DNA from: an uncultured SAR86 cluster bacterium
GTDB taxonomy: Bacteria; Pseudomonadota; Gammaproteobacteria; Magnimaribacterales; Magnimaribacteraceae
NCBI GenBank assembly: GCA_902532675.1
Contig: CACAIY010000013.1
Location: 1 to 38,591 of the forward strand
Direction: 5' to 3'
Length of the DNA: 38,591 nucleotides
Position 1 is the stretch's first letter. The number at the start of each line of letters is the position of its first letter. Made by a program: the position numbers and the translations under genes. Of the stretch, positions 1 to 38,591 are shown in pieces. A model generated the notes under the pieces. The model ran no database searches. It was not told the origin of the DNA and worked only from the letters and a program-made list of their open reading frames with translations.

Positions 1-404
1 AATTCGAAGACATGCACTTTATGTTTCAAAAAGAATTTGGTGAAAGACTTTCTGCTGAACCTAGTAATAAAAGCTATGGAAGAATATCTGTACTTACTCA
101 ATATCTAACGGAATTAGATACCACTCTTTATCTCGAACCGGAAAGCTTTAAACCTAGACCGAGTGTAGAAAGTGTGTTTATTAAATTTATCCCTATAAAA
201 GATAGACACTTCTTATCTCCGGTTTCAATAAAATTACAAGAAGTCACCAAGGAAGCTTTTATGCACAGAAGGAAAATGATAGGGAAATCTCTAAAGAAGA
301 TTTTGACCTCTGAACAACTAGATAAATTGGATATAGATTTATCTTTAAGACCAGAAAATATATCTGTGAACGACTACATTAGAATTGCCAAAGCTTTAAT
401 CTAA
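1..404 (+). CDS. rsmA: 16S rRNA dimethyladenosine transferase, C-terminal part (5' end outside window)
   Basis: This is the C-terminal part of RsmA/KsgA, which dimethylates two adjacent adenosines near the 3' end of 16S rRNA during 30S assembly. The frame is open from base 3, so the start lies upstream of the window. Visible family signatures are DMHFMFQKE followed by a YGRxSVLTQY segment, a proline-rich FKPRPSVES stretch, and the C-terminal helical domain with EAFMHRRK and LRPENISVNDY. All of these line up with the end of E. coli KsgA as I recall it. The stop codon abuts the apaH start with no spacer, and ksgA next to apaH is a standard gammaproteobacterial arrangement. The apaG gene that lies between them in E. 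coli is absent here. Confidence 0.95.
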   Translation, partial: FEDMHFMFQKEFGERLSAEPSNKSYGRISVLTQYLTELDTTLYLEPESFKPRPSVESVFIKFIPIKDRHFLSPVSIKLQEVTKEAFMHRRKMIGKSLKKILTSEQLDKLDIDLSLRPENISVNDYIRIAKALI

Positions 405-1238
405 ATGGCAAATTACGCAATTGGTGATATTCAGGGCTGTTTCGATGAATTGATGAATTTATTGCATAAAATTAAATTTAAAACAGACAGAGATCAATTA
501 TGGATATGCGGAGACTTAATAAACAGAGGTCCTAAGTCTCTTGAAAGTTTAGAATTTTTGTATTCTGTTCGTGAAAATTGCTTTATAACTCTTGGCAATC
601 ACGACCTTCATTTCTTAGCTGTAGCCGAAAAAGTTATTGAAATATCTGACTCAGATACATTTCAAGAAATCCTTGAAAACAGGAATCTTGATATTTACCT
701 TAATTGGATCAAAGAATTGCCCTTCTACCATATAGGTAAGATAAAAAATAATGGTAAAACTAGATCATACGTAATGACTCATGCTGGAATCCCGCCTCAT
801 TGGACTATAGAAGATCTGAAAAAATACTCTCAAGAATTATATGAAACCTTACAGGGTCCAGAGGCATTAAATCTTCTTAAAAATATGTATGGCAATGAAC
901 CAAATCATCCTTCCAAGTGTGTTACTGAAATGGAAAGATTGCGTTTAAATATAAATTACCTTACTCGTATGAGATTCTGTTCAAGAGATGGTTCCTTGGA
1001 TCTAAAACACAAAGGAAAGGCAACAGATGCACCTTCAGGAATGAAGCCTTGGTTTGAATGGAATTTAAAGATTTTGCAAGATCCTATTAATTTACTCTTC
1101 GGCCATTGGGCTGCCTTGGAAGGTGTTACAGGGAGAAAGAACATTACTGCACTTGATACAGGTTGCGTTTGGGGTAAAAAATTAAGCGCTTTAAGATTAG
1201 AAGATAATCGAATCTTTTCTTGTAATAAGATAAATTAG
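405..1238 (+). CDS. apaH: Bis(5'-nucleosyl)-tetraphosphatase, symmetrical
   Basis: ApaH hydrolyses diadenosine tetraphosphate symmetrically to two ADP and also removes Np4N caps from RNA. At 277 residues it is close to the usual 280. The metallophosphoesterase motifs are in order: YAIGDIQGC at the N terminus (GDxxG), GDLINRGP (GDxxxRG), LGNHDLHFL (GNHD) and THAGIPP (H and GH-type ligands). FGHWAALEG near the C terminus completes the metal site. The start is the ATG directly after the rsmA stop codon, so translation is probably coupled. The gene belongs to the rsmA-apaH-cca-folM run. Confidence 0.96.
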
Positions 1239-1242
1239 CAAT

Positions 1243-2313
1243 ATGAAAGTCTATTTAGTTGGAGGAGCTGTTAGAGACTCCTTATTAGGTTTACCTTTTC
1301 ATGAGAAGGATTGGGTTGTTGTTGGTGCAACAAAAGAAGAGCTAATTAAAAAAGGGTATAAACAGATTGGAAAAGACTTCCCGGTATTTCTTCATCCAGA
1401 AACTAAAGAAGAATATGCTTTAGCAAGAAAAGAAAGGAAAACTGGAGCTGGTCATAAAGCGTTCAGCTTTGAATTTGATAAAAACGTAAGCTTAGAAGAA
1501 GACCTTGAAAGACGGGACATAACCATCAATGCGATTGCGCAAGATGAAGAAGGAAATTTTATTGATCCTTATAATGGTCATCAAGATATAGAAGACAAAA
1601 TAATTAGGAAAGTTTCTAGTGCTTTCAAGGAAGACCCTTTACGAGTCTTAAGGGTTGCTAGATTTGCAGCAAAATTAAAGAAACTCGGATTCACAATAGA
1701 AGAAGACACAAAGACAGAAATTAAGAATATTGTAAATTCTGGTGAATTAAAAACATTAAGTAAAGAAAGAATCTGGATGGAAACACACAAAGCATTAGAG
1801 ACTGATAACCCTGAAACTTACTTTGATGCAATAAATGAATGTGGTGCTTTAAATCAGATATGTGCCTTAAACAGTATTGATACGAATTATCTTTCAAGGG
1901 CCGGGAAAGAAGAAACAGATACAGCCTTTAGGTGGGCTTGTTTAGTATCTCCTAGTCCATTAGTTGAAGAAATAAATAATGCTTTTAATGCACCAAAAGA
2001 ATTTAAAGAAATCTCGATCATATGTAATCAAATAATTGCTTTTAAAGGATTAAGTTCTATAAATGCGGAAGATATTATGGAACTAGCAGACAAAACAGAT
2101 ATATACAGAAAAGAGGTAAGATTTCTAAAAGCAGAAGAAGCATCGACTTTTTGCACTAACAGTAGTTTTAAGAAAGAATTAAATTGGAGTGATCTAGTTA
2201 AGTGTATAAACAATATAAAAGCATCAACTAATCTTCAAGAGGGTAACTTAATAGCTGAAAAATTAAAGAAAGATCGGCTTGAAGCAGTCGAGCTTTACCT
2301 GTCAAAGTCATGA
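1243..2313 (+). CDS. cca: CCA-adding tRNA nucleotidyltransferase
   Basis: The enzyme adds or repairs the 3' CCA of tRNAs. The class II polymerase head is well conserved: [12 protein letters not shown] at the N terminus, [10 protein letters not shown] (metal-binding pair Glu21/Asp23, where E. coli has Asp/Asp), [19 protein letters not shown] and [14 protein letters not shown]. The C-terminal half is odd. The protein has 356 residues against about 412 in E. coli, and the region that aligns with the HD-domain motif (CHDLGKG in E. coli) reads ACLVSPSPL, so the phosphohydrolase residues are gone. The gene starts 4 bases after apaH and overlaps the next gene by ATGA. The polymerase function is well supported; phosphohydrolase activity is not expected. 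Confidence 0.95.
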
Positions 2314-3041
2314 AAGATAAATTTGTTCTAATTACAGGTGGTGCGAAAAGAATTGGAGCGACAACAGCAAGATACCTCCATGAGAAAGGTTTCAACATAA
2401 TCCTTCATTACAATAATTCTGAAACGGAAGCTAAAACTATGGAAAAAGAGCTAAACAAGATCCGAAAGAATTCTTGTTTGGTAATTAAAGCAAATTTTAA
2501 CTCTGATACTTCTATTGATGAACTTGTAGCCAAAGTTAACGAAATAACTAATACCTTAGAAGTTTTAGTCAATAATGCTTCGAGTTTTTATCCAACTCCT
2601 TTAGATAACGCTTCCTTAAACGAATGGAGGGACTTGACTGATACTAATGCAACTACACCTCTATTCTTAACCCAAGCCTTATTGCGTCATCTAAAAAAAG
2701 GGAAAGGTTGTGTAGTAAATATCTCCGATAGTTTAGTAAAGAATGGTATTAAAGATTACAGCTTATATTCAGCGGCTAAGTCTGCACTAGAAGGAATTAC
2801 TAAGTCATTGGCTAAAGAACTTGCCCCAGAAGTTAGAGTTAATGGGATTGCCCCTGGTGCAATCCTATGGCCTGATGACAAAGATTTATCAGATCAAGAA
2901 AAGGAATCCATCCTAAAAAAAGTGGCCATAGGAAGGATAGGTAAACCAGAAGATATTGCCTCTTCAATATTTTTTCTTACGCAATCTAAATATATAACTG
3001 GTCAGATAATTAATGTAGATGGCGGTAGATTTTCTTTTTAA
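2310..3041 (+). CDS. folM: Pteridine reductase / dihydromonapterin reductase-like SDR
   Basis: This is a short-chain dehydrogenase of 243 residues. The nucleotide-binding motif is TGGAKRIG, that is TGx3RxG, the arginine variant typical of pteridine reductase 1 and FolM rather than the usual TGx3GxG. NNAS, the catalytic YSLYSAAK (YxxxK) and the [11 protein letters not shown] loop agree with that subfamily. The likely reaction is NADPH-dependent reduction of dihydromonapterin or dihydrofolate. The gene overlaps cca by ATGA. folK and folB lie about 3.7 kb away on the other strand, which supports a pterin or folate role. The exact substrate cannot be read from the sequence, and a generic SDR remains possible. 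Confidence 0.8.
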
Positions 3042-3071
3042 AATATTTATTTAATTCTTTAAATTAACCCT

Positions 3072-3087
3072 TAAGTGGTTTAACTTA
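3072..3087 (+). promoter_or_regulatory. Small inverted repeat in front of the APH/MaoC/MFS cassette
   Basis: TAAGT, six bases, then ACTTA form a perfect 5-base inverted repeat, 7 bases before the start of the cassette's first gene. The 53-base gap it sits in is the only noncoding space at the head of the cassette. It could be an operator for a small repressor, but a 5-base repeat arises easily by chance in AT-rich DNA. Confidence 0.2.
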
Positions 3088-3094
3088 TCTATAT

Positions 3095-4147
3095 ATGGAA
3101 TTCAAAGAAAATGAGAACATAGGAACTATGCCAGTGCTGGAAAAGCACGCCATAGACTCAGAAGCACTTCAAGAGTATATGCAAACAAACATAAGCGGAT
3201 TTGATGGTAAGATTTCAATTGAAGAGTTTAAAGGGGGACAATCTAATCCCACTTACAAGGTAGTTACGCCTTCTAAATCTTATGTCTTAAGAAGAAAGCC
3301 TCCAGGCAAGCTCTTAAAGTCAGCTCATGCAGTTGATAGAGAATATAGAGTCATTACTGCCTTAAACCAGACAGATGTACCTGTACCTACTAGTTATGCA
3401 CTCTGTGAAGATGAAAGTATAATTGGGACTTCTTTTTACTTAATGGAATACATGGATGGAAGAGTCTTATGGGATGCTTCAATGAATGACCATTCCAAAG
3501 AAGAATCTTATGGTGTCTATTCATCAATGAACTCTACTATGGCTTCTCTTCATTCTGTTGACCCCTATGAAATAGGATTAGAAACTTTTGGGAAACCAGG
3601 CAATTATGTAGGAAGACAAGTATCCATATGGACCAAGCAATATCAAGACTCGGAAACAGAAGAAATTGAAGATATGAATAAATTGATTGAATGGTTGCCT
3701 GATAATTTGCCATCAGATAAGCCTCTAAGAATTGTTCATGGAGATTTTAGCCTTACGAACCTTATGATTCATAAGGAAAAACCAGATGTAATAGCTATTT
3801 TAGATTGGGAGCTATCTACCTTAGGAGACCCTTGTGCTGATTTTAGTTACCATTGTATGCAATATAGACTCAACCCCTTATTGGCAGATGAAAGTTACTG
3901 TAAAGAAAAAGGAATACCAACTGAAAAAGAATATGTTTCTATGTATATAGAAAAAAGTGGATTTGATCTTGAAAAAGAGTGGGAGCTATACATGGCCTAT
4001 AACTTATTTAAATCTGCTGGAATACTGCAAGGTATACTTGGAAGAGTAAGAGATGGCACAGCAGCGAATGAGAATGCTGAAGCTATGAGAGCAAGGGTAC
4101 GACCTTTAGCGGAAGGAGCTTGGAAATTAATTGAAGAAAATTTTTGA
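3095..4147 (+). CDS. APH-family phosphotransferase (ACAD10/11- and LvaA-like kinase)
   Basis: This is a 350-residue aminoglycoside-phosphotransferase-fold protein of the branch found beside acyl-CoA genes. The nucleotide-side motif is YVLRRKPPGKLL. The catalytic loop is IVHGDFSLTNLM (HGDxxxxN) and the metal-binding motif is AILDWELSTLGDP. Relatives include the kinase domains of human ACAD10/11 and Pseudomonas LvaA, which phosphorylate 4-hydroxyacyl-CoA intermediates. That substrate here is inference. No Shine-Dalgarno sequence is visible at the chosen ATG, and an internal ATG at 3128 is an alternative start. The two MaoC-type genes follow directly, which supports a role in acyl-CoA metabolism rather than antibiotic resistance. 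Confidence 0.8.
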   Translation: MEFKENENIGTMPVLEKHAIDSEALQEYMQTNISGFDGKISIEEFKGGQSNPTYKVVTPSKSYVLRRKPPGKLLKSAHAVDREYRVITALNQTDVPVPTSYALCEDESIIGTSFYLMEYMDGRVLWDASMNDHSKEESYGVYSSMNSTMASLHSVDPYEIGLETFGKPGNYVGRQVSIWTKQYQDSETEEIEDMNKLIEWLPDNLPSDKPLRIVHGDFSLTNLMIHKEKPDVIAILDWELSTLGDPCADFSYHCMQYRLNPLLADESYCKEKGIPTEKEYVSMYIEKSGFDLEKEWELYMAYNLFKSAGILQGILGRVRDGTAANENAEAMRARVRPLAEGAWKLIEENF

Positions 4148-4168
4148 AAAAATACATAAGGAGAGAAT

Positions 4169-4675
4169 ATGGCTATAGATAAATTTTTAGTTGAAGCAAG
4201 CCACATAATGATGTTTGCAAGATCAGTTGGAGATGCAAATCCTATATATCACGATGAAGAATACGCAAAAAAAACTGATGTAGGAGGAATAATTGCTCCC
4301 CCTACTTTTGCACAATCTAGTGCGCAATTTGATCCTAACTATTTCTTGAGACCTAAGATTGGTGGAGAAGGATGGTTTGGTTCAGGTAAGGAAGCATCTG
4401 GAGCTAAGCCTTCTTCTAGTTCTGGAGAAAGTGGCGGTGGTGGTGCAGCTATGGGCCTTCACGCGGAACAACACTTTGAATATCACCTGCCTGTGAAAGC
4501 TGGTGACGTATTAAGTGCTACAACAAAGCCAGGAAATACTTGGGAGAAAGAGAGTAAAAGAGCAGGAAAACTTAAATTCAGTGAAAGTGTAACTGAATAC
4601 AGAAACCAAGATGGTGATTTAGTAATAACAGCGACGGGTGTAGGGGTACAAACAGAAAGAGCTGTAGACAGTTAA
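4169..4675 (+). CDS. MaoC-type dehydratase, N-terminal-domain (FAS1-like) protein
   Basis: This 168-residue hot-dog-fold protein belongs to the MaoC N-terminal or FAS1-like dehydratase family. It begins with helices and FARSVGDANPIYHDEEYA, continues with IAPPTFAQ, and contains GLHAEQHFEYHLPVKAGD, typical of the family. A serine/glycine-rich segment (SSSSGESGGGG) sits near residues 87-97, just before GLHAEQ. The gene is preceded by AAGGAGAG and followed 10 bases later by a second MaoC protein. Such N-type plus C-type pairs form heteromeric enoyl-CoA hydratases, for example ChsH1/ChsH2 in actinobacterial steroid side-chain breakdown. The pairing is seen in the sequence; the substrate is unknown. 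Confidence 0.82.
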   Translation: MAIDKFLVEASHIMMFARSVGDANPIYHDEEYAKKTDVGGIIAPPTFAQSSAQFDPNYFLRPKIGGEGWFGSGKEASGAKPSSSSGESGGGGAAMGLHAEQHFEYHLPVKAGDVLSATTKPGNTWEKESKRAGKLKFSESVTEYRNQDGDLVITATGVGVQTERAVDS

Positions 4676-4685
4676 GGAGAAAAAT

Positions 4686-5105
4686 ATGTTAAAGGAAAGT
4701 GAAATTAAAATTGGTGATACTCATACTGCTACATTGGTAGAAGACCTAAAACGAACGCAAATAGTTCAATATGCTGGTGCTTCTGGTGATTACAACCCTC
4801 TCCATACAGATGAGATATTCACAACCCAGGTTGCTGGATACCCTAGTGTTTTTGCTCATGGAATGCTTTCAATGGGCTTAACAGGGACAATGCTTACTAA
4901 TTATGTTGGTGATGGAGCGCTTACAAAGTATGGGGTTAGATTTACAAACCAAGTTTGGCCCGGGGATACTCTGACTAGCACAGCTACTATTATAGATATA
5001 AGAGAACAGGACGGTGAAAGGGTTGTAGATCTTCAGATCGAAACAACCAATCAAAACGATATAGCAGTAATTACAGGAAATGCTACAGCAAAGATAGAGT
5101 CTTAA
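4686..5105 (+). CDS. MaoC-domain (R)-enoyl-CoA hydratase-like protein
   Basis: This 139-residue single hot-dog protein carries the catalytic hydratase motif YAGASGDYNPLHTD (GDxNPLH, with catalytic Asp and His) and FAHGMLSMGL, as in R-specific enoyl-CoA hydratases. It has an AAGGAGAAA ribosome site and lies 10 bases after the N-type partner, so the two products probably assemble together. The expected reaction is hydration or dehydration of a 2-enoyl/3-hydroxyacyl-CoA. Its place between an APH kinase and an MFS transporter suggests a dedicated catabolic route. Confidence 0.87.
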   Translation: MLKESEIKIGDTHTATLVEDLKRTQIVQYAGASGDYNPLHTDEIFTTQVAGYPSVFAHGMLSMGLTGTMLTNYVGDGALTKYGVRFTNQVWPGDTLTSTATIIDIREQDGERVVDLQIETTNQNDIAVITGNATAKIES

Positions 5106-5133
5106 CTCTTAAAAGCTCGAACCAAAAGGAAAA

Positions 5134-6717
5134 ATGTCAGATAAAGATAATTCTGCTGTAGGTGGTCGACACGCGAAAATTGCGTTGGGCCTATTGGTTA
5201 TTGTTTACATCTTTAATTTTGTAGATAGGCAGATTATTTCAATCCTTGCTGAAGATATTAAGGCTGATTTAGGAATATCTAATAGCGATATCGGGTTCCT
5301 ATTTGGTACAGCATTTGGTGTGTTTTATTCCGTGGTAGGCATACCAATGGGAAAATTAGCTGACTCTTGGAACAGAAAGAACCTTATCAGTATTGGATTG
5401 GCTTTTTGGAGCCTGATGACCGCTCTTTCTGGAACTGCCAAGTCCTTTTTAAGTCTCTCCATATACAGATTTGGAGTTGGCATAGGAGAATCCACTGCTA
5501 CCCCTTCGGCCTATTCTCTACTATCTGATTATTTCTCTCCCAAGGTAAGAGCAACGGTTTTATCAATATACTCTAGCGGTCTATATATAGGAGCGGCAAT
5601 AGGATTGTTTTTAGGTGGTTGGATTTTAGATACTTGGAACTCAGCTTACCCCGATCCATCGAATGCTCCTTTCGGTTTAAAAGGTTGGCAAGCAGCTTTT
5701 ATGGGAGTCGGTCTTCCAGGTATTTTACTTTCTATAATTACGTTCATATTTATAAAAGAGCCAATTAGAGGTATGAGCGAAGGAATTGTCACAGAGCCTA
5801 GTAAAGAACCTTTCAAGGACACTTTTAAGGAATTTATTGGATTAACACCTTTATCATTTATTGGTAGACAAGACCTAGCGAGAACTCTGATAATCAACCT
5901 ATTAATTGCTTCCACTATCTTTCTTGTTTGTTTTTTACTGTATCAATTAACTGAAGACTTTTTGCAATGGGTAGCATGGGGAATTGGTGCCTATTTAGTT
6001 TGCACTTGGATACAAAGCTTAAGGGAGCGGGACCCAGTAGCTTTTAATTTAATGTTCAGAAGTAAAGCTATAGTTTATTCCTTTATATCTTTCCCATGTA
6101 TTCCTTTTGTTGGCTATGCTTATTCAGCATTTACCCCACCTTTCTATATTAACTATCATGGAATGACAGCTTTAGAAATTGGAACGTTTATTGGTTTGGT
6201 AACTGCCGTTGGGTCATTTATTGGAGTGATAGGAGGGGGTTACTTTGGGGATAAACTTAAAGAAAAGTATGTAGGCGGTAGATTATATGTAATCTTTGGT
6301 GGAGGGATAGTGGTGACTGCTCTTGGCTGTTTAGGCATGATTTATACAGAGTCTAAAAATGTATCCATAGTATTTAACTTTATTTACCACATAGGCAGTT
6401 CTGTATATGTAGGATGCGCTGCGACTACGGTCACTAATCTTGTGCTGCCAAGAATGAGAGCAATGGCAGGAGCGTTTTTCATTCTGACCCTTAGCATGAT
6501 TGGGCTTGCATTAGGACCCTACACTTTAGGTAGAATTGCTGACTTCTTTATAGATTCTCAAGGTTATGCTTCAGGGGACGCTATGCAAACTTCAATGGCA
6601 ATAATTTTATTAATCTTAGTAATACCTTGTATAACTCTTTTCATGGCTGTCAAACACCTCAAGGAGGATGAAGAGTCAGTTACTGAAAGAGCTAGAGAAT
6701 TAGGTGAAAATATTTAA
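5134..6717 (+). CDS. Spinster-like MFS transporter
   Basis: This 527-residue polytopic membrane protein has major facilitator signatures. The first helix ends in FVDRQIISILAEDIKADLG, as in spinster/SpnS-type transporters. GKLADSWNRKNLI fits the conserved MFS loop 2-3 motif, and RFGVGIGESTATPSAYSLL fits helices 4-5. A second half begins near residue 330 (YINYHGMTALEIGTFIG). About twelve hydrophobic stretches are visible. It closes the APH/MaoC/MaoC cassette, 28 bases after the second MaoC gene, with AAGGAAAA before the ATG. I infer that it imports the cassette's substrate. The stop codon is interlocked with that of folK on the other strand. Confidence 0.88.
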   Translation: MSDKDNSAVGGRHAKIALGLLVIVYIFNFVDRQIISILAEDIKADLGISNSDIGFLFGTAFGVFYSVVGIPMGKLADSWNRKNLISIGLAFWSLMTALSGTAKSFLSLSIYRFGVGIGESTATPSAYSLLSDYFSPKVRATVLSIYSSGLYIGAAIGLFLGGWILDTWNSAYPDPSNAPFGLKGWQAAFMGVGLPGILLSIITFIFIKEPIRGMSEGIVTEPSKEPFKDTFKEFIGLTPLSFIGRQDLARTLIINLLIASTIFLVCFLLYQLTEDFLQWVAWGIGAYLVCTWIQSLRERDPVAFNLMFRSKAIVYSFISFPCIPFVGYAYSAFTPPFYINYHGMTALEIGTFIGLVTAVGSFIGVIGGGYFGDKLKEKYVGGRLYVIFGGGIVVTALGCLGMIYTESKNVSIVFNFIYHIGSSVYVGCAATTVTNLVLPRMRAMAGAFFILTLSMIGLALGPYTLGRIADFFIDSQGYASGDAMQTSMAIILLILVIPCITLFMAVKHLKEDEESVTERARELGENI

Positions 6718-7166
6718 TCCGCCTTCAATTGTTTCAATAGTTCTGAAAAAGGTATTTTAGAAACTGGGTGAAGCAATTCTCCAGCTATTTCTGCTAAAGG
6801 CTCAAGAACAAATAGATAATCTTCTATGTCTTTACTGGGTATATCAAAATCATCCTCTTCAAAAATATGATCTCCATAAAGAATTATATCTAAATCAATA
6901 ACCCTATTAGACATGCCCTTCTGATCTTGGGTTCTGCCCATCTTCAGCTCAATATGTTTTAAGTGCTTCCGTAGTTCTGTTGCTAAGAGATTTGTTTTAA
7001 AGCCTGCTACACAGTTGATAAAATTATTCCCTTCAAAACCTTCAGCATTAGTTTCATATAGTTTTGAGTAGATACAGTCAAAAAGCTTATCTAAAAAGCC
7101 CATAGCAATCTTTATATTTTCCTTAGGATTTATATTGCTGCCAATACTGACAAAGACTTGATGCAT
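6714..7166 (-). CDS. folK: 6-hydroxymethyl-7,8-dihydropterin pyrophosphokinase
   Basis: FolK transfers pyrophosphate from ATP to 6-hydroxymethyl-dihydropterin in folate synthesis. At 150 residues it has normal length. Motifs are FVSIGSNINPKEN at the N terminus, ELKMGRTQD, and the signature SNRVIDLDIILYGD (RxxDxDI), followed by a conserved PLAEIAGELLHP segment. Its ATG overlaps the folB stop codon as TAATG, so the two are translationally coupled. At the other end it shares TTAA with the stop codon of the MFS gene. Confidence 0.95.
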   Translation of the reverse strand: MHQVFVSIGSNINPKENIKIAMGFLDKLFDCIYSKLYETNAEGFEGNNFINCVAGFKTNLLATELRKHLKHIELKMGRTQDQKGMSNRVIDLDIILYGDHIFEEDDFDIPSKDIEDYLFVLEPLAEIAGELLHPVSKIPFSELLKQLKAD

Positions 7167-7513
7167 TAGGGCCTGCTAATTCTTATACCAACTGATTCCG
7201 AGCCTCTCATGGCACCTGGTTTAGTTACAGAAACTATTAAACTAGAAACAGGAAACTCTTTTAAAACTAGTTTTGCTATTTGCTCGGCAAGCCTTTCAAC
7301 CAGTTTATATTTAGATTTTTCAACGAAAGCGGTTATTCTCTTTCCTACCTTTTTATAATCAAGTGCATCTTTAATATCGTCAGACTTAGCAGCCTTTGTA
7401 TTATCAAATTCCATTTCAAGGTCAATTGAAACAACCTGTCTAACCTCTCTCTCCCAATCAAAGATACCTATAATTGTTTCTACTTGAAGGTTATTTATAA
7501 AAACTTTATCCAT
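7166..7513 (-). CDS. folB: Dihydroneopterin aldolase
   Basis: FolB converts 7,8-dihydroneopterin to 6-hydroxymethyl-dihydropterin and glycolaldehyde, the step before FolK. The product, MDKVFINNLQVETIIGIFDW and onward, carries the family signature VETIIGIFDWERE, the catalytic lysine region FPVSSLIVSVTKPGAMRGSESVG, and a typical length of 115 residues. I chose the ATG at 7513. It lies one base after the tsaD stop codon, while a longer frame would run into tsaD and add unrelated residues. The order tsaD-folB-folK gives a tight three-gene unit. Confidence 0.93.
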   Translation of the reverse strand: MDKVFINNLQVETIIGIFDWEREVRQVVSIDLEMEFDNTKAAKSDDIKDALDYKKVGKRITAFVEKSKYKLVERLAEQIAKLVLKEFPVSSLIVSVTKPGAMRGSESVGIRISRP

Positions 7514-7514
7514 A

Positions 7515-8516
7515 TCACAACTCCGATAAAGGCCACTTTGGTCGAACAAGATCATTTTTAGCCAGATTACTATTGCTCAAATAAAAACTTCCAGCAAAAG
7601 CAACCATTGCTCCATTATCAGTGCAGCGTTCAAGAGGTGGAAAATATATTTTATTATCCTTAAGGCCTTCAACCAACTTCTTTCTTATATATTTATTTGA
7701 AGCAACCCCTCCTCCAATAACCAGCTCATTTTGTTTAGTTTCTTCTAATGCTTTTTTTGATTTGATCAAAAGAGTATCAGCAACGGCGTCTTGAAAAGAA
7801 GCAGCAATATTAGCCTTAATCTGTTTATTTATAACTTTAGTGTCCTTAAGAGCATAAAAGACTGCTGTCTTCAGTCCGCTGAAGCTAAAATCTAGATTGT
7901 TTTTATTAGTCATAGGTCTTGGGAAACTAAAAGCAGAAGAATCTCCAGATTTAGCAAGCTTCTCTATTAAAGGTCCTCCTGGATATCCTAGTTCTAGGAG
8001 TTTAGATACTTTATCAAAAGCCTCTCCAACAGCGTCATCAATAGTTTGTCCTACTATGTCATACGAACCCAACTCTTTTGCATTTATTAAAAGGCAATGC
8101 CCGCCTGATATAAGCAAGGTAAGAAAAGGGAATTTTGGAGCAGGATCTTCTAAAAGATTTATTAGCAAGTGTGCTTCCATATGATGAATTGCTATAGAAG
8201 GTATCTTCAGGCTAAAGGCGAGTGATTTAGCCATAGAAGCTCCTATTAGGAGAGGACCTCTTAAACCAGGTCCTGCTGTATAAGCTATGCCATCTAAATC
8301 TTTAAATTCAAGCTCAGCTTCATCTAAGGTAAGCTTAATTAGAGGTATTATTTTAATTAAATGATCTCTAGAAGCCAGTTCAGGAACTACGCCTCCATAC
8401 TCTGCATGTTTAGAGGCTTGGCTAAATAATTGCTCTGAAATAATAGATTGCTTTTCAGTATTATAAATAGCAATGCCCGTTTCATCACAAGATGTTTCGA
8501 TTCCTAAAATATTCAT
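7515..8516 (-). CDS. tsaD: tRNA N6-adenosine threonylcarbamoyltransferase
   Basis: TsaD transfers threonylcarbamoyl to A37 of ANN-reading tRNAs, acting with TsaB and TsaE. The 333-residue ASKHA-fold protein shows ILGIETSCDETG at the start, the metal-binding HHMEAH at residues 111-116, LISGGHCLL, and a late ERCTDNGAMVA motif. Length and motifs are standard. It is the first gene of the leftward tsaD-folB-folK unit and is divergent from rpsU, the usual neighbour of tsaD in gammaproteobacteria. Confidence 0.97.
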   Translation of the reverse strand: MNILGIETSCDETGIAIYNTEKQSIISEQLFSQASKHAEYGGVVPELASRDHLIKIIPLIKLTLDEAELEFKDLDGIAYTAGPGLRGPLLIGASMAKSLAFSLKIPSIAIHHMEAHLLINLLEDPAPKFPFLTLLISGGHCLLINAKELGSYDIVGQTIDDAVGEAFDKVSKLLELGYPGGPLIEKLAKSGDSSAFSFPRPMTNKNNLDFSFSGLKTAVFYALKDTKVINKQIKANIAASFQDAVADTLLIKSKKALEETKQNELVIGGGVASNKYIRKKLVEGLKDNKIYFPPLERCTDNGAMVAFAGSFYLSNSNLAKNDLVRPKWPLSEL

Positions 8517-8535
8517 TTTTGATTGATTTAAGCTA

Positions 8536-8548
8536 TTTTCGTCGAAAA
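8536..8548. repeat. 13-base palindrome between tsaD and rpsU
   Basis: TTTTCG-T-CGAAAA lies in the tsaD/rpsU divergent gap, 20 bases from the tsaD start. It is perfect but short. It could be an operator serving either gene; nothing else supports that. Confidence 0.3.
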
Positions 8549-8565
8549 TTAAAAAAAAGAAAGAC

Positions 8566-8594
8566 TTTCCAAAATAAAATTGGTTCTATAGAAT
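8566..8594 (+). promoter_or_regulatory. Likely sigma70 promoter of rpsU-yqeY
   Basis: TTTCCA (8566-8571), a 17-base spacer and TAGAAT (8589-8594) match the -35 and -10 boxes at 4/6 and 5/6. Transcription would begin near 8601, about 18 bases before the rpsU ATG, leaving room for the AAGGGA ribosome site. The call rests on pattern matching only. Confidence 0.45.
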
Positions 8595-8618
8595 TGCGCA
8601 TCCCATAAGGGAATTTAT

Positions 8619-8834
8619 ATGCCTTCAGTAAAAATAAGACCAAATGAATCATTCGATGTAGGACTTCGAAAGTTCAAACGTGCATGTGAGAAAGCTGGAA
8701 TAATTCCTGAAGTCAGAAAACGTGAGTTCTACGAAAAACCAACTTCTGTTTTAAAAAGAAAAAAAGCAGCAGCAGTTAAAAGAGAACAAAAAAATCAAAG
8801 AAAGAACAGATTGGGTAGACCACCTCGTTTCTAA
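8619..8834 (+). CDS. rpsU: 30S ribosomal protein S21
   Basis: This 71-residue basic protein belongs to the 30S subunit and helps initiation. The signature [25 protein letters not shown] is nearly identical to the family consensus, followed by a lysine/arginine-rich tail ending GRPPRF. It starts the rightward rpsU-yqeY pair. In most gammaproteobacteria dnaG and rpoD follow rpsU; here only yqeY does. Confidence 0.97.
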
Positions 8835-8850
8835 AACTGAAGGAGCCAAT

Positions 8851-9306
8851 ATGGCAAACCAAACTATCAGACCTCTTATAGAAGAAGCTGTTAAGGTTTC
8901 TATGAAAAATAGAGACAAAGAGACCACATCAACTCTCAGAATGGCCATCTCTGAATTAAAGAAAGAAGAAATCGATAAAAGAATAGATCTTGAAGATGAG
9001 CAAGTAATTCAAATCCTACAAAGAATGATAAAGCAAAGAAAGGATTCTTATTCTCAATTCTTAGATGCGGGCAGGAATGAATTAGCAGAAAAAGAACAAA
9101 ATGAAATTAATATTCTTTCTGATTTCTTACCTGAACAGTTAAGTGAAGAAGAGCTAAATTTAATAGTAACAGATGTTATCAAACAAACTGCTGCTTCCGG
9201 ACCTCAAGATATGGGAAAAGTAATGGGCTCTTTAAAACAAAGAATACAAGGTAATGCTGATATGGGTTTGGTTAGTAAGATTGTAAAAGAAAACCTTTCA
9301 GATTAA
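8851..9306 (+). CDS. yqeY: GatB/YqeY domain protein
   Basis: This 151-residue protein resembles the tail domain of GatB, the tRNA-binding part of the aspartyl/glutamyl-tRNA amidotransferase. Characteristic segments are STLRMAISELKKEEIDKR, QVIQILQRMIKQRKDS and LPEQLSEEEL, with DMGKVMGSLKQR near the end. A stand-alone YqeY is common beside rpsU, and its molecular role is not well defined. AAGGAG precedes the ATG with good spacing. The stop codon overlaps that of ribE on the opposite strand. Confidence 0.92.
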   Translation: MANQTIRPLIEEAVKVSMKNRDKETTSTLRMAISELKKEEIDKRIDLEDEQVIQILQRMIKQRKDSYSQFLDAGRNELAEKEQNEINILSDFLPEQLSEEELNLIVTDVIKQTAASGPQDMGKVMGSLKQRIQGNADMGLVSKIVKENLSD

Positions 9307-9890
9307 TCTCTTTGCACTTTTACGGATGAATAAGTAGATTGATCTACCTCTATATTTAAGAAAGAGTCTTCAACAAGCCCTGATAAATTAGTAGCACTTA
9401 ATGTTTCTGGAATTAAAAACACTGAAAAACTGTTCTTTTCTTTCTTAGCTACAGTTAAGCTTGCTCCGTTAATAGCTACATATCCCTTGAGCAGAATAAA
9501 GTCTAACCACTCTTTAGGACATTCAATTCTTAATTCTATCTCTCCATCGTTTTGAAGCAGCCTAGATTTTGCTTTGCATGAAACGTGACCAGAAAGTATA
9601 TGGCCGCCTACTTCGTCACCATATCTAAGAGATCTTTCTAGATTAACCATGTTGCCTACTTGAATATCGTCTAAATTAGTAATTCTTAAGGTCTCCTTAA
9701 TTACATCAAAGACCATGGTGCCATTACTTGAACTTACTGCCGTTAAACAAACGCCGTTTACAGAAACGCTTGCGCCTTTCTTAAGATTTTCTGTAAAAGA
9801 ATTAGTTGCTAAAACCTCTATAGTTTTTCCAGAAGAGGTCTTATTGCATTCCTTAATTTCTCCTATTTCTTGAACAATCCCTGTAAACAT
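9303..9890 (-). CDS. ribE: Riboflavin synthase, alpha subunit
   Basis: The enzyme dismutates two 6,7-dimethyl-8-ribityllumazine molecules to riboflavin. The 195 residues form two similar barrel halves. The first begins MFTGIVQEIGEI and has SVNGVCLTA; the second has GHILSGHVSCKA and INGASLTVA. The N-terminal MFTGIV is a family hallmark. Its ATG overlaps the pyrE stop codon (TAATG), so it is probably translated with pyrE. No other riboflavin gene is in the window. The symbol ribC is used in E. coli for this enzyme. Confidence 0.95.
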   Translation of the reverse strand: MFTGIVQEIGEIKECNKTSSGKTIEVLATNSFTENLKKGASVSVNGVCLTAVSSSNGTMVFDVIKETLRITNLDDIQVGNMVNLERSLRYGDEVGGHILSGHVSCKAKSRLLQNDGEIELRIECPKEWLDFILLKGYVAINGASLTVAKKEKNSFSVFLIPETLSATNLSGLVEDSFLNIEVDQSTYSSVKVQRD

Positions 9891-10519
9891 TATTGCTTAG
9901 ATAAGTATTCTGAGATTAGTCGAGCTTCTTTTGTTTTGTTTGTTTGATTAAAGAAATCTACTAGTTGAGAAATAGTTGCTATCGATAATAATTTTGAATT
10001 TGTTTTCTCTCCTATCAAATCTCTAGCTAAAACTCCCTCTACAAGTTCTTCTCTATCAAGCGCAACCAAAGAAGAAACAACCTCGCCTCCCATTTCCCTA
10101 ACTAAATTAATGGACTGATTTAAGGCAGTTCCAGCAGTTAAGACATCGTCTAAAATTAAAACTTTCTTTCCCTTAACACTACCCACTATTTTTCCCCCTT
10201 CTCCATGAGTTTTTTCTTCTTTCCTATCGAAGCTAATTGAAACTAAGTTTGATGTTCTGCCACTAATAATAGTTGCAACTGATGCTGCAAGCGGTATACC
10301 TTTATAAGCAGGACCAAAAATTACATCAAATTGAATGTTTTCTTCTTCAATTAAATTCGCATACAAAGTAGACAATTCATTTATGAAACCTAACTCAAAG
10401 AAAGAGCTGATATTAAAAAAATAAGGACTCTTTCTTCCAGACTTCAATGTAAAATCACCCAAAAGAAGAGCCTCTGCCTTTATGGCAAGCTCAAAAAAAT
10501 GGTTTTCTCTATCTTTCAT
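9890..10519 (-). CDS. pyrE: Orotate phosphoribosyltransferase
   Basis: PyrE joins orotate to PRPP to give OMP in pyrimidine synthesis. The 209-residue protein has the FTLKSGRKSPYFFN orotate loop, FGPAYKGIPLA, a catalytic flexible loop (DRKEEKTHGEGG) and the PRPP-binding signature VLILDDVLTAGTA. All match the long gammaproteobacterial form. It heads the leftward pyrE-ribE pair and is divergent from gmk with a 65-base gap. Confidence 0.96.
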   Translation of the reverse strand: MKDRENHFFELAIKAEALLLGDFTLKSGRKSPYFFNISSFFELGFINELSTLYANLIEEENIQFDVIFGPAYKGIPLAASVATIISGRTSNLVSISFDRKEEKTHGEGGKIVGSVKGKKVLILDDVLTAGTALNQSINLVREMGGEVVSSLVALDREELVEGVLARDLIGEKTNSKLLSIATISQLVDFFNQTNKTKEARLISEYLSKQ

Positions 10520-10561
10520 AAAAAGTTTGCTAAAAACTTCATCATTTTAATGCATTTAACC

Positions 10562-10567
10562 TACAAT
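10562..10567 (+). promoter_or_regulatory. Possible -10 box for gmk
   Basis: TACAAT lies 18 bases before the gmk ATG in the 65-base pyrE/gmk divergent gap. Only a weak -35 (TTCATC at 10538, spacer 18) is present. If used, the mRNA leader would be about 11 bases, with no Shine-Dalgarno sequence. Confidence 0.3.
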
Positions 10568-10584
10568 AAACTTCTTTTTAACTT

Positions 10585-11202
10585 ATGGCTCAATTATTTG
10601 TTATTTCTGCACCCTCAGGTACGGGCAAAACTTCATTAATACATAAGGTTTTAGAAGAAGAACTAGCATCTAAAACAAAATTAGGAGTTTCTTGTACAAC
10701 TAGGGAAAGAAGGAAAAACGAAGAAGAAGGTGTTGCTTACTTCTTTCTTGACGAAGATGCATTCAATAAAAAGCTTGATGAAGGAAGCTTCCTTGAACAC
10801 GCTAAAGTCTTTGGGAATCTGTATGGGACACCAAAAGATTGGGTTGTATCAACCATTTCTCAAGGATTTGATGTTGTTTTAGAACTCGATGTCCAAGGGG
10901 CTATACAAGTAAAAAATGCCTATCCAGAAGCTAAAACTATCTTCATCATTCCTCCTTCTTATAAAGACTTAGAGGAAAGACTAGTTAACAGAGACCAAGA
11001 TAGTCAAGAAACTATAGAGAAAAGGCTTTCTGAAGCCAAACAAGAAGTTCTTTCTGGTAAAGATTTTGACCATTTAATCACTAACGATAATTTTAATCTT
11101 GCCTTTCTAGACTTAAAATCAGTGATGTACTCAAATACAGATATTAATGAAGAAAGACAAGCTCTTACAAAAAAATGTTTATCTCATTTGCTGGATCAAT
11201 AG
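10585..11202 (+). CDS. gmk: Guanylate kinase
   Basis: Gmk phosphorylates GMP to GDP with ATP. The 205-residue protein has the P-loop SAPSGTGKTSL at residues 8-18, the GMP-binding SCTTRERRKNEEEGVAYFF segment, LELDVQGA, and a lid region with RLVNRDQDSQETIEKRL. It leads the gmk-rpoZ-spoT-ridA-recG run, which is conserved in Pseudomonas and relatives. Placement next to spoT groups guanine nucleotide genes. Confidence 0.96.
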   Translation: MAQLFVISAPSGTGKTSLIHKVLEEELASKTKLGVSCTTRERRKNEEEGVAYFFLDEDAFNKKLDEGSFLEHAKVFGNLYGTPKDWVVSTISQGFDVVLELDVQGAIQVKNAYPEAKTIFIIPPSYKDLEERLVNRDQDSQETIEKRLSEAKQEVLSGKDFDHLITNDNFNLAFLDLKSVMYSNTDINEERQALTKKCLSHLLDQ

Positions 11203-11250
11203 AGCTCTTTGCATTAGAATGCCCGTCCCTTACTTAAGAGTATATTAAAT

Positions 11251-11523
11251 ATGGCTAGAATCACCGTAGAAGATTGTTTAGATAAAGTTAGTACTAGATA
11301 CGAATTAATTATATTGGCCGCAAAAAGAGCGCGCCAACTGGCAACCGGAGGAAGGCGTCCTACACTTGAATGGGAAGATGATAAACCTACAGTTATGGCG
11401 CTGAGAGAAATAGAAGCAGGAACAGTATCTACTGAAAACATTAATGATCTTAAAGTCGACATCGCTGATTTGGAGCAAGAATTCTCTGAAGGCCTTTCCG
11501 CTGAAGACTTGCCACAAAGTTAA
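11251..11523 (+). CDS. rpoZ: RNA polymerase omega subunit
   Basis: Omega is a small subunit that helps assemble RNA polymerase by clamping beta-prime. The 90-residue protein starts [19 protein letters not shown], then [12 protein letters not shown] and [13 protein letters not shown], all family hallmarks, with an acidic tail. It lies between gmk and spoT, the usual place. No Shine-Dalgarno sequence precedes the ATG. Confidence 0.96.
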
Positions 11524-11589
11524 ATTTTCCAATATTATTAGCCTTAGGGCTCAAAAATAGAGATACTTAATCTTTGTTTTGATAATTTT

Positions 11590-13734
11590 ATGGAATCTAT
11601 AAGCGCACTTTCAAAAAAACTTTCGGATTACTTAGATCCAAAGAAAGTAAAGCAAATAAATAAAGCTTATGATTTTGCTTGTGAAGCCCACTCTGGGCAG
11701 TATAGGTCTAGCGGTGATCCATACGTGACGCACCCTATAGCTGTTGCGAGCATATTGGGCAATTTCAGAATGGATGAAGACAGCCTTACTGCTGCGATGC
11801 TACATGATGTTATGGAAGACTCAGGCATACCCAAGAGTGTTATCGAAAAAAAATTTAACAAAGAAGTTGCCAATCTAGTTGATGGAGTAAGCAAGTTAAA
11901 TACATTAACGATCTCAAGTAAAACTGAATCTCAAGCTGAGAACCTTCAAAAGATGGTTCTAGCTATGTCTAAAGATATTAGAGTTATTGTCGTGAAGCTT
12001 GCTGATAGATTACATAACATGCGAACACTTCTGTATTTAGATCGAGAAAAACAACTAAGAATAGCCAAAGAAACTTTAGAAATTTATGCTCCAATTGCTC
12101 ATAGAATTGGCATGAATAATTTATATCGAGAACTTGAAGATCTAGCCTTTAAAACAATATACCCAACTAGGTACGAAAGACTAATAGCAGCTGTAAAGAA
12201 AAATAGAGGCGGTCAAAAAAGACTTTTGAACAAAATCGAGAAAGAAATGAGCGATAGATTACTAAAAGAAGGTATAGCTTCTTTAGTTGAAGGAAGAGAA
12301 AAACATATTTATAGCATCTATAGGAAAATGAAAGAGAGGAGAAGGTCTTTTGAAGAAATTATGGACGTATATGCTATAAAAATTATCGTAGATACTCCTG
12401 AAAATTGTTATCGAACACTTGGACATATTCATAACATGTACAAGCCAGTAAGAGGAAGATTTAAAGACTATATAGCAATCCCTAAATCTAATGGTTATCA
12501 ATCTATTCACACTGGAGTAATTGCACTTAAAGGAATTCCTATAGAAATTCAGATAAAAACTCAAGAAATGAATGATATGGCAGAAAATGGTATAGCCTCT
12601 CACTGGCTTTACAAATCGGGAAATAATTCTGATTCAAGCCCTCAAATTAAAGCTAGACGATGGGTTGCAGGTTTATTAGAAATGAGAGAAAACTATGAAA
12701 CCACAGAAGAGTTCATTAACTCAGTTAAGACTGATATTTTTCCGGACGAAATTTATGTATTTACACCACAAGGTGAAGTTATTGAAATGCCTAATGGATC
12801 TACTGCAATAGATTTTGCATATGCTGTGCATACTGATATAGGACATCATTGCAGGGCTTGCAGAATAAACAAAAAGCTTGCTCCTTTGAGCGTCCCACTA
12901 GAAAGCGGTCAGACTATAGAAATACTTAGGGATACTGTTCCTCAAACTTCTCCAGCTTGGCTAAATTTTGCAACAACAACCAAAGCAAGACACAGCATTA
13001 GAAACTACCTAGGAAACCTAAAGTCCTCTGAAGCAAGAAAATTTGGAAAAAAATTACTAGAACAATCTCTTAATAATTTAAATATTAAATTAAAAAATGT
13101 TGATAAAGATAAATTAAGAGGTGCATTAGACAGTATTGGCGGAAGAAGTTTGAATAGGATCCTTAAAGAAATAGGATTAGGTATAAGAGTAGCGAATGTT
13201 GTAGCCAGACAAATAGCAGGATTCGTAAATAAAGATAGTGAGATTGAATCGGATTCCGCAATTCCTCTTGAAATTACAGGTTCCGAAGGGCTCGTGGTTA
13301 ATTATGCTCCTTGTTGTAAGCCTATTCCTGGAGATTCAGTTATGGGTCACTTTACCGCAGATAAAGGATTAGTAGTTCACCAAGAAAGGTGCAAAAACAT
13401 ACTCTCTTTTAGAAAAGATCCTCAACAATGTTTCCCTGTTAATTGGGGGGAGTCTTCTGGAAAAGTTTTTACTTCTCAAATCAAGATTATGGCAAATGAC
13501 GAACCGGGGCTCTTAGCAAACATAGCCTCAGCTATAACTGAAACAGGAACAAACATAAGTTCAATACAAACAACGGATCTTAATTCTGGTATACATGATT
13601 TCGTGCTTGACCTTGAGGTTTCTGATAGATTACATCTTTCAAAAATAATAAAGAAAATAAAAACTTTAAAATCAATAGCTTCTGTATCTAGGATCCACGA
13701 TCAAGAAGAAAGACAAGCAAAGGTTTTACATTAA
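11590..13734 (+). CDS. spoT: Bifunctional (p)ppGpp synthetase/hydrolase
   Basis: This 714-residue RelA/SpoT enzyme makes and degrades the alarmone (p)ppGpp. The N-terminal HD hydrolase is intact: THPIAVA near residue 48 and HDVMED at 72-77. The synthetase domain follows with KPVRGRFKDY (about 286-294; the RxKD form of bifunctional enzymes, not the ExDD of RelA) and NGYQSIHTG. A TGS domain starts near residue 383 (DEIYVFTPQGEVIEMPNGS), and an ACT domain occupies the C terminus (DEPGLLANIASAI). With both active sites complete it should be bifunctional. It ends two bases before ridA. Confidence 0.96.
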   Translation: MESISALSKKLSDYLDPKKVKQINKAYDFACEAHSGQYRSSGDPYVTHPIAVASILGNFRMDEDSLTAAMLHDVMEDSGIPKSVIEKKFNKEVANLVDGVSKLNTLTISSKTESQAENLQKMVLAMSKDIRVIVVKLADRLHNMRTLLYLDREKQLRIAKETLEIYAPIAHRIGMNNLYRELEDLAFKTIYPTRYERLIAAVKKNRGGQKRLLNKIEKEMSDRLLKEGIASLVEGREKHIYSIYRKMKERRRSFEEIMDVYAIKIIVDTPENCYRTLGHIHNMYKPVRGRFKDYIAIPKSNGYQSIHTGVIALKGIPIEIQIKTQEMNDMAENGIASHWLYKSGNNSDSSPQIKARRWVAGLLEMRENYETTEEFINSVKTDIFPDEIYVFTPQGEVIEMPNGSTAIDFAYAVHTDIGHHCRACRINKKLAPLSVPLESGQTIEILRDTVPQTSPAWLNFATTTKARHSIRNYLGNLKSSEARKFGKKLLEQSLNNLNIKLKNVDKDKLRGALDSIGGRSLNRILKEIGLGIRVANVVARQIAGFVNKDSEIESDSAIPLEITGSEGLVVNYAPCCKPIPGDSVMGHFTADKGLVVHQERCKNILSFRKDPQQCFPVNWGESSGKVFTSQIKIMANDEPGLLANIASAITETGTNISSIQTTDLNSGIHDFVLDLEVSDRLHLSKIIKKIKTLKSIASVSRIHDQEERQAKVLH

Positions 13735-13736
13735 TT

Positions 13737-14117
13737 ATGAAAAAAAAGATTCAAACAGAAAAAGCGCCTGGTGCTATAGGTCCTTATTCCCAAGCCATTG
13801 AGGCAGGAAATATGATTTATATTTCGGGTCAAATACCTTTGGACCCTGGAACTATGGAGTTAGTGGAAGGAGAAGAAAACCAAATCAGACAAGTATTCAC
13901 TAATATTTCTGCTATATGTGAAGAAGCTAATTGTTCCATAAATGACATAGTTAAATTAAATGTGTCTCTACAAGACCTATCTATATTCTCTTTAGTCAAT
14001 GAAGTGATGTCTGAGCTTTTTACTGAGCCCTACCCTGCTAGAGCAGCTCTGCAAGTGTCCAGATTGCCTTTAGATTCTTTAATTGAAGTAGAAGCAATAA
14101 TAGTAAAGAACAACTAA
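13737..14117 (+). CDS. ridA: RidA family enamine/imine deaminase
   Basis: RidA hydrolyses reactive enamine/imine intermediates such as 2-aminoacrylate from PLP enzymes. The 126-residue protein shows APGAIGPYSQAIEAGNMIYISGQIPLDP at the start and the C-terminal PARAALQVSRLPLDSLIEVE segment, with the catalytic arginine in PARAAL. Length is standard. It sits 2 bases after spoT and 6 before recG, as in Pseudomonas. Confidence 0.95.
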   Translation: MKKKIQTEKAPGAIGPYSQAIEAGNMIYISGQIPLDPGTMELVEGEENQIRQVFTNISAICEEANCSINDIVKLNVSLQDLSIFSLVNEVMSELFTEPYPARAALQVSRLPLDSLIEVEAIIVKNN

Positions 14118-14123
14118 TCTATT

Positions 14124-16208
14124 ATGACTGAAGACAGCAAAGATCTTCATTCAGTAACCAACTTAAAGGGAGTGGGTCCCAAGATTTCAGAATCTTTAAT
14201 GTCTTTGGGCATACAATCAGTTCAAGATGCAATGTTTCATCTACCTTTTAGATATGAAGACAGAACAGTCTTAACTCCTATTGGAGATGCTTCGTACGAA
14301 AAATCGGTTTTAGTAGAAGGAGAGATAGTTAAGTCCACAGTAGTTTTTAGGGGACGAAGAATGCTTTTCACAGAGATCTACGATGGAACGGGTCGTTTAA
14401 CTATGCGAATGTTTAATTTTGCTATGGCCCAACACAAAGCTTTAAAGGAAGGCCTAATGATTAGATGTTATGGACCAGTTACGCCAGGGCCAAATGGTAA
14501 ACAAATGATTCACCCTCAATATAAAGTATTTGATAAGTCAGAAAATTTAGATATAGATAGTAATCTTACTCCTGTATACCCAACAACTGCTGGTTTACAA
14601 CAAGGCAAAATAAGGAAAGTTATTCACGACTCAATTGCTTATTGTGACAAACATGATCTGCTAAAAGAAAGTTCTTACCTTAACACTGAATCTGGTTTTA
14701 TTGATTTATGGGAAAACTTGAAATTTATTCATAATCCCCCTTCAGATATAGATATTCAAACCCTTATTGAAGGTAAACATCCAGCTCAAAGGTCTTTAAT
14801 TAAAGAAGAGCTAGTTGCCCATATGTTATGTGCTGGGATATTAAAAAATGAGCTAGAAGGAAGATCTGGTCCTACTATGGATAAGATCTCTAATGCAGAA
14901 GAGAAGTTTACTTCGTCTTTGGAATTCAACTTAACTGGAGCGCAAAAAAGGACATGGGGCGAAATTAAATCGGATCTAACTAGAAACCAGCCTATGAGAA
15001 GACTACTTCAAGGGGATGTGGGTTCTGGAAAAACACTAGTTGGAGCTTTAAGTGCATTACACGCGCATGAAAATGGTTGGCAAACAGCTTTCATGTGTCC
15101 AACAGAAATATTAGCTGAACAACACCACTTATCATTATCTGAGTGGTTCTCTTCACTAGGTCTGAAAGTTGAACTATTAACGGGCTCAACAAATACTTCG
15201 GATAGAAAAGAAATTATTACAAAGCTAAAAGGGGGAGAAATTAATATTTTGGTAGGGACCCATGCCCTCTTCCAAGAAGATGTTATTTTTAATTGTTTAG
15301 GCTTAACTGTAATAGATGAGCAGCATAGATTTGGAGTGCATCAAAGATTTTCAATGCTTGAAAAAGGTGGCACAAAAAACCAAAGCCCTCATCAATTAAT
15401 CATGACTGCTACACCCATTCCTAGAACCTTGGCAATGACTATTTACGGCTCACTAGAGACTTCTATCATCGATGAAATGCCTCCTGGAAGAAGGCCTGTA
15501 GAAACCTCAGCTAGACCTAACTCACTTCGTCAAAAGGTTATTAAGAGAATTAAAGAAGTTTGCTTATCCGGTCAAAGGGTTTACTGGGTTTGTACTTTAA
15601 TTGAGGAATCTGAAGAGCTTGAAGCGCAATCAGCTGAGGAACTATTTAAAGAGATATCAGGTCTTTTACCAGAAATTAATGTAGGGCTAGTTCATGGTAA
15701 ATTAAAAAAGAAATCCAAAGATCAAGTTATTAAGAAGTTCAGAGAAGGAAAAATACAATTATTAGTATGTACTACGGTAATAGAAGTTGGAGTAGATGTA
15801 CCTGAAGCCACTTTAATGATCATTGAAAATCCCGAACGACTAGGACTCTCTCAGTTACATCAGCTTAGAGGAAGAGTAGGAAGAAAAGCTGATTCTGATT
15901 CACACTGCCTATTACTTTACAAAGAACCACTAAGTTCCTTAGCTGAAGAAAGAATAAAAACTATGCAGGAAACTAACGATGGTTTTGAAATTGCTGAAAA
16001 AGATCTTCAGTTAAGGGGGGCTGGAGATATCTATGGCGTCAGGCAATCAGGCTTAATGGACCTAAAGATAGCAAATCCAATTAGAGACTCTGATCTACTA
16101 GAAGAGGCACAAAAAGATGCAATTGCAATAGCTAAGAATGATGAAAGTTATGCAAAAACTATCGTATTGAGATGGATTGGAAGTAGAGTGGATTATTCAG
16201 AGTCTTAG
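14124..16208 (+). CDS. recG: ATP-dependent DNA helicase RecG
   Basis: RecG regresses stalled replication forks and unwinds branched DNA. The 694-residue protein begins with an HhH-like LKGVGPKISESL and an OB wedge domain, then a superfamily 2 helicase core: QGDVGSGKTLVGAL (Walker A, near residue 297), GTHALFQ, DEQHRFGVHQR (motif II), TATPIPRTLAM, and RGRVGRKADSDSHCLLLY. The C-terminal QLRGAGDIYGVRQSG is typical of RecG. Its stop codon overlaps the cmoB stop codon on the other strand. Confidence 0.97.
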   Translation: MTEDSKDLHSVTNLKGVGPKISESLMSLGIQSVQDAMFHLPFRYEDRTVLTPIGDASYEKSVLVEGEIVKSTVVFRGRRMLFTEIYDGTGRLTMRMFNFAMAQHKALKEGLMIRCYGPVTPGPNGKQMIHPQYKVFDKSENLDIDSNLTPVYPTTAGLQQGKIRKVIHDSIAYCDKHDLLKESSYLNTESGFIDLWENLKFIHNPPSDIDIQTLIEGKHPAQRSLIKEELVAHMLCAGILKNELEGRSGPTMDKISNAEEKFTSSLEFNLTGAQKRTWGEIKSDLTRNQPMRRLLQGDVGSGKTLVGALSALHAHENGWQTAFMCPTEILAEQHHLSLSEWFSSLGLKVELLTGSTNTSDRKEIITKLKGGEINILVGTHALFQEDVIFNCLGLTVIDEQHRFGVHQRFSMLEKGGTKNQSPHQLIMTATPIPRTLAMTIYGSLETSIIDEMPPGRRPVETSARPNSLRQKVIKRIKEVCLSGQRVYWVCTLIEESEELEAQSAEELFKEISGLLPEINVGLVHGKLKKKSKDQVIKKFREGKIQLLVCTTVIEVGVDVPEATLMIIENPERLGLSQLHQLRGRVGRKADSDSHCLLLYKEPLSSLAEERIKTMQETNDGFEIAEKDLQLRGAGDIYGVRQSGLMDLKIANPIRDSDLLEEAQKDAIAIAKNDESYAKTIVLRWIGSRVDYSES

Positions 16209-17146
16209 CCAAGCCTTTCTAACACATAAAACTTTCTCTTAGGGACAGAAAAGTTCTCAACGGTTATATCTTGATTAGTTTCCAAAACTGCAGACTCGTA
16301 GGACTTAAATGGCATCCACTTAGTTTGCCTTTGTTCATTTATGGTTGTTTGGACCTCCGTTGAATTACGAACAACCTTTAAGCCTTCTTTTTTTGCTAAA
16401 TCCCTAAACCCCCTGTCTGTATGAACGAAATGAACATTAGGCATGGATGCATAAGGCCCTTTTGGCTCTAAATAATCTCCATATTCATTAGATGCCACTA
16501 TGGTTTCTATAACTAATTGCCCTTCTTCTTTTAGTCTATTTCTTAAGGAATTAAGGTGCTTTGATGGATCTCTTTGATGATATAAAAGACCCATGCTGAA
16601 GACTACATCAAAATGAGTATCTTTCATTTCTAAGGTTTCAAGCCTCTCTGGTAGCATCCTTATTTTATTGGTCTTTACAAAATGATTAATTGCTAAAAAT
16701 TGAGAAAAGTGAACTAAATTAGGTTCTAAGCATAATATAGCTTCAGCTTCTTGACCCAACATTCTAAATGCGTAATACCCATTACCTGAACCTACATCCA
16801 AAATAGTCTTATGTTTTAGATCTAGATCTAATTCAAGAAATCTATCCCATTTTAGATTTGATTTCCATTCGCTATCTATGAAAGTATTATTTATCTTAAA
16901 AGGGCCTTTTCTCCAAGGTAATAACTCTGACAAGAGATTCTCTATTACTTCTTCATCAGGAACACTACATTTACCCCAGATATTTACACCTGACAGCAAA
17001 TCACTCTTTGCATTCTCAAGACTTGGTATTTTAGACAGAAGGCTTATCCAATTTTCTATTCTTTTATCTTTTTTTTGACCATATGGATTATTTAAATCCA
17101 TATAGTCTGAAAAGAGTTCCTCACACTCTGCTGAGATAAAAGTCAT
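16205..17146 (-). CDS. cmoB: tRNA U34 carboxymethyltransferase
   Basis: CmoB uses carboxy-S-adenosylmethionine, made by CmoA, to carboxymethylate 5-hydroxyuridine at tRNA position 34, giving cmo5U. The 313-residue protein shows LLPWRKGPF, a W-rich SEWKSNLKWDRF segment, the SAM-fold motif ILDVGSGNGYYAFRMLG, and VFSMGLLYHQRDP. These match the gammaproteobacterial family. Its ATG overlaps the cmoA stop codon as TAATG. Confidence 0.96.
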   Translation of the reverse strand: MTFISAECEELFSDYMDLNNPYGQKKDKRIENWISLLSKIPSLENAKSDLLSGVNIWGKCSVPDEEVIENLLSELLPWRKGPFKINNTFIDSEWKSNLKWDRFLELDLDLKHKTILDVGSGNGYYAFRMLGQEAEAILCLEPNLVHFSQFLAINHFVKTNKIRMLPERLETLEMKDTHFDVVFSMGLLYHQRDPSKHLNSLRNRLKEEGQLVIETIVASNEYGDYLEPKGPYASMPNVHFVHTDRGFRDLAKKEGLKVVRNSTEVQTTINEQRQTKWMPFKSYESAVLETNQDITVENFSVPKRKFYVLERLG

Positions 17147-17871
17147 TATTTTTGAAACATATAGGTTAAAAAATTTAAATTTGACATTAATTTAGTTGAG
17201 CTTTTAAAACCTAATTCTTTTGCCCTATCAAGATGTTGAAACTCCGTCTCGGTAACCAAAACCCCTTCTAAAGAATCTCTTTTAGAAGATATTTCTAATT
17301 TGGAATAACCGTTTGCGGCTTTAAAAGAATGATGAATACAGGATATTTCATCTGTTCTTTTTTTTGAATCAAAATGAATTTTTTCAGATAAAATTAGAAT
17401 TCCTCCAGGAACTAGTCCTTGGTAAATCTTTTGCATTAACTCCGCCCTTTCCTTAATACTTAGGAACTGGAGTACAAAATTTATTACAACTATTGAAGCA
17501 TTTACAATTTCAGAATGCGATATATCTTCTTTTAAAAAATTAACCTGACCAGTTTTAATGGAATCACTAAACCTTTCTGCGCAAGATCTTACCATTGAAT
17601 CTGAATTGTCAATTGCGATTATTTTAGACCTTCCGCTTAAGGCATTTAATAAAGAAGAGGTAGAGGCACCAAGAGAACAACCTAAATCATAAACATTGGT
17701 CCCATCAACGCAATGATTCTTAGCTTGTTGCTGGATAATTCTAAGAGTTGTGTTATATCCTGGCACAGAACGATCAATCATATCTTCAAAAACTTCTGTT
17801 ACTTCTTGATTGAAAGAAAAGGGCAAACCACTTACATTACCCTCTTCAAATATTTTGTCCTGCTTTCCCAT
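17146..17871 (-). CDS. cmoA: Carboxy-S-adenosyl-L-methionine synthase
   Basis: CmoA converts SAM and prephenate to carboxy-SAM, the donor used by CmoB. The 241-residue protein has FNQEVTEVFEDMIDRSVPGY, a CmoA signature, then VYDLGCSLGASTSSLL (SAM-binding loop) and VVINFVLQFLS. It precedes and is coupled to cmoB. It is divergent from a GNAT gene with only 30 bases between the two starts. Confidence 0.96.
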   Translation of the reverse strand: MGKQDKIFEEGNVSGLPFSFNQEVTEVFEDMIDRSVPGYNTTLRIIQQQAKNHCVDGTNVYDLGCSLGASTSSLLNALSGRSKIIAIDNSDSMVRSCAERFSDSIKTGQVNFLKEDISHSEIVNASIVVINFVLQFLSIKERAELMQKIYQGLVPGGILILSEKIHFDSKKRTDEISCIHHSFKAANGYSKLEISSKRDSLEGVLVTETEFQHLDRAKELGFKSSTKLMSNLNFLTYMFQK

Positions 17872-17901
17872 AAGGTTAATTGTAGAATCTAATTAAAAAA
17901 A

Positions 17902-18342
17902 ATGTCTAATTACTTTATAAGACCGCCTAAATCTGAAAAAGAATGGAAGGATTATTTGTTCTTTCGTTGGGAAGTCTTAAGAAAACCTTTAGGAATGTCA
18001 CAGGATTCCCTTGAGGATGATTTAGAATCTACAAGCTACCATTTAATGGGTATAGATGATGAAAAAAAGGTTATAGCATCAGGAAGAGTCCACTTCAATA
18101 GCCCCGAGGAAGCCCAAATTCGTTACATGGCAGTTAATGAAAACCTTAAGAGAAAAGGCATAGGATCAGAGATTGTTAAGAAACTTGAAGAGTTTGCATC
18201 CTCTAAAGGAGCAAAAAAGATGGTCCTTAATGCAAGAGATAATGCTTTAAGTTTTTACTTATCTTTAGGTTATACGGAAAAAGGCCCGTATCAATCTGAT
18301 ACAGGCATTCCTCATAGTAAAATGGAAAAAGTCCTATGCTAG
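17902..18342 (+). CDS. GNAT family N-acetyltransferase
   Basis: This 146-residue single-domain acetyltransferase has the acetyl-CoA pyrophosphate loop RKGIGSEIV (RxxGxG/A) after [11 protein letters not shown]. The C-terminal [19 protein letters not shown] is the usual strand-helix end of the fold and resembles the ElaA/YjcF-like branch. The acceptor substrate cannot be told from sequence. No Shine-Dalgarno sequence is visible. A TAGAAT hexamer at 17883-17888, fourteen bases before the ATG, may be its -10 box, giving a very short leader. Confidence 0.85.
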
Positions 18343-18346
18343 ATTC

Positions 18347-20356
18347 TTATAATAATGGAGCAATTACTAGGCTAACAATTGCCATAACATTAATAAGAAT
18401 ATTCATTGAAGGTCCTGAAGTGTCTTTAAATGGATCTCCTACAGTGTCACCAACCACGGCTGCCGAATGAGTATCTGTTCCTTTTCCACCTAAATTACCT
18501 TTTTCAATATATTTCTTGGCGTTATCCCATGCGCCTCCAGCATTAGCCATAAAGAGCGCCATCAAGACACAAACTAAAAGACCTCCTGCTAACATTCCAC
18601 CTAAGGCTTCTGCTCCTATACCTAGACCCACCAAAGGTGGTGCTGATACAGCAATTATTCCAGGTAGAAGCATCTTTTTTAGAGCAGCAGAAGTAGCAAT
18701 ATCAACGCATTTAGCTGTGTCTGGCTCTGCATTTCCTTCTAGAAGTCCTGGAATCTCTTTAAATTGTCTTCTAATTTCATTGATCATTTCAAAAGCAGCA
18801 TCCCCAACCGCAGTCATCGTTATAGAAGCTATTAAGAAAGGTATAGCTCCTCCAATAAATATACCTATCAAAACTGTTGGATTGCTGAGCATTAGCTCTA
18901 AAGGTACTTCTCTATTAGCGGAAACAGCAGATACAAAGGCAGCAATTATTGCCAATGCAGCTAACGCCGCAGCGCCTATTGCAAATCCTTTTCCTATTGC
19001 GGCAGTAGTATTACCTTGTTCGTCTAACTCATCCGTTATAACTCTTGTTTCTGATGGCATACCGGCCATTTCTGCAATACCACCAGCATTATCTGCGACC
19101 GGCCCATACGCATCTATGGCCATAGTTATTCCTACCGTAGAAAGCATACCAACAGCAGCAATTCCAACTCCGTAAAGACCTGTTAACTGAGTAGAGATGT
19201 AAATAATCAAAACAATACAGGCAATAGGTAAAACCACTGATTGCATACCAACAGATAGGCCGGTAATCATTACTGTGGCAGGTCCAGTTTGACCAGATTC
19301 AGCGATCTTTACTACAGGCTTTGATCCTGTGTAGTATTCTGTAATAAGACCAATAGCAATTCCTCCTACAGATCCACATACAACAGCTAACCACACGTTA
19401 AATCCTCCTTCTCCAATCAAATTGCCTGTTAAATAATGAGCTGCAATTATAAAGATTAAAGGAGCTCCCATTGTTCCCCATCTCATGGCACTTGCAGGCG
19501 AAGATTTTGAGAATAATCTAACAATAATAATTCCTATGATTGAAGAAATCAGTCCTATTGATGCTAAAGCCAAGGGCAAGAACATCATTCCTTCTTTCTG
19601 CATTTGTGAAAACTCTGATGAAATAACAAAGGTGGATGCGATAGCAATACATGCAACCATTGAGCCACAGTAAGACTCAAAGATATCTGAACCCATACCA
19701 GCAATATCTCCTACATTGTCTCCGACATTATCGGCAATAACTCCTGGATTACGAGGATCATCTTCAGGAATGCCCGCTTCTACTTTTCCAACCAAATCAG
19801 CACCTACGTCAGCGCTTTTAGTGTAAATACCACCTCCAACTCTCGAAAACAAAGCTACAATGGAAGCACCCATTGCAAAACCTTCTATTGAGTGTGCATC
19901 ACCACTAAGAATATAGTACAGAGAACCAAGTCCAATTAAGCCCAGAGAAGCTACACAAAGACCCATTATAGATCCGCCATAAAAGGCTACAGAAAGAGCA
20001 GACTCCGCTCCGGATTGAGAGGCAGCAGTTGCTGTCCTAACATTAGCTTTAGTCGCAGAGTACATACCAATCCATCCAGCTATAGAGGAAGATAATGCTC
20101 CCGCCAATACTGCCAATGCCGTATCTTGACCTAATGATAAATAAACTAAAATAATTACTACCAGAGCAAAGATACTTAAATAGGTATATTCCGTTTTCAT
20201 AAAAGTCATTGCACCTAAGTGAATTTGATCTCCTATTTTCTTAACCTCTTCATCCCCTTCTGGGAAATTAATTACAACTAGGTATATTCCTAAGGCTACT
20301 AATAGACCTAAGGCTCCTAATATTGGTGGTATAGCAAGATAACTTTCTATCATCAT
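18347..20356 (-). CDS. hppA: K+-dependent membrane pyrophosphatase, probably Na+-pumping
   Basis: This 669-residue integral membrane protein couples pyrophosphate hydrolysis to ion export. The active-site motifs are [13 protein letters not shown] (183-195) and [19 protein letters not shown] (199-217), with a second set near the C terminus ([30 protein letters not shown]). GNTTAAIG near 448-455 carries Ala and Gly where K+-independent enzymes have Lys and Thr, so it should need K+. The DIFESYCGS helix has Glu at position 227, the placement found in Na+-transporting members rather than plant-type H+ pumps. AAGGAG is only 2 bases from the first ATG, so the adjacent ATG at 20353 may be the true start. 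Confidence 0.95.
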
Positions 20357-20427
20357 TTCTCCTTAAAATACTGGAATTATTTGTTAATAGCGCGTGAGTC
20401 TACAAGAATAATAAATTAATGAAAATA

Positions 20428-21690
20428 CTAATTTTTAGAATCAAAAACTTCTTGATTAAATTCATTCTCCGATTTTCCTACTATGCATGAAACAGCTGCA
20501 TCTCCACACACATTTACGGCCGTACGAATCATATCTAATATTCTATCAACCGCCAGAATGAGACCGATTGCATCCAAAGGTAGTCCTACGGAGCCAAGAA
20601 TTAAGGCTAAGGTAACTGTTCCTGCGGAAGGAACTGCAGCGGTGCCTATTGAAGTAACTATTGCCAGCATAACTATTTGTCCATACTGAACTAGAGTTAA
20701 ATCTACTCCAACAGTGCTTGCAATGAACATAGTTGCAAGACCTTGCATGATAGCTGTTCCATCCATATTGATGGTTGCCCCTACTGGTACAACAAAAGAA
20801 GAGACGTCTTTTTTAACTCCCAGATCATCGGTTACGGTTTTTAGAGTTACAGGAATAGTTGCTGCGCTAGAAGAAGTGGAGAAAGCAAATAATGCTACAT
20901 TCCTCATCTTCTTAAAGAAAGTAATTGGATTAAGGTTAGCTAAGAACTTAAGTATTAATGAGTAAGTGAATATGAGATGAAAAAACAGAACAAATATTAA
21001 TATAAGAACGTATTCCGCTAAATCGCCAAATATATCTACCCCTTTATCCATTACGTAGCTTCCCATTAGGCAAAAGACGCCTATCGGGGCAAGGCTCATT
21101 ATTAACAGAACAATTTTTAGAAAAACTATATTAAATCTTTCAAAGCTCTTAGAGAGCCCATCTGTTAAATCATCAGTAAGATTAAGGGCGATGCCAAACA
21201 AGATACTTATAAAAACTATTCCTAGCATATTATTTTCTATGAAAGCTCCGAACATATTGTTTGGGAATATTCTTAAAACCGTTCCGTAGAGACTTGAATC
21301 ACCTGGAGGTGGTGTATACGGCACTACCTCACCTGTGCTGCCAGAAAGATCAAGAGCCCAGCCAAAGAATAAAGCTAAACTGACTGCAATAGCAGTCGTT
21401 AGTAAATAAAGCCCTATGGTTTTCGTGGCAATCGAACCCAATTTAACCATATTAGATAAGGATGAGATTCCAGAAACTAAAGAAAAGAAAACAAGTGGAA
21501 CTACAACTAACATTAATAGGTTCTTGAAAATTTGACCACCTAAGTTAAATATATATTTTTCAATCCCAAGAGATAAGGTTTGAGGAACAAGATTTGGAGA
21601 GTAATAGAAAATTGAAGCAACTAATACTCCAAGCCCCATGCCAATCAAAACATTCCTAGTTAAGTTTTCTGGAGCAGATAAAGTGTTCAT
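20428..21690 (-). CDS. Dicarboxylate/amino acid:cation symporter (DAACS family)
   Basis: This 420-residue transporter of the glutamate/aspartate/C4-dicarboxylate symporter family shows the serine-rich re-entrant loop [15 protein letters not shown], the substrate and cation site [13 protein letters not shown], and the second loop [15 protein letters not shown]. About eight hydrophobic helices are visible. Substrate choice among glutamate, aspartate, succinate or similar is not clear. The start codon overlaps the rubredoxin stop codon as ATGA. The gene ends 71 bases before the pyrophosphatase gene on the same strand. Confidence 0.93.
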
Positions 21691-21851
21691 ATTTCTACCA
21701 TTTCAAAATCTTCCTTGCCTACACCACAATCAGGACAAACCCAGTCTTCAGGTACGTCTTCCCATTTAGTACCAGGCTCTATACCATCATCAGGCCAACC
21801 TTCTTCTTCATCATAGATTAGTCCACAAACAATACATTCCCATTTTTTCAA
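21687..21851 (-). CDS. Rubredoxin (TTG start)
   Basis: This 54-residue iron protein is a small one-electron carrier. Both CxxC knuckles are present, [19 protein letters not shown] and [17 protein letters not shown], with the family's aromatic residues (Trp, Tyr, Trp) at the usual places. The start is TTG at 21851. AAGGAG lies 6 bases upstream, an in-frame TAG comes two codons before the TTG, and no in-frame ATG precedes the first CxxC. The stop overlaps the symporter ATG (ATGA). The electron-transfer partner is not in the window; alkane hydroxylases and oxidative-stress reductases are typical partners. Confidence 0.92.
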
Positions 21852-21949
21852 TTTCTACTCCTTAAGCGATTAAAAAAACGTTATTCTAACTCAACTTTAA
21901 TGCTTACCTAGACTAAAGTAACGGCCTTTTTAAAATTATGTAATGGTTA
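21852..21949. other. Rubredoxin/ubiA divergent gap
   Basis: The 98 bases must hold promoters for both directions. On the minus strand TTAGAATAAC resembles a -10 box ahead of rubredoxin, but no convincing -35 accompanies it. I see no strong inverted repeat or terminator. Confidence 0.3.
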
Positions 21950-22810
21950 ATGAAATATAAAGATAAAATATTTGGATTCTATGAATTAATAAGAGCGGAC
22001 AAGCCAATTGGAACCTTATTGTTGCTTTGGCCTACCCTTTCAGCTTTTCTTGTTCTAACTGAAGGAAATCCCGATTTATTATTAATAACTCTTTTTGTAT
22101 TAGGGACTCTATTAATGAGATCTGCGGGTTGCATCATAAACGATTATTTTGATATGGAATTTGACGGAAGTGTCGACAGAACCAAAAACCGTCCGTTAGT
22201 TACGGGAGTAATAAAACCTTCAGAAGCATTGGTTTTATTTTTCCTTCTAATAATGACCTCTTGCTGTCTATTGATTTGTATGAACTGGTTAACGATTAAA
22301 GTAGCAGCCCTTGGTCTTGGCTTGGCAATTTTTTACCCTTTAACTAAACGTTTTTTTGCTATACCTCAATTATTTTTGGGACTGGCCTTTTCTTGGGGAA
22401 TAATTATGGTTTCTGCTGCAGAACTAAACCAAATAAACCCTATCTCATTAGTTTTATTTATTTCATGTTTTTTTTGGATCCTTGCTTACGATACCGCTTA
22501 TGCTATGAGCGATAAAGAAGATGATGTTAAAGTTGGATTGCGATCTTCAGCTCTTACTTTTGGAAATAGAGTTGTGCATTTCTTTATTTCTTTTCACCTT
22601 ATTGCATTGGGTGTTTGGTCGTGGCTAGGCTACCAATTAAATCTGCACCCATTATTCTTTTTATCTAGCTTGTCTTGGGCATTCTTAATAATTTATCAAT
22701 ATAAGCTGATCCGCGACTACGATAGGCATAGATGTTTTTTAGCTTTTAAAAATAATAATTGGGTAGGTTTTTCATTATTTATAGGTTCATATCTGGGTAC
22801 TAGTTTATGA
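21950..22810 (+). CDS. ubiA: 4-hydroxybenzoate polyprenyltransferase
   Basis: UbiA prenylates 4-hydroxybenzoate in ubiquinone synthesis at the inner membrane. The 286-residue protein has about eight hydrophobic helices. The first prenyl-diphosphate motif is NDYFDMEFDGSVDRTKNRPL (NDxxDxxxD) and the second is YAMSDKEDDVKVGLRS (DxxxD). The N-terminal RADKPIGTLLLLWPTL is typical of the family. It overlaps the next gene by ATGA. Confidence 0.95.
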   Translation: MKYKDKIFGFYELIRADKPIGTLLLLWPTLSAFLVLTEGNPDLLLITLFVLGTLLMRSAGCIINDYFDMEFDGSVDRTKNRPLVTGVIKPSEALVLFFLLIMTSCCLLICMNWLTIKVAALGLGLAIFYPLTKRFFAIPQLFLGLAFSWGIIMVSAAELNQINPISLVLFISCFFWILAYDTAYAMSDKEDDVKVGLRSSALTFGNRVVHFFISFHLIALGVWSWLGYQLNLHPLFFLSSLSWAFLIIYQYKLIRDYDRHRCFLAFKNNNWVGFSLFIGSYLGTSL

Positions 22811-23967
22811 AAGTAGAGTTTATTAATTCGATTAATGAAATTAACAAAGAAGAATGGAATTCGATAATAAATTCTGACTATCCTTTTTTAAGATACGAAT
22901 TCCTACACTCTCTTGAAAAGCATAAATGTGTTTCGGAAGAAAGAGGATGGAGTCCTTTTCATATTGTTGTGTCTGAAGATAATAAAAAACTTGCCCTTAT
23001 GCCAATGTATATAAAGACTGACTCTCAAGGCGAGTTTGTTTTTGATTGGTCTTGGGCTGATGCCTTTTACCGTAATGGAGTGAATTATTACCCTAAATTA
23101 GTCTCTTCTATTCCATACACACCAGCTAGCGGTCCAAGATTATCAGTTACTGATAAAAGTAGGTCAGATGAAATCATAGAAAACTTATATTCAGCTCTAA
23201 AAGAAATCTCGGAAGAATTAGATTTTTCAAGTGTTCATGTCTTGTTAGCTGAGGAAGAAGAAATAAGATCATTCTCTAATTCAGGTTTTAGTGTTCGAAG
23301 CAGTTATTCTTTTCACTGGTTTAATAATGTATACAAAGATTTTAATCACTTCCTTCAAGACATGACTTCTAGGCAGAGAAAAAACATCAAAAAAGAAAGA
23401 GAAAAAATATCCCAACAAGGCATCCACATGAAGAAAATCAAAGGAAATGATATTACTGAAGAGATGTTGGTTGCTTTCTACCAATTCTACCAACTCACTT
23501 ATCTGAAAAGAGGCATGCAAGGATATCTAAACTATGATTTCTTTAAAGAAATCACTAAATTAATTCCTGAAAATATCTTACTAGTCATGGCTCAAGACAA
23601 AGAGGGAGGCTATGTAGCAGGTGCTCTAAATTTTTATGATACTAAGAAACTTTACGGAAGGTATTGGGGTTGTTTCGAAGATTTCGATTCTCTACATTTC
23701 GAAACATGCTACTACCAAGGGATAGAATTCTGTATAGAGAATGAATTGATTTGTTTCGATCCTGGAGTTCAGGGAGAGCATAAAATTAAAAGGGGGTTTT
23801 GTCCCATTGAGACTTATTCTGCTCACTGGATAAAGGATGAAAGGTTCAGAGAAGCTATAGATGATTTCCTTGTCCGAGAGCAAATACATGTAAAAAACTA
23901 CAATGACGATCGAAAAAATTTATTGCCATTTAAAAAAGAAGTTACAAGAAAATTATATGAAAAATAG
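22807..23967 (+). CDS. FemAB-like (PF04339-type) N-acyltransferase
   Basis: This 386-residue protein belongs to the FemAB-like branch of the GNAT superfamily. Segments recognised are FLRYEFLHSLEKHKCV, ALMPMYIKTDSQGEF, TSRQRKNIKKEREK, YLKRGMQGYLN, GALNFYDTKKLYGRYWG and CFDPGVQGEHKIKRGF. Members are widespread in proteobacteria and related to peptidoglycan-bridge acyltransferases, but their substrate is not known. It begins inside the ubiA stop codon and its tail overlaps the next gene by 11 bases. Confidence 0.85.
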   Translation: MKVEFINSINEINKEEWNSIINSDYPFLRYEFLHSLEKHKCVSEERGWSPFHIVVSEDNKKLALMPMYIKTDSQGEFVFDWSWADAFYRNGVNYYPKLVSSIPYTPASGPRLSVTDKSRSDEIIENLYSALKEISEELDFSSVHVLLAEEEEIRSFSNSGFSVRSSYSFHWFNNVYKDFNHFLQDMTSRQRKNIKKEREKISQQGIHMKKIKGNDITEEMLVAFYQFYQLTYLKRGMQGYLNYDFFKEITKLIPENILLVMAQDKEGGYVAGALNFYDTKKLYGRYWGCFEDFDSLHFETCYYQGIEFCIENELICFDPGVQGEHKIKRGFCPIETYSAHWIKDERFREAIDDFLVREQIHVKNYNDDRKNLLPFKKEVTRKLYEK

Positions 23968-24583
23968 AGAGATTTTAAACGACCAGAGCTTAAAAAAAGG
24001 CTTTAAACACTTGATTCAAAAAGAACCTCTATTTAAGGCTGTGCTTGAACAAAAAAATTATGAGATAAAGCTTTTTAACAAGAAAAAGGGGTTTGAAGGT
24101 CTAGTTAGTTTAATAGTTGATCAGCAACTTTCTGTGGCTTCAGCAAGAGCAATCTTTAAGAGGATGAAAGAATTAATAGAACCCTTTACAGCTAAGAACT
24201 TTATTCAGGTGAGTGAAACTGACCTTAGGAATGCCGGTTTAAGCTATCAAAAAATCAAATACTGTAAAGGTATTGCCAACAATATTATTAGTGGCGATCT
24301 AGACTTGGAAAGCCTAGAAAAAAAAGAAGATTCTGAAGTAATTGAAGAGTTAGTCCAAATAAAAGGGATAGGAGAATGGACAGCAAAATGTTATTTGCTT
24401 TCCTGTCTAAAAAGAATTGATGTCTGGCCAGCGGCAGATCTGGGATTAATGGTGGCTATACAAAAATTAAAGGGCATGAAGGAAAGACCAAAACAGTTGA
24501 CAATAGAAGAAATAGCAGAACCTTGGTCACCCTATCGATCTGTTGCTGCGTTATTATTATGGTCTACACATGATAAAGAATAG
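23957..24583 (+). CDS. AlkA-like DNA-3-methyladenine glycosylase (HhH-GPD family)
   Basis: This base-excision enzyme removes alkylated purines. The 208-residue product begins MKNREILNDQSLKK. The HhH motif is VQIKGIGEWTAKCYLL, and VWPAADLGLMVAI supplies the catalytic aspartate (about residue 161). SLIVDQQLSVASARAIF and PYRSVAALLLWS are also characteristic. It lacks the extra N-terminal domain of E. coli AlkA (282 residues), as in short bacterial homologues. I chose the ATG at 23957, overlapping the previous stop codon by 11 bases. The frame stays open further upstream, but the extra residues (MTIEKIYCHL and so on) look unrelated. Confidence 0.87.
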   Translation: MKNREILNDQSLKKGFKHLIQKEPLFKAVLEQKNYEIKLFNKKKGFEGLVSLIVDQQLSVASARAIFKRMKELIEPFTAKNFIQVSETDLRNAGLSYQKIKYCKGIANNIISGDLDLESLEKKEDSEVIEELVQIKGIGEWTAKCYLLSCLKRIDVWPAADLGLMVAIQKLKGMKERPKQLTIEEIAEPWSPYRSVAALLLWSTHDKE

Positions 24584-25025
24584 ATATTCAGCAATAAATA
24601 AATCTAGAAAAAGTCTTAATGATTTAATTCGTTTATACGAACTTAATTATTTAAAGTTGATGAAACTTTTGCCTATTAAAGAAATAAATAGCAAATTCAA
24701 TTTTTTTATCCCTGAAGGTTTATATAATTCAGAAATCAGAATTTCTATAAATAGAAAATCGAAACATACCTCTAAATTGACTTTATACAAATCAAATTTA
24801 TTGAGGCATATGGAAGATACTAAAATGGAAATTTATATCTACCATGATGCCGGGATGGCTGAGGTAAGAAGGTTTAATGGTAAAAGCCAATTCTGGCTTA
24901 GAAATAAATATCCGAACAAGAATATGTTGTCAAAGGATGAAAAGTTCCAATGGAATATATTTCTTTCTGAATTTCTTACTCATGCCCAACTGCATGGTCT
25001 AAGTATTGTAGAAAATTTGCACTAA
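24570..25025 (+). CDS. DUF1249 (YqiB-like) protein
   Basis: This 151-residue protein resembles E. coli YqiB: LIRLYELNYLKLMKLLP near the N terminus, YIYHDAGMAEVRRF in the middle, and YPNKNMLSKDEKFQWNIFLSEFL near the end. The function is unknown; in enterobacteria it neighbours cpdA and nudF. I chose the ATG at 24570, which overlaps the glycosylase gene by 14 bases. A longer frame adds nine residues encoded within that gene. Its last codons contain the first half of an NtrC-like site that probably serves glnA. Confidence 0.8.
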   Translation: MIKNRYSAINKSRKSLNDLIRLYELNYLKLMKLLPIKEINSKFNFFIPEGLYNSEIRISINRKSKHTSKLTLYKSNLLRHMEDTKMEIYIYHDAGMAEVRRFNGKSQFWLRNKYPNKNMLSKDEKFQWNIFLSEFLTHAQLHGLSIVENLH

Positions 25026-25036
25026 TACAGTGCAAA
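25016..25036 (+). promoter_or_regulatory. NtrC-like site 1 upstream of glnA
   Basis: TTTGCAC, seven bases, then GTGCAAA is a perfect inverted repeat. The inner TGCAC-N7-GTGCA matches the classical NtrC enhancer core. It overlaps the DUF1249 stop codon and lies about 116 bases before the glnA ATG. ntrB-ntrC follow glnA. Confidence 0.75.
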
Positions 25037-25053
25037 TGCACTATTGAAGTTCA
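25037..25053 (+). promoter_or_regulatory. NtrC-like site 2 upstream of glnA
   Basis: TGCAC-N7-GTTCA differs from the site 1 core by one base. Its centre is 19 bases from that of site 1, about two helical turns, so NtrC dimers could bind side by side on the same face. Confidence 0.6.
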
Positions 25054-25077
25054 TTTTTATAAAAAAATCTATAATTT

Positions 25078-25094
25078 TGCACGATTAATGTCCA
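25078..25094 (+). promoter_or_regulatory. NtrC-like site 3 upstream of glnA
   Basis: TGCAC-N7-GTCCA, preceded and followed by TT and AA, is one mismatch from the core. Its centre is 41 bases from that of site 2, about four helical turns. It lies about 57 bases before the glnA ATG and could be a third activator site or a governor site close to the promoter. Confidence 0.5.
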
Positions 25095-25151
25095 AAAACG
25101 CGATTTTGCGTGGTAATATATTTTTTTATTTAATAAGAATGGAGAATATAA

Positions 25152-26120
25152 ATGAATAAATATGAGTATATATGGCTTGATGGATTTGAACCTGAGCCTA
25201 GTTTAAGAAGTAAAATTAAAGTAACTGATGGAGAACCACCAGAATGGTCTTTTGATGGATCTTCCACACAACAAGCTGAAGGGGGAAGTTCGGACTGTCT
25301 ATTACTTCCTGTAGAGCAATATGAGAATCCAACTAACGATGGGTCTCTAGTTATGTGCCAAGTTCATACGGGAGAACATGAAGTTCATCCTTCTAATACA
25401 AGAGCAGCTGCTGAAGCAGTAGTTAGTGATGAATGGTGGTTTGGTTTTGAACAAGAGTATTTCTTTACGGACAACAAAGGTAATCCTTTGGGGTGGGAAG
25501 ATGGAACTCCAAGACCTCAAGGGGATTACTACTGTGGAGTTGGTAGCAGCAATGTGGTTGGCAGAGAGATCTCTGAAGCTCATCTTGATGCATGTTTAGA
25601 TGCAGGCATTGAATTAACGGGAACAAATGCTGAAGTTGCTCTCGGACAATGGGAATATCAATGCTTAGGAAAAGGAATAAAAGCAGGAGATGACCTTTGG
25701 GTTAGTCGATACTTATTACACAAAGTAGCTGAAGAGTTCGGTGTAAGCGTAAATATTCATCCAAAGCCAAAAACAGGTGACTGGAATGGGTCTGGAATGC
25801 ATACAAACTTTTCTAATGAAGAAATGAGAACAACTGGATCTGAAGAACTCTTTAATTCTATGTGTGAAAAACTTGGTGCCGTTCATGAGGAAGGCATAGC
25901 TTCATATGGCTCCGACAATGATATGAGGCTGACTGGAACGCATGAAACTCAAAGCATAAACGAGTTCTCTTATGGCGTTAGTGACAGAGGAGCAAGTATA
26001 AGGATTCCAATTTATACTGTAGAGCATGACTGGAATGGTTATCTTGAAGATAGAAGACCTGCATCAAATGCAGATCCTTATAGGATTATTGCCCATCTAG
26101 TTGGAACTCTGACGGCGTAA
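25152..26120 (+). CDS. glnA: Glutamine synthetase, GSII (eukaryote-like) type
   Basis: The enzyme makes glutamine from glutamate, ammonium and ATP. The 322-residue length and motifs are those of GSII, not the 470-residue GSI of most gammaproteobacteria: WSFDGSSTQQAEG, WWFGFEQEYFF, QGDYYCGVG, GTNAEVALGQWEYQ, DWNGSGMHTNFS, RLTGTHETQSINEF and GYLEDRRPASNADPY. It starts YIWLDG, slightly shorter at the N terminus than plant and animal enzymes. The adenylylation loop of GSI is absent, so GlnE control is not expected. GGAG lies 7 bases before the ATG. Three NtrC-like sites upstream and ntrB-ntrC downstream point to nitrogen control of transcription. I could not find a clean -24/-12 promoter. Confidence 0.95.
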   Translation: MNKYEYIWLDGFEPEPSLRSKIKVTDGEPPEWSFDGSSTQQAEGGSSDCLLLPVEQYENPTNDGSLVMCQVHTGEHEVHPSNTRAAAEAVVSDEWWFGFEQEYFFTDNKGNPLGWEDGTPRPQGDYYCGVGSSNVVGREISEAHLDACLDAGIELTGTNAEVALGQWEYQCLGKGIKAGDDLWVSRYLLHKVAEEFGVSVNIHPKPKTGDWNGSGMHTNFSNEEMRTTGSEELFNSMCEKLGAVHEEGIASYGSDNDMRLTGTHETQSINEFSYGVSDRGASIRIPIYTVEHDWNGYLEDRRPASNADPYRIIAHLVGTLTA

Positions 26121-26143
26121 TTTTGTTTTATTTTTCTACAATA

Positions 26144-26165
26144 TCTGGGGGAGAAATCCTCCAGA
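26144..26165 (+). terminator. Stem-loop between glnA and ntrB (possible attenuator)
   Basis: TCTGGGGGA-GAAA-TCCTCCAGA forms a 9-pair stem with one G-U pair and a four-base loop, in the 55-base glnA/ntrB gap. No long T-run follows, so it is not a classical terminator. It may protect the glnA mRNA 3' end or lower ntrBC expression relative to glnA. Confidence 0.6.
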
Positions 26166-26175
26166 TGTTTAGTCT

Positions 26176-27270
26176 GTGAAAACATTAAGAGACAGCTACC
26201 TAGCAGAGCTAAATACTGGAATAATCATTCTTGATAATTCTTTGAGGGTTGTTTCAATCAACTCATCAGCTTTATCTATTTTGGATACTAGCGAGATGTC
26301 TGCTGTAGGAAGTAAAATTGATCAAATATTTTATGAAGAACCTGATAGCTTTAAAAGATTTTCGAGCTCCTTATCTGAACATAGAGGTTTTACCAAAACA
26401 GATGCTCTTCTACATTTAAAGCACGGAAGGAAATCTTTATGTGACTACAGCGTTCATCCAATATCAGAAGAATCCCGGGAAGGTTTATTAATTGAAATAA
26501 TTAATAAGGAAACTACTTCTGAGCTGATTGAAAGGTATAGAATGCAATCTAATCAACAAATTTCTCAAGAGTTTGTTCGAGGAATGGCCCATGAAATAAA
26601 AAACCCTTTAAGCGGAATAAGGGGATCTGCACAACTTTTGAGTAACAAGCTTAAAGATATACAACAAAGAGAATACACAGATATCATAATCAAACAAACA
26701 GATAGGTTGACTGCTCTAGTTGACAGTATCTTGGGTCCTAATCAGAAGCCCGACTTTAAATGGCAAAATATCCATTACCCAATTGAAAATGTCTTGAGTT
26801 TAATTGAAAAAGAATCTACATATAAAAAAATTAAGATTCTTAAAGACTTTGATCCTAGTATCCCAGAACTCTTTATAGACAGTTACCTTATAGAAAATAG
26901 TATTCTTAATTTAGTTAAGAACGCTAGAGATGCTTTAATTGAGTCTAATACGACGTCACCAAAGATTGAAATAAGAACTCGTATTTCACATGGCGAAATA
27001 ATAGAAAAAAATAAAACAGCCACAGTTTGTAAAATATCTATTATTGACAATGGGCCTGGAATTTCTGAAGAAATCAGAGATTCGATTTTCTTTCCTATGA
27101 TTACTGGAAAGGATAAGGGTACTGGACTAGGTCTGTCCATAACGCAAGGAATAATTTCTCAACACAAAGGGAATATACATTTCGACAGTACGCCTGATAA
27201 AACAGAATTCTTTATAAACTTACCTATAATAACTGCAGAAGAAGAAATTATAAGGACAGCAAATGGATAA
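26176..27270 (+). CDS. ntrB: Nitrogen regulation sensor histidine kinase NtrB
   Basis: NtrB (GlnL) phosphorylates NtrC under nitrogen limitation and, with PII, dephosphorylates it. The 364-residue cytoplasmic protein has an N-terminal PAS domain (LNTGIIILDNSLRVVSIN), an H-box MAHEIKNPLSGIRG with His139, an N-box NLVKNARDAL (245-254), DNGPGI (291-296) and GKDKGTGLGL (311-320). There are no membrane segments, as expected for NtrB. The start is GTG with no clear Shine-Dalgarno. A four-codon ATG frame (MFSL) ends on it in a GTGA overlap. It overlaps ntrC by 8 bases. Confidence 0.94.
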   Translation: MKTLRDSYLAELNTGIIILDNSLRVVSINSSALSILDTSEMSAVGSKIDQIFYEEPDSFKRFSSSLSEHRGFTKTDALLHLKHGRKSLCDYSVHPISEESREGLLIEIINKETTSELIERYRMQSNQQISQEFVRGMAHEIKNPLSGIRGSAQLLSNKLKDIQQREYTDIIIKQTDRLTALVDSILGPNQKPDFKWQNIHYPIENVLSLIEKESTYKKIKILKDFDPSIPELFIDSYLIENSILNLVKNARDALIESNTTSPKIEIRTRISHGEIIEKNKTATVCKISIIDNGPGISEEIRDSIFFPMITGKDKGTGLGLSITQGIISQHKGNIHFDSTPDKTEFFINLPIITAEEEIIRTANG

Positions 27271-28645
27271 AGGGAATATTTGGGTAGTTGATGATGATGA
27301 GTCTATAAGATGGGTTCTAGAAAGAGGCTTATCTGAAAACGGAATAGCAGTAGAGACGTTTGATTCTGCAAATAAAGTAATAAAAAAATTAGAAACCGAA
27401 AACCCTAGTCTAATTCTCACTGATATAAAAATGCCTGGTAAAAGTGGAATAGATTTATTAGATGAAGTTAAAGAGCTAAGACCTGAAATTCCGATCATTA
27501 TTATGACAGCCCATTCTGATTTAAAGAGTGCAGTAGAATCCTATGAGCATGGAGCTTGGGAATATCTTCCTAAGCCTTTTGATATCGAAGAAGCTGTTTC
27601 TATGGTCCAAAGGGCAACAACAAAAGATAATACTGAAATAGAAGAGACCGATGCATCACAAGCAGAAATAATAGGCGAAGCGCCGGCAATGCAAGAAGTA
27701 TTCAGAGCAATAGGCAAACTATCTAACTCAAACTCTACTGTACTGCTAATGGGACAATCAGGAACAGGTAAAGAGCTTGTAGCTAAAGCTTTATTTCAAC
27801 ATAGCCCTAGAAAAGAGAATGCATTTATTGCTCTAAATATGGCTGATATTCCTAAAGATCTTTTGGAAGCGGAATTATTTGGTCACGAAAAGGGTGCTTT
27901 TACTGGTGCGGATGAAAAAAGACTGGGAAGATTTGAACAAGCCAATAATGGGACTCTATTTCTTGATGAAATTGGAGATATGCCACTTGAAACCCAAACA
28001 AGGCTTTTAAGAGTTTTATCAAATGGGGAATTTTATCGTGTTGGTGGTAGACAGCCAATTAAAGTAGATGTAAGAATAATTACAGCTACGCATCAAAATC
28101 TTGAAGAGTTAGTAAAGAGCGGAGATTTTAGAGAAGATTTATTTCATAGATTGAACGTGATTAAGCTCTTACTTCCAAAACTCAATGAAAGGAAAGAGGA
28201 CATACCTGAATTAGCAAAACACTTCCTTACAAAATCTTCAGAGGAGCTGAAAGAAGAAAAGAAATTTTTGTCCGAAGAAGTTGAAAATTATTTTAAAACA
28301 CTTTCTTGGCCCGGGAATGTGAGGCAACTTGAGAACGCCTGTAGGTGGTTAACGGTAATGTCGCCCAGTAAGGAAGTTAAATTAGAAGATTTACCTGATG
28401 AATTAAAATTGGAAAATGCAGAAGAAGAAAATAACTGGAAAGTAGTTCTTAGATCTTGGTCAGAGAATTATTTAGAAAATGGTAATAAGAATCTATTGGA
28501 AGAAGTAGGACCAGAATTTGAGCGCACTTTAATAAAAGTTGCTTTAAATAAAACTAAAGGAAAAAAGAAAGAAGCTGCTGAGTTACTTGGATGGGGTAGA
28601 AATACTCTCTCTAGAAAAATTAAGGAGTTAGGTATAGAAAATTAA
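27263..28645 (+). CDS. ntrC: Nitrogen regulation response regulator NtrC
   Basis: NtrC (GlnG) is a sigma54-dependent activator of nitrogen genes. The 460-residue protein has a receiver domain (acidic pocket at 10-12, phosphoacceptor Asp54 in LTDIKMPG), an AAA+ domain with Walker A GQSGTGKE (164-171), the sigma54-contact loop GAFTGA (211-216) and Walker B LFLDEIGD (232-239), and a Fis-type helix-turn-helix at the end (KKKEAAELLGWGRNTLSRKIKEL). The intact GAFTGA loop implies sigma54 in this organism. The predicted sites upstream of glnA are probable targets. Confidence 0.95.
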   Translation: MDKGNIWVVDDDESIRWVLERGLSENGIAVETFDSANKVIKKLETENPSLILTDIKMPGKSGIDLLDEVKELRPEIPIIIMTAHSDLKSAVESYEHGAWEYLPKPFDIEEAVSMVQRATTKDNTEIEETDASQAEIIGEAPAMQEVFRAIGKLSNSNSTVLLMGQSGTGKELVAKALFQHSPRKENAFIALNMADIPKDLLEAELFGHEKGAFTGADEKRLGRFEQANNGTLFLDEIGDMPLETQTRLLRVLSNGEFYRVGGRQPIKVDVRIITATHQNLEELVKSGDFREDLFHRLNVIKLLLPKLNERKEDIPELAKHFLTKSSEELKEEKKFLSEEVENYFKTLSWPGNVRQLENACRWLTVMSPSKEVKLEDLPDELKLENAEEENNWKVVLRSWSENYLENGNKNLLEEVGPEFERTLIKVALNKTKGKKKEAAELLGWGRNTLSRKIKELGIEN

Positions 28646-28648
28646 GAT

Positions 28649-29071
28649 TTATCCTTGCTTCTTTACAAGAGGCATTCCGCCTTGAACCCATCCCATCATC
28701 CCACCAGACAAAACGCTAACGTTAGTAAACCCTTCTTTCTTAAGGCTTCCTGCAGCAGTGCTTGAATTACTTCCTGTTTTACATATAAGAACAATTTTAT
28801 CTTCCTCTTTAGCTTTAAATTGAGCATTTCCTTTTACTAGATCAGTTGATTGAATATTTACAGCTCCTGAAACAGTGCCTGAATCAAATTCTGAAGAGCT
28901 TCTTAAATCAAAAACATAAGGTTCTTCCTTGTTAATCAATCTAGTTAACTCAGAGGCATCAATTTTAGTTCCGCCCTTCTTCCTTTCATAAAAAACCAAG
29001 ATTGTAATTAAAGAAATTAAGAGGAGAACTGCCATAAAGTTCTCACCTATAAATATTAGAAATTTTTCCAT
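28649..29071 (-). CDS. Membrane-anchored rhodanese-like protein (YibN-like)
   Basis: This 140-residue protein has one N-terminal membrane helix (about residues 12-28, MAVLLLISLITILVFY) followed by positive residues and a single rhodanese domain. The catalytic loop is LICKTGSNSS with the active Cys, and LSGGMMGWVQGGMPLV is the usual C-terminal signature. It probably handles sulfane sulfur on the cytoplasmic face of the membrane. It resembles E. coli YibN, which also lies near a phosphoglycerate mutase gene. It is divergent from gpmA and ends 3 bases from ntrC. Confidence 0.87.
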   Translation of the reverse strand: MEKFLIFIGENFMAVLLLISLITILVFYERKKGGTKIDASELTRLINKEEPYVFDLRSSSEFDSGTVSGAVNIQSTDLVKGNAQFKAKEEDKIVLICKTGSNSSTAAGSLKKEGFTNVSVLSGGMMGWVQGGMPLVKKQG

Positions 29072-29131
29072 CTTGAAACGAGATTATATAGATTCCTAAG
29101 TTAAAATAAGTATTTAAAATTGATAAACATA

Positions 29132-29740
29132 ATGAAATCCTCTTATTTAGTATTAGTCAGGCATGGTCAAAGTGAATGGAATAAAAAAAATTTATTTACT
29201 GGGTGGAAAGATCCTAAGTTGACCCCAAGAGGGGTCGATGAAGCTATAAAAGCTGGAAAGGAATTAAAAAAAGCCGGTTATAGTTTTGACAAGATGTTTA
29301 CCTCTGACCTATTTAGAGCTCAAGATACGGGAAGGATTATCCTAGAGCAAATGAACCTTGCCTCAATTGAAGTTATAAAAGACGTGAGTTTAAATGAAAG
29401 GAATTATGGTGATTTAGCAGGATTAAACAAAGATGAGGCAAGAAAAGAATGGGGAGAAGATCAAGTTCACATATGGAGAAGATCATTTGACGTCCCTCCT
29501 CCTGGTGGTGAAAGTTTGAAAGATACAGCGGAAAGGGTCCTTCCTTATTTTAAAGAAAATATAATCCCTGAATTAATAGAAGGTTTAGATATTTTAGTGG
29601 CGGCTCATGGCAACTCTCTCAGGGCCCTTGTAATGGAATTAGAAGAAATTAGCTCTGAAGAGATAGTTGAATTGGAGATATCCACTGGGGTTCCTCTGGT
29701 TTATAAATTTGAAGAAAATAAGATAGAAAGATTGAACTAA
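29132..29740 (+). CDS. gpmA: 2,3-bisphosphoglycerate-dependent phosphoglycerate mutase
   Basis: The enzyme interconverts 3- and 2-phosphoglycerate in glycolysis. The 202-residue product has [10 protein letters not shown] with the phosphohistidine His11, [28 protein letters not shown], and a second catalytic His in [10 protein letters not shown]. It is the short form found in alphaproteobacteria and others rather than the 250-residue E. coli form. I chose the ATG at 29132; an in-frame TTG four codons upstream is possible but less likely. Its stop codon overlaps the hisF stop codon. Confidence 0.93.
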
Positions 29741-30504
29741 TTCCTAACTTCTAATCCTGATCCCAACATAGCTTGTTTAGCTTCTTGAACGGTGAATTCG
29801 GAGAAATGAAAAATACTTGCTGCTAAAACAGCTTCTGCTCCGCCTTCCTTAATTCCATCAACTAAATGTTGCAGGGTGCCTGCTCCTCCTGAAGCAATAA
29901 CAGGTATAGAAACAGATGAAGAAACAGCTTTTGTAAGCTTATTGTCAAACCCTTCCTTAGTTCCGTCTCTGTCCATGCTGGTTAATAGTATCTCTCCCGC
30001 TCCATGCTCTTTGACGGTATTCACCCACTCGACAACATCTATTCCTGTTCTTTCTCTACCGCCATAAGTGACCACTTCCCACGAGCTAAATGTGTCGTCA
30101 GTAGCTTTTGCGTCAACTGCGACTACTATGCACTGCGATCCGAACTTATCTGCAGCTTCTTTAATAAAATCAGGGTTGTTTACAGCAGCGGTATTTATGC
30201 TTACTTTATCTGCACCCGACCTTAATAACCTTTTAATGTCTTTTGTAGCTCTAACACCTCCTCCAACCGTCAGAGGAATAAAAACCTGTCCAGCTATGCT
30301 TTCAACAGTTTTATAAGTAGTGTCTCTTGTCTCACTGCTTGCTGTTATATCAAGCATAGTTAATTCATCAGCCCCTTGATCGTCGTATCTCTTAGCTATC
30401 TCAACAGGATCACCTGCATCCTTTATATTTACAAAATTTACTCCCTTAACAACCCTTCCTTTATCCACGTCGAGACAGGGAATTATTCTTTTAGCTACAG
30501 TCAT
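29737..30504 (-). CDS. hisF: Imidazole glycerol phosphate synthase, cyclase subunit
   Basis: HisF uses ammonia from HisH to turn PRFAR into imidazole glycerol phosphate and AICAR. The 255-residue (beta/alpha)8 barrel starts [19 protein letters not shown] with the catalytic Asp in CLDVD, then [26 protein letters not shown], and [12 protein letters not shown] with the second catalytic Asp. The ATG at 30504 overlaps the hisA stop codon as ATGA. A longer upstream frame lies inside hisA and is rejected. Confidence 0.96.
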
Positions 30505-31229
30505 GATAATTGGCTGGCCGCATTCATGGCTTCTTTTAAAGTAAATTCTTCTTCGTACAATGCCCTTCCACAAATTACTCCTTTAATTCTGGAAGAAGAT
30601 GATAATTCTTTGATGTGGTCTAAGCTGGATACTCCTCCTGAAGCTATAACAGGTATATCTGTTTTATTAGATAAAGATAAAGTTGCTTCAATATTAGGTC
30701 CTGACATCATCCCGTCTCTCGAGATATCTGTGTAAATAAGTCCAGCAAGTTTAATATCTTCAAAATTTTTAACTAATTCTTCAGGTCTTAACTTGCTGGA
30801 TTGAATCCATCCGTCTGTCTTCACATAACCATCTAGACTATCGACACCTAAGATTAATTTTCCCGGGTATTCATTACAGAATTCTTTTAACATTTCTGGA
30901 TCTTTCACTGCAGCGGTTCCCAATATGACTTTTGAAATACCATTCTCTATGTAGTGGGCAGCTGAAGAATAGTCTCTAATCCCTCCTCCTACTTGTATAT
31001 TCTTATCAGAGAATTCTTTGGCAATAGACAAAATTATTTCATCATTTATTGGTTTCCCTTGCACAGCTCCGTCCAAATCAACTATATGAAGAAGTTCCGC
31101 TCCTTGTGAAAACCAAGCTGAGGAAGTTTGAAGAGGGTCGTCAGAAAAAATAGTTACTTCGTCCATTTTTCCCTCTTTAAGGCGAACACACTTTCCGTCT
31201 TTTAAATCAATTGCAGGTATAACAATCAT
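30501..31229 (-). CDS. hisA: ProFAR isomerase
   Basis: HisA isomerises ProFAR to PRFAR, the substrate of HisF. The 242-residue barrel begins [18 protein letters not shown] with the catalytic Asp, followed by [47 protein letters not shown] with the second Asp, and [12 protein letters not shown]. It starts 4 bases after hisH and overlaps hisF. Confidence 0.96.
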
Positions 31230-31233
31230 GACC

Positions 31234-31845
31234 TTAAATGCTCCAATCTAGAAAGTTTTTGTATAGTTGTAATCCAAGATTCTGGCTTTTCTCGGGGTGA
31301 AATTGAACAGCAAAGATATTATCTTTGCCCAACGCTGAAATGAGATTTTCGCCGTGAGTAGTTTTGGAAATGGCATCAGTAGAAGATAAACAACAATAGC
31401 TATGAACAAAATAAAAGAAGCTATTATCAGGAATATTGCTCCATAAAAAATGATCTGATAAGAAATTAATTTTATTCCACCCCATATGAGGAATCTTTAT
31501 GTCTTTCGAAGCAGGTATTTTGACTATTCTCCCATCAAGAACATTCAAACACTTTACTCCGCCGTTCTCTTCGCTACTTTCTAGCAACATTTGCATGCCG
31601 ACACATATAGCCAAAGTGGGTTTATTTCTAATTAGCTCTAAGGTCACACTTCTTAAATCATCAGAAAAGGCCTCCAGGCAATCTTTAATAGCGCCAACTC
31701 CAGGTAGGACTATTTTATCTGCTCTCTTAATAGTCTCAGGATCAGAGGTAACCATAATTTCTTCAGTAGTGGAAACTTCTTCTAAGGCTTTGCTAACTGA
31801 GTGCAAATTTCCCATGCCATAATCAATTACAGCTATTTTGGTCAT
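31234..31845 (-). CDS. hisH: Imidazole glycerol phosphate synthase, glutaminase subunit
   Basis: HisH releases ammonia from glutamine and passes it to HisF. The 203-residue class I glutamine amidotransferase has IAVIDYGMGNLHSV at the start, the PGVGA oxyanion-region motif, the nucleophile in AICVGMQMLL, FVHSYCC, and the His/Glu pair in AVQFHPEKSQ. Normal length. It lies between hisB and hisA in a four-gene his unit. Confidence 0.96.
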   Translation of the reverse strand: MTKIAVIDYGMGNLHSVSKALEEVSTTEEIMVTSDPETIKRADKIVLPGVGAIKDCLEAFSDDLRSVTLELIRNKPTLAICVGMQMLLESSEENGGVKCLNVLDGRIVKIPASKDIKIPHMGWNKINFLSDHFLWSNIPDNSFFYFVHSYCCLSSTDAISKTTHGENLISALGKDNIFAVQFHPEKSQNLGLQLYKNFLDWSI

Positions 31846-31863
31846 ATCTTCTATAGGAAATTG

Positions 31864-32451
31864 TTATAAAGAACCTTTGGTAGAAGGAATTTCATCACCT
31901 TGTCTTGAATCAATCTCTAAAGCCATGCGCAAGGCCCTTCCAAATGCTTTAAAAATTGTTTCAATCTGATGATGAGTATTGTCTCCTGTAAAGTTTTCTA
32001 TATGTAGAGTTAAAAAAGCATGATTACATAAAGACTGGAAGAAATGCTCAAACATATTCACGTCTATGCCTCCAACAGTATCCTTAACAAAATCTACTTT
32101 CATGTGTAATCCAGGCCTTCCTGAGAAGTCTAAAACTACTCTAGAAAGAGCCTCATCAAGTGGCACATAAGAATGGCCATATCTTTTAATCCCCTTTTTG
32201 TCTCCTACGGCCTTATTTAAAGCTTCGCCTAGAGTTATACCTATATCTTCGATAGTGTGATGATCATCGATATGTAAATCGCCTTTTGCTTTGACTTTTA
32301 GGTCAACCATGCCATGCCTGCCAATCTGGTCAAGCATATGCTCCAGAAAAGGTAAACCTGTAGAAAGATCAGTCTTTCCAGTTCCATCTAGATTTAATTC
32401 AACATTTACTTCAGTTTCTGAAGTGCCTCTATTTATTTTTGCTTCTCTCAT
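31864..32451 (-). CDS. hisB: Imidazoleglycerol-phosphate dehydratase
   Basis: The enzyme dehydrates imidazole glycerol phosphate, acting after HisF/HisH. The 195-residue product starts [17 protein letters not shown] and has [13 protein letters not shown], the metal-binding [23 protein letters not shown], and a late NTHHQIE. It is the monofunctional form without the N-terminal phosphatase domain of enterobacterial HisB. I chose the ATG at 32451; a longer frame runs upstream into the mutY coding region. hisB-hisH-hisA-hisF forms the leftward unit. No other his gene is in the window. Confidence 0.95.
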
Positions 32452-32532
32452 TACATATATCAATTTAGGGCGCGCATTATATCCAATATAGTTAACTTGT
32501 TCATCTAAGCCAGAAGAAGCATAATAATTTCT

Positions 32533-33570
32533 ATGTCTACATTCAGCAAAAGGCTCCTCGATTGGCACAAACACGAAGGAAGAAAAGACTTACCTTGGCA
32601 GACAAATATTACTCCTTACAAGGTCTGGATTTCAGAAATAATGCTACAGCAAACGCAAGTCTCTACTGCAACACCCTATTTCTTAAAGTTTATTAAGAGA
32701 TTCCCAAACGTAGATTCGTTAGCAAACTCCACAGAAGATGAAGTTTTGAGTTATTGGTCTGGACTAGGCTACTACTCAAGAGCTAGGAATATTCTTAAAT
32801 CTGCGGTGTTAATTAAATCTGAATTTAAATCTAAACTTCCAAAGTCTATAGAGGAATTAGTCTCTTTACCCGGGATAGGTAGATCTACAGCAGGAGCAAT
32901 CCGGTCAATAGGTTATGGACTCAAAGCTCCTATTTTAGATGGGAATGTTAAGAGGGTATTATCTAGATATTTCAAAATTGAGGAAGACCTGTCTAAAACA
33001 TCAACTCAGAAAGAGTTATGGATTTTAGCTGAAAAGGTGTTACCAAAATCCAATTTCAATATTCATACACAAGCCATAATGGATTTAGGTGCGCTTGTTT
33101 GTAAGAAAAAAAATCCAACCTGCTTCTCTTGTCCGCAGAACAAATATTGTCTGGCTAATAAATATGCCCTGACGGAATCAATACCAACAAAAATAAAGAG
33201 AAAAGAAAAGCCTCAAAAGACTCTCTACTGGCTCGTAGCCATGGATCAAGTAGGAAGATTTGCGTTACAGCAAAAAGATGAAAAAGGTGTTTGGCGTGGT
33301 CTTTGGACTTTCTTAGAATTTGAAGAAACTGGACTAAGAGACGATTATTCTGAGAACCTAATGAAAGAATCTAATCTAATTTCAAAAGATAAGCTAACAA
33401 TCAAGCATAGCTTTAGCCACTACAACTTAGATATAGACAGTCTCATTTTAAAATTTGAATCTGACTTGTCAAAAAAACTAGGCAATAATCAAATGTGGTT
33501 TAATGTAAATGATTTAAAATCAGTAGGAACGCCGGCTCCTGTAACCAAAATAATCGAAAAAGTTATATAA
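32533..33570 (+). CDS. mutY: Adenine DNA glycosylase MutY
   Basis: MutY removes adenine opposite 8-oxoguanine. The 345-residue protein has [25 protein letters not shown] at the N terminus, the Hh[15 protein letters not shown] followed by the catalytic Asp in [13 protein letters not shown], and the 4Fe-4S cluster cysteines in C-x6-C-x2-C-x5-C spacing around [20 protein letters not shown]-terminal NUDIX-like domain with [10 protein letters not shown] recognises 8-oxoG. The start is divergent from hisB across 81 bases. The yggX start follows the stop codon directly. Confidence 0.96.
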
Positions 33571-33840
33571 ATGCCTAAAAAAGTAATCTGTAGAAAATAT
33601 AAAGAAGAATTAGACGGAATGGATAAACCTCCTTTTCCCGGCACTAAAGGTGAAGACCTATTTAATAATGTCTCTCAAAGGGCATGGGATGAATGGTTAG
33701 AACATCAAAAAATGCTAATAAATGAAGGACAATTAAATCTAGCAGATCGAGAGTCTAGGAATTGGTTAAATGAACAGATGGAATTATTTTTGTCTGGTGA
33801 AGATTATGCAAAGCCTAGTGGCTATAGACCAGCTGAATAA
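33571..33840 (+). CDS. yggX: Fe(II)-trafficking/oxidative damage protection protein
   Basis: This 89-residue YggX protein is linked to iron handling and protection of Fe-S clusters. It carries the conserved Cys7 in VICRKYKEELDGMDKPPFPG, then SQRAWDEWLEHQKMLINE and LNLADRESRNWL. mutY-yggX is a standard gammaproteobacterial pair. The start directly abuts the mutY stop codon. MutY itself contains an Fe-S cluster, which makes the pairing sensible. Confidence 0.96.
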   Translation: MPKKVICRKYKEELDGMDKPPFPGTKGEDLFNNVSQRAWDEWLEHQKMLINEGQLNLADRESRNWLNEQMELFLSGEDYAKPSGYRPAE

Positions 33841-33869
33841 AACTTATTTTTTTGTTTCAATTATTTGTA

Positions 33870-33875
33870 TACAAT
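33870..33875 (+). promoter_or_regulatory. Possible -10 box of the tRNA-Phe gene
   Basis: TACAAT within TATACAAT lies 14 bases before the mature tRNA 5' end in the 49-base gap after yggX. No convincing -35 is present at 16-18 bases, only a T-run. It would give a leader of about 7 bases. Confidence 0.35.
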
Positions 33876-33889
33876 CCTCAAATCTTATA

Positions 33890-33965
33890 GCCCAGATAGC
33901 TCAGTCGGTAGAGCAAAGGACTGAAAATCCTTGTGTCGGTGGTTCGATTCCACCTCTGGGCACCA
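33890..33965 (+). tRNA. tRNA-Phe (anticodon GAA)
   Basis: This is a 76-base tRNA with encoded CCA. The acceptor stem GCCCAGA pairs with TCTGGGC. The D arm is GCTC...GAGC, the anticodon stem is GGACT...tcc around GAA, and the T arm contains GGTTCGATTCC. The sequence is close to E. coli tRNA-Phe. Its 3' end is 3 bases from the stop codon of the convergent methyltransferase gene. Confidence 0.97.
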
Positions 33966-33968
33966 CTT

Positions 33969-35027
33969 CTAAGCTTTGTCTCCAAAATCCTGCATGTGCT
34001 CTGCCGTTCTTTCATTAGAGCCGTACATGAAGTGGTTTTCCATTTTTTCTCTATATTTACTTGCAGGGACCGTTAAACCAGCTGCTTCAGCAACTTCTCT
34101 AATATGCATAGGTGTTGCACCACAACAAACTCCAAGATAGTTAATACCTAATTTAGCAGCCTCTTTTCCAAATTCTTGTATTTCGTATCTATTGCAATAA
34201 AGAGGATCTAAAGCTGTAGGAAAAGTTCTACCATGCGGAGCGGGACAAGTACAAGAATCATCATCAGGTAAATTAAAAAAGGTTGGGTGTTCTTCTGAAG
34301 TCCTGAAAGGTATTGGAAGAGCAGCCATATGACATTTAAGTATTTTTCTTGCTTCTCTAAGGTAGGGCATCATGGTTTCTGGACCACGAAAACAATTCAT
34401 ACCGACCACATCGGCTCCTCTTTGTTCTAGCTCTTTCATAGTATCTAAAACAGAAACCCCGTCCATCATTGAATTTACACCCATAGGAGCTATTGTTATG
34501 ACCGACGGTAACCCAGCTTTCTGAATAATATCTAATGCGGTATATGCTTCTTCAGCATAATAAAAGGTTTCTCCAATTAATATATCTGCTCCCTCATCTA
34601 CAGCCCACTCTACCATCTCGCTAAACATTCTATGGACTTCAATTTTTGACTCATTGTCGCCCTCCTTCCATATATTTGAATTAGAAATATTTCCTGCCAT
34701 TAAATTAGGCTCCCCTCCATCTAAAGGATTGTCAGCAACTTTTTTTGCTATCTTGAGTGCAGCCCTATTAAGTGGTTCTAAAAGTTCTTCTTTACCTATC
34801 ACACGCATTTTTTCTCTATGGCCGTTATACGTAAAGGCCTCAACTATATCTGAACCAGCATGTTGGAAATCTTTATGTAAATTCTCAAGAGCTTCAGGGT
34901 GTTCTAACGAAACCATTGGAACAAATTCTCCAGATGCTAAATAACCTCTTTTTTCCACCTCAAATAAGAAGCCCTCTGCACAAATTACAGGACCTTGATC
35001 TAACCTTTCATTTAATGTTCTTTTCAT
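33969..35027 (-). CDS. Betaine-homocysteine S-methyltransferase-like protein
   Basis: This 352-residue homocysteine methyltransferase barrel resembles BHMT, which moves a methyl group from glycine betaine to homocysteine, giving methionine and dimethylglycine. All three zinc cysteines are present: Cys212 in VGMNCFRGP and Cys301/Cys302 in GVCCGATP. EAFTYNGHREKM and IGETFYYAEEAY also match. I chose the ATG at 35027, 9 bases after GGAG; an in-frame TTG at 35042 is an alternative. The methyl donor could also be DMSP, S-methylmethionine or another methyl compound, since the family is broad. The upstream gap carries strong repeats. Confidence 0.85.
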   Translation of the reverse strand: MKRTLNERLDQGPVICAEGFLFEVEKRGYLASGEFVPMVSLEHPEALENLHKDFQHAGSDIVEAFTYNGHREKMRVIGKEELLEPLNRAALKIAKKVADNPLDGGEPNLMAGNISNSNIWKEGDNESKIEVHRMFSEMVEWAVDEGADILIGETFYYAEEAYTALDIIQKAGLPSVITIAPMGVNSMMDGVSVLDTMKELEQRGADVVGMNCFRGPETMMPYLREARKILKCHMAALPIPFRTSEEHPTFFNLPDDDSCTCPAPHGRTFPTALDPLYCNRYEIQEFGKEAAKLGINYLGVCCGATPMHIREVAEAAGLTVPASKYREKMENHFMYGSNERTAEHMQDFGDKA

Positions 35028-35052
35028 TTTCTTATACTCCAAGTTAAGTTAC

Positions 35053-35073
35053 AGATCATGACATACATGATCT
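35053..35073. repeat. Inverted repeat upstream of the BHMT-like gene
   Basis: AGATCATG-N5-CATGATCT is a perfect 8-base inverted repeat, 26 bases before the BHMT-like start. In RNA from the minus strand it would form a hairpin just upstream of the ribosome site; in DNA it could be an operator. Confidence 0.7.
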
Positions 35074-35116
35074 TTTTCGTTTTAGTTGTATCCTGGAATT
35101 TCCTTTTCCGTTTTAG
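35072..35116. repeat. Pair of direct repeats CTTTTTCGTTTTAG / CCTTTTCCGTTTTAG
   Basis: Copies at 35072-35085 and 35102-35116 share CGTTTTAG and a pyrimidine-rich lead. They are spaced 31 bases apart, close to three helical turns. Such phasing is typical of cooperative regulator sites, but no regulator is identified. Confidence 0.45.
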
Positions 35117-35128
35117 CATTTATTTAAA

Positions 35129-35157
35129 AGTCGTTGCAATAGGATCAAATCACGACT
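35129..35157. repeat. Second inverted repeat in the BHMT/pip gap
   Basis: AGTCGT, 17 bases, then ACGACT form a perfect 6-base inverted repeat about 70 bases before the iminopeptidase start. The long loop makes a protein site more plausible than a stable hairpin. Confidence 0.4.
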
Positions 35158-35227
35158 CTTGTATTAAAATAGAATATTAAATCTATGTAAAGAGAATTTA
35201 CTGAATATCTTTAAATGAAAAATTATT

Positions 35228-36199
35228 GTGAAATTTTTAAATAAAACAAAAAAACTATTTCCACCAATAAACCCTTTTGACTCTGGCTATCTGGAAAAAG
35301 GAGTGCATAGCATTTACTACGAGCAATGTGGTAACCCTAATGGTAAACCTGCTATTTTCCTTCACGGCGGGCCCGGGGGGGGAGCAGGAAAGCTATCAAG
35401 GAGATTCTTTGATCCAAAGAAATATAGAATCATCCTTTTTGATCAAAGAGGTTGTGGCAAGAGTAAACCGCATACCTGCTTGGAAGATAACACTACTTGG
35501 CATCTCGTCGAAGATATCGAGTCAATTAGAAAAGAACTGGATATTAAGCAATGGCTTGTATTTGGGGGTTCTTGGGGAAGTACATTAGCGCTTGCATATG
35601 CACAGAGTCATCCCAATAGGGTGAGTGAACTCGTTCTTAGAGGAATATTCATGCTAAGAGAAAAAGAACTGCAATGGTTTTACCAGTATGGAGCAAGTGA
35701 AATATACCCCGAAGCTTGGCAAGGCTTTATAAAAGAAATTCCTGAAGAAAAGAGACATGATCTCATTGAGGCATATAGGCAAATTTTTAATGGAGATGAC
35801 AAAGAAAAAAAACTATCAGCTGCTAAAGCGTGGTCTAAATGGGAAGCTTCAACGAGCTTTATTAATCATAATCCAGAAGCTGTAAAAGATTCTGTTAATA
35901 GTGAATTTGCTTTAGCCTTTGCTTTAATTGAAAATCATTACTTTGTTAATAAGGGCTTCTTGGAGCATGAGGACCAGCTTCTAGAAAATATAGACGTAAT
36001 TAGAGATATCCCGGCCGTAATTGTCCAAGGCAGGTATGACGTAGTGTGCCCTCCCACAACAGCCCACGAATTACATTCGAAGTGGCCTGAGGCCGATTTA
36101 AAGATTGCTCCTTTTTCAGGCCACTCTGCATTTGAAAAAGAAATAACGCACCTATTAATAGAAGCTACAAATAAATTCTCTAAAGATCACAAATCTTAG
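35228..36199 (+). CDS. pip: Proline iminopeptidase
   Basis: Pip removes N-terminal proline from peptides in the cytoplasm. The 323-residue alpha/beta-hydrolase has the oxyanion motif HGGPGGG (46-52), FDQRGCGKSKPH, the nucleophile Ser115 in GGSWGSTLALAYAQ, the Asp in VQGRYDVVCPP, and the His in GHSAFEKE. N-terminal LFPPINPFDSGYL and TTWHLVEDIE are family hallmarks. The start appears to be GTG without a clear Shine-Dalgarno sequence; the nearby ATG at 35215 is out of frame. It heads a rightward run with three further genes. Confidence 0.94.
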   Translation: MKFLNKTKKLFPPINPFDSGYLEKGVHSIYYEQCGNPNGKPAIFLHGGPGGGAGKLSRRFFDPKKYRIILFDQRGCGKSKPHTCLEDNTTWHLVEDIESIRKELDIKQWLVFGGSWGSTLALAYAQSHPNRVSELVLRGIFMLREKELQWFYQYGASEIYPEAWQGFIKEIPEEKRHDLIEAYRQIFNGDDKEKKLSAAKAWSKWEASTSFINHNPEAVKDSVNSEFALAFALIENHYFVNKGFLEHEDQLLENIDVIRDIPAVIVQGRYDVVCPPTTAHELHSKWPEADLKIAPFSGHSAFEKEITHLLIEATNKFSKDHKS

Positions 36200-36204
36200 A
36201 TTCG

Positions 36205-36936
36205 ATGAGAGTTATAAAAGCAGACGATTATCAAACTTGGTTTATTGAGGAAGATGGTTTCGGTGTATTGATTGATCCTTGGCTGGATAAAAAATTAAAC
36301 CCAGAAAGTTCAATCTTGCTTCAAAGAGAAAGGCAAACAACCTCTTCTCTTTCTGAAAAAGAATTAGATCAAGTTAAAGTAGCAATCGTAACAGCTCCAT
36401 TTATAGATCATCTCCACATCCCCTCCATCAAGAAACTTAATAATAAAATTAAGATAATTACCACCAAGAAAGTTAGGAAGATTCTTATTAAGAACCAAAT
36501 AGATAATCCAATTACCTGCATTGATAATCAAGTTATGGAGGTTGGGCCCTTTAAACTATCAGTCTTTCCAGCGGGATTCCCTTATTCTTGGTCTGCATTT
36601 TGCTTTTTTCTAGAAAATACTGAAGGAAAAACAATATTTCATGAAGGGCATATGGCTAATTTTCTTAAACTGAAAAGATTAAAAAGAAAATGTGATGCCG
36701 TTCTAATTACTCTAGACAAGGTAAAGTTTTTGGGAATTATAACCCTATCAATGGGGCCCAAAGAAGGTTTTAAAACTGCACGCTTATTAGATTCAAAACT
36801 GATTATGGCTACAGGCACTCAACCAAACGAAATAAAAGGATTAATTAGATACTTTTTATCAACAAAACAAGATGATGAATTAAAAAATGACGAATTTGAT
36901 GTGTATACAAAAAAAGGTGACGAAGTGCTTCTTTAA
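36205..36936 (+). CDS. Metallo-beta-lactamase-fold protein with degenerate metal site
   Basis: This 243-residue protein has the layout of a UlaG-like metallo-hydrolase: TWFIEEDGFGVLIDPWLD at the N terminus, then a strand ending in a metal motif, and TIFHEGHMANF further on. The expected THxHxDH reads TAPFIDH at 63-69. The first two histidines are Ala64 and Phe66, while Asp68 and His69 remain, and an extra His follows at 71. GD in the later motif reads GH. It may bind one metal or none, or act in binding only. It begins 5 bases after pip and is probably cotranscribed. Function unknown. Confidence 0.7.
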   Translation: MRVIKADDYQTWFIEEDGFGVLIDPWLDKKLNPESSILLQRERQTTSSLSEKELDQVKVAIVTAPFIDHLHIPSIKKLNNKIKIITTKKVRKILIKNQIDNPITCIDNQVMEVGPFKLSVFPAGFPYSWSAFCFFLENTEGKTIFHEGHMANFLKLKRLKRKCDAVLITLDKVKFLGIITLSMGPKEGFKTARLLDSKLIMATGTQPNEIKGLIRYFLSTKQDDELKNDEFDVYTKKGDEVLL

Positions 36937-36975
36937 CTGCCATACTAGAGTTTTAATGGGGTTTTACTAATAAAA

Positions 36976-37869
36976 ATGGCGGAAGTTAAACATATATCTA
37001 TTGATACTTCGGATGAAGAGGCTCTTAGAATCATTGAAGAAGATGCAGCAGTTATTGTTGATGATGTAATTCCTGAAACTGAAATAGATAAAATATTAGA
37101 AGAGCTAGATCCCTTTATAAAAGGAAACCTTAAAGGGACTGATGATTTTACAGGCTTTAAAACAAGTAGAGTTGGTGCATTAATAGCCAGATCTCACGGA
37201 TGCCGTGATCTTGCCATGCATGAAAAAATAAATTCACTTGCTTCTGAATTCTTGAAACCTCATTGTGATAATTATCAATTACATTTCACTTCTTTAATCA
37301 GTATTGGTCCTGGGGAAAACAAACAAATCCTTCATAGAGATAGAGGACTTTGGGGAGGCTACATTTCTAGAAAGATTGAGACTCAATTTGCTGTTGTTTG
37401 GGCTGCAAGCGACTTTACTTATGAAAATGGAGCTACTCAGCTTGTTCCTGGATCTCATAAATGGGATGCGAAAAGACAACCTCTAGAAGATGAAATAGCT
37501 TATGCAGAGATGAAGAAAGGATCAGTGTTAATTTATACAGGATCAGTATTGCATGGTGGCGGAGATAACACTTCTGATGATATAAGATCGGGAATATTTA
37601 TACATTACGCTCCAGGTTGGATCAGGCAACAAGAAAATCAATATTTATCTTGCCCTCCAGAGATAGCCAAAGAGCTATCTCCCGAATTAAGGTCTCTTAT
37701 AGGTTATTCTAAAGGGGGGTATGTAATGGGTTTCTACACTGACCCGGAAAAGCAAGATGGAAAATTAGAATCCGTAACTCCCGAAAAGATATTTAGTAAC
37801 ACTCAAGACAAATACTCTACTCTGGCAAGTCCTGAAAACTTAGTTAAGGAATCTACAAAAAAAAGATAA
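36976..37869 (+). CDS. Phytanoyl-CoA dioxygenase (PhyH) family protein
   Basis: This 297-residue Fe(II)/2-oxoglutarate oxygenase has the facial triad His120-x-Asp122 in ILHRDRG and distal His193 in VLHGGGDN, with Arg204 in DDIRSGIF as the likely 2-oxoglutarate anchor. GATQLVPGSHKWD is characteristic of the family. Members hydroxylate diverse small molecules, lipids or natural products; the substrate here is unknown. It follows the metallo-beta-lactamase-fold gene by 39 bases and precedes a MATE transporter by 22. Confidence 0.88.
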   Translation: MAEVKHISIDTSDEEALRIIEEDAAVIVDDVIPETEIDKILEELDPFIKGNLKGTDDFTGFKTSRVGALIARSHGCRDLAMHEKINSLASEFLKPHCDNYQLHFTSLISIGPGENKQILHRDRGLWGGYISRKIETQFAVVWAASDFTYENGATQLVPGSHKWDAKRQPLEDEIAYAEMKKGSVLIYTGSVLHGGGDNTSDDIRSGIFIHYAPGWIRQQENQYLSCPPEIAKELSPELRSLIGYSKGGYVMGFYTDPEKQDGKLESVTPEKIFSNTQDKYSTLASPENLVKESTKKR

Positions 37870-37891
37870 TAAAAAATTAAGGAAAATTTTT

Positions 37892-38591
37892 TTGGATAAA
37901 AGAACCCAAGAGTTTCTTAATGACCCAGTAATGCCATTACTGGCAAGAATGTCTGCTCCAAATACTATTGCCTTTTTCATTCAATCCATCGTTGTGCTAA
38001 CTGAAGTTTGGTTTATCAGTAAATTAGGAACTTCGTCACTAGCTGCAGTGGCTTTGGCCTTCCCCCTCTTAATGATTACTCAAACCATGTCTGGCGGAGC
38101 CTTAGGAGGAGCAATAACTTCAGCTATCTCAAGGAGCCTGGGTGCTAATAATATAGACAAGGCAGAGAAACTCATTTGGCATGCAATAATTATTTCTTTT
38201 GGCGGAGCTTTAATCTTTTTATCTTTGTTCGTCTTGTTTGGAGAAAGTCTATTGATGCTACTTGGAGGTAAGAATGAGATCCTAAGGGAATCTCTGGCGT
38301 ATTGCACAGTTCTCTTTTATGGCGGAGTCCTGCTATGGCTTTCAGGAACCTTGAGTGCTGTCTTAAGAGGAATGGGTGACATGAAGTTCCCCGCCACTCT
38401 AATGGTTATTGCTTCTTTCATACAGGTTTGCCTTTCGGGGTGTTTTATTCTTGGTTGGTATGGTTTTCCTAAATTAGGTGTTCCTGGAGCAGCCGTTGCT
38501 ACTCTGATTAGTGCTACTTTGATGGTTTCAGTTATTTTGTTGAAGCTTTTAAGTAAATCAGTAATTTCCAGGCTTCAATTGCATCAATTTA
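37892..38591 (+). CDS. MATE family efflux transporter, N-terminal part (3' end outside window)
   Basis: The frame starts at TTG 37892 (MDKRTQEFLNDPVMPLL) and stays open to the window end, giving 233 residues of a multidrug and toxin extrusion protein. Recognisable segments are MSAPNTIAFFIQSIVVLTEVWFIS, LGTSSLAAVALAFPL, GGALGGAITSAISRSLGANN and VLRGMGDMKFPATLMV, all typical of the first half of MATE carriers with about six helices. AAGGAAAA lies upstream; no in-frame ATG precedes MPLLARMS (an ATG at residue 14). The substrate is unknown. It continues the pip run. Confidence 0.9.
   Translation, partial: MDKRTQEFLNDPVMPLLARMSAPNTIAFFIQSIVVLTEVWFISKLGTSSLAAVALAFPLLMITQTMSGGALGGAITSAISRSLGANNIDKAEKLIWHAIIISFGGALIFLSLFVLFGESLLMLLGGKNEILRESLAYCTVLFYGGVLLWLSGTLSAVLRGMGDMKFPATLMVIASFIQVCLSGCFILGWYGFPKLGVPGAAVATLISATLMVSVILLKLLSKSVISRLQLHQF

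Follow-up and report, generated by a model that had tools for sequence, protein, structure and literature searches.

Background

NtrC is the textbook ATPase-dependent activator of sigma-54 promoters. In the enterobacterial glnALG operon a type-I glutamine synthetase is placed under the glnAp2 promoter with its NtrC enhancers, and at the glnL operator of E. coli NtrC represses. Control of a type-II glutamine synthetase (GSII) by NtrC is also already known, from the rhizobial glnII gene, which has a sigma-54 promoter and is found beside a type-I enzyme. So far, independence of NtrC from sigma-54 has been seen mainly in its final state, in Alphaproteobacteria. The NtrC proteins of Rhodobacter capsulatus and Caulobacter lack the GAFTGA motif and work at sigma-70 promoters, and NtrC is required for transcription of glnBA in Caulobacter (PMC10274813).

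No treatment of NtrC in SAR86 was found in the literature searched. The examined genomes of the SAR86 order fall into four families, here called f1 to f4, and the window (the whole stretch of 38,591 nucleotides that was analysed) belongs to f1. It contains glnII, ntrB and ntrC behind an array of three dyads (Table 1). The preferred reading, with a probability of about 0.6, is that the array serves NtrC as the operator of a glnII promoter of the sigma-70 type, that this promoter took the place of an ancestral sigma-54 promoter, and that NtrC would activate transcription from it.

The locus is similar to the enterobacterial glnALG operon in its gene order, in the TGCAC-N7-GTGCA dyads upstream, in an NtrC with GAFTGA and in the presence of PII and GlnD. 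It differs in that the synthetase is type II instead of type I, GlnE is absent, there is no canonical -24/-12 element, and the dyads are found at about -40 to -100, close to an extended -10 element. As in the rhizobia, a type-II synthetase appears to be controlled by NtrC, but the SAR86 enzyme is the only synthetase and is encoded in an operon with ntrBC. The likeness to R. capsulatus and Caulobacter is that nitrogen genes are placed under NtrC from sigma-70 promoters, which here are predicted. In contrast to these Alphaproteobacteria, where GAFTGA is deleted, the NtrC of this gammaproteobacterial window has the motif and sigma-54 targets coexist with the predicted sigma-70 promoter.

Results and Discussion

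Table 1. Position and identification of the features discussed. Coordinates are those of the window unless a locus is given.
Feature	Position	Strand	Basis and remarks
DUF1249 gene	24570..25025	+	PF06853, E 5e-23; start inferred; end overlaps NtrC dyad 1
NtrC dyad 1	25018-25034	+	TGCACTAATACAGTGCA, perfect TGCAC-N7-GTGCA; centre 25026, about -100 from inferred start
NtrC dyad 2	25037-25053	+	TGCACTATTGAAGTTCA, 1 mismatch; centre 25045, about -81
NtrC dyad 3	25078-25094	+	TGCACGATTAATGTCCA, 1 mismatch; centre 25086, about -40; by score no sigma-54 promoter
Extended -10 element	25111..25119	+	TGGTAATAT, sigma-70-type; conservation 1.0 vs 0.72 background; inferred start near 25126
glnII RBS	25140..25144	+	TGGAG; sequence; conservation 0.98
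glnII, type-II glutamine synthetase	25152..26120	+	NF041605, E 6e-112, below curated cut-off
ntrB (glnL), nitrogen sensor kinase	26176..27270	+	PRK11073, above cut-off; GTG start in ORF list
ntrC (glnG), response regulator	27263..28645	+	TIGR01818, 692 bits, cut-off 559
Stand-alone RpoN box	L258:1856-2092	+	family f2, genera g8 and g10
Stand-alone RpoN box	L260:1915-2145	-	family f2, genera g8 and g10
Stand-alone RpoN box	L261:1874-2101	+	family f2, genera g8 and g10

Profile matches identify the three genes behind the array as GSII, ntrB and ntrC. This agrees with an earlier note on the same DNA, which had placed glnA and ntrB-ntrC directly downstream and had assigned the synthetase to a different class from the enterobacterial one (now GSII, by the NF041605 match). 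According to Pfam domains and alignment, the NtrC of the window has an intact AAA+ domain, GAFTGA and a Fis-type HTH. The glnII gene is the one glutamine synthetase match in the window genome, and of the 203 genomes of the order 174 have a GSII match, which in almost all of them is the sole synthetase match; these and the following counts come from related, often incomplete genomes and do not represent independent events. The order glnII-ntrB-ntrC is common to f1, f2 and most of f3. GSII is kept with no ntrBC beside its gene at L269, L270, L271, L273 and L277 (f3 genus g13) and at L140-L146, and no RpoN was found in the tested genomes of g13 and f4.

PII and GlnD were each found in 31 of the 35 f1 genomes and GlnE in none of the 35, with positive controls detected. 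The family thus has the cascade of uridylylation, NtrB and NtrC but lacks the adenylylation branch, which is to be expected with GSII. Glutamate dehydrogenase was not found in f1 and f2 and gave strong matches in f3 and f4, a distribution that agrees with published work (PMC11582366). An ammonium supply that enters through glutamine synthetase alone may have required a promoter with basal expression.

The array is composed of one perfect dyad and two with a single mismatch, with centres 19 and 41 bases apart. The coordinates in the earlier note were confirmed, as was its claim that the first site overlaps the end of the DUF1249 gene: dyad 1 covers the last codons and the stop. No other dyad in the 38.6 kb window matches with one mismatch or fewer, while shuffled windows contain 0.35 such dyads on average and three were reached in 1 of 100 shuffles. 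When two mismatches are allowed, the window has 6 dyads against 6.6 by chance, which is no excess, so the weight is carried by the clustering and conservation of the dyads. The assembly of 1.34 Mb contains no more than two perfect dyads, one of them in the window.

The conservation in relatives to which the earlier note had tied its reading is seen when leaders of related genomes are aligned. Conservation of the half-sites is 0.91, 0.89 and 0.95 for dyads 1 to 3 compared with 0.72 elsewhere in the intergenic region (22 genomes of genera g1 and g7), and the half-site positions G2, C3, C5, G13, T14 and C16 of dyad 3 are invariant in all 22. The spacing is fixed across most f1 genera, with 19 bp between dyads 1 and 2 and dyad 3 situated 41-42 bp further on. 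Dyad 1 is kept throughout f1 except in genus g5 and is weak in g6, a genus where the whole array is weak; dyad 3 is missing in g2. At the g2 loci (L012, L014, L022 and L040) a terminator-like hairpin of the upstream gene, AGCCCTGTACTAGGGCTTTTTT, replaces dyad 3, and dyads 1 and 2 remain.

Scoring was done with matrices derived from SAR86 itself. The NtrC matrix was trained on dyads from f3 plus a single outlying locus, leaving out glnII of f1, and gives 23.9, 14.4 (p 0.0027) and 12.8 (p 0.0047) for dyads 1, 2 and 3 of the window. As controls in E. coli, it recovered the two known strong NtrC sites before glnA and the glnL operator, and the sigma-54 matrix recovered glnAp2. The window dyads thus have the appearance of NtrC-type sites, and NtrC would be the protein that binds them.

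The element TGGTAATAT follows the array and has no good match to a -35 element before it. Its pattern TGnTAnnnT, counted between -110 and -18 of the glnII start codon, occurs in all 30 leaders of f1 (6.0 expected) and all 31 of f2 (6.9 expected), compared with 2 of 28 in f3 (7.0 expected). Most f3 glnII genes with adjacent ntrBC have NtrC dyads together with a canonical -24/-12 element, some of genus g19 being without. Sequence and conservation together point to a sigma-70-type promoter at the NtrC sites of f1 and f2. The distance from dyad to -10 varies between genera in steps of 9-11 bp (19/28/39 and 61/70/80); with few independent events this is suggestive only of a need for dyads and promoter to stay on one helix face.

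The favoured direction of control is activation. Phosphorylated NtrC dimers would bind the three dyads, at about -100, -81 and -40, and NtrC would serve as a conventional activator of an extended -10 promoter that lacks a good -35. The dimer at -40 would occupy the position of a class-II activator and might contact sigma-70 RNA polymerase. The ancestral sigma-54 promoter, still present in f3, would have been replaced on the branch leading to f1 and f2. The window NtrC may retain GAFTGA for its true sigma-54 targets, glnK1-amtB1, glnK2-amtB2 and the gene for a TorF porin, and because the motif is still there, one protein would work in two modes.

Each of these three targets has a perfect -24/-12 element in the window genome, where the regulon was examined by pattern search and at selected loci; the sigma-54 matrix gives 24.6 for glnK1 and 24.2 for glnK2. 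The two glnK-amtB pairs are found close together (L094:3901-8476), and one of the transporters is of the marine subtype TIGR03644. The second of the genome's two perfect NtrC dyads is found 39 bp upstream of the sigma-54 promoter of the TorF family porin gene (L095:3335-3949 (-); G000 contig C2, around 20540), and this arrangement makes the gene a probable target of NtrC and sigma-54. Genus g5 is an exception within f1, with glnII inside a glnII-glnB-amtB operon behind the perfect sigma-54 promoter TGGCATATAACTTGCA (G009; L098:1246-3878 (-)).

The rpoN gene was found in 26 of 35 f1 genomes, in four of five genus relatives and in all four near-complete genomes of the family. The window's own assembly, which is 82% complete, has no rpoN match and no close lptB match either, and this is probably an assembly gap. 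A lineage devoid of RpoN was considered on the basis of that absence and rejected, a gap being likely and rpoN being present in relatives. The truncation of RpoN at profile position 97 in genus g2 (G002 and G003) was likewise set aside, as it reflects contig ends and not biology.

The main rival to activation is repression, since the -35 region lies under the proximal dyad. The dyads would then be an operator placed over the sigma-70 promoter, as at glnL and glnAp1 of E. coli, by which ntrBC would be autoregulated and glnII damped. From its place over the -35 region dyad 3 could equally repress, and the proximal site of f2 and of genus g6 is even closer to the -10 element (centre 19 bp away). 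The SAR86 matrix gives 23.2 for the glnL operator of E. coli, a site overlapping the glnL promoter. However, GSII is the sole synthetase of f1 and f2, families with no glutamate dehydrogenase found, and shutting it off under nitrogen shortage is implausible. Activation would also be the better fit to a weak -35 and to the two dyads that lie further upstream. Repression is considered unlikely.

Use of sigma-54 at glnII is possible in principle, given GAFTGA in NtrC and RpoN in f1. A classical arrangement, with dyads 1 and 2 as enhancers and dyad 3 as a degenerate -24/-12 element (TTGCAC-N5-ATGTC in the window, TTGCAC-N5-TTGTT in genus g7), fits these two proteins as well as the two-block spacing, but we judge it marginally less probable than repression. 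It is retained because the sigma-54 frame gives 9.2 for dyad 3 of g7 (TTGCACAAAAATTGTT), not far below the 11.1 of E. coli glnAp2, and a weak sigma-54 promoter at glnII of that genus is possible judging by this score. In the window, dyad 3 read in the same frame gives -2.8, compared with a minimum of 18.8 and a mean of 22.6 in the SAR86 training set. On this score and the invariant NtrC-specific positions, dyad 3 was rejected as a degenerate -24/-12 element in the window, although the spacing fits. The -25 G and the -12 C are never present at dyad 3 in g1 or g7, whereas the half-site positions T14 and C16 never vary (22 of 22). The 200-base leader contains no -24/-12 element of the genome's own type, its best sigma-54 score being 3.8 (p 0.12). 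The perfection of the sigma-54 promoters in the same genome, the absence of dyad 3 in g2 and the universal extended -10 element also argue against the classical arrangement. The resemblance to enterobacterial glnA enhancers proposed in the earlier note is therefore upheld for the NtrC-type sites and the glnA-ntrB-ntrC order but not for the enhancer mode, as there is no usable -24/-12 element.

It is very improbable that another Fis-type or an unrelated regulator binds the dyads or that they are functionless relics, as the right half of dyad 2, degenerate in many relatives, could suggest, because half-sites and spacing are conserved, ntrBC is in the same operon as glnII, and the same dyads are found at the sigma-54 promoters of the TorF gene and of glnII in f3.

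In the sister family f2 the sigma-54 system has decayed. At the rpoN locus, kdsD-lptC-lptA-lptB-X-mgtE, where all gene names except rpoN are from our own reading, f1 (L266) and f3 (L265) have a full RpoN. In the f2 genera g8 and g10 the locus holds only an RpoN box of 75-78 residues with its reading frame intact, matched in 10 genomes of which one is a single contig with a completeness of 97%. Such a stand-alone box cannot alone be a sigma factor. No RpoN match was obtained in genera g9 and g11, and a full RpoN DNA-binding domain was found nowhere in f2. A split RpoN with its core-binding domain encoded elsewhere was rejected, as there is no such domain in the f2 genomes tested.

The NtrC of f2 keeps GAFTGA in all five g8 sequences and in six of seven from g10, the remaining one having GAFAGA in a shortened reading frame. 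In the two genera with no RpoN match the protein itself is altered: the motif is GAFKGA in all 13 sequences of g11 (L245-L257), and in g9 the whole AAA+ domain is cleanly deleted in six of six (L232-L237), leaving 258-261 residues. Changes of the threonine in GAFTGA mostly abolish sigma-54 activation (PMC3162934). With RpoN lost or reduced, and with GAFKGA or loss of the AAA+ domain, NtrC of f2 can hardly act through sigma-54. Distal and proximal NtrC sites nevertheless persist in the f2 leaders, about 44 bp apart, and the extended -10 element keeps a fixed distance from the proximal site, with 27 bp between the start of the site and that of the -10 hexamer. The dyads are most degenerate in g9.

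Two genera of f2 have thus lost GAFTGA, as have R. capsulatus and Caulobacter, but in SAR86 the motif was altered by a T-to-K substitution or removed with the entire AAA+ domain, and RpoN was lost as well. The g9 protein presumably resembles the RegA/PrrA type of architecture, with a receiver and a Fis-type HTH. Unlike RegA/PrrA, it is derived from NtrC by internal deletion and is still encoded in a glnII-ntrB-ntrC operon.

In an NtrC tree with E. coli as the root, f1 and f2 group together (support 93), and f3 and L159, both with canonical sigma-54 promoters at glnII, fall outside. By parsimony, tree and promoter types together make sigma-54 control ancestral, with one switch before f1 and f2 separated. 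Tentatively, and at slightly less than even odds, the living SAR86 genera may preserve the stages through which NtrC became free of sigma-54. The glnII promoter would first have become sigma-70-type under the same NtrC sites, as in f1 and the window, with one GAFTGA-intact NtrC serving both kinds of promoter. RpoN would then have been reduced to a stand-alone box, and in genera without RpoN GAFTGA would have changed to GAFKGA or the AAA+ domain been excised, while the NtrC operator stayed.

Conclusions

Apparent intermediates on the way to an NtrC independent of sigma-54 are found within one operon of SAR86, where the binding sites provide a constant point of comparison. SAR86 is among the most abundant groups of surface-ocean bacteria, and a cultured isolate, HIMB1674, exists (PMC11582366). 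For these organisms the array before glnII points to the probable control of ammonium assimilation in lineages in which no route other than GS-GOGAT was detected.
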